A stretch of DNA of 64,000 nucleotides, taken from NCBI RefSeq assembly GCF_016906995.1, contig NZ_JAFBBD010000006.1, forward strand, positions 186,001 to 250,000. Direction: 5' to 3'. A model generated the notes under the pieces. That model did no database searches and was not told the DNA's origin. It saw only the letters and a list, made by a program, of their open reading frames with translations. Below are positions 1 through 64,000 of the stretch, piece after piece. How positions within the stretch are numbered: position 1 is the first letter of the stretch; every line of letters begins with the position of its first letter. Origin of the DNA: Spongiibacter marinus (GTDB lineage: Bacteria > Pseudomonadota > Gammaproteobacteria > Pseudomonadales > Spongiibacteraceae). The translations under genes and the position numbers were made by a program.

Positions 1-167
1 ACCATATTGCCATTTTGAAATTTGGCGGCGGTTGCCAGGGTTGCGGCATGGTCGATGTCACCCTCAAAGAGGGGGTTGAGAAAACCCTGGTTGAGCAGGT
101 GCCCGAATTGAACGGCGTGCGGGATATGACCGACCACAGCAACACGGATAACGCCTACTTTAAATAA
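1..167 (+). CDS. nfuA: Fe-S biogenesis protein NfuA (3' end only)
   Basis: This is the last 54 codons of a gene that begins before the window, read in the frame starting at base 3 and ending at TAA 165-167. It encodes the C-terminal Nfu domain: [18 protein letters not shown] contains the CxxC pair that holds a bridging [4Fe-4S] cluster in an NfuA dimer, and VRDMTDHS is the usual tail. NfuA is a carrier that delivers Fe-S clusters to apoproteins, especially under oxidative stress or iron limitation. The N-terminal degenerate A-type domain is not visible. Confidence 0.93.
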
Positions 168-217
168 GCCTGCTTCCTCGCATTCCGCGCCGCCTGGCGG
201 CGCCAGAAGGATTTGCC

Positions 218-628
218 ATGATTTCGCTTCCCTATACGCGCACCTGCATACAGGTGCGCTTTTCCGACTTAGACTTTCTCGGCCACGTGTCCAACAGCGT
301 CTACGCGCAATATTTTGACTTGGCGCGCATCGATTTTTTTCGCGAGTTGGATAAAGTCTCCAAAGCGCCTCATAACGTGGTGGCGAGTGTGAAAATGGAT
401 ATGCTGCGGGAAATTCGCTTCGACCACGAGGTTGTTGTCGATACCTGGTGCTCGCACGTTGGCAACAAAAGCATGACCATCGAACACCACATCTATGCCA
501 ATGGCGAATGTGCCACCACCTCGAGCAGTGTGATTGTCGGTTTTGATCGCGAGACGCGCAGCGCCATTGCGCTGCCAAGTGGCTGGCAAGTCACTGATCC
601 CGGTTTAATTCCTGCAAAACCGGCCTAA
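218..628 (+). CDS. 4HBT-family acyl-CoA thioesterase (YbgC-like hotdog fold)
   Basis: 136 aa, one hotdog domain. The N-terminal FSDLDFLGHVSNSVYAQYFD matches the 4HBT signature, with the catalytic Asp in the D-x-x-G-H-V-x-N stretch (about residues 18-28). Such enzymes hydrolyse cytosolic acyl-CoA thioesters; the acyl chain cannot be told from sequence. An AAGGA ribosome site precedes the ATG by about 6 bases. The stop TAA overlaps the next ATG by one base (TAATG), so translation of the downstream SEC-C protein is probably coupled. Confidence 0.82.
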   Translation: MISLPYTRTCIQVRFSDLDFLGHVSNSVYAQYFDLARIDFFRELDKVSKAPHNVVASVKMDMLREIRFDHEVVVDTWCSHVGNKSMTIEHHIYANGECATTSSSVIVGFDRETRSAIALPSGWQVTDPGLIPAKPA

Positions 629-1080
629 TGGACGCGGCGTGCCCCTGCGGCAGTGGTGGCAACTACGGGGATTGCTGTCAGCGCTATCACACTCATCAGG
701 CCACCGCGAGCACGGCCGAGCAATTGATGCGCTCGCGCTACTGTGCATTCGTGGTGGGCGACAATCGCTACCTTCGCGATAGCTGGCACCCCGATTTTCG
801 CCCGCAAGACCCACTTATTAGCGATGACACGCCCTGGCTAGGCCTGCGTATATTGGCTGCGCCAGCCCCACAGGCGGACGCGGCGACCGTCGAATTTGTG
901 GCATTTTATCGTCAGCAAGGGCGCGTAGCGCAGTTGCATGAGCGCTCTCGGTTTATTCGTATGGACGGCAGGTGGTACTACACCGAAGGTGATCAACTGC
1001 CAGCTATCAAGCTTGCGCGCAACGACCGCTGCTGTTGTGGCAGTGGCCGTAAACAGAAACACTGCCATGCGGAATGCTAA
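628..1080 (+). CDS. YchJ-type SEC-C motif protein (UPF0225)
   Basis: 150 aa. It has a SEC-C zinc-binding motif at each end: CPCGSGGNYGDCC at about residues 5-17 and CCCGSGRKQKHCH near the C-terminus. Between them is a YchJ-like NTF2-fold segment (LMRSRYCAFVVGD, then a tryptophan- and tyrosine-rich beta region). SEC-C motifs are the zinc hooks found at the SecA C-terminus; the role of YchJ proteins is not established. It sits in a three-gene run with the upstream thioesterase and the downstream phosphodiesterase (3-base gap). Confidence 0.85.
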   Translation: MDAACPCGSGGNYGDCCQRYHTHQATASTAEQLMRSRYCAFVVGDNRYLRDSWHPDFRPQDPLISDDTPWLGLRILAAPAPQADAATVEFVAFYRQQGRVAQLHERSRFIRMDGRWYYTEGDQLPAIKLARNDRCCCGSGRKQKHCHAEC

Positions 1081-1083
1081 CTT

Positions 1084-1824
1084 GTGAAGTCGCTGCGAAT
1101 ACTTTCCTATAACGTGCACAAAGGGTTCAGCGCCCGCAACCGGCGCTATTTGCTCGATGAAATTCGCGAGGGCATTCGCAGTGTAAATGCCGACATTGTC
1201 TTTCTACAGGAAGTTGTTGGCGAAAACCGCGACCACGCTAAACGCTGGGAAAATTGGGTGGATGCCGGCCAGTTTGAGTACCTGGCTGACAGCGTGTGGC
1301 CGCATTTTGCCTACGGCCGCAATGCGATCTATCAGCACGGTCATCACGGCAATGCCATCCTCAGCAAATATCCCATTGTTAACAGCGACAATGTCGATGT
1401 GTCAGTGATGAAGCGCTCCCAGCGCGGCTTACTGTTCGCGCAAATTACTCCCGGTGTTCAGCTTGTCTGTGCGCATATGGGCTTGTTGGCCTGGGAACGA
1501 CGCCGCCAATTCAAGCAATTGAAGCATCAGCTTATGGAGCGAGATAGCGCTGCTGAGGGCTTGATTATCGCCGGAGATTTTAACGACTGGCAGTTGCGTC
1601 TGCACAAGCATTTCTATCGTGAACTGGATGTTCGGGAAGCGATGACGGAAATACAGGGGCGCCCCGCAAAGAGCTTCCCCGCACCGTATCCACTGTTGCC
1701 GCTGGATCGCATTTACTACAAGGGCTTGGTATTGCGTGAGGCGAAGGTGCTTCGCGGAGAGCCGTGGCGGTCGCTGTCTGATCACTGCGCCCTTTATGCT
1801 GAATTTGCTTTACCTAATTGCTAA
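1084..1824 (+). CDS. Endonuclease/exonuclease/phosphatase (EEP) family protein
   Basis: 246 aa with a GTG start 3 bases after the preceding stop. EEP (DNase I-like) landmarks are in order: SYNVHKGFS, the metal-binding Glu in FLQEVVG, GNAILSKYP, AGDFNDW, and the catalytic C-terminal SDHCALYAEF. These metal-dependent phosphodiesterases act on nucleic acids or phospholipids. The short single-domain form resembles bacterial YbhP-like proteins. No signal peptide is seen. Substrate is unknown. Confidence 0.85.
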   Translation: MKSLRILSYNVHKGFSARNRRYLLDEIREGIRSVNADIVFLQEVVGENRDHAKRWENWVDAGQFEYLADSVWPHFAYGRNAIYQHGHHGNAILSKYPIVNSDNVDVSVMKRSQRGLLFAQITPGVQLVCAHMGLLAWERRRQFKQLKHQLMERDSAAEGLIIAGDFNDWQLRLHKHFYRELDVREAMTEIQGRPAKSFPAPYPLLPLDRIYYKGLVLREAKVLRGEPWRSLSDHCALYAEFALPNC

Positions 1825-1849
1825 AAAAAAGCCCCGGATAAACCGGGGC
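1823..1849 (-). terminator. Intrinsic terminator, minus strand
   Basis: A 7-bp GC stem (GCCCCGG 1831-1837 / CCGGGGC 1843-1849) with a 5-base loop. It is followed on the minus strand by eight Ts (the A-run at 1823-1830). It is oriented to stop transcription from the DAHP synthase side from entering the EEP gene. Confidence 0.75.
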
Positions 1850-1910
1850 AAAGCCATAGATGGTGTAGAAGCACTTAGCTTTACGCCAAAAATATTCGGG
1901 TGGATCAATA

Positions 1911-1944
1911 AATAATAAAAAAGGCGCCAATTGGCGCCTTTTCA
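1911..1944. terminator. Bidirectional intrinsic terminator
   Basis: Perfect palindrome AAGGCGCCAATTGGCGCCTT at 1921-1940 with TTTT-type tails in both directions (AATAATAAAA to the left, TTTTC to the right). It lies about 20 bases past the stop of the DAHP synthase gene and also serves the opposing plus-strand operon. Confidence 0.75.
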
Positions 1945-1961
1945 TCTTTCCGGTGGGGCTT

Positions 1962-3038
1962 TTAACCGCGCTTGCGGCCGGGGAGCACATCGCGAAGTTT
2001 ATCGCGCATATCGCGCAGTGCAGCCTCAGTTTCCTCCCAACCGATGCAGCCATCAGTGACTGATACGCCGTATTCGAGCTCAGAAAGGTCAGCCGGGATT
2101 TTTTGGTTGCCGGGCTTGAGGTTACTTTCGATCATCAAACCGATAATCGAGGTGTTACCTTCGATGATCTGGTTAGTGACATTCTCCATAACCAGAGGCT
2201 GGAGGCTCGGTTGCTTGTTGGAGTTTGCGTGGCTGCAGTCCACCATAATATTGAGTGGGTATCCGGCTTTATCCAGGGCGGCCTCACACAATTTAATATG
2301 AACAGAGTCATAGTTAGGCCCGGCGCTACCGCCGCGCAATACCACATGGGCGTAACGGTTGCCGCGCGTGTGGATCACTGCCACCTGGCCTTCGCCGTTA
2401 ATACCGAGAAAACGGTGGGGTTTTACCGCTGAGCCAATAGCGTTCATGGCAACGTCTAAGCCGCCGTCGGTGCCGTTCTTAAAGCCGACGGCAGAAGACA
2501 GGCCGCTGGCCATTTCGCGGTGAGTCTGCGACTCGGTTGTTCTCGCACCAATCGCCGACCAGGAAATGCAATCCTGCAAGTACTGAGGCGAAATAGGGTC
2601 CAGAGCTTCGGTTGAGGTCGGCAAGCCCAGCTCGGCAATATCCAGCAGCAATTTGCGCCCGATATGCAAACCCTCTTCAATTTTAAAGGTGTCGTTAAGG
2701 TAGGGGTCGTTGATCAAACCCTTCCAACCCACGGTAGTACGCGGTTTTTCAAAATACACGCGCATAACGATCACTAGCGTGTCTTGAAGCTCGTCAGCCA
2801 GCGTTTTCAAGCGCTGAGCATAATCCATGGCCAGTTCGACATCGTGAATGGAGCAGGGGCCAACCACAATAAACATGCGGTGGTCTTTGCCGTCCAGGAT
2901 ATTGCGCACGGTTTCGCGACCGGCAGAGACAACGGCTTTGGCGCTGTCGCTCATTGGCAGGGCCGCCTTCAGGCGCGCGGGAGTAATCAGCACTTCCTGT
3001 GCTTCGACATTAAGGTTTTCGATGATGGTTTCTGACAT
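1962..3038 (-). CDS. 3-deoxy-7-phosphoheptulonate synthase, class I (AroF/G/H type)
   Basis: 358 aa, full length for type I DAHP synthase. It condenses phosphoenolpyruvate and erythrose 4-phosphate in the first step of the shikimate pathway. Diagnostic stretches: VVGPCSIHD (active-site Cys/Lys region), MRVYFEKPRTTVGWKG, STEALDPISPQY, GARTTESQTHREM, FKNGTDG, VVLRGGSAGPNY and VDCSHANSNK (metal ligands). The isoform (Phe-, Tyr- or Trp-sensitive) cannot be assigned with confidence. It is monocistronic, with a terminator on the 3' side and the secreted-protein gene divergent on the 5' side. Confidence 0.95.
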   Translation of the reverse strand: MSETIIENLNVEAQEVLITPARLKAALPMSDSAKAVVSAGRETVRNILDGKDHRMFIVVGPCSIHDVELAMDYAQRLKTLADELQDTLVIVMRVYFEKPRTTVGWKGLINDPYLNDTFKIEEGLHIGRKLLLDIAELGLPTSTEALDPISPQYLQDCISWSAIGARTTESQTHREMASGLSSAVGFKNGTDGGLDVAMNAIGSAVKPHRFLGINGEGQVAVIHTRGNRYAHVVLRGGSAGPNYDSVHIKLCEAALDKAGYPLNIMVDCSHANSNKQPSLQPLVMENVTNQIIEGNTSIIGLMIESNLKPGNQKIPADLSELEYGVSVTDGCIGWEETEAALRDMRDKLRDVLPGRKRG

Positions 3039-3175
3039 GGCTTACCGGATTCTGTCCCGAATCAAAACGTTATAGAGCCTGATATTCTAACTGAAAAGCG
3101 TGCCAATAAAATATCAACTGGCGGTGAACAGGGCTAAAATAGCGGCTTTTCGACGAATAATTGCAAGAGTGCCCT

Positions 3176-3436
3176 ATGCCAACCGCTTTTCCATTGCTTT
3201 TCATGCTCGCGGTGTCAGCGCCTGTGGCGGCTGAGACGCCGACAGCACAGCCGCCCATAGAGCGTTGGTTGCCAGCGGTGCGCCCTGCGTCTGAGCCTGC
3301 GATCGCACAGTGGCCCTGCGACCGTCTCAGCGAGGTGACCGTTGTGAGTGATAAACAGCAGCGGCAATTGCGAGAGCGGAAAAAGCAATGCTTGCAACGC
3401 TACCAGCAATTTATTCCAGCGACGGGGCTGCGCTAG
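3176..3436 (+). CDS. Small secreted protein of unknown function
   Basis: 86 aa from the ATG at 3176; an in-frame TTG at 3161 is possible but would precede the signal peptide awkwardly. Residues 1-19 form a clear Sec signal peptide ending in VAAE. The mature part is short, with two cysteines (WPCDRL, KKQCLQRY) that could pair, and an Arg/Lys/Gln-rich helix. It is not recognised as a named family. Its stop TAG directly abuts the ATG of rlmD, so the two are probably cotranscribed. Confidence 0.6.
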   Translation: MPTAFPLLFMLAVSAPVAAETPTAQPPIERWLPAVRPASEPAIAQWPCDRLSEVTVVSDKQQRQLRERKKQCLQRYQQFIPATGLR

Positions 3437-4735
3437 ATGGCGACGATTTTCAAACCTTCGAAGCGCAATGCTCGCGCTAAACGCGCAACGCCTGCCGATA
3501 AGGGCGTGTTTGAGTTGCAGATTGAACGTCTCGCAGACGACGGCAGGGGCATCGCCCATCATAACAACAAGGTGGTGTTCGTCCTGGGCGCACTGCCTGG
3601 CGAGCGTGTGCAGGCGCGCTTGCTCAAGCGCCACAAGCGCTTCGATGAAGCAGAGAGTGTCCAGCTGCTGGCAGCGTCCGGGTATCGAGTCGCACCGCCG
3701 TGTTCGCAGTACGGGCAGTGCGGGGGGTGTCAGCTCCAGCATTTGGCATATCCCGAGCAAGTTGAGCATAAGCGTTCACGCCTGTCAGCGATCATTGATG
3801 AGTGCGTTGATGTAGAGGTAATGGCTGGGCCGCCAGAGGCTTACCGCCACCGAGCGCGCTTGTCATACCGCGCGGGACACCTGGGGTTCAAGGCAGCGGC
3901 AACCCACCATATTGTCAATACGGCAGCCTGTTCAGTGTTAGAGCCAGCGCTGAATGCGGCAATAGCTGCCGTTCGCGAGCCTTTGTTGCACGCGTTAAAA
4001 CAGAGCCACCAGGCCGAATTGCTTTTTAGCCTGGGAGAGGGCGGCAGAGTCGGCCTGGCCGTTGAGGACAGTCGCCGCAGAAGAAGAGAGTGGAGCGAAT
4101 CGTTAGCAAACGCCTTATTGCCAGCGGTGCAGCTGTATCAGGTACGTAGTTCGGACGGAATCTGGGTAAATGAATGCGAGCCGCTTCGCTACAGCAGCTC
4201 GGTTTCCCATGCCTTGCACTTTACGCCGACTGACTTCACCCAGGCTAATCGCGAGCTGAATACGCAGCTGGTCGAGCGCAGTGTAGCGTGGTTGGACGCG
4301 CAGGCCGGGGAATTCGTCATTGATTATTTCTGCGGGCTGGGTAATTTCAGCTTCCCCCTTGCCCAGTCGGGCGCCTCCGTGCTCGCGGTCGACGCCGGCG
4401 AGGAGATGTTGGCGCAGGCGCGGCAGCGTGCGCAGGAGCAGGCATTAGCCATTGAGTTTGCCTGCGCCGACCTGTTTGACTCGGCGCAGATTCCGCTTCG
4501 CCAGGCCAGCGCCGCCTTATTGGATCCTCCAAGGGCGGGCGCCAGGGCAGTGTGCGAAGCCATTGCTGGCTCACCATCGATGCGCAGGGTGGTGTATGTG
4601 TCGTGTGACCCCGCGACCTTGGCCCGCGATCTCGCAATTTTGTGTGAGGCGGGCTTCGAGATCAAAAAAGCGGCGATGGTAGATATGTTCCCGCATACCC
4701 ACCATATGGAGTCGCTGATTTTGCTGGAGCGCTAG
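3437..4735 (+). CDS. rlmD: 23S rRNA (uracil-1939-C5)-methyltransferase RlmD
   Basis: 432 aa. It methylates U1939 of 23S rRNA using SAM. An N-terminal TRAM domain (about residues 25-85) is followed by the [4Fe-4S] ligand cluster CSQYGQCGGC with a distal Cys (TAACSVLEP). The C-terminal Rossmann methyltransferase contains FCGLGNFSFPLA (SAM loop), LDPPRAGA and the catalytic-Cys motif VYVSCDPATLARD. The 3' end overlaps the convergent LLM oxidoreductase gene by 4 bases. Confidence 0.95.
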   Translation: MATIFKPSKRNARAKRATPADKGVFELQIERLADDGRGIAHHNNKVVFVLGALPGERVQARLLKRHKRFDEAESVQLLAASGYRVAPPCSQYGQCGGCQLQHLAYPEQVEHKRSRLSAIIDECVDVEVMAGPPEAYRHRARLSYRAGHLGFKAAATHHIVNTAACSVLEPALNAAIAAVREPLLHALKQSHQAELLFSLGEGGRVGLAVEDSRRRRREWSESLANALLPAVQLYQVRSSDGIWVNECEPLRYSSSVSHALHFTPTDFTQANRELNTQLVERSVAWLDAQAGEFVIDYFCGLGNFSFPLAQSGASVLAVDAGEEMLAQARQRAQEQALAIEFACADLFDSAQIPLRQASAALLDPPRAGARAVCEAIAGSPSMRRVVYVSCDPATLARDLAILCEAGFEIKKAAMVDMFPHTHHMESLILLER

Positions 4736-5598
4736 GCCATTTTTGCAATAATGTCCTGAGCATAGCGCAGCACGCCGTCGCGTTTTTTCGCCGGGTCGTC
4801 GGTGTTGCCATGGTAGAACGGCCAGGGTTGAGTCAGGATATGGGTAATGCCATTGTCTTCGAGTTTGCGGTAGGCATCGGGGGTAAAGGCGTCTGACGGG
4901 GTCGCCATCACTGAGAACTGCTCGGGGTCGAATCCCTGCTCTTCACGGTAGCGGCGAATCAGTTTGACGGAGTCGATGATTTCGTCGCTGGTTTGTAAAT
5001 CGCTCACCCAACCGTCGTGGCGGGCCGCGCGACGCATGGCCGCCTTACTGATGCCGCCCACCCAGATCGGCGGCAGCTCAGTGGGCGCCGGGTTCATTTC
5101 TAAACGGGGAAATTGGTAGAACTGTCCCTCGTAACTCACCATCTCACCGCTCCATAGCAGCGGCAATATTTCCAGCATTTCATCGGCGCGTTTTCCGCGA
5201 GTATGAAAGTCCTGTTGCAACAGCCCGAACTCATCCTTAGACCAGCCGACACCGATCGCGGGAATGACGCGATTATCTGAAACGATAGCCGCGGTGCTAA
5301 TCGCCTTGGCAACGAGAAACGGGTTGCGCATCGGCAGCACAAAAATATTGTTGGTGAATTTAAGGTTTTCGGTCACCGCCGCCAGAGCGGCAATCATTAC
5401 CCAAGGGTCTGGCCAATCGGTGAAAGGCTGCCAGCGGCGCTCGCCATCTTCTGTATAGGGATAGTCGTGACTCAATGTTTCGGGATTGACCACGTGGTCG
5501 GAAAACGACATGGCTTCCCAGCCGCTTTCATCGGCGGCGATGGCGAGTTCACGGAGTTCTTTCAAGGGGCAAAAAGACGAAGAGAGAACGAATTTCAC
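4732..5598 (-). CDS. LLM-class flavin-dependent oxidoreductase (TIGR03619-like)
   Basis: 288 aa luciferase-like monooxygenase fold. Typical features: SDHVVNPETLSHDYPY near the N-terminus, IFVLPMRNPFLVAK, and VIPAIGVGWSKDEF (flavin phosphate region), then YEGQFYQFP and PPIWVGG. The family includes F420- and FMN-dependent members acting on small organic substrates. The cofactor cannot be settled here, and no F420 biosynthesis gene is in the window. It stands alone and convergent to rlmD, 44 bases from the next minus-strand gene. Confidence 0.8.
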   Translation of the reverse strand: MKFVLSSSFCPLKELRELAIAADESGWEAMSFSDHVVNPETLSHDYPYTEDGERRWQPFTDWPDPWVMIAALAAVTENLKFTNNIFVLPMRNPFLVAKAISTAAIVSDNRVIPAIGVGWSKDEFGLLQQDFHTRGKRADEMLEILPLLWSGEMVSYEGQFYQFPRLEMNPAPTELPPIWVGGISKAAMRRAARHDGWVSDLQTSDEIIDSVKLIRRYREEQGFDPEQFSVMATPSDAFTPDAYRKLEDNGITHILTQPWPFYHGNTDDPAKKRDGVLRYAQDIIAKMA

Positions 5599-5642
5599 AG
5601 TAGGTTCCTGCCGTATTTGATTATTATTTGGGGCGTGACGCG

Positions 5643-6122
5643 CTAAAGTTGGTGCTGCTGACGAATGTGACTCAGTAAGGCGTCTATGGCGTTTTCCAGC
5701 GTACGTATGACATGGTCGAACTGTTCGGCGTCGTCATAAAAGGGGTCGGGAATCTGGCTATTACCGCCGTTGCTCTGATAGTGAAGCAGTAGGTTGATCT
5801 CCCCGTTAAAGTCCGCGGGTGCCCAGGCCTCAACATTACTGAGATTTTTGCGGTCCATCACAATGACGTAGTGACTGCGATGGTAGTCGTCATCGCATAT
5901 TTGCCGCGCGATCTGTTGGGAAATATCGTAGCCCGCTTTTTCAGCGGCCTGAATGGAGCGTGGGTCAGGCGCCTTGCCAATGTTAAAGGCTGCGGTGCCA
6001 CAGGAGTCCACTGAAATATGCTCGCTAAGCCCGGCCTCGGCGACTTTATATTCGAGAATACCCTGGGCCGCAGGCGAACGGCAGATATTCCCCAGGCAAA
6101 CAAACACTACGTGAATAGACAT
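5643..6122 (-). CDS. Low-molecular-weight protein-tyrosine phosphatase
   Basis: 159 aa from the ATG at 6122 (MSIHVVFVCLGNICRSP). The P-loop VCLGNICRS carries the nucleophilic Cys and phosphate-binding Arg, and the general-acid loop IPDPFYDD supplies the Asp. This is the LMW-PTP/Wzb family, which dephosphorylates phosphotyrosine proteins. No capsule genes or BY-kinase are nearby, so it is not obviously a Wzb. Confidence 0.92.
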   Translation of the reverse strand: MSIHVVFVCLGNICRSPAAQGILEYKVAEAGLSEHISVDSCGTAAFNIGKAPDPRSIQAAEKAGYDISQQIARQICDDDYHRSHYVIVMDRKNLSNVEAWAPADFNGEINLLLHYQSNGGNSQIPDPFYDDAEQFDHVIRTLENAIDALLSHIRQQHQL

Positions 6123-6198
6123 AAACAGCTCAATAAATAACAGAGCCGTCAAAGTAGCATGCTGCACCGGAGCGCAGCATCACCCATTTGGTGGGCCG

Positions 6199-7320
6199 CT
6201 ATTTCTGCGCTAGCAAGACGACAAACTTCGCGTCCGAGCGCAGCACCTCACAGTTGCCAAAGCGCTTCTTTAATAATTTGTGGTAGTCGAGATGACGGTT
6301 CCCCACAACGCAGAATTGGCCGCCCGGTGCCAAATGCGCATGGCTGTCTGAGAACATCTGGCGCGCGATGTGATCCCCCAGCTGCTGCTCTTGGTGGAAC
6401 GGCGGGTTACAAACGATGGTGTCAAATAGGGCGCCGTCGTAACCGTGCATGCAATCGCGGGCATAAAACTGGGCAGCGGCGCCCGGCAGGTTATCGCGCA
6501 CATTGTGCCTGGCACTGTCTATTGCCATGTAGGACTCATCGAAAAAGTGCAGCGCCGCCTCGGGCCAACGCTTTCCCGCCATAATGCCCAACAGGCCGTT
6601 GCCACAACCTAAGTCCGCCAGTGAGTCTGGCGTGTGAAGGTCGCCCAATGCGTCGAGCAACAAGCGGCTACCCCTGTCTAACTTGCCCCGTGAAAAAACA
6701 TTGGCGCGATTGCTGAGTGAAATGCCCAGTTCGCTACTGTCTAGAGCCAGCGAGTCGTCATCGACGGCCGCGCCGGGGCTTAGTGATTGCAGGTGTATCA
6801 GGCGGGCTTTTTTCCATGCCAGGCTCGCTGCGGCCTCGCCAATGCTTTCTGAAAACACCGCCATGCTTGAGCTGTCCAAGTACTTGGCCATGCAGGCGCC
6901 AATAAATACGTCGGGTGAGCGCAGCAGCTGAGCGATGTGCTGGAGCTGATAACGCAGGTAACTGTGGTTGCGTGGCAAGCGATAGATAACGCGATCGAAG
7001 CTGCCTGTGGGTGCCTCGCAGCTGCTCAGCAGCGCGGGAGCACGGCGTTGGTTTGCCGCGCAATTTTCAAGGCATGCGCGGTGGGCGACCGCCGAGTCTG
7101 ACCAGGAAATACACTCGTAGTCCGACAGCGCGGCAGCGAGACAGCCAAAGGCATCGTTCACGAGCAGTAGGCGACTGCCCTGTGGCGGAGGGTTTTCGGC
7201 AAGGTAATTGAGCAGGTAGCGGTCGGCCGCATCCCAGGCCTGAAGTACTTCGTTGCGACGGCGGGGCCGGCGCTGCAGGGTGAGTTTGCCGAAAGGACTT
7301 TCCAGAGTGGTGGTGTTCAA
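6199..7320 (-). CDS. rlmG: 23S rRNA (guanine-1835-N2)-methyltransferase RlmG
   Basis: 373 aa, close to the usual ~375. RlmG and RsmC share a duplicated Rossmann architecture: a degenerate N-terminal half and a catalytic C-terminal half. Here the active half has LADLGCGNGLLG (SAM binding, about residue 235) and the catalytic CNPPFHQ (about residue 308). The tail NRHLDYHKLLKKRFGN followed by AKFVVLLA fits RlmG rather than RsmC. It modifies G1835 of 23S rRNA. Confidence 0.85.
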   Translation of the reverse strand: MNTTTLESPFGKLTLQRRPRRRNEVLQAWDAADRYLLNYLAENPPPQGSRLLLVNDAFGCLAAALSDYECISWSDSAVAHRACLENCAANQRRAPALLSSCEAPTGSFDRVIYRLPRNHSYLRYQLQHIAQLLRSPDVFIGACMAKYLDSSSMAVFSESIGEAAASLAWKKARLIHLQSLSPGAAVDDDSLALDSSELGISLSNRANVFSRGKLDRGSRLLLDALGDLHTPDSLADLGCGNGLLGIMAGKRWPEAALHFFDESYMAIDSARHNVRDNLPGAAAQFYARDCMHGYDGALFDTIVCNPPFHQEQQLGDHIARQMFSDSHAHLAPGGQFCVVGNRHLDYHKLLKKRFGNCEVLRSDAKFVVLLAQK

Positions 7321-7324
7321 AGGT

Positions 7325-8215
7325 TTAGCCGTCTTCGAGTAAAAGCTCGCGAAGCTGCTGACGTGCCAGCGCGTCGAGTTTTAGGCCATGCTCAAAGTAA
7401 TCCGCCAAGCTGCCGTAGTGCTCATCGATCGCCTCAAAGGCGGCGTTAATAAACTGTGGCTGAACATGAAATAAGGTGCGAATTACCGCTTCGTCGGCGG
7501 TTAACATGTCCATTTGGGCAATCTGCTCGATCACCTGGTCGATGCGCTCCGCCGTGTAGTGATTGGTCGCCAGGTAGTCCTCCATTATCGTATCGTCGGG
7601 GACGTTCAGGGCGTGAAGCAGTAGCGCGGCGGCAAGGCCGGTTCGATCTTTTCCTGCGGTGCAGTGGAAGAGCTGGGGGTAGTGGTCCTGTTCTAAAAGG
7701 GAGTGCATCCACTGACGATAAACGGGTGTGTAGCGCACCACCATCTCGCGATTGGCGTCTACCAGAAAAGCCGCCATATCATCGGCGCTGACATCTTCCT
7801 GTTGCAGGCGCGCGGTGACCAGTTCAATTTGTGCCGCATCGACGGTAATGGGCATGGCATCGACCCGAACCGCGTAACCGCTGGCCAGTGCATGGGGTGC
7901 TGACAGGCGTTCTTCATCTGATCTAAAGTCGACGATCCGCTTTACCTCCAGCCTCTGCAAGTAACGCTGGTCTTCCTCGCTGAGTGATGACAGCTTGTCG
8001 GTGCGATAAATCATGCCCCATTTAAGTTGCTGACCATCGCGATTTTTATAGCCGCCGAGGTCGCGAAAATTATGCGCCTGTTCAAAGGGCAGTTTGCGAA
8101 GGCTGTGGCGTTCATGATGGGGCAACTGGCTGGGAATTGGCCGCTGCGCCGCAGTCAAACCACGGTGTTGGGAGGCCAAGTGAAGGCTCTTTGCAATCTC
8201 GTCGTACTGGCTCAT
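7325..8215 (-). CDS. Tyrosine-protein phosphatase (Y_phosphatase3 family)
   Basis: 296 aa from the ATG at 8215, which overlaps by one base the stop of the upstream AraC gene (TAATG arrangement). A longer reading to 8287 would run into that gene. The active-site loop HCTAGKDRTG is the Cx5R signature of MptpB-like tyrosine/lipid phosphatases. FRDLGGYKNRDGQ and YRTDKLSSLSEED are conserved N-terminal family segments. No signal peptide. Tight coupling to the regulator suggests a shared transcript. Confidence 0.85.
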   Translation of the reverse strand: MSQYDEIAKSLHLASQHRGLTAAQRPIPSQLPHHERHSLRKLPFEQAHNFRDLGGYKNRDGQQLKWGMIYRTDKLSSLSEEDQRYLQRLEVKRIVDFRSDEERLSAPHALASGYAVRVDAMPITVDAAQIELVTARLQQEDVSADDMAAFLVDANREMVVRYTPVYRQWMHSLLEQDHYPQLFHCTAGKDRTGLAAALLLHALNVPDDTIMEDYLATNHYTAERIDQVIEQIAQMDMLTADEAVIRTLFHVQPQFINAAFEAIDEHYGSLADYFEHGLKLDALARQQLRELLLEDG

Positions 8216-9315
8216 TAGGCGGATTTCTCGGCGGAGTGGGGTGACTGCCGGCTGGCGCGATATTCGCCGGGTGTCATGCCGGTCCATTTTTTAAAGGAGC
8301 GGTGAAAAGCACTGGGTTCATCGAAGCCCAATAGTGCTGACACGGCATTGATTTTCAGCTCGGGCTGATTGAGCCAACGCAGAGCGTGCTCCTTGCGTAG
8401 CTCGTCCTTGAATTGCTGGTAGGTGGTTCCCAAATCTTTGAGACGGCGGCGCAGGGTGCGCACCGACATATTCAGGTTCTCTGCCATTGTCACCACACTG
8501 GGGAATTCGTGGCTGAGATCGTTGCCGACGATGCGCTTCATTTGTGACAGCAGAGAGCTGTCGTCATCGTCTTGCGATACCAGCAGATGGTAGGGGGCAT
8601 CGCGAAGGAATTTGCGCAGTGATTCCTCCGTGTGAATCAACGGGCAGTCCAGGCAGTGTTCGGCCAATAAGAAGGCGTTGTGTTCACGGCCGTAGTGAAT
8701 TTCGCAGTTAAACAAGTGCTCAAAGTACTCGGGGTTGTCGGGTGCGCTGGCCTGCATGTGCACGGCAATCAACTCGAGCGGTTTACCGATAAGCCACTGG
8801 CAGAAGCGGCGCCAGATCGCCATGGTGTGTGCCATGGTGTAGCGCTGGTCAATGGTGTCATCACTTTCTGCCAGTTCCACGTCGCTGGGGAAGCGGTAAA
8901 AGGCGGTACCGTCGCCGAGGCGCTCCACTGGCCGGCGCGCCGCGCTGGGAACGTCGCTCAAGGTTCTGCAAAACACGATAAATTCGGCGGCGCGACGCAG
9001 TGCTTGTTCCAGTGTTTCACAGTGGATGATAAACAGTGACAGCATGCGAAAACTGCCGGCCGGCGTTCGCTGACGAAGGCCCAATCCAAAGGACTCATCT
9101 TGCAGCAGCCACATAACGCGGCGATAAATCTGCGAGTAATACTGGGCGTCAATGGGCGAGTCTAGGTCCGCGCTGGGAGACAGCGGGTCTATCGGCAACT
9201 GTAGAGACCTGAGGAGTTCGGCACCGTTGTAGCCCTGCGCTTCGGCAACCTGCAGCATGCTGCGGGCATATTTCAGCGGCACGGGGTCTCTTTTAGCGTG
9301 GGGGTTGCTGCGCAC
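8215..9315 (-). CDS. AraC-family transcriptional regulator with Arabinose_bd-type N-terminal domain
   Basis: 366 aa. The N-terminal ~210 residues match the OruR/ArgR-like domain (QYYSQIYRRVMWLLQDESFGLG, then FRMLSLFIIHCETLEQAL). The C-terminal ~100 residues hold the two AraC helix-turn-helix motifs (LNMSVRTLRRRLKDLG; INAVSALLGFDEPSAFHRSF). The family usually senses small metabolites. It is cotranscribed with the tyrosine phosphatase and lies 33 bases downstream of the ABC importer operon on the same strand, so it could be the distal end of that transcript. Confidence 0.88.
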   Translation of the reverse strand: MRSNPHAKRDPVPLKYARSMLQVAEAQGYNGAELLRSLQLPIDPLSPSADLDSPIDAQYYSQIYRRVMWLLQDESFGLGLRQRTPAGSFRMLSLFIIHCETLEQALRRAAEFIVFCRTLSDVPSAARRPVERLGDGTAFYRFPSDVELAESDDTIDQRYTMAHTMAIWRRFCQWLIGKPLELIAVHMQASAPDNPEYFEHLFNCEIHYGREHNAFLLAEHCLDCPLIHTEESLRKFLRDAPYHLLVSQDDDDSSLLSQMKRIVGNDLSHEFPSVVTMAENLNMSVRTLRRRLKDLGTTYQQFKDELRKEHALRWLNQPELKINAVSALLGFDEPSAFHRSFKKWTGMTPGEYRASRQSPHSAEKSA

Positions 9316-9348
9316 GACGATTATCCGAGATCAGTTTTGCTGGCTAGT

Positions 9349-10335
9349 TTACGGTAAATCATCGGGAATTTCCCGCCAGAAGTGGCACGCAATTTCCCGG
9401 CCGTCGTGACGCTTTTCCAAACGCGGCGGCTGCGTAAGACACTCGGCGCGTTGGTGGGGGCAGCGCCCGGCAAAGCGGCAGCCCTCGGGCATTGCCATAG
9501 GGGATGGCATATCGCCGCTTAGGGCAGCTTGGGGCAGCGTCGGGCTGGCCAGTTGTGGTACTGCAGAAAGCAGGGCGCGGGTGTAGGGATGGGCGGGGCG
9601 CTCGCACAGCGACCGGGCATCACCGATTTCTACTAACTCTCCCAGGTACATCACCGCGATGCGGTCGCTCATGTGTTTGACAACGGAGATGTCGTGAGAA
9701 ATGAACAGCATCGCCAGTGACAGCCGTTGCTGTATGTCCAATAGCAGATTCAAGATTTGCGCCTGCACTGAGACGTCGAGCGCAGAAACGGCTTCGTCGC
9801 AGATAAGCAGTTTGGGCTCCAGGGCAATGGCGCGCGCAATACCAATGCGCTGGCGCTGACCGCCGCTAAATTCGTGGGGGTATTTACCGAGTGCAGAGGC
9901 CGGAAGGCCAACGAGTTCGAGTAATTCGTTGACGCGGCGACGACGCCAACTGCTGCCGCCCAAGCGGTGGATGATCAGCGGCTCTTCAAGAATTGTTGCC
10001 ACTGTGTGACGGCTGTTCAAGGACTCGAACGGGTCTTGGAACACCATCTGCATATCGCGCCGCAGCGGGCGCATTTGCGCAGCGCTGAGGCCGGTTATAT
10101 CTCTTCCCTCGAACGCTACTGTGCCGGAGGTAGGGTGGTGCAGGTTGAGAAGTGCTTTACCCAGACTGCTTTTGCCACAGCCGGACTCCCCAACCAAACC
10201 CAGCGTCTCGCCCTGCTGCAAAGCGAAGCTAACGCCGTCCACTGCGCGCAGTAGCAGTTTTGGTTTTAGGAAGCCCTGAGACTGAGGGAAGTGCAGTGAT
10301 AGGTTTTCGGCCCGTAGCAGTGCGTCAGTCATCAA
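9349..10335 (-). CDS. Peptide-type ABC transporter ATP-binding protein (OppF/DppF-like; second half of YejF)
   Basis: 328 aa ABC ATPase. Walker [10 protein letters not shown], signature FSGGQRQRIGIARA, Walker B LLICDEAVSALD and H-loop LFISHDIS are intact. The C-terminal oligopeptide-transporter extension has the Cys-rich GCRFAGRCPHQRAEC pattern. In E. coli the two ATPase modules are fused in YejF; here they are separate genes overlapping by 11 bases. Last ATPase of the yejA-B-E-like operon. Confidence 0.92.
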   Translation of the reverse strand: MMTDALLRAENLSLHFPQSQGFLKPKLLLRAVDGVSFALQQGETLGLVGESGCGKSSLGKALLNLHHPTSGTVAFEGRDITGLSAAQMRPLRRDMQMVFQDPFESLNSRHTVATILEEPLIIHRLGGSSWRRRRVNELLELVGLPASALGKYPHEFSGGQRQRIGIARAIALEPKLLICDEAVSALDVSVQAQILNLLLDIQQRLSLAMLFISHDISVVKHMSDRIAVMYLGELVEIGDARSLCERPAHPYTRALLSAVPQLASPTLPQAALSGDMPSPMAMPEGCRFAGRCPHQRAECLTQPPRLEKRHDGREIACHFWREIPDDLP

Positions 10336-11317
10336 TTACCCTCCAGTGGTGACAGGCAATCTCTGCGCCATTGTCTCGCGGCGTAATAGCGGGCGCGCTT
10401 TGTTGGCACTGCGGCGTTGCATGGTCGCAGCGATTGGCGAAGCGGCAGCCTGGCGGCATGGCGTCAATGCTGGGCACCTGACCACCCAGCGCGTTTAAGC
10501 GGCTCTTCGGCGCTGCGGCTTTCGCAGGCAGTGCGGCTAACAGGCCTTTTGTATAGGGGTGTTTGGGGTTGGCAAAGAGCGCTGCGGCACGATTTTGCTC
10601 AACAATTTCCCCGGCGTACATCACTGCCACGCGGTCGGCCAGCTGAGAAACCAGCGCGAGGTCATGGGTGATAAACAGCATTGCCATATCGCGTTTATGT
10701 TGCAGGGTTTTTAGGAGCTGGAGTATTTGCGCCTGAATGGTGACATCCAGCGCGGTGGTCGGCTCATCGGCGATAAGCAGTTTGGGTTCGCCGGCCAGTG
10801 CCATGGCAATCATCACGCGCTGGCGCATGCCGCCAGAGAGTTGATGGGGGTAGCTGGAAAGCCGCTGCTCGGCGGCGGGCATCCCAACGTCTTGCAACAG
10901 CGCAATACAGCGTTCGCGTCGCTGTTTTCGGCTGAGTTCAGGGCAGTGCAAGCGCAGTGTTTCGCCAATTTGTTGTGCGATCGTGTGTACCGGGTTCAGG
11001 GCGGTCATCGGGTCCTGGAAAATAACCGCGATATCGCGACTGCGTAGTGACCGGAAGGCCTGTGCATCGCGGCAGTCGATTTCGCTGCCGCGGTAGTGAA
11101 TTCGCCCACCGGAGATCTCCGCCTGGGGCCGGGGTAGCAGGCCCATCAGCGACATGGCGGTAAGGCTCTTGCCGCAGCCTGATTCGCCGACCAGCCCGAG
11201 TGTTTCGCCTGGGAAAATCTGCAAGCTCAGTTGATTAACCAGTTGATGCTGCCGACCGGCATCGTCGGTAATGCTGATGCAGAGCTTATCTGCGCGGATA
11301 ACGGCTGACTCATTCAT
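10325..11317 (-). CDS. Peptide-type ABC transporter ATP-binding protein (OppD/DppD-like; first half of YejF)
   Basis: 330 aa ABC ATPase with Walker [10 protein letters not shown], signature [14 protein letters not shown], Walker [13 protein letters not shown] and H-loop FITHDLA. The OppD-type C-terminal [15 protein letters not shown] cluster is present. It overlaps the solute-binding protein gene by 8 bases and the partner ATPase by 11 bases, as expected for a tightly coupled operon. It energises import by the YejB/YejE-like permeases. Confidence 0.92.
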
Positions 11318-13136
11318 CGCCAGTTGCCCAGCGTTTATTCACAATCATGACTGGATCCAGGGCCTTATTGCGGGATTTGGCCTCGTTAACCCGCTGCTGT
11401 TCATCACTGTCTATCCAGAAAAGGCCGCCTGTGCTGCCCAGCGGATCGAATAGACTGTCGGTGCTGCGAGTACCGTGAAAGTCCGGCAGTTTTAGCCAGC
11501 GCCAGAATGCTTCGCGGGTGTAAGGCACTTTAAAAGTCGGGATAAATGAGCCCTGCTCGAACACCAGTTGTTCCAATTCGCGTGCTAATTTGACCCGGCT
11601 GGCCTTGTCTGTGGCTGCGCGATAGGCATCGATTTTTGCGTCGATTTCCGGGTTGTCGGTGTTGGTCACATTGTTTGTTTGGGGCTTGTGGGCGTTGTCC
11701 GAGTGGTAGAACTGCCAATAGCGTGGCGACAAGCCGCCGCCTGACCACGCCATCCAAGCCGCTTGATGTTTGTTTTCCAGAATTTGTTTGAAGGCGGCAG
11801 AGGGGTCGAGCAGTTGCAGTGACAGCTCTATACCCGCTTTGCGCGCCTCCTGTGCCAAGATCACCAAGCGGTCGTTGTGGCCGCTGCTGTAGTACGTTAC
11901 GCGAATGCTCAGGCGCTGCCCGTCTTTTTGCCGTATACCGTCGGGACCACGGGTGTCCCAACCGGCGGCATTTAGCAGGCGGTTGGCTTTGTCTAAGTCG
12001 AATTCGCGGGCACGAATATCGGGGTTGCTGTAATCGCCATAGCCTTCGTGGGCGGTCTGGAGGCGTTCGTAGTCACCGTGCAGCACGGTGTTAATCACTT
12101 TGTCGATATTAAGGGCATGAGCAATGGCATAGCGAACATTGCGGTCGCTGAGCAGAGGGACATCCTCGTTGAGAAACAACCCGGAAATCGGCCTGGGAAC
12201 GCTGTTATAAAATTTGATTTTACCCGCATAGCCCTGCTCAAAAATGCGCCCCTGGGCTTTTTTATGCCACAGCCGCGGCATGAGCAGGGGGAAGCTATCC
12301 AGCTCGCCTTTGCGAAAGTACTGATACGCGATATTGATGTCCCGTATGAGTTTTATACGCAAAAAATCGGGGTTGAAGCGGTGCTGGAAGTAACGCTTGT
12401 CATTCCCCCACCAGTCCTGCTTTCGGCGGAACTCAATATATTTGCCCTTGCGAATGGTGTCGATGACGTAAGGGCCGGTGTTCGGCGCTATTTTCCAGTT
12501 GTAGTCGCGTACCCAGTTTTCATCCAGTTTGTGGAAGTGGGCGGGTACCGGCGAAATGCTGTATTCAAACAGCATTTCATCGCGGGGTTTGGCAACACTG
12601 CCGAGGATGCCGATCGTGTGGTCGTCATACTTTACGACATCGAGGATCACGGTGTTGTAATGGTTGTTATACCACGGTGCCAATATGAATTTAGAGCGCA
12701 TAAATTGCAGCGCAAACAGATAGTCATCGGCGGTAACGGGTTTGCCGTCGGACCATCGAGCGTCCGGGTCTAAGCGGTAGTAGAGGCTGTGTCCGTCGTC
12801 GCCAAACGCCCAGTGCGTGGCAAGTTCCGGTATGGGGTTGAGCGTGTTCGGGTGTATGCCGACCAGTCCCAGATGGTTGGCGCGCATATAGCTTGCAAAG
12901 CTGCCATTGGAGTCGGGGCCTACCAAACGCAGCGTGAGCGGAAAGGTGGTAATAAAGCTGCGAAAGCGGCCGCCGCGTTTGGCTTCAGGGCTGGCGAATA
13001 TGGGGTCGCTCAGGTTGGTTTGCCAGGACAGATTCTCGGGCAACTGTTCGGGTAGCTTGGCGTCTTCGGCGGCGTAAATCCATAAGGGGAAAGCCGCGAC
13101 GAATAACAACAGCAGTTGTGAGAGGCGTTTATTCAT
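11310..13136 (-). CDS. Extracellular solute-binding protein of peptide ABC transporter (YejA-like)
   Basis: 608 aa from the ATG at 13136, which gives a good signal peptide (MNKRLSQLLLLFVAAFPLWIYAAE). A longer in-frame extension to 13196 would bury it. SBP_bac_5 landmarks are present: RFRSFITTFP, DARWSDGKPVTADDYLFALQF and YAIAHALNIDKVINTVLHG. The length and its yejB/yejE neighbours point to the YejA branch, whose characterised members bind peptides including microcin C-like compounds. The start overlaps the YejE permease gene by 8 bases. Acts in the periplasm. Confidence 0.9.
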   Translation of the reverse strand: MNKRLSQLLLLFVAAFPLWIYAAEDAKLPEQLPENLSWQTNLSDPIFASPEAKRGGRFRSFITTFPLTLRLVGPDSNGSFASYMRANHLGLVGIHPNTLNPIPELATHWAFGDDGHSLYYRLDPDARWSDGKPVTADDYLFALQFMRSKFILAPWYNNHYNTVILDVVKYDDHTIGILGSVAKPRDEMLFEYSISPVPAHFHKLDENWVRDYNWKIAPNTGPYVIDTIRKGKYIEFRRKQDWWGNDKRYFQHRFNPDFLRIKLIRDINIAYQYFRKGELDSFPLLMPRLWHKKAQGRIFEQGYAGKIKFYNSVPRPISGLFLNEDVPLLSDRNVRYAIAHALNIDKVINTVLHGDYERLQTAHEGYGDYSNPDIRAREFDLDKANRLLNAAGWDTRGPDGIRQKDGQRLSIRVTYYSSGHNDRLVILAQEARKAGIELSLQLLDPSAAFKQILENKHQAAWMAWSGGGLSPRYWQFYHSDNAHKPQTNNVTNTDNPEIDAKIDAYRAATDKASRVKLARELEQLVFEQGSFIPTFKVPYTREAFWRWLKLPDFHGTRSTDSLFDPLGSTGGLFWIDSDEQQRVNEAKSRNKALDPVMIVNKRWATGDE

Positions 13137-14178
13137 AGAAACTGAATTTTCGTGGATCGTAGGCATCGCGAATCGCCTCGCCGACATAGGCAACAAGCAT
13201 CAATATTAGGGTCATGGCCACCACTACCGAGCCAACCAGCCACAGCGATTCCATGTTTTCTGTGCCCTGCTTGAGCAGTTCTCCCCAGCTGGGTGTTGGC
13301 GCCGGAAGGCCAAAGCCTAAGTAGTCCAAGGCGGTAAGTGCGGTGATACCCGACGCCACGGAGAAGGGAACAAAGGTGATCAGTGTCGATACGCTATTCG
13401 GCAGGATATGCCGAAAAACAATGCGGCTACCCGAGGCGCCGAGCGCGCGCGCCGCCATCACGTAATCCCGAGAGGCCTCCTTGTACGTTGCGGTACGCAT
13501 ATACCAGGTCATGGCGGTCCAGCCGAAGAACGCCATAATGAACAGCAGGGTCCAGAACCCCGGGGTGATGATGGAGGCGACAATCATGATCACGTACAGG
13601 AAGGGGACATTGGACCAAATTTCGATAATGCGCTGGAAAAATAAGTCAAAGGCGCCACCCAAATATCCCATCATGCAGCCAATGGCGACGCCAATAGCGT
13701 AGTTAAATACCAATAGCACAAGCGAGAATAGCATCGCAGTACGAAAGCCGTAGATCAGCCTGGCAAGGACGTCGCGCCCGCTGGTGTCGGTGCCCAGATA
13801 ATGCCGTGTGGTGAGCGAGGGTGCGTGAGGTGGGAAATCCCCGGCTATCAGGTCATTTTCCAACGGGCCGTAGGGAATCGGGGGCATGAGCACCCAGTTG
13901 CCCTCGTCGGCGTCGCGAAACTGCGCCTGTAGTTCGCGGTAATTAGGCTCGTAGTCGATGTCCAGGCCAAAATCCTTGCCGCTGTGCTGCGCCCCAAAGG
14001 TGGGGAAATACAGCTCGCCCTGGTAACTCACCAGCAGTGGCCGGTGGTTGGCAAGCAGCTCCGCACCAAAGCTGAGCGTGGTCAATACCAGCAACAACCA
14101 AGCGGAGATATAGCCTCGACGGGATTGCTTGAAACGCTGCCAGCGCTTTTGGGCGACGGGGTTTCGCAGCAGATTCAT
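13129..14178 (-). CDS. yejE: ABC transporter permease (YejE-like)
   Basis: 349 aa inner-membrane permease. An N-terminal cytoplasmic/TM1 segment leads into a large periplasmic insert containing YFPTFGAQHSGKDFG and YLGTDTSGRDVLARLIYGFRT, characteristic of the OppC/YejE branch. The BPD_transp_1 domain has the EAA-type loop YVMAARALGASGSRIVFRHILPN that docks on the ATPases. It overlaps the YejB gene by one base and YejA by 8, so the operon order is yejB-yejE-yejA-ATPase-ATPase on the minus strand. Confidence 0.92.
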   Translation of the reverse strand: MNLLRNPVAQKRWQRFKQSRRGYISAWLLLVLTTLSFGAELLANHRPLLVSYQGELYFPTFGAQHSGKDFGLDIDYEPNYRELQAQFRDADEGNWVLMPPIPYGPLENDLIAGDFPPHAPSLTTRHYLGTDTSGRDVLARLIYGFRTAMLFSLVLLVFNYAIGVAIGCMMGYLGGAFDLFFQRIIEIWSNVPFLYVIMIVASIITPGFWTLLFIMAFFGWTAMTWYMRTATYKEASRDYVMAARALGASGSRIVFRHILPNSVSTLITFVPFSVASGITALTALDYLGFGLPAPTPSWGELLKQGTENMESLWLVGSVVVAMTLILMLVAYVGEAIRDAYDPRKFSFYE

Positions 14179-15206
14179 TAACGGCTCCCTCCACCAAAGC
14201 GAATGCGCGGGTCAACAATGGCGACACAGATATCGGAAAGAATATTGCCGATTAGGTAGAGCAGGGAAGAGATCACCAAGATGCCCATCACAATGGGGTA
14301 GTCTCGCTCAATAATGGCCTCGTAGCCGAGTAGTCCAATACCGTCGATGTTGAAAATGGTCTCGATCAAAAAAGAGCCGCCAATCAGCAGGGAAATATTG
14401 TTGCCAAAGGAGGTGGCGACGGGAATAAGACTATTGCGCAGCGCGTGCCGGCGAACGCTTTTTCCTAAACTCAGGCCCTTTGCCGCCGCTGTGCGCATGT
14501 AGTCAGCTGATAAATTATCCATCAAGGCGTTTTTCATCATCAGGGTTGTCACCGCAAAACTTCCCGCTAAATAGGCAATAAGCGGCAGTGCAGCGTGGTG
14601 AAAAACGTCTTTGGCCTTGGCCAGCGGCGAGAGTTCCTCGAAGTTGTCGGAGACAAAGCCGCCGAGAGGAAACCAGTCGTAGTAACCGGCAAACACCGAA
14701 ATCAACGCAATACCGATGACATAGCTGGGTAGTGCGTAACCCAGAAACACCACTGCTGACGACAGATTGTCAAAGCGGCTGCCGTGGAACATGCCCTTGA
14801 GCAGGCCCAGCGGGATGCAGACGAGGTAGGTGAGCACGAGTGTTGTCACGCCGTAGAATACGGAGACAGGAAAGCGCTCCTTGATGATGTCCCAAACGGG
14901 GTCCTGATAGCGGGTGGAGAGGCCCAGGTCAAAGCGCAGCACCTGTTTTAGCCAGATGGCATAACTGCTTAGCAAGGGTTTGTCGAAGCCGTAGTAGCGT
15001 TTGAGCTCTTCGAGCTGTTCGTCAGATAGCGTGCCACCGCCCTCGCTGCGGTGCAGGCTGCCTGCCTCGCCACCGAGCTGGGCTTGGGTCATCATTCGCT
15101 CTATCGGCCCGCCGGGAACAACACGGGTGATACTGAACACCAGCAGGGTGATGCCAATGAATGTAGGGATAATCAACAGGCCGCGACGAACGAAATAGCC
15201 AAGCAT
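14178..15206 (-). CDS. yejB: ABC transporter permease (YejB-like)
   Basis: 342 aa; first gene of the importer operon. The OppB/DppB-type N-terminus IPTFIGITLLVFSITRVVPG and a long periplasmic loop (YYGFDKPLLSSYAIWLKQVLRFDLGLS) precede five further membrane helices. The cytoplasmic EAA loop (MRTAAAKGLSLGKSVRRHALRNS) is intact. It forms the heteromeric channel with YejE. It is preceded by only 27 bases after mltD, so the operon may read through from mltD. Confidence 0.92.
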   Translation of the reverse strand: MLGYFVRRGLLIIPTFIGITLLVFSITRVVPGGPIERMMTQAQLGGEAGSLHRSEGGGTLSDEQLEELKRYYGFDKPLLSSYAIWLKQVLRFDLGLSTRYQDPVWDIIKERFPVSVFYGVTTLVLTYLVCIPLGLLKGMFHGSRFDNLSSAVVFLGYALPSYVIGIALISVFAGYYDWFPLGGFVSDNFEELSPLAKAKDVFHHAALPLIAYLAGSFAVTTLMMKNALMDNLSADYMRTAAAKGLSLGKSVRRHALRNSLIPVATSFGNNISLLIGGSFLIETIFNIDGIGLLGYEAIIERDYPIVMGILVISSLLYLIGNILSDICVAIVDPRIRFGGGSR

Positions 15207-15233
15207 AGGTACTTCCAGTCAGGTGGCTGTCAA

Positions 15234-16805
15234 CTACAGGTCGGCCCGCGTAACGTCGACGTAGAGGGTCAGCGATTGGCCGGGTTGCAAATAACTGCTG
15301 CGGCCAATTGAATTCCACTCCAGAATATCGGCAATTTTCAGCTTGAAGCGGCTCGCGATACGCGACAGCGAGTCGCCGCTGCGAACCTTATAGCCCACCT
15401 TACGCACGATACCATTGCCTGACGATGGGCCTTTTTTCCAGATCGCTAGTTTTTGCCCCGGTTTGATGAGGGCACCTTGATCTAGGCGATTCCAGCGAAT
15501 GAGTTGCTTGACGGACACCTTGTGCCGTTGAGCAATGCCGCTGAGCGTGTCGCCGCGGCGAACAATATGCTGCGACTGGTGGCGGCCGCGCTCAGCAATA
15601 CCACGGTCTAAGTTGGGGGAGGTGGTCGCCTGGCTGCTGGCGGGTATCAGGAGCTCTTGGCCGACGCGCAACATATCGCCATTGAGCTTGTTGAAACGCT
15701 TAATGCTGGCAATATCGATGTGGTGGCGCTTGGCAATGCTAATCAAGTTGTCACCCGGTGAAACTCGATAGCGCTGCCAGGCAATGCGCTGCTCTCTGGG
15801 CAGGGCGGCCAAGCGTGTTTTAAATTTTTCGGCCTGCTTACTGGGAATCAGAAGGTGGTGAGGGCCCTCCGGCGCTGTCACCCAGCGGTTGAAGCCTGGG
15901 TTGTAGCGATATAGCTCCTCGACGCTGATATCCGCCAGGGCAGCGGCTTTGGCGAGGTCTATCTGGCTGTCTATGGCCACCTTTTCAAAGCGCGGCGCGT
16001 CGGCAACGGCTGGCAAGCTGATATTGTAGCGTGCGGGGTTTTGGTAAATTTTGACCAGCGCCAGCAGTTTTGGCACGTAGCGCTTGGTTTCCTTGGGGAG
16101 TTTTAACGACCAAAAATCTGTCGGCTTGCCCGCCTTGCGGTTGCGGCGAATGGCGCGATTCACCGTGCCCGCGCCGGCATTGTATGCCGCCAGGGTCAGC
16201 ATCCAGTCACCGTCGAAGCGCTTGTTTAAGGTGGTGAGGTAATCCAGCGCGGCGTCGGTGGCGACCAGAACATCGCGGCGACCGTCATACCACCAGTTTT
16301 GTTGAATGCCGACGTATTTGGCGGTATTCGGAATAAATTGCCAGAGACCCGCAGCGCGGCCATGGGAGTAGGCGAAAGGGTCGTAGGCGCTCTCGACAAA
16401 AGGCAGCAGCGCCAGGTCTATCGGCATATCGCGGGCTTCAAGCTCTTTCACGACGTGATAGATATAATTCCCGGCGCGGGCGCTCATCTTGGCCATGTAG
16501 TGGCCGTGCTTGCTATACCAGTCTTCCAGTTTATCGACTTCGCGGCGCTCGGTTAGCGGCAAGAAACTCAGTTGTGCACTCAAGCGCCCCCAAACATCGC
16601 TGTAGCGGCGCTCACTGGCAGGAATCGGTGGCGGCAGTAATTGATTCTCAAGTTTAGCGATATGCTCACTGCAACCCTCTGTACAAGCGGGTGCGTCGTT
16701 CTTGGCTTGCGTGGGCTGGCTGCGATTAGTTGCACAAGCGCCCACGCTGATAAGCGCGGTGGCGAGAGTTAGCCTCAACAAGAGCTGGTAGGTCGTGTTT
16801 TTCAT
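15234..16805 (-). CDS. mltD: Membrane-bound lytic murein transglycosylase D
   Basis: 523 aa lipoprotein: the signal peptide ends in the lipobox-like VGAC at about residues 21-24. The SLT catalytic domain (about residues 105-220) has the active-site Glu in LLPFVESAYDPFAYS followed by GLWQFIPNTA and YNAGAGT. Three LysM repeats follow (YRVSPGDNLISIAKRH; HIVRRGDTLSGIAQRH; YKVRSGDSLSRIASRF), binding peptidoglycan glycans. It cleaves murein to 1,6-anhydro products. It sits beside gloB, a common gammaproteobacterial arrangement. Confidence 0.95.
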   Translation of the reverse strand: MKNTTYQLLLRLTLATALISVGACATNRSQPTQAKNDAPACTEGCSEHIAKLENQLLPPPIPASERRYSDVWGRLSAQLSFLPLTERREVDKLEDWYSKHGHYMAKMSARAGNYIYHVVKELEARDMPIDLALLPFVESAYDPFAYSHGRAAGLWQFIPNTAKYVGIQQNWWYDGRRDVLVATDAALDYLTTLNKRFDGDWMLTLAAYNAGAGTVNRAIRRNRKAGKPTDFWSLKLPKETKRYVPKLLALVKIYQNPARYNISLPAVADAPRFEKVAIDSQIDLAKAAALADISVEELYRYNPGFNRWVTAPEGPHHLLIPSKQAEKFKTRLAALPREQRIAWQRYRVSPGDNLISIAKRHHIDIASIKRFNKLNGDMLRVGQELLIPASSQATTSPNLDRGIAERGRHQSQHIVRRGDTLSGIAQRHKVSVKQLIRWNRLDQGALIKPGQKLAIWKKGPSSGNGIVRKVGYKVRSGDSLSRIASRFKLKIADILEWNSIGRSSYLQPGQSLTLYVDVTRADL

Positions 16806-16811
16806 GCAAAA

Positions 16812-17582
16812 TTAGCTGTTGTCTTTCCAGCTTCGAAGCGCGGCGAACACCTCTTGCTGGTTTAAGTTATCGTTGCCTTCACGCAGGCAAATGGCCTGGC
16901 GAACACCGTCTTGTGCGGTGCGAAGGAATGGGTTGGTTGCCGACTCTTCCTCAATGGTGGAGGGAAGCGTTATCTCTCCGCGTTCACGCAAAGCCAGCAC
17001 CTGCTCATAACGATTGCGCAGTGTGGCGTTATTGGGCTCTGCCTTCAAGGCGAACTGCAAATTACTTGCTGTGTATTCATGAGCGCAGTAAACCCGAGTA
17101 GCGCCAGGTAAAGACTGAAGTTTACTCAGCGAGTTCAACATTTGCGCCGGGCTACCCTCAAAAAGCCTGCCGCATCCGCCGGCAAACAGCGTATCGCCGC
17201 AAAAAAGCAGGGCAGACTCTTCATTATAGAAGGCCAGATGATCCAGGGTGTGGCCGGGAACGGCCAATACGCGAAATGTTTCGCCCAGCACGCCAATGGT
17301 GTCGTGGTCTGCCAAAGGGCGGGTGATGTGCTCGCAGGATGTTTCCGGGCCACAGACGTCCACGTTGGGGTATTGCGCCAGTAGGGCCTCAACACCGCCA
17401 GTATGGTCCCAGTGGTGATGGGTAATTAGAATTGCGGTAAGCTTTAACTGGGCATGCTTAAGGAAGTCGATGACGGGCGCTGCATCGCCTGGGTCGACGA
17501 CAACAGCGTCTTCGCCAGATGAGATGCACCAGATGTAATTGTCGCTGAATGCCGCTATTGGCGTGACCGACAGCTTGCCCAT
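16812..17582 (-). CDS. gloB: Hydroxyacylglutathione hydrolase (glyoxalase II)
   Basis: 256 aa from the ATG at 17582 (MGKLSVTPIAAFSDNYIW), matching the family length; a longer reading into the divergent methyltransferase gene is not credible. Metallo-beta-lactamase fold: the zinc motif THHHWDHTGG, FCGDTLFAGGCGR and YCAHEYT. The C-terminal glyoxalase II domain (NPFLR...) binds glutathione. It hydrolyses S-lactoylglutathione in methylglyoxal detoxification. It is divergent from the methyltransferase-rnhA-dnaQ run, as in many gammaproteobacteria. Confidence 0.95.
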   Translation of the reverse strand: MGKLSVTPIAAFSDNYIWCISSGEDAVVVDPGDAAPVIDFLKHAQLKLTAILITHHHWDHTGGVEALLAQYPNVDVCGPETSCEHITRPLADHDTIGVLGETFRVLAVPGHTLDHLAFYNEESALLFCGDTLFAGGCGRLFEGSPAQMLNSLSKLQSLPGATRVYCAHEYTASNLQFALKAEPNNATLRNRYEQVLALRERGEITLPSTIEEESATNPFLRTAQDGVRQAICLREGNDNLNQQEVFAALRSWKDNS

Positions 17583-17675
17583 AAATAAACCCTCATTTAG
17601 CGTCAGGGTATACAGTTTTCCCTTGTCAGACAAGGTATTAGCTCGTGGTGACAGGGTCAACACAGGGGTGAAATC

Positions 17676-18440
17676 ATGGCTAGATGGCGCGCTCAGCATT
17701 CGCCTGAAGTATTGTTGCCCGCACTGCGGCAATGGTTTCGCGGGCCGGTCGGTGGCACCGTGTTACACGAAGAGCAGCGTTTGGTGCACCACGCGCTCAG
17801 CGACCGGAGTACCTCCGGCCGTCAACTGTTGAATTTAAGCGTGATTCCCGAGCGTTTTAATGTTGATCCACAGTTATGCCAGCGCCAATTGCACCTCGGC
17901 GGGCTGGGGCAATATGGCTATAGTCAGATACTGGATGCCGTTTGTGATTTCGACCAATTGCCGCTGGCTAATGAATCTGTGGATATGGTGGTATTGCACC
18001 ACCTACTGGAGTTTGTAGAAAACCCCCATACCGTATTGCGCGAGGTCGAGCGGCTGATCGTGCCCCACGGCAAACTGGTCATATGCAGTATCAACCCATG
18101 GTCTCCATTGGCCCTGCGTGGGCTAATGGGCAGGCTTAAACGCAGCGCAATGTGGCAGAACCACAGTTTGAGTATTAATCGCATTAATGACTGGCTGTCA
18201 TTGCTCGGCTTTGAAACCGCAGACGTGAGCTATGGCTTTCACCGCCTGCCGATCAGTTCTCCCAGTTTCTTTATGAACCATCGGCCATTTTCCCCGTCCA
18301 TGCCAATGGGTGGTGTTTTTGTACTGAGCGCGACAAAATACCGCGCGCCGCTCACTCCGGCAGCAGAGGTCCGTAAGCGCGCTAAAATTCTCCGGCATCC
18401 AAGTATGCTCGGGGCAACACGTGATATTAAACATGAGTAA
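17676..18440 (+). CDS. Class I SAM-dependent methyltransferase (gloB-rnhA linked)
   Basis: 254 aa. Methyltransferase_11-type core: FDQLPLANESVDMVVLHHLLEF (post-II motif and catalytic edge), LREVERLIVPHGKLVICSINPWS. The first glycine motif is weak, as in the YafS group found between gloB and rnhA. Substrate is unknown. It starts 93 bases from the gloB start and ends 4 bases before rnhA. Confidence 0.8.
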   Translation: MARWRAQHSPEVLLPALRQWFRGPVGGTVLHEEQRLVHHALSDRSTSGRQLLNLSVIPERFNVDPQLCQRQLHLGGLGQYGYSQILDAVCDFDQLPLANESVDMVVLHHLLEFVENPHTVLREVERLIVPHGKLVICSINPWSPLALRGLMGRLKRSAMWQNHSLSINRINDWLSLLGFETADVSYGFHRLPISSPSFFMNHRPFSPSMPMGGVFVLSATKYRAPLTPAAEVRKRAKILRHPSMLGATRDIKHE

Positions 18441-18444
18441 CTGA

Positions 18445-18894
18445 ATGACTAGCGGTGACAGTAAAGTTGAAATTTTTACCGATGGTGCCTGCAAGGGCAA
18501 CCCCGGCCCCGGTGGTTGGGGTGCATTGCTGCGCAGCCGCGGGCAAGAAAAAACGCTGTACGGCGGGGAAGCCGATACAACAAATAACCGCATGGAACTG
18601 ACCGCCGCTATCGAAGCGCTTCGGGCCCTAAAGCGGCCCTGTCAGGTGGCACTAACCACTGATTCCCAGTACGTCAGAAAAGGCATCACCGAGTGGATGG
18701 CCAACTGGAAAAAGCGCAACTGGAAGACGGCTGGCAAAGCACCGGTGAAAAACGCGGATCTGTGGCGCGAGCTGGATGCGTTGAATAGCCAGCACGACAT
18801 TGAATGGCACTGGGTAAAAGGGCACTCGGGTCACCGGGAAAATGAAATTGCCGATAGCTTGGCTAATCGCGGCATAGATGAGTTGAGACGATAA
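18445..18894 (+). CDS. rnhA: Ribonuclease HI
   Basis: 149 aa, standard length. Catalytic residues are in their motifs: [15 protein letters not shown] (Asp), [12 protein letters not shown] (Glu), LTTDSQYV (Asp), and [18 protein letters not shown] (His/Asp). It degrades RNA in RNA-DNA hybrids. It is followed after 2 bases by dnaQ, a replication-linked pairing conserved in gammaproteobacteria. Confidence 0.97.
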
Positions 18895-18896
18895 CG

Positions 18897-19628
18897 ATGC
18901 GCCAGATTGTCCTCGATACAGAAACCACCGGTATTGACCCTAATGACGGCCACCGGATTATCGAAATAGGTTGTGTGGAACTCGTTGGCCGAAAGCTGAC
19001 AGGGCGGCACTTTCACCGCTATATCAACCCCGAGCGCGAAGTTGAAGCGGGGGCCATAGAGGTCCACGGCATTACCAATGAAATGCTTGCCGATAAGCCC
19101 TTGTTTTCAGCAGTGGCTGAGGAATTTCTCGACTTTGTTCGCGGCGCTGAACTCGTCATTCACAATGCCCCGTTCGACGTCGGCTTCCTCGATATGGAGC
19201 TGGCTAGGCTACCGGGCCGGCAGCCAAAGCTTGCAGAAATCTGCGGTGTGGTCGACACCTTGGTCATGGCGCGCCAGAAGCACCCCGGGCAGCGGAATAG
19301 CCTGGATGCATTGTGCCAGCGTTACTATGTAGATAACTCTCAGCGCGACCTTCACGGCGCATTGCTCGATGCTGAAATTCTGGCCGATGTGTATCTAATC
19401 ATGACCGGTGGCCAGACCAATCTGGCGCTTGCCGGTGAGGATAGTAACGAGGGCGGGGAAGGCGGAAGCAAGGGCATTCGGCGCCTGCCGGCGGACCGAC
19501 CTGCTTTGACGGTGGTGCGCGCCAGTGAGGATGAGCTGGCCGCTCACTTAGAGCAATTGCAGATCATTGATAAAGCCAGTGGCGGCAATTGCCTTTGGCG
19601 CAGCACAGAGGCGAGTGACGGCAACTGA
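18897..19628 (+). CDS. dnaQ: DNA polymerase III epsilon subunit (3'-5' proofreading exonuclease)
   Basis: 243 aa. Exo motifs: LDTETTGIDP (ExoI), VIHNAPFDVGFL (ExoII), and HGALLDAEILADVY (ExoIII-epsilon with the general-base His). The C-terminal ~50 residues form the linker and the alpha-subunit binding tail, ending in a Gly/Ser-rich then basic region. It proofreads replicative synthesis. Confidence 0.97.
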   Translation: MRQIVLDTETTGIDPNDGHRIIEIGCVELVGRKLTGRHFHRYINPEREVEAGAIEVHGITNEMLADKPLFSAVAEEFLDFVRGAELVIHNAPFDVGFLDMELARLPGRQPKLAEICGVVDTLVMARQKHPGQRNSLDALCQRYYVDNSQRDLHGALLDAEILADVYLIMTGGQTNLALAGEDSNEGGEGGSKGIRRLPADRPALTVVRASEDELAAHLEQLQIIDKASGGNCLWRSTEASDGN

Positions 19629-19743
19629 TTTCGTGGCGCAGTAGCGCTTTATGCTGTTTGACGCTGTGCATAAGCAAAAATAACTGATAAAAAGACGAAT
19701 AAATACCGCAGCTTAACTGTCAATTTTACAAGTGGGTTGAGCT

Positions 19744-21531
19744 TTGTTTGAGCCGCGCCAGGCTCGTGACAACGGGGCATTACCAGTGTTCAAGCAAGCC
19801 GCATTGCAGAATGATATTAATAGTAGCTCCTACGCATTGGTGGGGGAGGAGCTGAGTAATACCCTGCAGCAAGCCACCAATATCTTTGAAACCTTCTTGG
19901 CGGAGCGCCACGATTTGCGCTTGCTGGATGAGTGCGAGATGGCCCTTCGTCAGATAGGGGGAACCCTGCGGCTTATCGAAGTGCGCGGGGCTGCGCTTAT
20001 CGCCGATGAAATGCGCTCACTTTGCCAAGCGATTGTCAGTAATACCGCAGCCTTGCCAGACGCCCAGTTAAATGCCTTGAGCACGGCTTTTTTTGTTCTG
20101 CCGCGCTACCTGGAATTTGTGCAAAGTCGCGGTAACGAAATCCCGTTGATGGCGATTACACACGCCAACGAGCTGCGAGAGGCTCACCGTCAATTACTGC
20201 TGCCCGATAGCTATTTCTGCAAGAACGACGCCTATGTTTTTAGCCGCGACTCGGAGCTGAAGTTGCGCAGCCAGGCAATGGCCCCGAACGCGCTAGCAGA
20301 ATTGCTTAAGCGTGTTCGGCAAAGTTACCAGCGTGCCTTATTGGGGCTGCTGCGCGACGCGCAACCGGCGATGCAATTCACCCTAATGTCGCGAGCGCTA
20401 CGTCGCCTGTGTGGGGCACTGCCGGCGGGACGGAACCAGCGTTTTTGGCTGCTGGCCAGCGCCGTCATTGAAGCCTTTGCTCAGGGCGGGTTGGAGCTGA
20501 ACCCTCGGCGCAAACGCCTGCTCACCGGTTTGGATGGCGCTCTGCGGCGACTGGGTTCAGATAAGCCCGGGGACGAAATTCTCGAACAAGAGCTGTTATT
20601 CCTACTTCGATTGTCTTCCTGGCAGGAGGGGTTTAACGGCAAGTTACTGCAGGCAATTGGCACTCGTCCCTTTGATATTAATGATGCAGAAATCCAACGC
20701 CTGCGCACGCAGATGCTGGGTTTAAGCTACGACACGGTCTCCTCCGTGCTCAACGAGCTGCGGGCGGAGCTGCGTCATGCCAAAGATATTCTGGAGCTAC
20801 TTGCGCAACACGGCCGCAGCGACGACGAAGAAATTCGCCCGCTCAGCGAATTGCTGCAGCAGGGCGCTGATGTGCTGTTGGTGCTCAACCTGCCATCACT
20901 CTCTGAAGTATTGGGGCGCTATGCCGGCGTGTTGCTCGATCTAATCGGTACTGATCTCAGCAACGCCAGAGCGGTACTTGAAGAGTTGGCGGAAACTCTG
21001 CTGTTTATCGAAAGTAGCCTGGCACAGATCGACCGACGCAAGCTCAACTACGATGAGCTCAATGCGCTCAGCATTGATAAACGCGATAGCATCAGCGCCG
21101 ACAATCAAGTGAGTGAGGCCACGGCAATCGTTATCGAAGAAGCGAAAAGCGCCATTGGCATGATTAAGCGCGCCATCGCCTCCTATATCGACTCTGGCTT
21201 TGACAGCACTCATATTGCAAACGTCCCGAGCAGTTTGAGCTCGGTGCGGGGTGCTTTCGATATTTTGAAAATGCGCCGTTTGGCGGCGGTCACGGGTTCA
21301 GCAACCCGCTTCGTTAAAACCTTTATGGGACGCGAACGCAGCGACGCTCAGCGCGATGCGCAGGCGCTAGAGACGCTCGCCGATGCGATGATCAGCGTCG
21401 AGTATTACCTCGGCGAGCTGGAGTCGCGCCACATCCCCGATGAGAAAATTTTACTTATTGCGGAAGACTCATTAAAACAATTGGGCTTTCCGGTAGAGAT
21501 GGCGCAGGACACGGGAAATGCCGCTTCCTGA
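19744..21531 (+). CDS. ChpA/PilL-like histidine-phosphotransfer (HPt) protein lacking a kinase domain
   Basis: 595 aa from a TTG at 19744, the furthest upstream plausible start. The N-terminal ~110 residues (GEELSNTLQQATNIFETFL, ALRQIGGTLRLIEVRGAALIADEM) closely resemble the first HPt-like domain of the chemosensory-pili kinase ChpA. The rest is all-alpha, consistent with further HPt-like bundles (HAKDILELLAQHG; LSSVRGAFDILKMRRLA). No CheA dimerisation, HATPase, CheW or receiver domain is present. Relatives are often mis-named ferrous iron transporter B. Probably an adaptor in twitching/chemosensory signalling, by inference only. It overlaps the next gene by 14 bases. Confidence 0.7.
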   Translation: MFEPRQARDNGALPVFKQAALQNDINSSSYALVGEELSNTLQQATNIFETFLAERHDLRLLDECEMALRQIGGTLRLIEVRGAALIADEMRSLCQAIVSNTAALPDAQLNALSTAFFVLPRYLEFVQSRGNEIPLMAITHANELREAHRQLLLPDSYFCKNDAYVFSRDSELKLRSQAMAPNALAELLKRVRQSYQRALLGLLRDAQPAMQFTLMSRALRRLCGALPAGRNQRFWLLASAVIEAFAQGGLELNPRRKRLLTGLDGALRRLGSDKPGDEILEQELLFLLRLSSWQEGFNGKLLQAIGTRPFDINDAEIQRLRTQMLGLSYDTVSSVLNELRAELRHAKDILELLAQHGRSDDEEIRPLSELLQQGADVLLVLNLPSLSEVLGRYAGVLLDLIGTDLSNARAVLEELAETLLFIESSLAQIDRRKLNYDELNALSIDKRDSISADNQVSEATAIVIEEAKSAIGMIKRAIASYIDSGFDSTHIANVPSSLSSVRGAFDILKMRRLAAVTGSATRFVKTFMGRERSDAQRDAQALETLADAMISVEYYLGELESRHIPDEKILLIAEDSLKQLGFPVEMAQDTGNAAS

Positions 21532-22171
21532 GCTCGCTACGCTGTTACTGCTGATGTGCGCCGGCAGTGTTCTTATTTGCGTCGTTCTGCTGCTGTCGCT
21601 GCGCCGCCGTCCGCTGTCTTGCGGACTTTTACTTCTGGCATTTGCGCCGATGACAGCCACGACCGTCCTGGTCAGCCAGGACCTAATCAGTTATCGCAAT
21701 TTGGCGGTGGAACAGCGCATAGCCACCGTATTCGTTGCCCAGTCCGGTGAGAATGATTTTGCGCTGCGCCTGGATATCGACGGAAACCCCATGCCATTTC
21801 ACTTTCCCGTGCGCGGCGATGAATGGCGGCTTGAAGGTAGGGTGCTGCGTTGGGATGCTGCGCTGGCAAAGCTGGGGTTGAATAACCTGGTTCGCCTTGA
21901 GCGCCTTAGCGGTCGCTATCAACACCCCGAGCGCGAAGCCAATAGTCAGCGAACGGTTCACCCGCTACCCAGTGGCGAATGGCTCGACAGTTGGCCAATG
22001 CTCAGTAACTACGCGTTTATTTGGCGTTGGGTAGATGTCGACTACGGCAACGGGGTTTATGCACCCTTGCAGGACGGCGCAGTATTCGATGTTTACCTAG
22101 GCCGCAGCGGTATGTTTATTCGGCCCAAAAACCCAATTGCTATCAACGCGTTGCGTAACTGGTCAACTTGA
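21518..22171 (+). CDS. Inner-membrane protein of unknown function
   Basis: 217 aa. Two N-terminal membrane helices (about residues 5-27 and 34-53) are followed by a ~160-residue soluble domain rich in beta-type sequence (FPVRGDEWRLEGRVLRWD; WRWVDVDYGNGVYAP). By topology this is probably periplasmic. No family with known function is recognised; homologues are sometimes labelled multidrug efflux pump without support. It overlaps the HPt-like gene by 14 bases, so the two are coupled and may work together. Confidence 0.6.
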   Translation: MPLPELATLLLLMCAGSVLICVVLLLSLRRRPLSCGLLLLAFAPMTATTVLVSQDLISYRNLAVEQRIATVFVAQSGENDFALRLDIDGNPMPFHFPVRGDEWRLEGRVLRWDAALAKLGLNNLVRLERLSGRYQHPEREANSQRTVHPLPSGEWLDSWPMLSNYAFIWRWVDVDYGNGVYAPLQDGAVFDVYLGRSGMFIRPKNPIAINALRNWST

Positions 22172-22230
22172 CTGTTGGTCAGCCCCGTACCACTATGACG
22201 AACCTTTTCTAACTGACTTGGAGCCCGTTT

Positions 22231-23265
22231 TTGGACTTTCTAGTGGATTACAGTCTGTTTCTCGCGAAAGCGGTTACGGCATTGGTATTTATTGTTTTAT
22301 TGCTCACCGTTATTACCTCGTTTAGCCAGCGCAGCAAACGCGAGGGCGAAGACGGTCACGTTGAAGTCAGTCGTCTGCACGAGCGTTTTGAAGACTGGCA
22401 AGACACCATGAACTACGGCTTGCTGAGCGAAGAAAAGTACAAAAAACTGCGCAAGGACAAGAAAAAACAACACAAGGCCGAGCGCAAAGCCAAGCATGAA
22501 AAGACGAAAAAGCGGCTATTTGTCCTCGACTTCGACGGCGATATTCGCGCCTCGGCGGTGGAGTCATTACGCCACGAAATCAGCGCAATACTCACCGTTG
22601 CCAATGACCAGGACGAAGTGCTGCTGCGCCTGGAAAGCCCTGGCGGCATGGTGCATAGCTACGGCTTAGCCTCATCGCAACTGCAGCGACTGCGCGACAA
22701 GGGTATTCCCCTCACTATCGCTATCGACAGGGTTGCCGCCAGTGGTGGCTATATGATGGCGTGTATCGGCAATCAATTGCTTGCGGCACCCTTTGCAATC
22801 ATTGGTTCAATCGGCGTCGTGGCGCAAATGCCCAACTTCCATCGCTTGCTGAAAAAGCACGATGTCGATGTCGAATTGCACACTGCTGGCGAGTTCAAGC
22901 GCACCCTCACTATGGTTGGCGAGAATACGGATGAAGGGCGGAAAAAATTTATTGAAGAGCTCGAGGAAACTCACCAGTTGTTCAAAGAGTTTGTCAGTGA
23001 AAATCGGCCGTCACTGGATATTGAATCCATCGCCACCGGCGAGGTGTGGTATGGCCGCCGCGCACTGGACAAAGGTCTAATTGACGGCATTTCCACCAGC
23101 GATGACTATCTGCTGAGCAAACGCGAAGACACCGATATTTATGCGGTGCACTTTAAGCAAAAGCGCAGCCTACCCGAGCGCCTTGGCTTCGCTGCTGAAA
23201 CAGCGATAGATCGAGGTTTTTGGGGAGTCGTTGAAAAAATTCGCAACAGCCGCTTTGTCGGCTAA
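22231..23265 (+). CDS. sohB: SohB-type inner-membrane serine protease (peptidase S49)
   Basis: 344 aa with a TTG start at 22231 preceded by TTGGAG. One N-terminal membrane helix (about residues 8-30) is followed by a Lys-rich coiled segment (KKLRKDKKKQHKAERKAK) and the ClpP-like S49 domain. LRLESPGGMVHSYGLA and DRVAASGGYMMAC carry the nucleophilic Ser; GVVAQMPNFHRLLKKHDVD and the catalytic Lys in FKRTL follow. It is a periplasmic-side protease related to SppA. Confidence 0.92.
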   Translation: MDFLVDYSLFLAKAVTALVFIVLLLTVITSFSQRSKREGEDGHVEVSRLHERFEDWQDTMNYGLLSEEKYKKLRKDKKKQHKAERKAKHEKTKKRLFVLDFDGDIRASAVESLRHEISAILTVANDQDEVLLRLESPGGMVHSYGLASSQLQRLRDKGIPLTIAIDRVAASGGYMMACIGNQLLAAPFAIIGSIGVVAQMPNFHRLLKKHDVDVELHTAGEFKRTLTMVGENTDEGRKKFIEELEETHQLFKEFVSENRPSLDIESIATGEVWYGRRALDKGLIDGISTSDDYLLSKREDTDIYAVHFKQKRSLPERLGFAAETAIDRGFWGVVEKIRNSRFVG

Positions 23266-23278
23266 ATCGGGGGAAATA

Positions 23279-24271
23279 ATGACATTTAAAGCCGTACAGG
23301 TCAGAGAAGAGCAGGGCGCCTATCAGTGCAGCGTTGTCGACAAAGACGACTTTGCCCAGCCCGGGAATGGCGAAGTGCGCGTAGCGGTAGAATACTCGTC
23401 GCTCAACTATAAAGATGCACTGTCGGCCGCGGGCAACAAAGGTGTAACCCGAAACTATCCGCACACACCTGGCATCGATGCCGCGGGCACAGTGCTGGCC
23501 TCGTCCAGCGATAATTGGAAGGCGGGTGACCGCGTTATCGTGACGGGCTATGACCTGGGAATGAACACCGACGGTGGCCTGGCAGAACAAATTCAAGTGC
23601 CCGGTGCATGGTTACTGGCCGCCCCGGATGGCTTGGACAGTGCAGAGGCGATGGCACTCGGCACCGCTGGATTGACGGCCGGCCTATGTGTGGAGAAGCT
23701 CCAGCGTCAATTGGGCGAGCTGAGCGGTCTTAAAATTGCCGTAACGGGTGCCAGTGGTGGTGTTGGTAGTGTTGCCATTGCATTGCTTAATCAACTGGGT
23801 GCGGAGGTCACCGCGATCAGTGGCAAGGCGCAACAGTATGATTTTTTGCAGAGTATTGGCGCTCAACATTGTGTGGCGCCATCGATGCTCGCTGAGTTCG
23901 ATAAAAAACCAATGTCGAAGCCGCTGTTTGATGCGGCAATTGACACGCTCGGCGGCGATCCACTGGCAAACCTGTTAAAAATTATTCAGCCCGAGGGCGC
24001 CGTCGCCTGTTGTGGACTGGCTGCCGGGGTGAATATCAACAGCAGCGTTTTCCCATTTATTCTGCGCGGTGTATGCTTACTGGGTGTCGATTCAGTAGAA
24101 ATTAGTCAGCAACGGAAAGCTGATATATGGCAGCGTTTTGCCGAGCAGTGGAAGCTCGATGACGCGGCGTGGTCTGCTCTGCTAACTGAAATAACCCTCG
24201 ACGAGGTGCCTGACTATTTGGCGCGCTTCCTTGAGGTATCAGTCAGCGGGAGAATTAGAGTAAAGCTATAA
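23279..24271 (+). CDS. YhdH/YhfP-family MDR oxidoreductase (acrylyl-CoA/quinone reductase type)
   Basis: 330 aa from the ATG at 23279, chosen because GGGGGAAAT precedes it at proper spacing; an in-frame ATG at 23231 lies inside sohB. GroES-like N-terminal domain (YSSLNYKDALSAAG, PHTPGIDAAGTV) and a Rossmann domain with VTGASGGVGSVA for NADPH. YhdH-like enzymes reduce acryloyl-CoA or quinone-like enones. It ends exactly where the pseudopilin gene begins (TAA then ATG). Confidence 0.9.
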   Translation: MTFKAVQVREEQGAYQCSVVDKDDFAQPGNGEVRVAVEYSSLNYKDALSAAGNKGVTRNYPHTPGIDAAGTVLASSSDNWKAGDRVIVTGYDLGMNTDGGLAEQIQVPGAWLLAAPDGLDSAEAMALGTAGLTAGLCVEKLQRQLGELSGLKIAVTGASGGVGSVAIALLNQLGAEVTAISGKAQQYDFLQSIGAQHCVAPSMLAEFDKKPMSKPLFDAAIDTLGGDPLANLLKIIQPEGAVACCGLAAGVNINSSVFPFILRGVCLLGVDSVEISQQRKADIWQRFAEQWKLDDAAWSALLTEITLDEVPDYLARFLEVSVSGRIRVKL

Positions 24272-24745
24272 ATGCACCTTCGCCTCCGTATGGCAAACTC
24301 AGGCCCCGGCGCTAGCCGGGGTATTACCCGTCGAGAAATTCTCTTTGTCTTGCTGATCGCCTCAGCACTAACGATATATGTAAGCAGCCTTGTTAAGCAG
24401 CGTGTCGATGAGGCTTTGCATGAACAAGCAGTGATTGATCTGGAGCGAATTACCCGGGCTCTGCATCAATATAAGCTTGATAATTTGCGTTACCCAAGCC
24501 CTGACCAAGGGCTATACGCGCTGTTGGAAAGCCCCGTCTTGGAGCCTCTCAGCCCGCGTTGGGCCGGCCCCTATTTAAGTCGTAGCAGTCTGATTCGCGA
24601 CCCGTGGAAGCGCGATTATATCTATCACAGCTCCGACGCACCGCCATCCTTCAGCGTGAAAACCTTCGGTGCGGATGGCGTGGAAGGTGGCAGTGGTGAG
24701 AACCGGGATTTGCTCGTTGTTTTTGAGAGTGACAGCGACTACTGA
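24272..24745 (+). CDS. Orphan GspG-like pseudopilin
   Basis: 157 aa. It has a type IV prepilin signal: a 17-residue leader ending in Gly, then ITRRE with Glu at +5 and a hydrophobic helix (ILFVLLIASALTIYV). The C-terminal GspG core is recognisable: RITRALHQYKLDNLRYPSPDQGLYALL, WAGPYL, DPWKRDYIY and FGADGVEGG. GspG is the major pseudopilin of type II secretion. No other gsp genes are nearby, so it is either a stray pseudopilin or serves machinery elsewhere. The +1 residue is Ile rather than the usual Phe/Met. Confidence 0.82.
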   Translation: MHLRLRMANSGPGASRGITRREILFVLLIASALTIYVSSLVKQRVDEALHEQAVIDLERITRALHQYKLDNLRYPSPDQGLYALLESPVLEPLSPRWAGPYLSRSSLIRDPWKRDYIYHSSDAPPSFSVKTFGADGVEGGSGENRDLLVVFESDSDY

Positions 24746-24799
24746 GCTCGGCGCCTGACGAAGCCGTCACTGGCCGGTGGCGCGTTGCACCGCGGTTTC

Positions 24800-25240
24800 T
24801 TAAAGCCTTATCGCGCTGGCGATCGCCCTGGCAATAATGCGCCCCTGGGTATTTTTAATCACCCCTTCTGTTGCCAGCAAGCGTTTGCCGGGGTGATCGA
24901 CCCGCGCTTCAATGAGCAGTTCTTCGTCGGGGTCGCGAACGGCGCCGATAAATTTGATCGACAAGTCCGTCATGGTGTGAAATTCACCCGCCGCTAACTT
25001 CGTCATCACCGCGGCACCCATCGCCGTGTCCAGCAGTGATGCCAAGATGCCGCCGTGCAGGGAGCCTATTAAATTTTGGTGGCGCGCTTTTGGTGTGTAG
25101 CGGTACACCACCTCACCATCATTGATGGAAACAATGTCGTAGCCCAAGTTCGCCGCCATACCGCTGCGCTCGGTCTGAGCCTCAAACTGCTTTACTCGCT
25201 CCATGCCGGTAAGTGTGGTATCGCTGGTCCATTGTGTCAT
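24800..25240 (-). CDS. PaaI-family thioesterase (hotdog fold)
   Basis: 146 aa. The PaaI signature is present: NLIGSLHGGILASLLDTAMGAAV, with the catalytic Asp in LLDTAMG, then TDLSIKFIGAV. These enzymes hydrolyse aryl- or acyl-CoA esters to recycle CoA in catabolic pathways. Its ATG overlaps the stop of the upstream acyl-CoA ligase gene (ATGA), placing it last in the PaaN-thiolase-ligase-thioesterase operon. Confidence 0.88.
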   Translation of the reverse strand: MTQWTSDTTLTGMERVKQFEAQTERSGMAANLGYDIVSINDGEVVYRYTPKARHQNLIGSLHGGILASLLDTAMGAAVMTKLAAGEFHTMTDLSIKFIGAVRDPDEELLIEARVDHPGKRLLATEGVIKNTQGRIIARAIASAIRL

Positions 25241-26775
25241 CGGGAACGGGCCTCCGCGTTGTGTTCAATAGGGTTCTCGTGCGAGTGGCACAGGGCTTTA
25301 ACTTCCCGCCTGACGACTTTGCCAACGGGATTGCGGGGCAGTGCCGAAAGCAGGTGTATACGCTTGGGGGTTTTTACGTCGCCCAATAGTGGCTTTAGTT
25401 GCGCCCGCAGGGTGTCACTGTTGGCGGTGCTGCCATCGACCAAGCACACGGCAGCTTCCACGCGCTCTCCCCAGTACTCATCCGCAACGCCAAACACGGC
25501 GCACTCTTGAACATCGGGGAGTTTTATCAAGGCATTTTCCACTTCGGCGGGGTACACATTAAAGCCGCCTGAAATAATCAATTCCTTGCTGCGCCCCTGT
25601 AGGAACAAATAGCCATCCGCATCGACGTAGCCCAAATCTCCGGTCAATAACCAGCCGTCTTTGAACGCGCCGGCCGATTGTTCTGGTGAGTCGAAATAGC
25701 CGGGCATCACGATGCCGCCACGCACCGCGACCTCGCCGGTCTCGCCAGCGGGAAGAGCGGCGCCATCTGGGCCCAGTATACACAGCTCGGAGTGCAGGCA
25801 AGGGCGACCCACTGATCGCTGCCGCGCAGGATTTTGCATGTCCTCGGCGCTCATTGCGGTAATGGTCATGGGGGCTTCAGTTTGCCCGTAGACGGTAGAC
25901 AAACATGGGCCAAAACGGGTGATTACCTCGCTGATTTTCTGCGGTGGCATTGGCGCAGCACTGTAAGTAAGGTGGCGCAGCCTAGGTGCTGAATCGCGGT
26001 CGAGGCCGGGGTATTCAAGCAATTTGTAAATCAAGGTCGGCGGCATAAAGCTAACGCTGCTATGTGGCAATGCCTGAGCGATCTTTGCGATATCCGGGGT
26101 GGTGAGCAAGCAGTGGCTACCGCCAGCGCCGAGTATCGGCAGGATATAGTGCGAGCCACCATGCGTCAGTGGCGCCACGGCAAGATTGACGTCATCGCGA
26201 GTAAAGTCAAACTGCGCCTGCATATTTGCGACTACCGCCGATACATTGCCGTGAGTTTGGATAACGCCTTTCGGTTGGCCCGTGGTGCCGCCGGTAAATT
26301 TAATCGCCATTGTGCGATCAAAAGAAGGCAGCTCAAGCGTAAATGACCGGCCGCGAAATTGCTCAATCCACTGCCTTGTCCCCTCATTTGGCGTATCAAT
26401 GCTTACCACAGGGCTGCGGGTTTCCGTGAGAGTTTCCGGCAGGCTGTCCAGGCTGGCGCGATCCACCAAAATGAGTTGCGGCTGACTGACTTCGATCAAT
26501 TGGCTATTGAGTTGCTGACCATTTTTGGGGTTGATTGGCACCCACACCTGATTCGCCGCGATAATGGCGAGGTGTGTCACGAGGTGATCGATGTGGTTTT
26601 GCGCGCACAACGCAACGTGGGCGCCGTCGGGTAGGCGTTGCCGGAGTGCTTGTGCCAGCGCCTCAACTCGCGTGACGAGTTCACTGTAGCTGACCTGCTC
26701 GCGCTGGTCGGTGGCGGCGATACCACGAGGGTTGATATCCAAGCCCTGGTATAGGTATTCAATCGGTCGTTTCAT
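25237..26775 (-). CDS. Acyl-CoA synthetase (class I adenylate-forming, AMP-binding)
   Basis: 512 aa. P-loop KFTGGTTGQPKGVIQTH, aromatic/ATP motif STVYGQTEAPM, TGDLGYVDADGY (Asp for ribose), RSKELIISGGFNVYPAEVE (hinge), and catalytic Lys in NPVGKVVRRE. It activates a carboxylic acid as acyl-AMP and then acyl-CoA. The substrate (fatty, aryl or alicyclic acid) is not readable from sequence. Start and stop each overlap neighbours by 4 bases, indicating translational coupling. Confidence 0.92.
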   Translation of the reverse strand: MKRPIEYLYQGLDINPRGIAATDQREQVSYSELVTRVEALAQALRQRLPDGAHVALCAQNHIDHLVTHLAIIAANQVWVPINPKNGQQLNSQLIEVSQPQLILVDRASLDSLPETLTETRSPVVSIDTPNEGTRQWIEQFRGRSFTLELPSFDRTMAIKFTGGTTGQPKGVIQTHGNVSAVVANMQAQFDFTRDDVNLAVAPLTHGGSHYILPILGAGGSHCLLTTPDIAKIAQALPHSSVSFMPPTLIYKLLEYPGLDRDSAPRLRHLTYSAAPMPPQKISEVITRFGPCLSTVYGQTEAPMTITAMSAEDMQNPARQRSVGRPCLHSELCILGPDGAALPAGETGEVAVRGGIVMPGYFDSPEQSAGAFKDGWLLTGDLGYVDADGYLFLQGRSKELIISGGFNVYPAEVENALIKLPDVQECAVFGVADEYWGERVEAAVCLVDGSTANSDTLRAQLKPLLGDVKTPKRIHLLSALPRNPVGKVVRREVKALCHSHENPIEHNAEARSR

Positions 26776-28019
26776 CGGCTTGGCCCCTCCAGCACGGTGA
26801 CGGTGGTTGCCGCTTCTTCGGTTTCATAGAAGCCGCCGCCGTTTTCAGCTACAGCGATGCGCGCACCATTAACTTGGCGCTTGCCGGCTTCGCCGCGTAG
26901 CTGAGTGACCAACTCATGCAGTTGCATAATACCAGTCGCTCCCACTGGGTGACCCTTGGAGACCAGCCCCCCCGAAGGGTTAACAGGGGTGGCGCCTCCC
27001 AACGCTGTGTGCCCTTGCTCGGTGTAGACGCCGCCTTCGCCAAGCTCGCACAAGCCCAGATTTTCTATTTGCTGAATTTCCGCGTAGGCGCTTGCGTCAT
27101 GCACTTCGGCGACATCGACATCGCAGGGAGCAATACCAGCTTGTTCATAGGCCTGTTGCGCTGTCAGGCGGCCAATGTGGTTGGCAAAATCGTCGGCGTC
27201 ACGTTGAATGCCGCTGCGCAGCGCCAGGGCGCGAATGCGTATAGCGCGCCGTTTGCCAAGGCGTCGTAATACGTCTGCAGAGCAGACAACCGCCGCCGCA
27301 GCGCCGTCGGAAATTGGTGCGCACATCGGCAACGTAAAAGGCCAGGTGATAACGCGCCCGGCGAGCACCTCGTCGACCGTCATATCGTGCTGGTACTGCG
27401 CGAGTGGATTCATGGTGGAATGCCAGTGGTTCTTTGCCGCCGCTGCGGCAAATTGGCGCTGTGTGGTGCCGTATTTTTGCATGTGCAAGCGGGCCTGTGC
27501 GGCATAGCTGTCCATAAAGAAACTGCGTTGTTTGCCGTTGTCTTGCCGGTACTCATCTGGGATCAGGGCGGCGCCCTGGGCGCTTACCTGCTGATGAAAT
27601 TCCTCCAGGCGATGGATATCCGTGCCGCCTTTAAACGCATTGAACATCGCCTCGCGTTTTTCCGGGAAAAACATCTTTTCAGCGCCCACCACCAACGCGA
27701 CGTCGCACATTCCAGCTTTAATGTGGGCGATGGCTTGAAGCAGGGCGGTAGAGCCCGAGGCGCACGCATTCTCGATATTGGCGATGGGGATACCCGAAAA
27801 CCCTAAGGGTCTAAGGGCACACTGGCCGCGAATACCATTTTGACCTTCAAGCAGGCCTTGGCGTGTATTGGAAAACCAGGCGGCCTCGATGTCGTCCTGG
27901 TGAATATCGGCATCCGCGAGCGCTCTGGCAACCGCCTCGCGGCTCAGGTCTTTAACGCTTCGCTCGGTAAACTTGCCCAGCGCGGTCATGCCAATTCCTA
28001 AAATAAATACCTCCGTCAT
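26772..28019 (-). CDS. SCP-x-type thiolase / acetyl-CoA acetyltransferase family
   Basis: 415 aa from the ATG at 28019 (MTEVFILGIGMTALGKF), preceded by AGGGGTG and lying 10 bases after the PaaN stop. Thiolase landmarks: nucleophilic Cys86 in NACASGS, VAEVHDASAYAE, and KGHPVGATG (His). The C-terminal segment has ENGGG in place of the Cys-GGG motif, as is usual in the SCP-x/lipid-transfer branch. Members cleave branched or unusual 3-ketoacyl-CoAs. No partner DUF35 (OB-fold) gene is visible. Confidence 0.88.
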   Translation of the reverse strand: MTEVFILGIGMTALGKFTERSVKDLSREAVARALADADIHQDDIEAAWFSNTRQGLLEGQNGIRGQCALRPLGFSGIPIANIENACASGSTALLQAIAHIKAGMCDVALVVGAEKMFFPEKREAMFNAFKGGTDIHRLEEFHQQVSAQGAALIPDEYRQDNGKQRSFFMDSYAAQARLHMQKYGTTQRQFAAAAAKNHWHSTMNPLAQYQHDMTVDEVLAGRVITWPFTLPMCAPISDGAAAAVVCSADVLRRLGKRRAIRIRALALRSGIQRDADDFANHIGRLTAQQAYEQAGIAPCDVDVAEVHDASAYAEIQQIENLGLCELGEGGVYTEQGHTALGGATPVNPSGGLVSKGHPVGATGIMQLHELVTQLRGEAGKRQVNGARIAVAENGGGFYETEEAATTVTVLEGPSR

Positions 28020-28029
28020 CACCCCTGCC

Positions 28030-29712
28030 TCACACGTCGGAACGCATAATCTTGCGCTGTACAATACGAAAACGACTGGCAACAAAGGCGAGGTCGGTAA
28101 GACAAGCATTGCCTGCGGGGTTTAGGCCGGTAACGTGGTAATCGCTATAGGCGGCGGCAAAATTGATGGGCATTCCCATTAAATTACAGGCAACAGAGGC
28201 GCCTGCATGGTTGTAGGCATCTTGGGCTCGCTCCAGGAACTCACTGTTCACCGAATAGACATGTGAGGTTATTGCGCCACAATCCCGGGCATTTGTGGTG
28301 GCATCGTGCAAGCAGCTATCAATGCTCGCGCCTTTGATCAAAAACGAGATAGGACCAAAAAATTCATCTCGATACAGTTCACGCTGCGCGTCGCTTACCT
28401 GAATCATTAGCGGTGTTGCGGTGCGCGCCTTTGGAAACTCAGGGTGGGAGTAGGGCGCGGAATCGCGCAATACGCGGCCGTGCTGAACGCCGAGCTCGCG
28501 CATTTTCTCCAGTGTTAGATAGATATCGTCGCTCACCAGTGTGCCGCAGAGAAAAGCGGCTTTTTTCGGATTGCTCAGGTGCGTCTCTACGGCGTCCACC
28601 AGGCCTTGCGCAACATCGTCAAAACTTCTTCGCTCACCATTGACCAGAATGCCCTCGGCGGGAATGTGAATGTTTTGAACGCTGGTGCACATCTGCGCAG
28701 AGGCCTGACACAGCGAGTGGGCAATGGCACTGCACATACCCTCGAAGTCGTCGGTGGATTCAATGACCACAGAGTTGCAGCCAGCCGTTTCGGTGAATAC
28801 CAGGGCATTGCGACAGTGCTGCTCAATCCAGCTGCCAAACGTTGGGCTGCCGGTGAAATCGATGATGGCGGTATCGGGGTGCTCTAATAGCGCCATGGTG
28901 GCGGGTTCATCGCGCGTATCCGCCACCATCGTCACCAGGTTGCTATCGAAGCCTGCCTCCATTAACACCGCCTGACAAACCGAGACGACCAGGGCAACGG
29001 GCAAAATGGCGCTGGGGTGGGGTTTAAATACCACCGGATTGCCGGTCGCCAGGCTGGCAAATAGTGCCGGGTAGCCATTCCACAGCGGAAACGTCGCACA
29101 GCAGATATTAACGGCAACGCCGCGGGGCATTAGTCGATAGAACTTGGTCAGTTTCGCTGCGCCATCGCTGCCAAACTGACGTTGCCACTCCGCCTGTTCC
29201 GGTACATCACGCATTGCTTTATACGCGTAGGCAAGCGCTTCCAGGCCGCGATCCAGTGCATTCGCACCACTGCCAGCAAAGGCCATAATGTAGCTTTGCC
29301 CGGCGGTATGCATGGTGGCGTGAGCGTTTTCAAACAATTGCTGTGAACAGCGCTCAAGTATTTCAAGACACACCCCCATGCGTGTTTCCACGCCGGCATC
29401 TCGCCATGCGGGCTGAGCTTTGGAAATGGCTTGAAACAGCGTGTCGACATCCACCTTGGGGTAAAGAACCCCAAGACGCTCGCCAGTATAGGGGGAAATT
29501 TCAGCGCCTACCCAACCGTTGTTACCGGCCTGATGCAGCGGGTAGTCCTTGCCGAGCAGTGCCTCAAAGCGTGCTTTCCCAGCCGCTGGAAGCTCAACCC
29601 CATGTATTTTACTGCTGGGACTCTCGCTGAACGCGGTCCAGGAATAGCGCTTTTCGCAGGCGTCCAGGGCTTTCTCTAACATTGATTTATGGCGGGTGAA
29701 CCAATTACTCAT
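28030..29712 (-). CDS. PaaN-like aldehyde dehydrogenase
   Basis: 560 aa, full length for the single-domain PaaN group annotated as phenylacetic acid degradation proteins. It lacks the MaoC-like hydratase of PaaZ. NICCATFPLWNGYPALF, FKPHPSAILP (NAD site), FTETAGCNSVV (Glu308) and the catalytic Cys342 in AQMCTSVQN are intact. It probably oxidises a ring-opened CoA-linked or free semialdehyde to the acid. First gene of the operon with thiolase, ligase and thioesterase. No paaABCDE oxygenase is in view, so phenylacetate as substrate is only a guess. Confidence 0.88.
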   Translation of the reverse strand: MSNWFTRHKSMLEKALDACEKRYSWTAFSESPSSKIHGVELPAAGKARFEALLGKDYPLHQAGNNGWVGAEISPYTGERLGVLYPKVDVDTLFQAISKAQPAWRDAGVETRMGVCLEILERCSQQLFENAHATMHTAGQSYIMAFAGSGANALDRGLEALAYAYKAMRDVPEQAEWQRQFGSDGAAKLTKFYRLMPRGVAVNICCATFPLWNGYPALFASLATGNPVVFKPHPSAILPVALVVSVCQAVLMEAGFDSNLVTMVADTRDEPATMALLEHPDTAIIDFTGSPTFGSWIEQHCRNALVFTETAGCNSVVIESTDDFEGMCSAIAHSLCQASAQMCTSVQNIHIPAEGILVNGERRSFDDVAQGLVDAVETHLSNPKKAAFLCGTLVSDDIYLTLEKMRELGVQHGRVLRDSAPYSHPEFPKARTATPLMIQVSDAQRELYRDEFFGPISFLIKGASIDSCLHDATTNARDCGAITSHVYSVNSEFLERAQDAYNHAGASVACNLMGMPINFAAAYSDYHVTGLNPAGNACLTDLAFVASRFRIVQRKIMRSDV

Positions 29713-29817
29713 GGCTAGTCTCGTTATTGTTGGTGAATCGTAAACGGCGCTTGATTAGCGCTTTGTTAATGTTGGTATGGCCAAATCTGTTTGGGCTGGC
29801 TTGTTACTTTCTTTATT

Positions 29818-29830
29818 AGACTAACAGTCT
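29818..29830. promoter_or_regulatory. Inverted repeat in the PaaN/HxlR divergent promoter region (possible operator)
   Basis: AGACTAACAGTCT is a perfect 5-bp inverted repeat with a 3-base centre. It sits midway in the 193-base AT-rich gap between the divergent PaaN operon and the tandem HxlR gene, so the neighbouring regulator could bind it. This is inferred from position only. Confidence 0.35.
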
Positions 29831-29905
29831 GTCGGGAGGGTAAACAAGCGCGTTTTTACCTATTTTTTATTTATCGTTTGTCACTTTTGTTGTAGTGTTC
29901 GCTGC

Positions 29906-30829
29906 ATGCAAGCCGCCCAGCAATTACTTTCCAACCCAGTGGCCCGCGGGCTGAATATCCTCGGTGACCGTTGGACGATCCTGATTCTTAGGGAAACCTT
30001 TCTCGGGCAACATCGCTTTGATGAATTCCGGCGCCGCACCGGCGCGTCACGTGGCACATTGAGCTCTCGTTTAGAGAATTTGGTTGCCAATGGCATTCTC
30101 TATAAAAACCCCTATCAAACGTCGCCACTGCGCTACGAGTACCGGCTGACCGGAAAAGGTTTGGCGCTTTACCCCTGGGCACTGTTGATCTGGCAGTGGG
30201 AGAGCGAATGGGCCGATGCCTCCGACGCGGAATTGCCTACTCAGTTGTGGCATTCCTATGGCGAGGGAGACGGGCATCGCCTCACGCCACTGGCGGTGTG
30301 TCGACATTGCGGTGAGCCTCTCCATTACGATGATGTAGAGCGCGTGGTAAAAGCCTCTCCCGAAGGGGCTACTGCCGGCGCATTGACTGAAATTGGCAGC
30401 CAACGACGTACCCGCGGTGGCAATCAGCAAATGCTGGGTCACGTCACCGATATCATTGGCGACCGTTGGACACTGTTGTTAATGGCAATGGCCTTTGTTG
30501 GCTTGACTCGCTACGACGACTTTCGCCAACATCTCGGTGTGGCGACCAATGTGCTAGCCGACCGCTTAAAGTTGTTGGTGTACACCGGTATTTTTTCCAA
30601 AGATGCATACAGTAGTAATCCACCGCGCTACGAGTACCACCTGACTGAAAAGGGCAAGGCGCTTTACCCACTCACCATGGCGCTGCGCCAGTGGGTGCTT
30701 GAGTGGTTACCCAAAGTGAAGCACCCCTTAACCCTGGTACATCGTCCCTGCGGTAAAGAGCTGGCAACCGACGTCATTTGCGACAGTTGCCACACCGTTC
30801 CCCGAACTGATGAAGTACGCTTTCAGTAA
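29906..30829 (+). CDS. Tandem (double) HxlR-type transcriptional regulator
   Basis: 307 aa built of two complete HxlR winged-helix units. Unit 1 (about residues 5-160) has ILGDRWTILILRETFLGQHRFDEF and a Cys pair in CRHCGEPLHYDD. Unit 2 (about 175-307) has IIGDRWTLLLMAMAFVGLTRYDDF and Cys residues in HRPCGKELATDVICDSCH. HxlR proteins normally act as ~110-aa homodimers; this gene encodes a covalent pseudo-dimer. It is divergent from the PaaN operon and probably controls it. Confidence 0.88.
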   Translation: MQAAQQLLSNPVARGLNILGDRWTILILRETFLGQHRFDEFRRRTGASRGTLSSRLENLVANGILYKNPYQTSPLRYEYRLTGKGLALYPWALLIWQWESEWADASDAELPTQLWHSYGEGDGHRLTPLAVCRHCGEPLHYDDVERVVKASPEGATAGALTEIGSQRRTRGGNQQMLGHVTDIIGDRWTLLLMAMAFVGLTRYDDFRQHLGVATNVLADRLKLLVYTGIFSKDAYSSNPPRYEYHLTEKGKALYPLTMALRQWVLEWLPKVKHPLTLVHRPCGKELATDVICDSCHTVPRTDEVRFQ

Positions 30830-30860
30830 ACTTGGAGCCAGTAAAAAATCTGGGTAGTGC

Positions 30861-30885
30861 CCCCGCACTCGGCATGAGCGCGGGG
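30861..30885. terminator. Hairpin between convergent HxlR and TonB-receptor genes
   Basis: Stem CCCCGC-a-CTC / GAG-c-GCGGGG around a 5-base loop, with one mismatched pair, in the 62-base gap between two convergent genes. An A-rich stretch at 30843-30848 gives a T-run on the minus strand, but 12 bases from the stem, so termination efficiency is uncertain. Confidence 0.45.
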
Positions 30886-30891
30886 AAGGGT

Positions 30892-33195
30892 TTAGAAGGT
30901 TTTGCTTACCGTTACCCCAAATGTAGTGGGGTCGGCAAACTTGTTTGACGTTACCCCAGTTGGGTCCACGACCACATTGGTGGTTTGGTCTTTATCACCC
31001 AGGTTTTTCCCCCAGAGCCTCACCGACAGCGACTGATCAGCGCTAGTCCAGCCCGCGGAAACGCCCAGATTAGACAGCGACTTTTGTTTGGTGACCGCTG
31101 CGTTGCTGGCCGCCGTGTAATAGTCATCCTTCCAGGAGTAGCTCACATTGAATTCGACGATTGAACCGCCCTCCAGGGGGATGGTGTAGTCGGCATCAAT
31201 GCTGCCCGAGCGGTCTGGCGACCACTGTAATTGATTGCCGCTGTAGTCATTCCCACCTGAGGTGACAAAGTCTTCGTAGCGCGCTTTCCCGTGGTTGTAA
31301 TTGGCACTGATCACCAGCCGATCTGAGGCAGCTAGGGCGACGCTGGTTTCAAAGCCCGTGGACTCAGCTTGGGCGCTGTTGAGTACCAAAAGCAGGGTTG
31401 GGGTAAGCTCAAACACCTGCAAATTGTCGTAGTCGATGTCGTAGTAAGCAATGTTGAATTGCAAACGGTTATCGAACCAGGTGGACTTAAGCCCCACTTC
31501 GATGTTTTCCACAAACTCGGGGTCAACGGTCTTCGTCGCGTTCTCCGGCAAGTTGGTTTGAGAGGGGAAGGCGCCACTTTTAAAACCTTCCGAGTAGGTC
31601 AGGTAGACCATGGCGTCCTCACCAAAGCGATAGTTTACCGAGGCTTTATGGGTAATCTCTTCCCAGTCTTCCTTGCCCTTCACCGCAGTCGGGAATTCAG
31701 GAAGTATGAGTGGTACCCCCGTGGGCGCGCCTGTGCCCAGCAGGTCTTTGGCGTCTTGGCTGATTTCTTTTTCGTCCTGACTCCAGCGCACGCCGTAGGT
31801 CAGGGTCCAGTTATCGATATGCCAGTCAGCCTGGGCATAGGTTGCAATGCTGGTAGTGGTGTTATCCTGCAGAAACAGCACATTGCCTTCCGGCGCCAGG
31901 CCCAGACCGCCGCTGAGTGCGGCGTTATAGCGCGTGTAAAATTGCTCATCGCGCTCGACGTCTTCCTGCATATAAAACACACCGGCAATCCAGTCGATAT
32001 TTTCCAGGCTGCCGCTGAGGCGAAATTCCTGGGAGAATTGCGAGGCACTTTCCTCGGCGCCATTGATCACGTTTTCCGGTACTGAATTGGCAACCGTGAT
32101 GTCGGTGAGGGGCAGGCCGGTCAGATCGTCTACATGGAACACATCGCTGGCGCGCCAAGCGGTGATGGACAAGAGATCAGCCCATTCCAAACCGTGCTCA
32201 ACACGCGCACTGAAGCCCTGAATCTCGCGTTCCTGTGAGGTATCAAATTGCGATGCACAGCTGCGAATATTGCTGCGATAGCCCGCGGACAAGCTGTCCA
32301 CACCGGCTTGCCAGAGCGCGCCGGTTCCCATTACACCGGCCGACAAGTCCATTAAATGACTGCAACTGCCATTGGTTTCGTCCTTGGAGTAATCGGCGCT
32401 GAGCAACAGCAGGGTGGTGTCGCTCAGGTCGAACAGCAGCTGGCCGCGTAGGTTAATACTCTCGATGTCGCCCAGCTCGTCACCCTGGCCGGATGCTCCC
32501 TTTGAGTTGCCAATGATTGGGCTGTTGATCAGATTGGTATCAACGGTAACGTCGGAGGGACGAATAACATTTTTTTGAAAACCGTCGCGCTGCTTGCTCG
32601 CCACACTAATCTTACCGGCGATGGTGTCGGTTAATCCGCCTGTCACCAGCGCCTGCGCATGGAACAGGCCCTTGTTGCCTGCCGTTACGCTCAGCTTGGT
32701 CATGGGGTCGTAATCGGGGCGACTGGTGATGAAGTTAATGGCACCGCCATTGGTGTTTTTACCGTATAGCGTGCCTTGTGGGCCCTTTAGAATTTCAATG
32801 CGCTCAAGGTCGAACAGATCGAATCCGGAGCCGCCAGCGCGACCAATATAAATTTCGTCAATAAAAATACCCACCGCAGAATCGCTGGCCGCTGAGTCTG
32901 AGCTATTGCCGATGCCGCGAATGTACACCCGTGGCTCGCCCAGGTTGAACTGCGTGAAGGACATACCCGGTGTTTGCATCGCCACGTCATTCATTTCGGT
33001 GACTTTTCCCATACCAACGTCATCACCGGAAATCGCCGCCACAGACATGGGGACATCTTGGATACTGGCCGATTTTTTCTCGGCGGTGACTAATACCTCT
33101 TCCAGTTGCGTCGCGGCGGCCGCGCCGCTGCACACTGTAGTGGCCAGTAGGGCCGCTGGTAACCGTTTGAGTTTAAAATTACGGGTCGTAAACAT
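30892..33195 (-). CDS. TonB-dependent outer-membrane receptor
   Basis: 767 aa. Signal peptide (about residues 1-27, ending AAA), then the TonB box-like LEEVLVTAEKK and plug domain (VPMSVAAISG, RVYIRGIGNSSDSAASDS, ILKGPQGTLYGKNTNGGAINFIT). The 22-strand barrel ends in ...TFGVTVSKTF with the terminal Phe. It resembles the iron-complex/vitamin/hydrocarbon class common in marine Spongiibacter- and Sphingomonas-like bacteria. Its position behind the oxygenase and tannase-family genes suggests uptake of the substrate of that cluster. Confidence 0.92.
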   Translation of the reverse strand: MFTTRNFKLKRLPAALLATTVCSGAAAATQLEEVLVTAEKKSASIQDVPMSVAAISGDDVGMGKVTEMNDVAMQTPGMSFTQFNLGEPRVYIRGIGNSSDSAASDSAVGIFIDEIYIGRAGGSGFDLFDLERIEILKGPQGTLYGKNTNGGAINFITSRPDYDPMTKLSVTAGNKGLFHAQALVTGGLTDTIAGKISVASKQRDGFQKNVIRPSDVTVDTNLINSPIIGNSKGASGQGDELGDIESINLRGQLLFDLSDTTLLLLSADYSKDETNGSCSHLMDLSAGVMGTGALWQAGVDSLSAGYRSNIRSCASQFDTSQEREIQGFSARVEHGLEWADLLSITAWRASDVFHVDDLTGLPLTDITVANSVPENVINGAEESASQFSQEFRLSGSLENIDWIAGVFYMQEDVERDEQFYTRYNAALSGGLGLAPEGNVLFLQDNTTTSIATYAQADWHIDNWTLTYGVRWSQDEKEISQDAKDLLGTGAPTGVPLILPEFPTAVKGKEDWEEITHKASVNYRFGEDAMVYLTYSEGFKSGAFPSQTNLPENATKTVDPEFVENIEVGLKSTWFDNRLQFNIAYYDIDYDNLQVFELTPTLLLVLNSAQAESTGFETSVALAASDRLVISANYNHGKARYEDFVTSGGNDYSGNQLQWSPDRSGSIDADYTIPLEGGSIVEFNVSYSWKDDYYTAASNAAVTKQKSLSNLGVSAGWTSADQSLSVRLWGKNLGDKDQTTNVVVDPTGVTSNKFADPTTFGVTVSKTF

Positions 33196-33247
33196 CGCTA
33201 TTTCTCCGCTGTTTTATTGTTATTCCAAATTGAAATCATTAGTGGGA

Positions 33248-34786
33248 TCACGGCGGCGAGCAGGTATAGCTGGCGGCGTGATCGGGGGAATCGGGCTTGC
33301 TTAACGTCGCGACATTCGGGTAGGCGCAAATGGGGCGCGTTCGCACGACATGCTGCTGATCATCGTGCTGACTCGCGGTAAATTGCTCTGGTGCAACACC
33401 GGTTTCTACCCAGTTCGCCACGAGCTCAAGCGGGTCAAATTGATCGGGGGCATCGGCGGGGCGCTCCCAGCAGTGGCCCCAGCCCGGCAGCATAAATAGC
33501 CGCGCGTGATTCTTCAGTTTGTCCACGCCGCCGCTATGTGCGGCCGCCGCGCGGTAGTAATCCACGATTGGTCCCGGAATAATCAGCGGGTCCGCCCAGC
33601 CGTGGTAGAGGAATAATTTGCCGCCCGCCTGAGCCAGTGCAGACAGGTCGGGATTGTCGGCGTCGATCAGGGCGGGTAGGGCCGATTTGTCCAGCCACGC
33701 CGCTAGGGTGTTGTGGTCCAGCGCGGCGTTGTGATCGCGCTGAAAGAGTTCCTGTGAAAGTAGGTTGCGGTAGCCCGTTGACGCGGCCAGACCCCATGCC
33801 GCGTTCTCGTCATCGCCAAATAACCAGATGTCGGTGTAGTGCTCAGCGCCAGGTGCGAGGGTCTGGGTGACTGGCGGTGCTCCGGGAACGGGTTGGCCGC
33901 TGTACAGGCGCTCAAGGCGTGCGATGGCGTTTTTGGTAAAGCATCGCTCAGACGCGTCGCCCGATTTGCACGCGAGCGCGGCGAAGCTAGGCCGACACTG
34001 CTGTGGTGCAGAAATAATACCGTCGCGCTGGCCGTCTATGCCGTCGCACTGCGCCATGACGGCTTCTTTTAGCAATTCGTTGTTGCTGCGCGGAATCACC
34101 GGCTTGCCGTGATGGGTGGTTTGGCGGGTCATCCAATTGCCCCATTTACCGGCAATTTCGCTCAGGCTGAAAATACTGCCGCCGGCGGCGATACCGTCAA
34201 ACAACTCCGGGTAGCGTTGGGCGGCTATCATGCCCAGTCGGCCACCGTTGGAGCAGCCGGAAAAGTAGCGGTGGTGGGGCGCTTTGCCGTAGAACGCTGT
34301 GGTGAGCGCTACGCCGACGTCGGTAACCACTGGCAGTACTTTGTGGGCGTAAAGTTCCAGCGCTTCGGCGTCGTTATAGGCCCATTGGGTCTCCCAGCTT
34401 TGGCCGTTGTGCCCGCCGTCGTGACTGATCGCCGCATAGCCTTTTTTCAGTGCTTCGTTAATGCTGTTGGAAAACCCCGGTTTGTCGGGCAGCAAACTGC
34501 CGCAAAAACCACCGCAGCCCGCCATCACAAAACGGCCATTCCACGACTCGGGGAGCCGTAATTCGAAATAGGTACGACCCTGTATCTGCCCGCGCACTCG
34601 GCAGTGCGCAGGCAGCGGCTCGCTGCTGTGCCACGAGGGAGGCTGGGCCAATATCGTGCCGGCGGGAGCGGCCAAGCTCGGGCAGCGTTTTGCCAGCGCG
34701 GGTTCGGGGTCAGCGCGTTGTGCAAGCGCTGAGCTGCTGATCACGATACTGGCAAGCAGCAGCACGAGGCGAGTAACGACGGTCAT
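33248..34786 (-). CDS. Tannase/feruloyl esterase-family hydrolase
   Basis: 512 aa from the ATG at 34786, which gives a signal peptide (about residues 1-22, ending ALAQ); a longer in-frame reading overlaps the upstream oxygenase gene. Family motifs: GCGGFCGS, HDGGHNG, the nucleophile Ser in GCSNGGR (about residue 179), the calcium loop CDGIDGQRDGII, the Asp in YHGWADPLI and the His in PGWGHCW. The Cys next to the Ser and His form the CS-D-HC disulfide typical of this family (tannase, FaeB, MHETase). It hydrolyses aromatic esters, acting in the periplasm or outside. Confidence 0.88.
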   Translation of the reverse strand: MTVVTRLVLLLASIVISSSALAQRADPEPALAKRCPSLAAPAGTILAQPPSWHSSEPLPAHCRVRGQIQGRTYFELRLPESWNGRFVMAGCGGFCGSLLPDKPGFSNSINEALKKGYAAISHDGGHNGQSWETQWAYNDAEALELYAHKVLPVVTDVGVALTTAFYGKAPHHRYFSGCSNGGRLGMIAAQRYPELFDGIAAGGSIFSLSEIAGKWGNWMTRQTTHHGKPVIPRSNNELLKEAVMAQCDGIDGQRDGIISAPQQCRPSFAALACKSGDASERCFTKNAIARLERLYSGQPVPGAPPVTQTLAPGAEHYTDIWLFGDDENAAWGLAASTGYRNLLSQELFQRDHNAALDHNTLAAWLDKSALPALIDADNPDLSALAQAGGKLFLYHGWADPLIIPGPIVDYYRAAAAHSGGVDKLKNHARLFMLPGWGHCWERPADAPDQFDPLELVANWVETGVAPEQFTASQHDDQQHVVRTRPICAYPNVATLSKPDSPDHAASYTCSPP

Positions 34787-34832
34787 AGGTAAAGCCTTAT
34801 TGTTATGTGTGTAACCGCAGGCGGGGCAATTA

Positions 34833-36347
34833 TCAGTAGATGTCCTGGCCCCGCGCCCACCATCCATGAAAGCCATAGGGCACGCGGTGAGGCAGTTTTA
34901 TTTTGGCAATGGGGCCGAGGCTGACATCTTTGGCGTTGAACACCAGGCAATAAGACGTCCAGTCTTTGGTGTCGGTCACGATATTGGTGACGTAGCCATC
35001 GTCCTCTTCACTGCTGCGATCGGCACCGCGTTTGGGCACGAAGACTGCCTCGCTACCGAACACGCCGGGGCCGTAATCCCACTCCTGGCGGTGGCCGGTA
35101 TCATTGTCGTATTTGATTAGGCCAGTGAAGCGCAGGGTATGGCCGCCTTCGGCGCGCAGGGGGATTTTTTGGTGATAGGCGTAGCGAGTCTTCACGCCGT
35201 GAAAGATCTGATTGGATTTATTGAACTCTGAGTTCAGGTCACAAATAGGCCCTTCGCGAACCTCGCCGGTGCGTATATTAAAGCGCCAGCGATAGTTGTT
35301 TGCCTCCAGGCGCATGTAGGCCAGCATGTGCGAGAGTGCGCCTTCGCTGGGGTCGGCATCGGGCATCGGGTTGGTCGAGCGACAGCCATCAATGGTGACC
35401 CAGTCGCCATCTTCCCACGCGTTTGACGTATGCAATACATAGCAGGGCTCGCACTCAAACCAGCGAACCTGGGTGCCCAGGCGCGGAATGAGACCAAACC
35501 GCGACGGCATGTCGCGATGAAAGCGAATAACGCGCATGTTGTGCCGTTTAAGCACATCGATGTCATGGAACAGGGGGTGGTCGTGCAGGATCGCGTAATT
35601 TTCTGTGAAGGTGATCTCGTGCGGCAGCCGTGGTGCGGGTAGGTCGATCGCGCATTCGTGCTTGAGTGTGCCGTCCGGATTCAATACGCCGTAGGTCATA
35701 TAAGGCGGCGTATCGCCGTAGTCGAAAAAGAACATCTCTCCGGTTTGCCAGTCCACCCGCGAATGCGCAGACATTTTGCGCGTCAGGGCGCTGGGGGAGT
35801 CCAGTGGCCCAAGATTCTCAAGTGTTATCGGGTCCATGGTGTAGGGGATGCCAGAGTTGTACCACAGCGTAATCAGGCGGCCGTTGTGCCAAATGATATC
35901 TGTGTTGGAGGTGTCTTTAATGGGAAAGTCTGGCAGCGAAAAATCAAACGGGCCCATCACACCGGGCCATACGGCTTGCTGCTCTTGCTGTTCGCGCAAT
36001 AACGCTGCCGTCAGAATTTGGCTATTGCGATAACTCACCTTGCCATCGGCAAAGTAGACGCCGTGAACTAAGCCGTCGCCATCGAAAGAGTGGTACTGGT
36101 TCTTCGGCTTTTGACGCGGATTTGGCCCATTGCGCAGGTAGGCGCCATGCATATCAGTGGGTATCTCACCTTCGACGGTTAACTGATCTGCACTGATATT
36201 GATGTTTTCCGTCGGCGCGTAAACACCATGCAAGTAGGGGTTATCAATCTCATAGATCCAAGACGGGGCATCGTTGAGTTGTGGCGCCGCTCCCAGAGAG
36301 GCCTCAGTAATGGGGAAGTCACTCTGTGGGTTGGTTTGGCGGGTCAT
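34833..36347 (-). CDS. Carotenoid cleavage oxygenase-family protein (CCO; lignostilbene dioxygenase-like)
   Basis: 504 aa, near the family length. The four iron-binding His are in conserved positions: His195 (MSAHSRVDW), His243 (LPHEITFTE), His306 (YVLHTSNAWE) and His494 (YGFHGWW). GAYLRNGPNP and HSFDGDGLVH are the N-terminal family signatures. Members cleave C=C bonds of carotenoids or of stilbenes such as lignostilbene, and some oxidise isoeugenol-type phenylpropenes. No signal peptide. It leads a minus-strand run with the esterase (46-base gap) and TonB receptor. Confidence 0.9.
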   Translation of the reverse strand: MTRQTNPQSDFPITEASLGAAPQLNDAPSWIYEIDNPYLHGVYAPTENINISADQLTVEGEIPTDMHGAYLRNGPNPRQKPKNQYHSFDGDGLVHGVYFADGKVSYRNSQILTAALLREQQEQQAVWPGVMGPFDFSLPDFPIKDTSNTDIIWHNGRLITLWYNSGIPYTMDPITLENLGPLDSPSALTRKMSAHSRVDWQTGEMFFFDYGDTPPYMTYGVLNPDGTLKHECAIDLPAPRLPHEITFTENYAILHDHPLFHDIDVLKRHNMRVIRFHRDMPSRFGLIPRLGTQVRWFECEPCYVLHTSNAWEDGDWVTIDGCRSTNPMPDADPSEGALSHMLAYMRLEANNYRWRFNIRTGEVREGPICDLNSEFNKSNQIFHGVKTRYAYHQKIPLRAEGGHTLRFTGLIKYDNDTGHRQEWDYGPGVFGSEAVFVPKRGADRSSEEDDGYVTNIVTDTKDWTSYCLVFNAKDVSLGPIAKIKLPHRVPYGFHGWWARGQDIY

Positions 36348-36627
36348 AGTCCTCTCCCTTGTTTTTATTAACGTTATCCGGCGGTCGCTACGGCGGTATC
36401 GCTCAGCGTTTGATCAGGAGTCTATAAATTTATGGTCTAATAGCGCAAGCCTTTTTTTGCGATGTCGATAAGCCGATGTGTCGTAATCGACAAAAGATAT
36501 TGAAAAACATATAGTTATTGTATTAAAAATTTTAATTGCTGGAGTTCTATTGTCGTTTCAAAAGGATTTGGTATAGCATGTTGGTTCAATAAGAAAAGTA
36601 ATATTGTTGATTTGGAGCGACCAGTAA
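36348..36627. promoter_or_regulatory. Divergent promoter region between the oxygenase and flavoprotein operons
   Basis: A 280-base AT-rich gap separates two divergent operons. It contains AGTCTATAAATTTATGGTCT near 36418-36438, with a palindromic ATAAATTTAT core and TCT-type flanks, and a T-run near 36450. No confident -35/-10 pair was assigned. No regulator gene adjoins this gap. Confidence 0.4.
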
Positions 36628-37593
36628 ATGTCACAACACCCCGCATCGAAGCCTCTTTCTGAGGGGGCGCATCCACGCCACCGCAGCGCCGGTAATTTGC
36701 GTCTGCCGATCATTCAGGCCCCCATGTTTTTGTTGTCAGGGCCAGAAATGGTGATTGCCAGTTGCCGAGCGGGCATCGTTGGTTCGTTCCCGTCGCCGAA
36801 TGCGCGCACCGTTGAAGACCTGGACGCCTGGTTGGCAGAAATCACACAGGCGCTGGCCGACAGCCCTGATGCCGCTCCCTGGGCAATGAACCTGGTGATG
36901 CATCGCACCAATCCGCGCTGTTACGAGGACTTAGCATTAGCCGTTAAATACCGCGCACCGATTGTGATTACCGCCTTGGGTAGCCCGAAGGATGCCGTGG
37001 AGCAGGTACACAGCTACGGCGGAAAAATTTACGCAGATGTCGTTTCGCTGGAGTTTGCCCGCAAGGCAGCGGCATCGGGTGTGGATGGTTTGGCGCTGGT
37101 TTGTGCCGGGGCGGGCGGCCACACCGGTCAATTATCGCCTTTTGCCTTTGTTGAAGAGGTGCGTAGCTTTTTTGACGGCGAGATCATTCTCTCTGGCGCG
37201 ATTAGCAGTGGCCGAGCCCTGCGGGCGGCCGAAGTAATGGGGGCCGATTACGTGTACATGGGCACTCGCTTCATTCCCACCCACGAAAGCCGGGCGCAAG
37301 ACGCCTATAAACAAATGGTGGTTGAGTCCTCCGGGGCCGACATCATCACCAGTGATGCGATCACCGGGGTGAAAGCCAATTGGCTACGCAAGAGCCTGGA
37401 GCAGGGCGGCTACGATCCCGCCAATATGCCCGCCGCTGCAGATATTGATTTTATGAAAGCCGCTGGCGATGCCAAACGCTGGCGCGATATATGGGCAGCG
37501 GGGCAGGGCGTTGGCGCGATTCGCGCCCAGCAGTCGATCAGCGAGGTGGTCGACCAGCTGGAAGAAGAATATCGCCAGGCGTCGAGCCAATAG
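36628..37593 (+). CDS. Nitronate monooxygenase / 2-nitropropane dioxygenase-like flavoprotein
   Basis: 321 aa TIM-barrel FMN protein. RLPIIQAPMFLLSGPEMV, VCAGAGGHTG (catalytic-loop region) and LSGAISSGRALRAAEVMGADYVYMGTRF (phosphate binding) mark the NMO family. Many members do not act on nitronates; several in lipid and terpenoid clusters are thought to be enoyl-type oxidoreductases. First gene of a plus-strand operon with an acyl-CoA ligase and two thiolases, which favours a role in CoA-linked catabolism. Confidence 0.85.
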   Translation: MSQHPASKPLSEGAHPRHRSAGNLRLPIIQAPMFLLSGPEMVIASCRAGIVGSFPSPNARTVEDLDAWLAEITQALADSPDAAPWAMNLVMHRTNPRCYEDLALAVKYRAPIVITALGSPKDAVEQVHSYGGKIYADVVSLEFARKAAASGVDGLALVCAGAGGHTGQLSPFAFVEEVRSFFDGEIILSGAISSGRALRAAEVMGADYVYMGTRFIPTHESRAQDAYKQMVVESSGADIITSDAITGVKANWLRKSLEQGGYDPANMPAAADIDFMKAAGDAKRWRDIWAAGQGVGAIRAQQSISEVVDQLEEEYRQASSQ

Positions 37594-37646
37594 CGCCTGA
37601 GGGCGGCTCGTCTTTTCCAATTCAATAATAAAACGAACGGTAAGCC

Positions 37647-39314
37647 ATGATTACATCACCACAACATACCATCGATACGTATCAAGCCAGCGGGCTTTGG
37701 GAAGGCCGCGTATTGCATCAATTACTCGACGAGCACAGTGCCAACGTGCCGCAACAAATGGCCGTGGCCGATGCACCGAACCGGCAGGACCTGGTCGGTT
37801 CTGAGCCGCTGCGTTTAAGCTATGAATCCCTGCAACATGCCAGCTACAACCTCGCGCTAGCCTTGGTGGAACGCGGTATCGGCGAAGACGATACGGTGAT
37901 CGTACAACTGCCGAATATTGTCGAACTGGTGGTGTGTTATCTGGCGCTGAGTCGTATTGGTGCGATCATTTCACCGGTGCCGGTGCAATACGGCGACTAC
38001 GAACTCAAGCACTTTGCCGAATCGCTAAACGCTCGCGCACTAATCAGTATCGCGCAGTTTAAAGGCGAGCCGCTGGGCAGCGAGCGGGGCGCCAATTTAC
38101 CCACAAACCTCAGCGTATTGTTGTTTGGTAAAGACCTGCATTTGCAGACGCGAGCGGATGAGCGTGCCGCGGCAAAGCTTCGCGCGCTTGAGGCCGTTTC
38201 CAGCGATGCCAACCGCATTACCACTGTCTGCTGGACCTCTGGTACCACTGGCATGCCTAAAGGGGTGCCTCGCTCGCACAATATGTGGGTAACCGTTGGC
38301 CGCAACTGTATTGAAGCCGGGGATTACCAAAGCGGCGATGTGCTGTTAAATGCCTTTCCAATGGTCAATATGGCCTCTATCAGTGCGTTCCTGTATGCAT
38401 GGCTGCTGAAGCGTTGCAGTTTGGTACTGCACCATCCCTTTGATCCCGGCGTCTTTCTTCAGCAGATGCAGGACGAGAAGGTGAACTTCACCATTATCCC
38501 GCCTGCGGTGCTCAATCAGCTCGCGAAAAACGAGGCCATGTGGCAGCAGTTCGACTTCTCGGCATTGCGCTCTATCGGCTCGGGTTCGGCGCCGTTGGCA
38601 CCGTGGATGATGGAGAAGTTTGAGCGCGACTACGGGAAATGCATTGTCAATTACTACGGCTCTAATGAGGGTATTAACCTCCTTTCTAAGCCGAAAGATG
38701 TTGCCGACCCGGCGGTGCGCGCCTTTATGTTTCCTCGCTTTGGCAGTGCCGGGCTGGAGTGGCCGTCGTCCGCGAGCAAAACCATCTGGACTAAAGTGCT
38801 CAACCCGGATACTGGCGAAGAAATTACGGCGTCAGGTGTGGCCGGCGAGCTTGCGGTGAAAGGCCCGACGGTTTTCGACGGTTACTGGCAAACGGATAAC
38901 AGCGATGTTTTCACCGACGACGGCTACTTTCTAACCGGTGATTTGGTGGAAATTTGCGGCGACCAGCAGCAGTTCTATCGCATTGCCGGGCGCTGTAAAG
39001 ACATTATTAATCGCGGCGGTATGAAGCTGTCTCCCTCGGAGATCGACGTGTTGCTCGAGGGGTTGCCCGGCGCACAGGAGGCCGCCGTGTGCGCCTATCC
39101 AGACAGCATCTTAGGCGAACGTATCTGCGCCTGTGTCGTGCCCAATGCCGCCGAGGCGCCGCCTAGCCTGCAGGATGTTGTCGCCTTTCTTCAGGCCAAG
39201 GGCGTTGCCAAAATCAAATTGCCCGAGCGCCTGGAGTTATTAGAAACGCTGCCGCGAAACGCCCTCGGAAAAGTGCAGCGTTTTGCCCTGCAAGAACAGA
39301 TATCCGCCGAATAA
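37647..39314 (+). CDS. Acyl-CoA synthetase (AMP-binding)
   Basis: 555 aa. P-loop WTSGTTGMPKGVPRSH, NYYGSNEG, TGDLVEICGDQQQFYRIAGRCKD, INRGGMKLSPSEIDVLL and the terminal Lys motif NALGKVQRF are intact. In architecture it resembles the DhbE/2,3-dihydroxybenzoate-AMP ligase or cyclohexanecarboxylate-CoA ligase group, suggesting an aryl or alicyclic acid, but the pocket cannot be read reliably. 53 bases downstream of the flavoprotein gene. Confidence 0.9.
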   Translation: MITSPQHTIDTYQASGLWEGRVLHQLLDEHSANVPQQMAVADAPNRQDLVGSEPLRLSYESLQHASYNLALALVERGIGEDDTVIVQLPNIVELVVCYLALSRIGAIISPVPVQYGDYELKHFAESLNARALISIAQFKGEPLGSERGANLPTNLSVLLFGKDLHLQTRADERAAAKLRALEAVSSDANRITTVCWTSGTTGMPKGVPRSHNMWVTVGRNCIEAGDYQSGDVLLNAFPMVNMASISAFLYAWLLKRCSLVLHHPFDPGVFLQQMQDEKVNFTIIPPAVLNQLAKNEAMWQQFDFSALRSIGSGSAPLAPWMMEKFERDYGKCIVNYYGSNEGINLLSKPKDVADPAVRAFMFPRFGSAGLEWPSSASKTIWTKVLNPDTGEEITASGVAGELAVKGPTVFDGYWQTDNSDVFTDDGYFLTGDLVEICGDQQQFYRIAGRCKDIINRGGMKLSPSEIDVLLEGLPGAQEAAVCAYPDSILGERICACVVPNAAEAPPSLQDVVAFLQAKGVAKIKLPERLELLETLPRNALGKVQRFALQEQISAE

Positions 39315-39344
39315 CGGCATCGGCCATTCAGCAAAAAGGAGTCC

Positions 39345-40577
39345 ATGATGACGGTATACATACTGGGCGGCAGCCAAACAGATTTCGCGCGTAACTGGGC
39401 GCGAGAAGACCTGGACAGCTTTGATATGTTCAAGGCGGTTCTCGACGATGCGCTGGCGGCCACGGGCTTGTCGCCGGAGCAAATCGAGGTAGGGCACGTA
39501 GGAAATTTCGTCGGCGATTTATTCACCGGCCAGGGCCTGCTGGGCGGCTTTTTCGCGCAAGCGTACCCCGAGTTAAACGGCATACCCACCAGTCGCCACG
39601 AAGCCGCGTGTGCCTCGGGGTCGATGGCAATACTGGGGGCAATGAAAGACATAGAATGCGGCCACTACGATGTAGCCTGTGTATTGGGCATGGAGATCAT
39701 GCGCAATGTGCCGGGGCAAACCGGCGCTGAATATTTGGGCGCCGCCACATGGAAGGGCTACGAGGCGCAAGAGGCTAACTACCCCTGGCCTTACATGTTT
39801 AGCGATATTATCGATGAATATGACCGCCGCCACGGCATTAACACTGATCACCTGCATACGATATCGCGCATCAACTACGGCAACGCTAAGCACAACCCCT
39901 TGGCGCAAAGTCGCCACTGGAACTTCGAGCCAGCGTTTTTCAGCTCAAGCGATGCACACAATCCACCGATAGAAGGGCGCGTTCGTAAATCAGACTGCGG
40001 CCAAATCACCGATGGCGCCGCCTGCGTCTTCCTGGCAAGTGAATCGGCCGCCAAACGCTATGCCGCGCAGCAGGGCATTTCGCTGAGTGACATTCCCCGC
40101 ATCAAAGGCTGGGGGCATCGCTCGTCTGCCATCGACCTCCGTAGCAAGCTGCGCCTTAGCGACGGTCAGCCACTGCTTTTCCCTCATGTAAATCAGCTGA
40201 TTCGCGACGCCCTAAAACGCGCAGACATGACTGACTTGCTGCAACTCGACGGCCTTGAAGTGCACGACTGTTTTTCCATTACCGAGTACATGGTGATCGA
40301 TCACTGCGGTTTAACGGCGCCCGGCGAAAGCTGGAAAGCAATAGAGGAGGGGCGCATATGCAAAGACGGCGACTTTCCCATTAATGCCAGCGGCGGCTTG
40401 ATCGGCCTGGGCCATCCCGTGGGCGCGACCGGCGTACGCATGCTGTTGGACTGCTACAAGCAGGTCAGCGGCCAAGCAGGGGAGACGCAAATCACCAATG
40501 CCAAAAACATGGCCACCTTCAACCTTGGCGGCAGCGCCACAACCTGTGCCAGCTTTATAGTAGGAATTAACGAATGA
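39345..40577 (+). CDS. Thiolase-family protein (SCP-x/acetyl-CoA acetyltransferase type)
   Basis: 410 aa. Two adjacent ATGs (39345, 39348) follow AAGGAG; the second has better spacing. Nucleophile Cys89 is in EAACASGS, then LEVHDCFSITEY and GLGHPVGATG. The C-terminal segment has FNLGGSATTC rather than a Cys-GGG motif, as in the SCP-x branch. It overlaps the next thiolase by 4 bases (ATGA), so the two are translationally coupled and may form a functional pair. Confidence 0.87.
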   Translation: MMTVYILGGSQTDFARNWAREDLDSFDMFKAVLDDALAATGLSPEQIEVGHVGNFVGDLFTGQGLLGGFFAQAYPELNGIPTSRHEAACASGSMAILGAMKDIECGHYDVACVLGMEIMRNVPGQTGAEYLGAATWKGYEAQEANYPWPYMFSDIIDEYDRRHGINTDHLHTISRINYGNAKHNPLAQSRHWNFEPAFFSSSDAHNPPIEGRVRKSDCGQITDGAACVFLASESAAKRYAAQQGISLSDIPRIKGWGHRSSAIDLRSKLRLSDGQPLLFPHVNQLIRDALKRADMTDLLQLDGLEVHDCFSITEYMVIDHCGLTAPGESWKAIEEGRICKDGDFPINASGGLIGLGHPVGATGVRMLLDCYKQVSGQAGETQITNAKNMATFNLGGSATTCASFIVGINE

Positions 40578-41776
40578 CACACGCTTATATTTACGACGCT
40601 ATTCGCACACCGCGCGGCCGCGCCAAAGAAACGGGTAGTCTGCATGCATTGTCGCCACTGGCGCTGCTAAAAACCCTTTACGATGCCCTGGCTGAGCGCA
40701 ATCCACTGGACAAAAGCCAGGTTGATGATGTGATTCTAGGCTGTGTAACACAGGCGGGTGATCAGGCGGCAAATATCGCCAAAACCTCCCTGTTATATGC
40801 TGGCTGGCCCAGCCATGTTCCCGGTATTACTGTAAACCGTTTTTGTTCCTCCGGTTTGGACGCCATCAATTTTGCCGCACTGAAAGTGCAAGGCGGGCAA
40901 GCCGGTATGGTCATTGCTGGCGGCGTGGAAATGATGTCCCGCGTGCCGATGTTGTCCGACAAAGCCACCGTTTTTACCGACCCAAAGATGGCGGCTCGCT
41001 GCCAAATGTTAATGATGGGCAACGGCGCGGACCTGATTGCTTCCCAGTATCAAATCAATCGCGAAGACGCCGACCAGGTCGCCGTAACCAGTCAGCAGCG
41101 CGCCGCCCGCGCGCGTGACAATGGCTGGTTCCGCTCGGTCGTTCCGGTCGTAAATCCAGAGACAGGTGTAAATGTGGTTCACGATGAATGCATCCGCGAC
41201 AACGCAAACATGGAGTCCCTGGCGCAAATGCCGCCGGCCTTTGCTGAGCTTGGCGCAAAAGGCATCGATGCCTTGCAACTTCAGGGGCATGCCAAACTCA
41301 CCGAGATCCAGCATATTCACACCGCTGGTAATTCGCCAGCGATGGCCGATGGCGCTGCCTTGGTGTTGGTGGGCGACGAAGCATTGGGCGAAACGCTGGG
41401 TAAAGCGCCACGCGCGCGTATCTGCGCCGTCGCCAGTGTTTGCGACGATCCATTAACCGTCATCTCAGGCTGCTGCGCCGCCACGCAAAAGCTTATGCAG
41501 GAGCAGGCGTTAACCGCCGACGACATCGACCTGTTCGAACTGCATGAAGCCTTTGCCGCCACGGTGATCAAATGCCAGCGCGACCTCGGTATCAGCGAAG
41601 ACAAGCTCAACGTCAATGGCGGAGTGATCGCACTCGGTCATCCCATGGGCGCAACCGGCGCCATCATGGCGGGCACCTTAATTGACGAGCTTGAGCGCCG
41701 CGGCCTGAAACGCGGTATTGTTGCGGCAAGCGGCGCCGCAGGCACAGGAACGGCAATATTGCTGGAGCGGTGTTAA
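40574..41776 (+). CDS. Acetyl-CoA C-acyltransferase (FadA/AcaB-type thiolase) with altered C-terminal motif
   Basis: 400 aa classical thiolase: nucleophile Cys91 in NRFCSSGLDAIN, FELHEAFAAT, and GHPMGATGAIM with the catalytic His. The usual C-terminal CxGGGxG loop, which carries the acid/base Cys, reads VAASGAAGTGTAIL here, so that Cys is absent. The enzyme may be catalytically altered or use another residue. Last gene of the flavoprotein-ligase-thiolase-thiolase operon. Confidence 0.88.
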   Translation: MTHAYIYDAIRTPRGRAKETGSLHALSPLALLKTLYDALAERNPLDKSQVDDVILGCVTQAGDQAANIAKTSLLYAGWPSHVPGITVNRFCSSGLDAINFAALKVQGGQAGMVIAGGVEMMSRVPMLSDKATVFTDPKMAARCQMLMMGNGADLIASQYQINREDADQVAVTSQQRAARARDNGWFRSVVPVVNPETGVNVVHDECIRDNANMESLAQMPPAFAELGAKGIDALQLQGHAKLTEIQHIHTAGNSPAMADGAALVLVGDEALGETLGKAPRARICAVASVCDDPLTVISGCCAATQKLMQEQALTADDIDLFELHEAFAATVIKCQRDLGISEDKLNVNGGVIALGHPMGATGAIMAGTLIDELERRGLKRGIVAASGAAGTGTAILLERC

Positions 41777-41785
41777 CCGCTCCAG
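41762..41785 (+). terminator. Hairpin spanning the stop codon of the last thiolase
   Basis: A perfect 10-bp stem (CTGGAGCGGT / ACCGCTCCAG) with loop GTTA contains the TAA stop. No T-run follows, so it may be a Rho-assisted terminator or a 3'-end stabiliser rather than a classical intrinsic terminator. Confidence 0.45.
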
Positions 41786-42110
41786 AGAGAATCCAGCCTT
41801 AATTTGGGTGTTTCGACATATAGAGCATAAAACTTCCATAGCATCACAACTTATTGATAATTATAATGAATATAACAGATAAACTCAGGCAGCGGCCTCT
41901 GTTATGTAACGTTTCTATTCCACTGTACGGCCAGTAGCTATCGATCCAACAAAGCTTGTCAATGAAATCATGGTTACTGTCAGCAATTCCGTATTAATTC
42001 CAAGTAAGGCAGATTCCAACTTGGCTCACCAGGGGGATTTCCGCGATGAGGGGTAGGCTAGGGCGGTAAAAGCGTTGCTATTAGCCACTTCTATCCTATC
42101 TGATATGAAA
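41786..42110. other. Non-coding AT-rich junction between catabolic region and island
   Basis: About 325 bases without a credible gene, AT-rich in the first half. It probably contains the left boundary of the mobile island because composition and gene content change here. No terminal inverted repeat or target duplication could be identified by eye. Confidence 0.5.
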
Positions 42111-42751
42111 CTATAGCGATTCCTGAAGTTGTTTAAACCGGCCCTGGATCACCGCCTTTTCCTGAAGAATCACCTTGTTCTCGTCCGTCAGAAACATCAC
42201 TTTGTCTTGGGCAGTTTTCAATTCGGCTTTGACGGTCTCCATAGCTTGGGACAACACGGCCACTTGCTTATCGACATCTGCTTTCTGAGCGGTGAGCACT
42301 GCCATATTTTCCGTCAATTGGTCATTTTTATACTGGTATTCCCGGCACTTCGTCACGGCTTCTTCATGCTCGTGTTTCAGCTTCTGGATATCTTCTATCT
42401 TGCCGTTCAAGTCGCTGCGTAGCACCGCATTGGCCTGTTTTAATTCATCAGCATTGCGTTGTAACTGCGCATTAGCGTCAAATAGCTCTGTCGTTCTCGA
42501 CTCTGCCTGAGCGAGCCGGTGTTGCAGATCCTGAATCTGATCCTTCAGCCCCTGGTTAACTGAACGGGATTGTTCGCGCTCCTGCTGGCGGTCTTCTGCT
42601 GTACGCTGCTGGTAATGTTCGAAATGGTCGCGGATATCACGATCCGTTCAATTTGCTGTCTAGTCAGGCGCTCTGCCCGCATCACAATGGCTGGGAAAAT
42701 ACTGGTGGCAGGCGGCCGATTTGCAAATTGACCCGGTAAAAAACCATCCAA
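42111..42751 (-). pseudogene. Frameshifted coiled-coil DNA-binding protein (TnpT/KfrA_N-like)
   Basis: The 3' ~175 codons (42111 to about 42640) are open and encode a long coiled coil: HFEHYQQRTAEDRQQERE, LAQAESRTTELFDANAQL, ending FKQLQESL. Upstream the frame is closed, but the adjoining frame continues the same protein (RAERLTRQQIERIV), and losing or adding one base near 42640 joins them. There is no proper start or N-terminal DNA-binding domain, so it is a remnant. Similar proteins accompany tyrosine recombinases as TnpT in Tn4651-type transposons or occur as plasmid KfrA proteins. Confidence 0.6.
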
Positions 42752-42823
42752 CCGACCGCTGGGACTTGACGATCTATAATAAATGAATCTGGATATTAGT
42801 CGCTAATCAAAGGAAAAACTCCA

Positions 42824-42970
42824 ATGAATAGAGCTTATCCAGCACTCACGGACAACCGTTTCATGGTCTTGGTAAATGTCTTGGCGCTGAACGTAGCCCC
42901 CGAATGCGTAGAGGACTTTACAGGCAATTGCTGTGCCGCTAGACTTCCCTTCCTTTTTGTTTGGGCATAA
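42824..42970 (+). CDS. Possible 48-aa leader ORF upstream of the metal-efflux operon
   Basis: An ATG at 42824 follows AAGGA by 10 bases and opens a 48-codon frame ending at TAA 42968-42970, six bases before the GTG of the next gene. It contains three Cys (PECVED, GNCCAA) and a Trp near the end. No family is recognised. The good ribosome site and spacing suggest it is translated and couples to the next gene, but no other support exists. Confidence 0.35.
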   Translation: MNRAYPALTDNRFMVLVNVLALNVAPECVEDFTGNCCAARLPFLFVWA

Positions 42971-42975
42971 CTGGC

Positions 42976-43335
42976 GTGGTTAGACGCAGATTCATAATGG
43001 CAATGATGCTCCTGATGGCTTTGCAGTCGGTGGTGTCTGTTGCTGATATGGGTCAGTTTTACAATCCGGGAGTGGTTCACCATGATGCTGAGCTTTTAAC
43101 TGAGTCCTCGGATATTGAGCCAGCCGACACGATCGGCAATCAGTCTCCCGCCGCGCCGGACGATTCCGGCGACTCATTCGTGCAATGTGATCTATGCCAT
43201 GGGCACTGCCATATGCTATCGATGGGTTACCTGCCTGACGCTTTGGGCAATATGCCGGAGAAAAGCCTGACGGGTTACCGGGCCCGCTTTTCCTCTGTCG
43301 ATCAATCCTCTCCTTTCCGCCCTCCTATCGTTTGA
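42976..43335 (+). CDS. CzcI-like small secreted protein at the head of czcCBA
   Basis: About 119 aa from a GTG at 42976, giving MVRRRFIMAMMLLMALQS as a signal peptide; TTG 42961 or ATG 42997 are alternatives. The mature part has the metal-ligand-rich QCDLCHGHCHMLSMG and ends in a Ser/Pro-rich tail. Proteins of this kind (CzcI or DUF2946-like) precede czcC genes in many metal-efflux operons; a role in metal sensing or chaperoning is proposed but not settled. Followed 64 bases later by czcC. Confidence 0.6.
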   Translation: MVRRRFIMAMMLLMALQSVVSVADMGQFYNPGVVHHDAELLTESSDIEPADTIGNQSPAAPDDSGDSFVQCDLCHGHCHMLSMGYLPDALGNMPEKSLTGYRARFSSVDQSSPFRPPIV

Positions 43336-43399
43336 TCCTGCGAGCACTTTCCCCAACCCGGGGAATTACTGTCATTTAGACTTGCGTAGGAGTAGTTTC

Positions 43400-44692
43400 A
43401 TGTTTTTTGGAATGCCCATTAAAAATGGGCTGCGGGCAATACCGCGTCAATTTTTTAACACCTTGCTGTGTCTTCTCGTGCTAACCCTGGCGGGCACTGT
43501 TGCGTACGCCGAGCAGGTACCTCTCACGCTTGCCAATGCCCTCTCGCGGACCGTGGCGCAGAACCCCACCCTGCAGGTTTTCGATTTTCGCCTTCAGGGC
43601 CTTGAAGGCCGTCGTTTCACGGCGGATCAAAATCCTGCCCTGGAAGCCGGCCTGGAGGTGGAAAACGTCCTCGGCAGCGGCAACCGGCAGGGGAGCGACG
43701 CGGCAGAGTACACCCTGTCCTTGTCATCGGTTCTCGAACTTGGCGGCAAGCGTGAGGCCCGCGTCAGCGTCGTCGACTCGCGATACGCTCTGGTCGAGGC
43801 CGAGCGCCGGGCCGAAACCCTGGATGTGCTGGGACAGGTGGCCCAGCGTTTTGTCGCCACCCTGGCCCTGCAGGAAAAACTTGAACTGGCCGCTGACGCT
43901 GTGGCGCTGACCGAGGCCACCCACGAGATCGTCACCCGTCGCGCCGACCGGGGCGCGGCGCCCCAGGCCGAAGTCATGCGCGCCAGGGCCGCGCTCACCC
44001 GGAGTCGTATCGAGCAGTCCCGCGTGTTAAGCGAATACGAGAGCCGGAAAATAGCTCTGGCTTCGCTCTGGGGTGATACCCGTCCGGACTTCCAGAGTCT
44101 GGAGGGCGACCTGTTCCAGTTCGGGTCCTCCGACAGTTTCGAGATCCTGTACCAGCGGGTCAGTGAGAGCCCGGCCATTCAAATCTATGCCAGCGAGCGG
44201 CGCGTCCGTGAGGCGGAAGTCCAATTGGCACGGAGCCAGTCCGAGAGCGATATCCGCTGGCAGGTGGGTGTCCGGCAGTTCGAGGAGACGGATGACTCGG
44301 CGCTGGTCGGCGGGTTTTCCGTACCGCTGTTTTCCGGACGGCGCAATCGCGGCGAAGTGCAAGCCGCTCTGGCGGCGCGGGATGAAGTCCGGTACCGCCG
44401 GGAGGACACCCTGCTTCGCCTCCACTCGCGCCTGTTCGAGGCTTACCGACAGTGGCAGCAAAACATCGAGGCGGTTGAGCAGATTCGCGGCCAAGTGCTT
44501 CCCGATCTGAGTGATGCCCTCAGCCAGACCCGCGAGGCCTACCAGAAAGGTCGCTACAGCTATGTGGAGTGGACCGCCGCGCAGCGGGAATTGCTCTCCG
44601 CCCGGCAGGCGCTGGTCGACGCCGCCACCATGGCGCTGCTCAACCAGTCGCTGATCGAACAACTGACGGCGCAGCCTCTGGCTGGCCGCTGA
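43400..44692 (+). CDS. czcC: CzcC-like outer-membrane factor of HME-RND efflux pump (TolC family)
   Basis: 430 aa from the ATG at 43400, which has AGGAG 7 bases upstream. The signal peptide ends around VAYAEQ. Two OEP repeats of alpha-hairpin/beta type follow (LTLANALSRTVAQNPTLQVFDF; GSDAAEYTLSLSSVLELGGKREARV; FSVPLFSGRRNRGEVQAAL). It forms the outer-membrane exit duct for divalent metals exported by CzcBA. Base composition is more GC-rich than the flanking catabolic genes. Confidence 0.9.
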   Translation: MFFGMPIKNGLRAIPRQFFNTLLCLLVLTLAGTVAYAEQVPLTLANALSRTVAQNPTLQVFDFRLQGLEGRRFTADQNPALEAGLEVENVLGSGNRQGSDAAEYTLSLSSVLELGGKREARVSVVDSRYALVEAERRAETLDVLGQVAQRFVATLALQEKLELAADAVALTEATHEIVTRRADRGAAPQAEVMRARAALTRSRIEQSRVLSEYESRKIALASLWGDTRPDFQSLEGDLFQFGSSDSFEILYQRVSESPAIQIYASERRVREAEVQLARSQSESDIRWQVGVRQFEETDDSALVGGFSVPLFSGRRNRGEVQAALAARDEVRYRREDTLLRLHSRLFEAYRQWQQNIEAVEQIRGQVLPDLSDALSQTREAYQKGRYSYVEWTAAQRELLSARQALVDAATMALLNQSLIEQLTAQPLAGR

Positions 44693-44707
44693 ACAAGGAT
44701 TACTACC

Positions 44708-45661
44708 ATGAAAGTCGTTAACTATTTACTCATACTCGCCAGCGTCTATGTGCTGACGGCCGGACCGACTCATGCCGCGGAAGATGATCACAGTGATGAT
44801 TCGCATGCGCACGGTGACATCGACGAAGAGCGCGGGGAGCACGAGGAGTCGGAAAGCACTCACGTGGAAATCTCCGCCGAGATGGCGGAGCAAGCCGGTA
44901 TCCGAAGCAAGGCCGCAGGCGCCGGCATCCTGGAGCGCACCATCAGCAGTTATGGCCGCCTTGCTCCCAATCCAGACGGGATTGCCCTGATCAGGGCACG
45001 CTTCCCGGGTCAGGTTACGAAAATCAATGCCAGTCTCGGTGACTCAGTCAAGGCTGGCGACCTACTGGCCAGCATCGAATCCAACGACAGCCTCCAACCC
45101 TACACTTTGCGTGCGCCTTTCGCCGGTACCGTTATCCAGCGCAACATCAACGTCGGCGAGCTGGCCGGGGAACAGGCACTGTTCACCATCGCCAAGCTCG
45201 ACCCGCTATGGGTGGAATTGAAAATCTTCCCGGGGCAGCGCCGCGAAATCGCACCAGGACAGCTGGTGCGAATTGACACCGGAGATGCCCAGCACGAGTC
45301 CAGGATCAGTCATATCGTGCCGCAGAACAGCGGCTCGCCCTACGTCATTGCCCGGGCAGAAATTGCCAACGCAGAGGAACTGCTTTCACCGGGTCGGCTG
45401 GTTTCGGCGAGCATCGTGGTAGAGCGTATCGAAGCGCCGCTGGTGATAGAAAATCGGGCCCTGCAGTTGCTCGACGAATCCCAGGTCGTGTTTGTGCAAG
45501 AAGGCAATAGCTTTGAGCCCCGGCCTGTCGAGTTGGGCCGCACGGATGGCCAGTTCACCGAAATACTTTCCGGCCTGAAACCCGGCGAACGCTACGTGGT
45601 GGAGAACAGCTATCTCATCAAGGCGGATATCGAAAAATCCAGCGTGTCAGACGACGATTAA
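44708..45661 (+). CDS. czcB: CzcB-like periplasmic adaptor (membrane fusion protein)
   Basis: 317 aa. A signal peptide (about residues 1-23) is followed by a His/Asp/Glu-rich metal-binding stretch (DDHSDDSHAHGDIDEE, about 25-50). Then come HlyD-type lipoyl halves (IRARFPGQVTKINASLGDSVKAGDLL; LRAPFAGTVIQRNINVGE) and beta-barrel domains (LWVELKIFPGQRREI). The alpha-hairpin between lipoyl halves is very short. It bridges CzcA and CzcC. 15 bases after czcC and 12 before czcA. Confidence 0.92.
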   Translation: MKVVNYLLILASVYVLTAGPTHAAEDDHSDDSHAHGDIDEERGEHEESESTHVEISAEMAEQAGIRSKAAGAGILERTISSYGRLAPNPDGIALIRARFPGQVTKINASLGDSVKAGDLLASIESNDSLQPYTLRAPFAGTVIQRNINVGELAGEQALFTIAKLDPLWVELKIFPGQRREIAPGQLVRIDTGDAQHESRISHIVPQNSGSPYVIARAEIANAEELLSPGRLVSASIVVERIEAPLVIENRALQLLDESQVVFVQEGNSFEPRPVELGRTDGQFTEILSGLKPGERYVVENSYLIKADIEKSSVSDDD

Positions 45662-48787
<3,126 letters not shown>

Positions 48788-48801
48788 TTGCATGCGGGTA
48801 G

Positions 48802-48842
48802 CCCGCTCTTGGCCGCCATTTGGCCGGGAGCGGGTCGTTTTC
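48802..48842 (+). terminator. Terminator-like hairpin after czcA
   Basis: Stem CCCGCTC 48802-48808 with GAGCGGG 48828-48834 and an inner GGCC/GGCC pairing, followed by TCGTTTTC. It lies 15 bases past the czcA stop, consistent with the end of the efflux operon. Confidence 0.6.
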
Positions 48843-48946
48843 GGGAAACAAATTTCGGCTTTGATTACCGGCCAGGAAATGCAGCCTTACCGACTGGCAA
48901 GCACGGTCAAACCGAGCGCATTTTTAAGGCTTTTTCCGCGTAGGTT

Positions 48947-49456
48947 TCAGGAAGACCCATCCAACTCGGCATTGGGATTTTCTTTTCGCAGCAAGCTTGC
49001 GAAAACGAGAAGCAATGCACCGAGGACAATTGCAATATCGGCAAGGTTGAAGGCTGGCCAGTGCCAGTCTCGCCAATAGAAATCGAAGGCATCTACAACA
49101 TAGCCGCGAAAGATCCGGTCAATCAGATTGCCCATGGCGCCACCGAGGATAAGACTGTAAGCGATGGCGTCTGCCTTATGACCTTTTTCACGGATCAGCT
49201 TGATCAGCACGATTGAGACCACCACCGCGATTCCGATAAAAAAATAGCGCTGCCAGCCTCCAGCATTTGCGAACAGACTGAATGCGGCACCGGTGTTCCA
49301 TAGGTGCACCCAGTTAAAGAACGGGGTCACCGCGATCGACTCGCCATAAGCCATTGTTTGTTGAACCAGCCATTTTACAGTTTGGTCCGATGCTGCTATC
49401 AGGCCGGATATGGAAAACAGGACGTACGGCGAGAGGTTGTTGCCAATAATGGGCAT
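48947..49456 (-). CDS. lspA: Lipoprotein signal peptidase (signal peptidase II), island copy
   Basis: 169 aa, four membrane helices. Catalytic Asp residues are in GNLIDRIFRGYVVDAFDF and FNLADIAIV, and the family motif WNTGAAFSLF is present. It cleaves prolipoprotein signal peptides after lipidation. It sits 3 bases downstream of the CDF transporter gene under a CadR/PbrR-like regulator. This matches lead/cadmium-resistance loci where an LspA (PbrC-like) is part of the resistance set. It is a cargo copy, distinct from the housekeeping ileS-linked lspA expected elsewhere. Confidence 0.92.
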   Translation of the reverse strand: MPIIGNNLSPYVLFSISGLIAASDQTVKWLVQQTMAYGESIAVTPFFNWVHLWNTGAAFSLFANAGGWQRYFFIGIAVVVSIVLIKLIREKGHKADAIAYSLILGGAMGNLIDRIFRGYVVDAFDFYWRDWHWPAFNLADIAIVLGALLLVFASLLRKENPNAELDGSS

Positions 49457-49459
49457 GCT

Positions 49460-50356
49460 TTAACCCTTGAGCGCCAGAATGCGCCTGGCACCGTTAAGCA
49501 CGACGAGCCCCGCGATGGTACCGATAATCAGATCCGGATAATTGGAGCCGGTCCACGCGACCAGAGCGCCGGCGGTGATGACCCCCAGGTTGATCACCAC
49601 GTCGTTGGCCGAGAATATCCAGCTGGCCTTCATGTGCGCTCCGCCCTCCCGATGTTTGGCTATCAGCAGCAGACAACTGGTATTGGCAATCAACGCGACG
49701 AATGCGATAGCCATCATCACCAGCGATTCAGGCTCACTACCGAACACAAAGCGTCTCACCACCTCTATGAGTACGCCAACAGCCAATATCAGTTGCAGCA
49801 CACCCGCAAGATGCGCGGCACGTAGCTGCATTTTCACGCTGTGGCCAACCGCATAAAGGGCGAGCCCGTACACGGCCGCATCGGCAAAATTATCCAGGGA
49901 CTCTCCAATCAGGCCGGTAGACTGGGCGATCAGGCCGGCTGTCATTTCCACCACGAACAGGACTGCATTGATGCCGAGCAACCAGCGCAGGGCCCCGGAT
50001 TCTTGCTTAGCAGAGGCTGCCGAGAACTCGGCGCCCTTGATGGTCTCGGGGTCGGCAGCGACGCTTTCCTGAAGCGAGGCACCTAGCTCCAAGGTCTTCA
50101 GTTTCGCGGTGACGGGCTCGACCGCGCCGTCATGCACGACCTTCAACCGGCGGTTCGACAAGTCGAAGGACAGCGCCCGAATCCCCTCAACGCCGTTCAG
50201 GGCCAGGCGAATCATGCGCTCTTCTGATGGGCAGTCCATCTTCGGCACGGCATAAACGCTGACCCATTCCCCCGACGCGTCGGAGGAGGCCTGCATATCG
50301 GTATCCGCCGCGGGCTTTACATCGTCGCCACAGGGGCCTCCGCAGTTTTTGCTCAT
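49460..50356 (-). CDS. Short CDF-type cation transporter with N-terminal degenerate HMA domain
   Basis: 298 aa. Residues ~30-100 form an HMA-like ferredoxin fold (EWVSVYAVPKMDCPSEERM) in which CxxC is replaced by CPSE. Six hydrophobic segments follow. TM2 carries SLDNFAD (DxxxD); TM5 carries SANDVVINLG (DxxxN, not the canonical HxxxD). The usual cytoplasmic C-terminal CDF domain is absent. It probably exports a divalent metal (Cd, Pb or Zn by context). Cotranscribed with lspA, divergent from the MerR gene. Confidence 0.82.
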   Translation of the reverse strand: MSKNCGGPCGDDVKPAADTDMQASSDASGEWVSVYAVPKMDCPSEERMIRLALNGVEGIRALSFDLSNRRLKVVHDGAVEPVTAKLKTLELGASLQESVAADPETIKGAEFSAASAKQESGALRWLLGINAVLFVVEMTAGLIAQSTGLIGESLDNFADAAVYGLALYAVGHSVKMQLRAAHLAGVLQLILAVGVLIEVVRRFVFGSEPESLVMMAIAFVALIANTSCLLLIAKHREGGAHMKASWIFSANDVVINLGVITAGALVAWTGSNYPDLIIGTIAGLVVLNGARRILALKG

Positions 50357-50389
50357 GATATGACTCCACTTGAATGTGATCGGGCTATC

Positions 50390-50420
50390 ATTTAAAACTA
50401 TATATCTGCTATAAGGTCAA
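50390..50420 (-). promoter_or_regulatory. MerR-type promoter for the CDF-lspA operon
   Basis: On the minus strand, TTGACC (50415-50420) and TTAAAT (50390-50395) are separated by 19 bases. This is the overlong spacer typical of MerR-regulated promoters. The spacer contains an imperfect dyad around CTTATAG ... TATAGTT. It lies in the divergent gap beside the CadR/PbrR-like gene. Confidence 0.6.
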
Positions 50421-50451
50421 TAGAGTAGAGAATCCGTTGCGGAGGAACCCG

Positions 50452-50877
50452 ATGCGTATTGGTCAATTGGCACAGTCGGTAGGGGTCGATACACAGACGA
50501 TCCGTTTCTATGAACGGCAGGGCTTGTTGCCGCCCCCTGATCGGCAGGAGAACGGTTACCGTATTTATAACGAGAAGCATGGTGAGCGGCTGGCTTTTAT
50601 TCGTCGCTGCCGGATCCTGGACCTGTCGCTCGCAGAGATTCACGAACTGCAGCGCTATCAGGACGACCCTCATCAGTCCTGTGCCGTCGTCAATGCCTTG
50701 CTCGATGATCACATCTCTCATGTGCGCTCGCAGATAGCCGCTCTACAGGCGCTTGAAAAACAGCTCGTTTCATTGAGAGCGAGCTGCAACGATGACCGTG
50801 AAGTTGCGGCTTGCGGGGTTCTTGCCGGCATCAGCGAAGGAAGCATGCACCCGCAGCAGGCTGAATCATCGGCTTGA
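50452..50877 (+). CDS. MerR-family Cd(II)/Pb(II)-responsive regulator (CadR/PbrR-like)
   Basis: 141 aa from the ATG at 50452, with GGAGG 6 bases upstream. N-terminal winged HTH (MRIGQLAQSVGVDTQTIRFYERQGLLPPP), then the dimerisation helix (VVNALLDDHISHVRSQIAALQALEKQL). The Cys triad typical of CadR/PbrR is present at Cys77 (HQSCAVVN), Cys112 (RASCND) and Cys121 (VAACGVL). It lacks the His-rich tail of CadR. It should activate the divergent CDF-lspA operon when metal is bound. Confidence 0.92.
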   Translation: MRIGQLAQSVGVDTQTIRFYERQGLLPPPDRQENGYRIYNEKHGERLAFIRRCRILDLSLAEIHELQRYQDDPHQSCAVVNALLDDHISHVRSQIAALQALEKQLVSLRASCNDDREVAACGVLAGISEGSMHPQQAESSA

Positions 50878-50917
50878 TAATGCTGGGGGCTACGCTATGC
50901 GCAAAGCCGGCCGCCTC

Positions 50918-51772
50918 TCACTGGCTGGGGCGGAACGGCTCGGCCAGCTGGGCCCAATAGTTTACAGGGTAAGGCTGTTCGCCCGCGATGCCGATCTGCC
51001 GACTCTCCCGGGGCGCCGCGTCGGGCTCATACCGGAAGGTTCCCATCAAACGGTCGTACAGGACTGTGAACAGCCCGAAGTTGACGTCGCCGTCCGCCGA
51101 GTTGGCATGGTGGAAGCGATGCACCTCGGCATTGGCGAAGACGTACTTAAACCCGCCCGTGCGGTAATCGGCGTTGCTGTGCTGGCACAACAGCGCAATG
51201 ACCACCAGGAACGGCAGAGTGATGGCTACCTCGAAGGGGATGCCCAGTAACAGGAGCGGCAGCACGCCCGAGCCAGTCTCAATCGCCTGGTGGACGGGGT
51301 GCTTCATCAAACCATTGAAGCCATACAGACGCCTGGGACTGTGGTGCACCGCGTGAAAGCGCCACAAGGGAGCGAAGCGATGACTTGCGTGATGTGCCAT
51401 TGCGATACCGAGGTCGAGGATCAGCGCGGCGAACACGACCTGCAAGGCGAATGGCCAGGTGTGCGGCCAGAAGTCCCCACCGAGCGCCGTCCAGGTGAGC
51501 CACGGCAGTAACCACAGTGCCGCCCGATTGAGGCTCGTGTTGATCAGGGCGTGAAGCCAGTCGCGCGCCACATCGTCGTGGGTGCGGTTCCAGTCGGGCT
51601 GGTAGGGAATCACCCGCTCGGCGAGGAAGGAAAAAGCAACGGCGCCGGCAAGCACGGCGAACATCGGCCAGACTCCGACGTTCGCTGACGCCAGCCAGAC
51701 GACTACGCCGCCGAAGCCAAAAAACAGCACGGGCCACGTCCCGTAGCGAAACAGTACTTTTGTGAAACTCAT
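50918..51772 (-). CDS. Sterol desaturase/fatty acid hydroxylase-family membrane protein
   Basis: 284 aa from the ATG at 51772, preceded by AAAGGAGA; a longer in-frame reading would overlap the divergent regulator. Several membrane helices and the His-box set of the superfamily: HALINTSLN, HHASHR, HAVHHSPRRLYG and VHRFHHAN, which bind a di-iron centre. The family oxidises lipids or small hydrophobic molecules. It is divergent from an AraC-family gene, which likely controls it. Its role within a metal-resistance island is unclear. Confidence 0.85.
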   Translation of the reverse strand: MSFTKVLFRYGTWPVLFFGFGGVVVWLASANVGVWPMFAVLAGAVAFSFLAERVIPYQPDWNRTHDDVARDWLHALINTSLNRAALWLLPWLTWTALGGDFWPHTWPFALQVVFAALILDLGIAMAHHASHRFAPLWRFHAVHHSPRRLYGFNGLMKHPVHQAIETGSGVLPLLLLGIPFEVAITLPFLVVIALLCQHSNADYRTGGFKYVFANAEVHRFHHANSADGDVNFGLFTVLYDRLMGTFRYEPDAAPRESRQIGIAGEQPYPVNYWAQLAEPFRPSQ

Positions 51773-51866
51773 GGCAGCGCATTCTCCTTTCCGTAATGAC
51801 AGCCTTTGTGAAGACACGGATAGAATGCGCTTGGCGGGCTCCCGAAGCTTGAATAAACTGGCAGCC

Positions 51867-52637
51867 ATGTACTCACCGACCTTTCATCTGTTCCTCTGGC
51901 CCCATCGGCTGCTTTTCCTGGGCCCGGCCTTCGATGCCCAACCCCATCGCCATCACGCGGCGCAACTCGCCCTGGGCCTGCACGACCGCTTGCGGGTCCG
52001 TGGCGGGCAGGACCAGCCGTGGCAGGAGGCGGCGGCTTTTTATGTGCCGCCGGATGTACCGCACGAGTTCGACGCCGGCGATACGCCCTGCGCGCTGCTG
52101 TACCTGGACCCAGAAGGCCGGGAGTGCGAGGACGCATGCCACCGATTCGGCGGTGGCCGAATCCGGCTGCTCGACAATCACGAGCTACCCCTTGCGACGC
52201 TGCAACGCCTTGCCAGCGGTGATGGCAATTCTCCCGATGCCGAACAGGCCTGCCGCGAGCTGCTGGGTCAGGGGGTATCCACGCTGCGGCGCAACCTGGA
52301 CCCGCGCCTGCAGCGCGCGCTGACGTGGCTGGACGAACATCTCGACGACGAGCTGGGAAATCGCGCGGTGGCTCACGCTGCCGGTGTATCCGAAAGCTGG
52401 CTGTCACACCATTTCGGAGATCGGGTCGGCGTGCCCATTCGCCGCTATGTGCTCTGGCGCCGATTGCGCCTGGCCATTGAGGCGGCCTTGGGTGGCGCCT
52501 CGCTGACAGACGCCGCGCATGCCGCCGGTTTCTCGGATTCGGCCCACCTGACCCGAACATTCCGCGATACCTTTGGAGTCGCCCCCTCGTTCTTGTTCGG
52601 AGACCGTCAGGCAATCCGAGCCCACTTTATAAGCTAA
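51867..52637 (+). CDS. AraC-family transcriptional regulator
   Basis: 256 aa from the ATG at 51867 (MYSPTFHLFLWPHRLL); upstream in-frame ATGs lie in the divergent promoter. A cupin-like N-terminal domain has a His-rich sensor segment (HRHHAAQLALGL; FYVPPDVPHEFDAGD). The C-terminal AraC DNA-binding domain has RAVAHAAGVSESWLSHHF and DAAHAAGFSDSAHLTRTF. It starts 95 bases from the sterol-desaturase-family gene and is a good candidate for its regulator. Confidence 0.85.
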   Translation: MYSPTFHLFLWPHRLLFLGPAFDAQPHRHHAAQLALGLHDRLRVRGGQDQPWQEAAAFYVPPDVPHEFDAGDTPCALLYLDPEGRECEDACHRFGGGRIRLLDNHELPLATLQRLASGDGNSPDAEQACRELLGQGVSTLRRNLDPRLQRALTWLDEHLDDELGNRAVAHAAGVSESWLSHHFGDRVGVPIRRYVLWRRLRLAIEAALGGASLTDAAHAAGFSDSAHLTRTFRDTFGVAPSFLFGDRQAIRAHFIS

Positions 52638-52782
52638 CCCAAAACTTCTGCCGACTGGTGAAATTTTCGGGCTAGCACATGACATTGCAAATCGAGGCAA
52701 GGCGCGGTTGCAGGGCTGGTGAACGGTACATATCAGCTCGAGTAACACGCTCTTGATATCGCGCGGGCGCGTTTTGGCAATG

Positions 52783-53430
52783 CTACCTGTTTTCACCGGA
52801 GCTGCCTTCGAGTCGCGGCTCGTGCCGCCACGCCCCGACGGCATCGCGCAGTACCTGGTAGGCGGTGTACAGGAACACGGCAGCCACGGCGCAGGCGACG
52901 ACGATATCCGGCCAGAAGGAATCGAGCGCGATGACCAGTCCCCCGGCGACTATGACCCCCAGGTTGCCGATCACATCGTTGCGTGAGCACAGCCAGACCG
53001 AGCGCATATTCACATCTTCGCCCCGGTGCTTCATCAGCAGGGCGAGACAGATCAGGTTGCCGATCAGAGCCACGCCGGCGACCGCCATCATCGCCGGGCC
53101 GATGGGCTGCGGTTCCCCCATCAGGCTGGCGACGATGGAGGCCACAATGCCGATGCCGAAGGCCAGCTGAATCAGTCCCTTCGCGAACGCGGCGCCGGCC
53201 CTCCAGCGTAGGCTGCGGGCGACAACAAACAGGCTTATGACGTACACCAACGTATCGCCGAGATTGTCGGCGGAGTCTGCGATCAGCGCCTTGGAGTCCA
53301 CCAATATCCCGGCCGTCAGTTCCCCGGCGAACATCAGGGCATTGATCCACAGAACGGCGTACAGGGTTTTTCGCCGCTCGCCAGCCGCCAGGTTATTCGC
53401 GGTTTCGTCGTCACAGCAGCCGCTGCTCAT
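52783..53430 (-). CDS. Short CDF-type cation transporter (no C-terminal domain)
   Basis: 215 aa. An N-terminal Cys-rich MSSGCCDDE and six hydrophobic segments. TM2 metal motif DSADNLGDT (DxxxD); TM5 motif SRNDVIGNLG (DxxxN). It ends shortly after the sixth helix, so the cytoplasmic CDF C-terminal domain is missing, as in the HMA-fused paralogue at 49.5-50.4 kb. This compact form recurs in proteobacterial metal islands. Substrate is inferred to be a divalent metal. Confidence 0.82.
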   Translation of the reverse strand: MSSGCCDDETANNLAAGERRKTLYAVLWINALMFAGELTAGILVDSKALIADSADNLGDTLVYVISLFVVARSLRWRAGAAFAKGLIQLAFGIGIVASIVASLMGEPQPIGPAMMAVAGVALIGNLICLALLMKHRGEDVNMRSVWLCSRNDVIGNLGVIVAGGLVIALDSFWPDIVVACAVAAVFLYTAYQVLRDAVGAWRHEPRLEGSSGENR

Positions 53431-53513
53431 CGTTTTACCTCCTGATCATCCTTGTGGCGGCTTACGAGCGTGGAGGATAACGCTGAAGTCCGCAGTGATT
53501 TCAGTCAAGAAGC

Positions 53514-53637
53514 TTGAGCCAGGTTGAGTTAGCCTGGATGGTCAAGTCCAGTCAATCGCGAATAGCGAAAATGGAAGCTGACGATTCAGGTGTGCCGATT
53601 GATACGTTGATAAGATCCTTGCTTGCATTGCTAACCA
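53514..53637 (+). pseudogene. Xre-family antitoxin/regulator fragment
   Basis: About 40 codons encode QVELAWMVKSSQSRIAKMEA then DSGVPIDTLIRSLLAL. This matches the middle of HigA-like Xre HTH proteins (QVELAxxxGSSQSRVAKMEAGD). The N-terminal half and the partner toxin are missing, and the frame then runs into the convergent transporter remnant. A decayed gene. Confidence 0.5.
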
Positions 53638-54588
53638 TACTCTCTGATCAAGCGCCGGGGTACCCAGCGCAGATATATCACCATGCCGAACAATTCGATC
53701 AGGGACTGGAAAACAATAACGACAGCGGCGGCCCGCCAGGCGTCCGGTAGAGAAAGTGCCAGCGGCAGCATGACGAAGGAATTGCGGGTACCAAGACTGA
53801 ACGTCAGCGTGCGGCCAACCGGTGGCGCAAGACGGAATATCCGGCTGAGAAGTTTGCCGACGACAGCAGCTGCCGCCAGGTACAGGATGAAGACCACCAG
53901 CACCGGCCACAACAGGGTGCCTTTTGCGACCACGAGGCTAACCTGCGATCCGGCAATCAGGAAGACCACCAGTGCCACCAACGGTACGGGCAGCCAACCG
54001 AGCTGATCGACAAGGTTCAGGGTCGGCTGGTGTCTTTCAGCCAATCGCTCGGTCAACCATGCCAGAATCAGGGGCACGATAATCAATCCAAAAAAACGGG
54101 CAGCAAATAGCTGCCGACGGCCAGCTCGATAGCCAGATCACCCATAAACAGCCAGATATACACGGGTAGTAGAACGAACTGGAAGATCAAAAGCACGGGT
54201 GCGGCCGCAATGGCTCGGGCACCATTCCCACCGCCCAGATAGGTAAAGCTGATAAACCAGTCCGTACACGGCACCAGCAGAACCAGCAGCACACCGAGGC
54301 GGATGGCGGGATCATCCGGTAGCAGTAGCACCAGGGCGCCAACGATCAGCGGCACCAGAATAAAGTTGCCCGTGAGTAGCGCGATCAGAAAACGGCGGTC
54401 GCGAAACGCCGGCGCCAGATGTGTCAGCGGCACCTGCGTGAAGGTGGTATACAGGAGCACACCCAGAACGGGCCACAACAACACCTCTCAATGCCCGGTC
54501 AGTCCCGGTGAATCCAGCCGATGGTCATGCCAGCCAGGATGCAGGCAAGATAGAGCCAGACCTGCTGCTTCTCAAGTTTTTCGCGCAT
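53631..54588 (-). pseudogene. Frameshifted SBF/ACR3-like arsenic-resistance transporter
   Basis: Three consecutive pieces of one ~310-aa membrane protein. The N-terminus starts at 54588 (MREKLEKQQVWLYLACILAG) and stops near 54498. The middle part (to 54083) has LLWPVLGVLLYTTFTQVPL and LLVPCTDWFISFTYLGGGN. The C-terminal part (from 54086) has IIVPLILAWLTERLA and TFSLGTRNSFVMLPLAL. The middle-to-C break is at a 7-T homopolymer that would read through with one more T. The first break needs more than a single change. It resembles the bile-acid:sodium/arsenite family. Probably inactive unless the breaks are assembly errors. Confidence 0.7.
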
Positions 54589-54803
54589 TGCGCTCCAATC
54601 GTGTTGTTAAGGGTTTGCGCCGCAGTTGTTTTACGGCTTTGCCTGTACAGTGTGCTGCCATCAGCGCTCCGTTAATCACGATCAAGATTATCACAAGCCC
54701 AATGACCAGGCCGGGGTGGGGTGATGGCGTCGGGGCGACCAGCAAATCCGCCAGGATGAAGACCTGGTTGGCGGAGACATCGTTTCGGTATCGTTCCCGC
54801 CCA
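54574..54803 (-). pseudogene. CDF-type transporter C-terminal fragment
   Basis: An open stretch without a start codon encodes RYRNDVSANQVFILADLLV then a membrane helix GLVIGLVIILIVINGALM and a basic tail. The NDV-SAN motif corresponds to TM5 (DxxxN) of the two short CDF transporters in this island, so it is the tail of a third copy. Everything upstream of TM5 is lost. Confidence 0.55.
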
Positions 54804-54890
54804 CGTTGCCGTTAGGTTCAACTCTATTCCTCATGGTTGGTGACAGCTTTGCCTATGGAAATCTTTCTTGTGGAAGCCGTAATCGAGAGA

Positions 54891-55433
54891 TCACGGACTT
54901 CCCCTGACGTTGAATCGTGCCTGTAGCGTATCCGGTGGCAAACAGCGTCCCTCGTCGTGGCAGGCCTGCACACGAACCGCGACGTTCAGGGGTTGGTCAG
55001 GGATATTGCCAGGCAACGCGGCCCGTAGGCTCGTGCCGTCGTCATAAACGGCCCAGGGTTCGCCGAGGCCGCTGTCGATCCAGCGTCCGGGCGGGTAGTC
55101 GATCTGCAGTGGCAGGGGATTGTCTGCGCTGGCGGTGATTTCCGTGGGAATGAGGAAGTCGAGGGAAGCGGGGTTGGCGTTGACGTGCCAGCCTTCGGCA
55201 ATGTGCAGAGTGACCTGCAGCCCACCTGCGCCGTCGCGCACGGCGCGGATGTCGACAAGGTCGGCTGTCGTGCGTACCTCATCGATGCGCGCTGTGTCAC
55301 TCTCGGCGTGCGTCGTTTCGGGCTCGCCGGACGGCCATTGCCAGACCAGCAACCCGCCCGCCACCGCCAAAGCGCCGAGGCCGGGCACCAACCAGCCGAA
55401 GACCCAGGATTTGTTCATGCGCATACGATTCAT
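54891..55433 (-). CDS. DsbD alpha-domain-like periplasmic thiol protein
   Basis: 180 aa. An N-terminal membrane anchor (about residues 9-32) is followed by an immunoglobulin-like domain related to the DsbD N-terminal (alpha/DsbC-like) domain: LQVTLHIAEGWHVNANPAS, FLIPTEI, and a C-terminal Cys pair in VQACHDEGRCLPPDT. Its ATG overlaps the stop of the DsbD-like membrane protein (ATGA). The pair reconstitutes a DsbD whose alpha domain is encoded separately and downstream of the beta-gamma part. Confidence 0.75.
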   Translation of the reverse strand: MNRMRMNKSWVFGWLVPGLGALAVAGGLLVWQWPSGEPETTHAESDTARIDEVRTTADLVDIRAVRDGAGGLQVTLHIAEGWHVNANPASLDFLIPTEITASADNPLPLQIDYPPGRWIDSGLGEPWAVYDDGTSLRAALPGNIPDQPLNVAVRVQACHDEGRCLPPDTLQARFNVRGSP

Positions 55434-56602
55434 TCCTCCGTAGCGTTGTGCAGCGTTGACGCAAGCGTGTCGGCCATAAACAAGTCGGGCAGCCGCTTGA
55501 CCGGCTGTCCGTTACCGTCGAGTACCACTGCAAACGGCAGACCGGCGCCGCCGAACTCGCGCAGATAACGTTGCAGGCGTTCATCGGGCCGTGTCAGATC
55601 GGCGCGCAGAGTGAGCGCGTTTGCCGCGCGAGCAGCCTCGACCACACGCCGGTCGCGGTAAACGGTCTGCTCGAGCACTTTGCAGTTGATGCACCAGTCG
55701 GCGGTGAATTCAATCAGCACCGGCTGCCGTGCAGCGCGTGCATCGGCCAGCGCCTGCATGGTCAGCGGCCGCCAGGCCAGGGTATCGGTCCCGGCGCGAT
55801 CCGGTTGCGGCCAGAGCGCGAGCGCCGTGGCCACCGTGCCGGCCAGGACCAACGCCGGTACCAGGCGCGCCCGGAGATCGGGGCCGTCCCATAGCGTGCG
55901 CAGCAGCCAGAAGGTAAGCACGGTGGCCCAGGCCGTCCATAGCAGCGGCCCCAGATTGCCCGGGAGCACGGTAGCCGCGAAGAACACCGCACCGGCCAGC
56001 AGGACCAGGCCCAGAAATTGCTGGATGCGAAGCAGCCAGGCGCCGCCGCGGGGTATTCGCGCGATCAGGCCGGGGCGGACCAGCAGGATCAGATAGGGCA
56101 GCGCCAGGCCCACACCGACTGCCAGAAAAATCGCCACGATGGCAGCCGGCGACTGGGTCAGGGCGAAGGCCAGTACACCACCCAGAAATGGCCCGGTGCA
56201 GGGGGTGGAGAGCACCGCCGCCAACAGACCGGCGAAGTAGGGCTCGGCGTAGCCCGACCCCCGCACCCGGTAGGCCCACTGCGGTGGCTGAAACCCGCGC
56301 CCGGCCAGGCTCCAAACACCGAGGCCGGCGAGCACGGCGGCGAGCGTCAACCGGAATGAAGCCGAGTGAAACAGGGCGCCCCAGGTCCAGTTCAACCAGG
56401 CAGTGGCCACCGCCAGCGCCCCGAAAAACGTCAGCGTTCCGCCCAGTAGCGCGCTGCCGGCGAGCAGACGCCGGCCGGCACCATCGCCGACCACTCGGCC
56501 GATGCTGCGCAGCTTGATCGGCAGTGCCGGCAATACGCAGGGCGTGAGATTGAGCAGCACGCCGGCGGCCGTCGCCAGCAACAGGTACTGCCAGAGGCTC
56601 AT
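55430..56602 (-). CDS. DsbD/ScsB-like thiol:disulfide interchange protein (membrane plus thioredoxin domains)
   Basis: 390 aa from the ATG at 56602 (MSLWQYLLLA); a longer reading crosses a terminator. An eight-helix DsbD membrane domain has the redox Cys in LLNLTPCVLPALPIK and VLSTPCTGPFLGG. A C-terminal thioredoxin domain has TADWCINCKVLE. It passes electrons from cytosolic thioredoxin to periplasmic proteins. The alpha domain is encoded by the overlapping downstream gene. With the nearby peroxiredoxin it forms a thiol-redox set, perhaps protecting against metal-induced oxidation. Confidence 0.88.
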   Translation of the reverse strand: MSLWQYLLLATAAGVLLNLTPCVLPALPIKLRSIGRVVGDGAGRRLLAGSALLGGTLTFFGALAVATAWLNWTWGALFHSASFRLTLAAVLAGLGVWSLAGRGFQPPQWAYRVRGSGYAEPYFAGLLAAVLSTPCTGPFLGGVLAFALTQSPAAIVAIFLAVGVGLALPYLILLVRPGLIARIPRGGAWLLRIQQFLGLVLLAGAVFFAATVLPGNLGPLLWTAWATVLTFWLLRTLWDGPDLRARLVPALVLAGTVATALALWPQPDRAGTDTLAWRPLTMQALADARAARQPVLIEFTADWCINCKVLEQTVYRDRRVVEAARAANALTLRADLTRPDERLQRYLREFGGAGLPFAVVLDGNGQPVKRLPDLFMADTLASTLHNATEE

Positions 56603-56728
56603 GGCGGGTACTCCATTCCCCGCCTGTTCAAGGTGATGCAGGTTACGGCGAAAAGGAAAGGTACCGCAGAAACGACTCTCCGCATGTTTTTCATGGTTGC
56701 TAAAGTTGCCTGATAAGGGGGCTCTGGC

Positions 56729-56756
56729 CAAAAATGGGCGCGGTTACCCGCGCCCA
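56729..56756 (-). terminator. Intrinsic terminator of the peroxiredoxin gene
   Basis: On the minus strand a perfect 9-bp stem (TGGGCGCGG / CCGCGCCCA) with a 4-base loop is followed by TTTTTGG. It lies 24 bases past the peroxiredoxin stop and separates it from the DsbD-like gene. Confidence 0.8.
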
Positions 56757-56780
56757 CGAAAGGCTGGTTACAGACACGCA

Positions 56781-57416
56781 TCAACGGTTCGGCTGTTTGG
56801 TCACCCGAAGGTAAGGCTTGAGGGTCTTCCAGCCTTCCGGAAAGTGCACCTTGGCCTCATCATCGGACAGCGACGGCAGGATGATCACGTCGTCCCCGTC
56901 GCGCCAGCTCACCGGTGTGGCGACCTTGTAGGCGTCGGTCAATTGAATCGAGTCGATCACCCGCAGGATCTCGTCGAAATTGCGGCCCGCGCTCTTCGGA
57001 TAGGTCAGCGTCATCCGAACCTTCTTGTTCGGATCGATCAGAAACACCGAACGCACGGTCGAACTGTCATCCTCACCGGGATGCAGCATGTCGTAAAGCT
57101 GTGCGACCTTCCTGTTCTCATCCCCGATAATGGGGAAGTTGACCGCGTGGCCCTGGGTCTCCTCGATATCGCCGGACCAGGCTTTGTGATCCTCCACCGA
57201 ATCCACCGAAACGGCGATCACCTTGCACTGGCGTTTGGCGAATTCGTCCTTCAGCCTGGCGGTCTCGCCCAGTTCGGTGGTGCATACCGGCGTGAAATCG
57301 GCCGGGTGGGAGAACAGTACGGCCCACCCGTCGCCGATCCAGTCGTGGAAGTTGATCCGGCCTTCAGTGGTATCCGCCTCGAAGTCGGGGGCGGTATCGC
57401 CTAGATGTAAGCTCAT
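56781..57416 (-). CDS. 1-Cys peroxiredoxin (Prx6/AhpC-TSA family)
   Basis: 211 aa from the ATG at 57416, preceded by GGAGGG. Peroxidatic Cys45 is in HPADFTPVCTTELG; family stretches include FPIIGDENRKVAQLYDM, TYPKSAGRNFDEILRVID and the Prx6 C-terminal TPVSWRDGDDVIILPS. It reduces peroxides in the cytosol; the electron donor is unknown. Monocistronic by the terminator downstream. Confidence 0.94.
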   Translation of the reverse strand: MSLHLGDTAPDFEADTTEGRINFHDWIGDGWAVLFSHPADFTPVCTTELGETARLKDEFAKRQCKVIAVSVDSVEDHKAWSGDIEETQGHAVNFPIIGDENRKVAQLYDMLHPGEDDSSTVRSVFLIDPNKKVRMTLTYPKSAGRNFDEILRVIDSIQLTDAYKVATPVSWRDGDDVIILPSLSDDEAKVHFPEGWKTLKPYLRVTKQPNR

Positions 57417-57548
57417 GATAGAACCCTCCATACGTACGTTTGGGAAAAGAAAAGAAAATCGGCACCATTGCCGGATCGATCGGGACAAGGAATCTGTCGC
57501 TTTGAAAGCGCGTATTGATTCGGTGTCCTTATTTCGGCATAAGACCGC

Positions 57549-57653
57549 TCAGGGCCTGGCATAAACGTCGCTTCGCAGCGTGTAAATGACTACAGCCATG
57601 GCAAAGGCCATCAGCGACAGTAGCGCCATGGCGTGGTGCAGATGCTTTGTCAT
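57549..57653 (-). CDS. Possible 34-aa single-helix membrane peptide
   Basis: The ATG at 57653 follows GGAG by about 10 bases and encodes MTKHLHHAMALLSLMAFAMA then a short basic tail, i.e. one membrane helix with an N-terminal His pair. A longer in-frame reading upstream has no such coding character. No family is recognised. It lies between the peroxiredoxin gene and the small secreted protein gene on the same strand. Confidence 0.35.
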   Translation of the reverse strand: MTKHLHHAMALLSLMAFAMAVVIYTLRSDVYARP

Positions 57654-57768
57654 CAGAATGTAACTCCACGTGGTTTCGATGATTATCCGGTTAGATCGTT
57701 CCCGCAGCGATACAACGCACGCGACTGCGGGAATTCCGGATGTCTTAGGCGCGATCAGCGCCCATCGA

Positions 57769-58098
57769 TCAGGCCTGTGCGTGACGTGGAGGGAAGGGAT
57801 CGGGCCCGGGCAGGAGTCGGCCGTGAAGTACGCCCAACAGAAAATCGGGTACGTCGCGAGTGCGGAGTGTACTCGCAGGGTCAGCACTGTTGATGGCCGC
57901 GACAGCGCCACAAGCCGGCATAGAGCAGGGCGCCGTAACGGCTGTTGAGTCTTGCTGGTGGGATGAATCAGTCCGGCAAAGAGCGCAATCGCCAGCTTGA
58001 TTGACCGACGGCATGGACCACGCCATCGCGGTCGGGCCTGCCACCAGGCCGCCGGATACGAATGCTATCAATAACAATTTGGCAATTTGCAATTTCAC
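57769..58098 (-). CDS. Small secreted Cys-rich protein (metal-operon accessory type)
   Basis: 109 aa with a GTG start at 58098. A clear signal peptide (MKLQIAKLLLIAFVSGG, cleaved near AMAWS) is followed by a region with spaced cysteines (GDCALC, APCSMPACG) and His residues. This resembles the small secreted proteins found with copper and zinc efflux genes. Specific function unknown. Its neighbour upstream is a P-type ATPase remnant, so it may once have belonged to a copper-export operon. Confidence 0.5.
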   Translation of the reverse strand: MKLQIAKLLLIAFVSGGLVAGPTAMAWSMPSVNQAGDCALCRTDSSHQQDSTAVTAPCSMPACGAVAAINSADPASTLRTRDVPDFLLGVLHGRLLPGPDPFPPRHAQA

Positions 58099-58186
58099 GG
58101 GTTTACGATAGCCGCTCGCATCCCGAACTTCAATACCGGCTGTTGTCGAGTCAATACCCGGAGGTAGGACCCTGGCCTATAACTCC

Positions 58187-58265
58187 GCACGCCAACCGCA
58201 GCGCGTTGCTGATCACCGACACCGAGGACAGGCTCATCGCCGCGGCGGCGATGTTGCACATGGTG
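58187..58265 (-). pseudogene. Heavy-metal P-type ATPase C-terminal fragment
   Basis: On the minus strand about 25 codons read CNIAAAAMSLSSVSVISNALRL, the signature of the last membrane helices of CopA-like P1B-type ATPases. No other ATPase sequence flanks it, so only the extreme C-terminus survives. Confidence 0.55.
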
Positions 58266-58412
58266 CTTTCGGACAACCGTCGATCCTTGGATGGATCGGC
58301 CTATTGAGTATCCTGGTGCACTTGAGCACAGGTTTTCTAGCGGCAATATACCTGCTCCGAACAGTTCTGCTAATTCTTCTGTGTTTGGTGAACGCTGGCT
58401 GTTTAGTCTCGT

Positions 58413-59390
58413 TTAGCCTAAGAAGGTTTGACGCGGAAGATATCGTCGGCTGTCACCCCTAAAATTTTCCATCAAAGTGCTTAGCGGCTCAGGAAGTTCA
58501 TCAAATGAAGCTGGTGCCTGTGTTAGTTCTTTCAACTGATTGTCGATAGTTGTGCGATCAAAAAAGTGCAGCACCCAAAATAGAAACATCATTTGCTCCC
58601 GTTCGTTCTCTTCGACAAGGCCGAGTTGGGCAGCATGCCAAACGATTCCGGTGTTCACCTGTATTTCCCCGAAAATGGTATGGAAATTTGGCGGTGACGA
58701 AAAGTATGCGGGGAAATATTGAACTGCAGGTATTGTAAGTTTTTCGGGCAAAGGTGAATTTTTCAGGATAAATCCTTCATATATATGGTGGTAAAATTCT
58801 TCCGCTATGAACATAAAGGGACGGAAGCTGGCGAGTCTGGATATCAAATACATGACGGTCCATTTGGCCTCAATGTACGGATGAATCCAATTTTTGATTT
58901 CGCAGACCCGGATAAGGATTAATAATGCTGCCAGGGCGTCCATATTATTCAACATGCTGATTCGATAAAGCTGACTACGGTCCGTCCATTTTCGCCATGT
59001 CCGATTGCCCGTGACTTTATCGGTCTCTTTTAGACGCTCGATCAATGCCGGATCCAATGTCCCTGTGTACGAATCCAGTTCTCCCAGTGAGGCTTCCGGG
59101 TTGGCCAAGACCAGCCAAAGCGGATGCTCAAGGATGCGCCTTGTGCCAGGCAATATCGCTTCAATGGTCTCCACCATTTTCTTACTGCGCTTGAGGCTTA
59201 TTGGCGCCCCTTTTGCGTACCGGTAGAACTTGCGTGGGTAGTGCACCCAGAATTCTGGATCGGAATATTCCTGAGTACTTAAGAGCTCCCGCTCGATTTT
59301 CCCGAATGAGATGTCGCCCATCCGGTGTTTGATGGTCTGTGCATAGAGCCTGCTTGCAATAGAGCGTGCTGTTTCCCTCTGGTTCCCCAT
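58413..59390 (-). CDS. Unknown 325-aa protein in transposon context
   Basis: 325 aa, visibly more AT-rich than the czc and dsb genes. No signal peptide or clear membrane helix; it is helix-rich and aromatic-rich (EFWVHYPRKFYRYAKGAP, FMFIAEEFYHHIYEGFIL, MMFLFWVLHFFDRT). No recognised catalytic motif. It lies between the ATPase remnant and the SprT-like gene on the same strand, beside the Tn3-type transposase. The ribosome site is weak, so expression may be low. I do not recognise the family. Confidence 0.6.
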   Translation of the reverse strand: MGNQRETARSIASRLYAQTIKHRMGDISFGKIERELLSTQEYSDPEFWVHYPRKFYRYAKGAPISLKRSKKMVETIEAILPGTRRILEHPLWLVLANPEASLGELDSYTGTLDPALIERLKETDKVTGNRTWRKWTDRSQLYRISMLNNMDALAALLILIRVCEIKNWIHPYIEAKWTVMYLISRLASFRPFMFIAEEFYHHIYEGFILKNSPLPEKLTIPAVQYFPAYFSSPPNFHTIFGEIQVNTGIVWHAAQLGLVEENEREQMMFLFWVLHFFDRTTIDNQLKELTQAPASFDELPEPLSTLMENFRGDSRRYLPRQTFLG

Positions 59391-59706
59391 ATTTTAATGC
59401 TCACTATTTTCGATGTTTCACAGAGTTCTGCGAAACGCGATTGAAAATCTTTAACAGATTGATTTATAAGAACTATGTTCAAGGTAACTGTGTACCAAAT
59501 GCTTCGTAAAGACTACTAACGGTATTCATCGTAGCTGAATTAATCTGTAGGTCACACAGGGTAGGGAGCCGCGTCGACTCCATGACGCTTTAGGAGAGCA
59601 GAAATAAATTCGAGGGAAGTTACCAATGGGACGAGCAACAATGTGCTGTAGCACGATGGAATCGCAACATGAGAAGTGGTGACTTAGGTTTGCAATTCCG
59701 GCGTTT
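59391..59706. other. Non-coding gap between unknown gene and SprT-like gene
   Basis: About 316 bases with no credible gene. The right part contains GTGCTGTAGCAC, a short hairpin near 59641-59652. The AT-rich left part probably holds the promoter of the 325-aa gene. Nothing else recognised. Confidence 0.4.
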
Positions 59707-60543
59707 TCATGCGGATGTAAACAGGCAGTTGCAGTCCTGACAGGCTATGTTGAGCTCGGGCTTCCCCCATACTTTTGTCAAGCAGCTTGGGCACTGATAG
59801 GTCGTTTTCCGTTTGGTTTTTGAAAGCGGGGGACTATAAAAAGTGTCGTTAGGCAGAAGCTCACTATAGGTCGCATAGAGGTAGGATTCGGGCTCACGCG
59901 CTTCTAGTTGCCTAAGTTGGAAATCCTCGCCTTTTCCGGGGGAGTGCGCCGCTGTCAGGGCCGGCGCGGGGAGCGCTTCCCCAGGCGTGGTGAGTTCACC
60001 GTCATCAGTATTGGTCGATTCCGCGTTGCGCGCCTTTAAGCGGTAGATCCAGGGGAGAGTGAAGGACTGTTCTCTCACGAGTGAGTGACATGCCAGCATA
60101 AACAGTCCGTTCTCAATCGGATAATCGCTCATATGCTGCCCCACAATGTCACCGCCGGGTTCGCCTGTTGAGGAGGGGTGCAAGCCAACTTCGATCATTT
60201 TATAGGCCCATTCTTTGTTGTGGTAACTGCCGCGCCCAGGCGACCCATGGCAATGTTGCCAGCAATGGACCATTTCGTGGACCAAGGTCTGGAGCACCTC
60301 GATAACGCGGGATTGCCCCATGTGGGTGGGATTAATCGCGATTTCGTGGCAACGCTCGCCATCCGGAGAGGCCCAGCGCTCAGGGGCAAAATAACCGAGC
60401 AGGTCCTTTTGGCGCTGAACCGTAAAAATAACGGGAGGTAAAGCCCCGCTAAAAAGGGTGTCATTGAAGTGGTTATACGCCGTCAAGAGAGCCTGATACA
60501 GCGCTTGGGAGGGTGGCGTACGACTGACGTTTATTTCGTTCAT
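59707..60543 (-). CDS. SprT-like zinc metalloprotein
   Basis: 278 aa from the ATG at 60543. The SprT-like domain (about residues 10-120) has the zinc-metalloprotease motif HEMVHCWQH (His89, Glu90, His93). A C-terminal zinc ribbon has YQCPSCLTKVWGKPELNIAC and QDCN. This domain pair is shared with the DNA-protein crosslink protease Spartan and bacterial SprT. A middle linker (about 175-215) is low complexity. It diverges from tnpA across a 44-bp palindrome, suggesting it belongs to the transposon; a role in DNA processing is inferred, not shown. Confidence 0.82.
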   Translation of the reverse strand: MNEINVSRTPPSQALYQALLTAYNHFNDTLFSGALPPVIFTVQRQKDLLGYFAPERWASPDGERCHEIAINPTHMGQSRVIEVLQTLVHEMVHCWQHCHGSPGRGSYHNKEWAYKMIEVGLHPSSTGEPGGDIVGQHMSDYPIENGLFMLACHSLVREQSFTLPWIYRLKARNAESTNTDDGELTTPGEALPAPALTAAHSPGKGEDFQLRQLEAREPESYLYATYSELLPNDTFYSPPLSKTKRKTTYQCPSCLTKVWGKPELNIACQDCNCLFTSA

Positions 60544-60662
60544 AGTACGATTATCCCACAAAACCCAGCGATTTCGGAATGGTGCGATATATCCTGTTTA
60601 TGCGTTATAAATCAGTAATATGAGCGCGATTTATGAACTAAATGCCCTGACGGATATTAAAT

Positions 60663-60668
60663 CATAAG
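60663..60668 (-). promoter_or_regulatory. Candidate -10 element for the SprT-like gene
   Basis: TATGAT on the minus strand lies just outside the 44-bp palindrome. A T-rich palindrome arm sits in the -35 position, so whatever binds the palindrome would cover this promoter. Position-based inference only. Confidence 0.3.
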
Positions 60669-60676
60669 TGATCATA

Positions 60677-60720
60677 AAATAACCAAAAACTGTATCGTAC
60701 GATACAGTTTTTGGTTATTT
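60677..60720. repeat. 44-bp perfect palindrome between sprT-like gene and tnpA
   Basis: Two 22-base arms meet with no spacer, centred between 60698 and 60699 (core TGTATCGTACGATACA, outer arms AAATAACCAAAAAC / GTTTTTGGTTATTT). It lies in the divergent gap, 133 bases before the SprT-like start on one side and 61 bases before tnpA on the other. It could be an operator, a recombination/resolution site or a cruciform-forming element. Confidence 0.9.
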
Positions 60721-60781
60721 CTTGACCAGTTAATGCACTTAGGGCGAGTACTGGTGATGAACTTACAAGGAAGCCAAATCG

Positions 60782-63700
60782 ATGTCCACCTTGCTATCGA
60801 TCGCACCCGCCAAAGAAATAAGGGAGTATGATCGCCCCCCCAAAATAACTGCACCCGACCGTCGTTCTTTTTTTGAGATACCACCTAACGCAAGGCCGTA
60901 TTACAGAAAGTTACGGACGTCTATTAGCCGGCTCAACTTCCTTCTCCAATACGGCTATTTCCGCGCGCGTTTCCGTTTTTATGAACCGGATGCCTATCCG
61001 GCGAAAGACGTCCACTTTCTTATCGGTCATCACCGCTTCCATGACCTAAAGGGCAACTCAAAAGAAGACCTCCAATCCCTGCGCGATGCAATGGTGGGGG
61101 CGACCTCGACTCGCCACCGACAGGAAATTATGCGTTTGGAAGGGTATATCGCCTTCGACCTAGAGGCTGAAGAAAGGTTGCGCGAACAGGCTCAGATCTA
61201 TGCCAACCGGCAGATGAGTAAAACGGACGCCCTAGGTGCACTGGTAACTTTCTGTATTGAGCGGGGAATTGTCTTGCCTCCCATGCAGACACTGGAGGGG
61301 TTGATTGGTAGTACCTTTCAGCAGGAGGAAGACCGGCTCATTGCCGTGGTCGCGACGCACCTGAACCCACAACGCAAATCTGCGTTGCTTGATTTACTGG
61401 AGGCGGGTAGTCACCGAGCGACGTTGCTCAGTGAATCCAAATCGATTGATCAGGCCGTGAAAGCGAAATCACTGAGCAAAAATGCTCAGCGCCTTGAGGA
61501 TCTTCAAGAGTTATACCTCGGGAATTTATCGGTGATCGAAGCGCTGGGCCTTACCGACCAGGCCTTAACCCATTACGCCAAATGGGTCATCAAAGCCAGA
61601 ACGAGCCAATTGGGGCAGTTCCGCAATCCAAATAAAACCTGCTTATACCTATTAGCCTTTGTCAAATTCCAGTTTTTTCAGCGCCAGGATCATGCCATGA
61701 AATCTTTCCTGGCGGTGGTCAAAACCGCCCATAACAAGGCACTCAAAATGGCCAGGGAGCGTGTCTTTGATGAGCAGGCCAAACACGCCCCGATTCTCAG
61801 CGATATTGTGAGTTCACAGCAACGCTTGATGGACTTCGCCAGTGAGATCCTCCGTATTATGGAAGACGAGAGTATGACACCGATACAGAAGAATGAGCTG
61901 GTCCGAAATCTCGCCCTGACGACCCTCGATTTTGAGGATGATGAAGTCAGCGGCAAGGCGAATTTGGCCTCGGAGTATTTACGTCGAGCCCAGGAGCAAT
62001 ACCAATACTATGACACCTTGGAAGAGGGCGCCTTGGCGCTGGATCGTAAGCTCCGGCGTACGGTGAAGTTGTTGACCTTCGAAGAAGAGCACAGCGAATC
62101 TCGTTTGTTGGCGGCGGTCCAGGCTTATCAGCAACACAAACCGGTTCCGCTCACATTTTTAACCCGAAAGGAGCAGGCAGCGGTCACCACCACGGACGGC
62201 TTGCGCGAGCACCTTGTGGTGGCCTTGCTCTTTGTTCACATGATGAAAGCCATCAAGGGAGGGAAACTCAATCTGGCGTATGGGTTTAACTTCCGCAGTC
62301 TGCATAGTTATTTGATTGATGCTCAACGCTGGCAGAGTCAGCGTATGGATCTGCTCAGGCAGGCTGGACTGCTGGAGTATGCGGATTGTGAGACACATCT
62401 TGCGCGCCTGAAAACCAAGTTGAACAAGACTTATATCGCTGTGAATGAGCGCATTGCCTTGGGGAACAACGGGTATTTACGACCAAAACCTGGAGGCCGT
62501 TTTGGTGTTCAAACGCCGGCACTGGAAACGCCGACACACAAATATATTGCCGAACGCCTGAGAGAGTCGGGAAACGTTTCGATCTTGCAGATTCTGCGTG
62601 AGGTCGAACACCATTATCCCTTCCTTGGACAGTTAACCCATCACAGTCAGCGTCATGTCACGCAAGCAGCGAACCCGCAAACTGCCTATGCGGCGCTGAT
62701 GGCCTTGGGCTGCAATATTGGTCCGCACAAAATGGGCCGGCTATCACTGGGTATCAATGCCAACGAGTTGCTTGAATTCGTCAACTGGCGGATGTCGACC
62801 GACAACCTTCGCAAGGCCAATAAATCTCTGACTGATGTCATCGATGAGGTTGCGCTGAGCCGGGTCTATAAGGTGGAGGACGACCGATTGTATTCCAGCA
62901 GTGACGGCAAAAAGGTGACGGTCGCGCCCGAATCGTTACATGCCAAGTATTCATTCAAGTATTTCGGCAAAGAAAGTGGCGTGGCGGTCTACAGTTTTGT
63001 GGATGAGAAGCAGAGCCTGTTTCACTCAACGGTATTCAGCGCGACCGAACGCGAAGCCGCCTATGTACTCGATGGCCTGGTGCACAACACGGCCGCCTTA
63101 AATCGTGTCCACGCCACCGACACGCACGGCTATACCGAAGCCCTGTTTGGACTAACCCATTTTCTGGGTATTTCCTTTGCTCCGCGCATTAAGCGTATCG
63201 AAGAGCAGGGGCTCTACGACTTTCAGGGCAAAGCATATTACGAACAGCGAGGCTACCGACTGTTGCCGCGCAACAAAGTCGATGTCACAACGATTCGCGA
63301 GCACTGGGATGACATGCTTCGTTTTGTCTGCACCATCCGCCTCGGGGTGAGCACCGCCTCCCAGCTATTCGCCCGTCTCAATTCATACAGCAGTGACCAC
63401 CCGTTGTATAAGTGCCTGAAGGCTTTCGGGCGCATTCCCAAAAGCCAATACCTCGTAACCTATTATGATGACTTGCGGCTTCGTCAGCGCGTCCAGAAGC
63501 AGTTGAATCTCGTTGAACTGTCGAACAAGTTCCACGATGCCGTATTTTGGGATCGTAAGAGCGAGTTCCAGGTGGGCGCTAAGGAAGAACAGGAAAAGTA
63601 CACGCTGGCACGATCGGTGATCCAGAACGCGATCATTCTCTGGAACTATCTGACCCTGTCCACCCAGCTGGTTGCCCTTCAAAAAGAGGATCCCGGCGCC

Positions 63701-63895
63701 TACGAGGCCATGGTCGAAGAAATTGGCCGAGGGTCAGTACTGACGTGGCGCCACGTCGACTTTCAGGGTAAATACGATTTTCGTCGACCGCCCAAAATCA
63801 CCAAACGGTTTCCGCTGAAGCGCATTCAGAAACTGGAGGTAAAACCGCCGGAACGAACCATTGAGGAGCGGCTTCAGGAGTGGGACAGGCCGTGA
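60782..63895 (+). CDS. tnpA: Tn3-family transposase TnpA
   Basis: 1037 aa, full length for Tn3-family TnpA, with AAGGA before the ATG. The N-terminal DUF4158 region (FFEIPPNARPYYRKLRTSISRLN; FRARFRFYEPDAYPAKDVHFL) binds the terminal repeats. The C-terminal DDE domain includes HSTVFSATEREAAYVLDGLV, ATDTHGYTEALFGL (catalytic Asp) and AVFWDRKSEF to SVIQNAIILWNYLTLSTQLV near the catalytic Glu. It performs replicative transposition. No premature stop or frameshift is seen, so it may be active. No tnpR, tnpI or tnpS resolvase is adjacent. Confidence 0.94.
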   Translation: MSTLLSIAPAKEIREYDRPPKITAPDRRSFFEIPPNARPYYRKLRTSISRLNFLLQYGYFRARFRFYEPDAYPAKDVHFLIGHHRFHDLKGNSKEDLQSLRDAMVGATSTRHRQEIMRLEGYIAFDLEAEERLREQAQIYANRQMSKTDALGALVTFCIERGIVLPPMQTLEGLIGSTFQQEEDRLIAVVATHLNPQRKSALLDLLEAGSHRATLLSESKSIDQAVKAKSLSKNAQRLEDLQELYLGNLSVIEALGLTDQALTHYAKWVIKARTSQLGQFRNPNKTCLYLLAFVKFQFFQRQDHAMKSFLAVVKTAHNKALKMARERVFDEQAKHAPILSDIVSSQQRLMDFASEILRIMEDESMTPIQKNELVRNLALTTLDFEDDEVSGKANLASEYLRRAQEQYQYYDTLEEGALALDRKLRRTVKLLTFEEEHSESRLLAAVQAYQQHKPVPLTFLTRKEQAAVTTTDGLREHLVVALLFVHMMKAIKGGKLNLAYGFNFRSLHSYLIDAQRWQSQRMDLLRQAGLLEYADCETHLARLKTKLNKTYIAVNERIALGNNGYLRPKPGGRFGVQTPALETPTHKYIAERLRESGNVSILQILREVEHHYPFLGQLTHHSQRHVTQAANPQTAYAALMALGCNIGPHKMGRLSLGINANELLEFVNWRMSTDNLRKANKSLTDVIDEVALSRVYKVEDDRLYSSSDGKKVTVAPESLHAKYSFKYFGKESGVAVYSFVDEKQSLFHSTVFSATEREAAYVLDGLVHNTAALNRVHATDTHGYTEALFGLTHFLGISFAPRIKRIEEQGLYDFQGKAYYEQRGYRLLPRNKVDVTTIREHWDDMLRFVCTIRLGVSTASQLFARLNSYSSDHPLYKCLKAFGRIPKSQYLVTYYDDLRLRQRVQKQLNLVELSNKFHDAVFWDRKSEFQVGAKEEQEKYTLARSVIQNAIILWNYLTLSTQLVALQKEDPGAYEAMVEEIGRGSVLTWRHVDFQGKYDFRRPPKITKRFPLKRIQKLEVKPPERTIEERLQEWDRP

Positions 63896-64000
63896 ATCGC
63901 CAGAATCTGGCTGTGAAAACGCGTCGACCAGTGAACACAGGTGTCGTACGCGACCGACAGATTAGACGGCGCTGAAGTGCGACTCTCATACCCGCTGGCA
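63896..64000. other. Sequence downstream of tnpA, window edge
   Basis: 105 bases after the transposase stop with no gene. The transposon's right inverted repeat would be expected in or soon after this stretch, but no G-rich terminal repeat matching the left side could be recognised. Confidence 0.4.

Follow-up and report, generated by a model that had tools for sequence, protein, structure and literature searches.

The Tn4651 subgroup of the Tn3 family (Tn4651, TnXax1) combines a Tn3-type DDE transposase with a long passenger load and uses TnpS/TnpT, a divergently encoded tyrosine recombinase and KfrA_N-like coiled-coil partner far from tnpA, for resolution. Proteolysis of DNA-bound protein is the established activity of the Spartan (SPRTN) family in eukaryotes. 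We know of no answer to how the Tn3 transposase is removed for replisome takeover. Some Tn3 transposons have toxin-antitoxin pairs in the transposition module, and accessory genes have been gained repeatedly there, not among the cargo (PMC7157771); the text of that paper contains neither 'helicase' nor 'metallo'. The plasmid-borne ArdC of R388 binds ssDNA, has a Spartan-like metalloprotease domain and acts in antirestriction, and its protease residue is not needed for its effect on conjugation (PMC7213743). The literature searched held no paper that brings SprT, the Tn3 family and transposons together.

The locus described here resembles the Tn4651 subgroup in its Tn3-type DDE transposase, long passenger load and a divergent tyrosine recombinase/KfrA_N-like gene pair that shares the contig with tnpA but lies far away from it. 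It differs in having a SprT-like gene (and, in some relatives, a helicase gene and orf188) beside tnpA, in a tnpA whose nearest plasmid relatives are ISVsa19-like (35% identity), and in that no terminal inverted repeats (TIRs) were found for it in the window. As with the toxin-antitoxin Tn3 transposons, an accessory gene has repeatedly been acquired inside the transposition module, but here it is a protease gene with a palindromic site rather than a toxin-antitoxin pair at res. Our tentative reading from sequence, to which we assign a probability of roughly 0.4, is that a mobile-element Spartan-type protease gene with a palindromic control site was recruited more than once into the Tn3 transposition module in marine gammaproteobacteria, and that its product strips DNA-bound protein.

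The locus and its island

The window, the whole 64,000-nucleotide stretch analyzed (C6:186001-250000), lies within a 3.57-Mb genome. The three genes delineated by the initial annotation are real and intact at unchanged coordinates: orf325 (325 aa, minus strand, 58413..59390), the gene for a SprT-like metalloprotein (284 aa, minus strand, 59707..60561) and tnpA (1037 aa, plus strand, 60782..63895). SprT and tnpA are divergent, as had been claimed, across a gap of ~220 bp. TnpA, with an N-terminal DUF4158, matched PF01526 (E 4e-110, profile positions 2-389 of 389) and PF13700 (E 5e-17), and its 565 bits against NF033527 (cutoff 500) identify a Tn3-type DDE transposase. A ResIII-type helicase gene (463 aa, minus strand) overlaps the 3' end of tnpA, with its own 3' end in the window (63874..64000) and the remainder running on to C6:251265; orf188 (C6:251262-251828) follows it. 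By sequence, the surroundings are a metal-resistance island with Czc, Cus and copper ATPase genes.

The order peroxiredoxin-orf325-SprT-tnpA-helicase-orf188 was syntenic in two Spongiibacteraceae MAGs (L036 and L037). Rough dN/dS values were 0.14–0.19 for orf325, indicating purifying selection, and 0.14 for tnpA (against L036); with the helicase included the range was 0.11–0.19, so all three genes are maintained. Positions 59883-60931, which hold most of SprT, the palindrome region and the 5' end of tnpA, were only ~77% identical to L036/L037 where alignable, compared with 93–97% in the flanks, as if this segment had been swapped as a cassette. To the right of the window, homology with L036 stops at the end of a gene for a 252-aa tyrosine recombinase (C6:252241-252999), which is followed by an ATPase ORF apparently lacking its N-terminus. 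The right flanks of the two MAG loci (L036:10167-14755 and L037:11153-15376) hold differing gene sets that by look resemble E1/E2/JAB-type defence operons, and the L036 set also includes patatin-like and metallo-beta-lactamase-like genes.

orf325 had been proposed as part of a general accessory module, and this was refuted. It occurred at only three near-identical loci (96–97% amino acid identity in L036/L037), and searches of 369 class genomes, plasmids, Pfam, NCBIfam, PADLOC, PHROGs and PDB found no further relative and no family assignment. It is restricted to a single lineage and is probably a local passenger outside the recurrent module.

Positions 58413-63895 had also been described as a bounded Tn3-family unit, which we could not confirm. 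No TIRs came to light for the window, for L039 or for the first G559 pair in scans anchored on GGG, in a comparison with those of ISVsa19-like relatives or in a scan of the whole island up to the contig end; around the window tnpA, the only repeat was an inverted duplication of tnpT. A right end far from tnpA may be lacking, since C6 stops at 286437. One candidate for the right repeat (63956-63993) was rejected for want of a left partner.

The statement that the unit carries its accessory genes instead of a resolvase is true locally and misleading for the contig, where divergent tnpS-like (C6:274661-275668) and intact tnpT-like (C6:275801-276922) genes lie ~25 kb to the right of tnpA. The metal-resistance island has at its left edge an inverted remnant of a tnpT-like C-terminus (42110..42641, minus strand), which shares 86% identity with the intact tnpT-like gene across 530 bp. 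The pair and the inverted remnant indicate that the window locus belongs to a larger island, and the TnpS/TnpT-like pair, located elsewhere in this island, would probably resolve cointegrates. Most other genomes (L193, L196-L201, L028 and L029) have a gene or remnant for a ~414-aa tyrosine recombinase near SprT-tnpA, possibly a local resolvase, which is absent near the window pair.

Pairing of SprT with tnpA across genomes

Surveying the order and scanning 84,980 species genomes, we found SprT divergent from tnpA in the closest relatives of the window tnpA. These were L036 and L037 (tnpA 94% and SprT 73% identical to those of the window), L039 (41% and 51%) and a G559 contig (39% and 51%), the last of which also carries a second pair with SprT and tnpA in tandem. 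The divergent arrangement was kept with tnpAs ~40% identical and, in other genomes, with tnpAs ~30% identical. The tnpA tree also contained many related tnpAs without SprT, and no tnpA relatives were found in viral contigs.

A SprT profile search of 392 genomes of the order placed 16 of 18 genes of this SprT subfamily directly beside a Tn3 tnpA (inspection of flanks gave G416 and G694 as the exceptions), with the qualifications that the profile, built from three transposon SprTs of this set and three plasmid SprTs, leans somewhat toward transposon SprTs, and that near-copies (two in G574; G395, G579 and one in G619; G709 and G727) bring the independent count below 18. The tnpA tree requires three label changes or more, and the SprT tree two or more. 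Among eight other SprT genes sampled more widely from the class, only one had a tnpA remnant nearby, and the pairing is thus concentrated in this order.

The pair lies inside terminal repeats in G574, where a Tn3-family element of 49,533 bp is present in two copies (99.99% identical) with 38-bp terminal repeats (GGGGTACTGAGTAAAAATGG..., 35/38). One copy has a 5-bp target duplication (TATTT) and none was obvious at the other. Its gene order is tnpA, SprT, ResIII helicase, orf185, then copper and cobalt-zinc-cadmium genes, and it also carries tnpS-like and tnpT-like genes. The helicase gene adjoins SprT inside the TIR-bounded element and its product is 46% identical to that of the window; orf185 is a relative of orf188, and relatives of both the window helicase and orf188 occur in L194. 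The G574 pair belongs to a convergent class and the window pair to a divergent class. On whether terminal repeats exclude SprT from the element, the convergent class gives the answer: they enclose it in G574. For the divergent class of the window, no such repeats were found.

The association with Tn3 transposases that the initial annotation had suspected withstood refutation, being strong, repeated and, in G574, contained within terminal repeats. The pairing is not due to chance. It recurs in many related marine bacteria, so that SprT appears to accompany these transposons as a recurrent accessory and not as a chance neighbor. We already disfavor, as very improbable, the explanation that SprT is leftover plasmid or phage backbone caught up with metal-resistance cargo and has no role for the transposon. 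Such capture would suit a family that is common on plasmids and islands that are mosaics, but it sits poorly with independent recurrences at fixed positions beside tnpA, conserved catalytic residues and a pairing that persists across ~60% tnpA divergence.

Several SprT-tnpA units lie near the single dif-like site of their genome, which follows the tnpA stop by ~160 bp in G637, ~177 bp in G639 and ~525 bp in G619. Distances were ~9 kb in L036 and ~13 kb in L037 (if G757:C70 is the L037 contig). Dif-like sites were located at L194:6290-6314, L198:6230-6254, L193:5872-5896, L036:16399-16423 and G757:C70:110213-110236; in the window genome, dif is on a different contig from SprT-tnpA.

The SprT protein and its possible roles

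SprT matched PF10263 above the cutoff (E 4e-9), with HExxH at residues 95-99 and a C-terminal CxxC...CxxC zinc ribbon. H95, E96 and H99 were invariant in 23 SprT relatives, and the zinc-ribbon cysteines nearly so. Structure prediction, suggested earlier for both proteins of interest, was informative for SprT (AlphaFold pLDDT 78) but not for orf325, whose model was unusable (pLDDT 44). The best Foldseek match of SprT was human Spartan 6mdw (probability 1.00, TM 0.31/0.46, E 0.012), and 6mdw/6mdx were its best PDB matches by both sequence and fold, with modest TM-scores. The protein thus shares the SprT domain and HExxH with SPRTN/Spartan and bacterial SprT-like proteins, and differs from them in its own C-terminal zinc ribbon, its upstream cis-site and its membership of the mobile-element subfamily phrog_6361. 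Given the predicted fold and the invariant catalytic motif, it is plausible that SprT clears protein from DNA, most likely while the element transposes replicatively or becomes established.

The subfamily was present on ~2,600 plasmids, 2,188 of them conjugative and often with mob/stb genes alongside, and also in phages; none of the plasmid loci examined had tnpA next to SprT. Since SprT occurs on plasmids and phages without an adjoining tnpA, its role cannot be transposase removal alone, and the motif shared with these tnpA-free loci means that a Tn3-specific task is not required. We propose that SprT is most likely a DNA-activated protease that would free DNA of bound protein. Its target would be TnpA that stays on the ends once strands have been transferred, or else proteins standing in the way of the new forks, and replication could then copy the element. 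A helicase adjoins SprT in only some elements, and there it may assist. A narrower version, which we think rather unlikely, makes SprT a protease dedicated to taking apart the complex of transposase and DNA at the forks of replicative transposition and co-induced with tnpA through the palindrome shared with plasmids and phages. By analogy only, this would be the counterpart of ClpX on the phage Mu transpososome, where transposase removal lets replication start; ClpX, however, is a host unfoldase and SprT an element-encoded protease. A recurrent Spartan-type protease beside tnpA makes the question of Tn3 transposase removal directly testable.

The SprT-tnpA association is well supported. The proposed mechanism is a reasoned guess that faces strong competitors, above all a general role in establishment or anti-defence. 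SprT would then act much as ArdC does, shielding DNA that has just entered the cell or just been copied against proteins of the host, and Tn3 transposons would carry it for the reason that plasmids and phages do; we regard this as a serious if somewhat doubtful alternative. The distribution of the family on conjugative plasmids and in phages fits such a role, as do the antirestriction function of ArdC, itself plasmid-borne with a Spartan-like domain (PMC7213743), and the defence-like genes flanking the unit in L036/L037. SprT nevertheless sits beside tnpA in nearly all Tn3 cases instead of among the cargo, and in the divergent class shares a control region with it. In addition, the SprT family keeps HExxH invariant where ArdC can dispense with its protease residue, and SprT has a zinc ribbon and no Pfam match to the ArdC N-terminal ssDNA-binding domain.

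A palindrome upstream of SprT

The window has a perfect, spacer-less 44-bp palindrome (60677..60720, core TGTATCGTACGATACA; DNA hairpin z = -8.9) between its divergent SprT and tnpA genes. The other divergent pairs first examined had perfect palindromes of 42, 50 and 58 bp, whose cores were identical or closely related to this one and whose arms differed. Related palindromic sites were found upstream of SprT in every Tn3 case examined, and similar ones upstream of plasmid SprT genes with no adjoining tnpA and in some phages. When 2.9 million viral contigs were scanned for exact copies of the 16-bp core, 24 contigs matched, 11 of them with a SprT-like gene in the stretch examined. The best core match upstream of SprT was 12–16/16 in all seven transposon lineages first tested and 11–16/16 in all ten plasmids, with phages mixed; random windows of the same loci, real sites included, reached 12/16 in 4%. 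Ten further loci of the order gave 11–15/16, mostly as symmetric variants.

Variation among 38 sites was symmetric. Both-sided changes occurred in 9 of 10 pairs and covariation was 0.35 vs 0.145 when shuffled (0/500 shuffles as high; slid controls far lower), a comparison in which choosing sites by resemblance to the palindromic core favors symmetry in the inner 16 bases, while the outer pairs played no part in the choice. The palindrome is well supported. In the literature searched we found neither a relevant paper on the core motif nor a description of a SprT-linked palindromic site, and that such a site precedes SprT on transposons, on plasmids and in some phages is new here. The common site may unite plasmid, phage and transposon SprT genes as one regulatory family.

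The pattern of variation fits either a dimer-bound operator of drifting specificity or a structural hairpin. Asymmetric core centers (GCAC or GTGC) on either strand relative to SprT weakly favor a double-stranded site over a transcript hairpin, and the perfect arms could have arisen from quasipalindrome correction without selection. LexA was rejected by eye as the owner of the palindrome, its core spacing being 2 bp too long.

The intergenic region from which SprT and tnpA diverge in the window lineage is built on the palindrome, and the two genes are probably co-regulated. ImmA/IrrE-type proteases cleave a repressor, a precedent for SprT as a regulatory protease that cuts a palindrome-bound repressor and so induces sprT and tnpA once DNA has been damaged or a new cell has been reached. 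A site that is upstream of sprT, falls between the two genes in the divergent class and varies symmetrically as operators do speaks for such control. We nonetheless consider it improbable, because no repressor gene was conserved next to SprT in the plasmid, phage and transposon loci examined and the site of the convergent class is close to SprT and away from tnpA. The 16-bp core was also present within the first gene of an stb-like cluster on two Pseudomonas plasmids (L005:4638-4653 and L091:2090-2105), upstream of the SprT-proximal copy.
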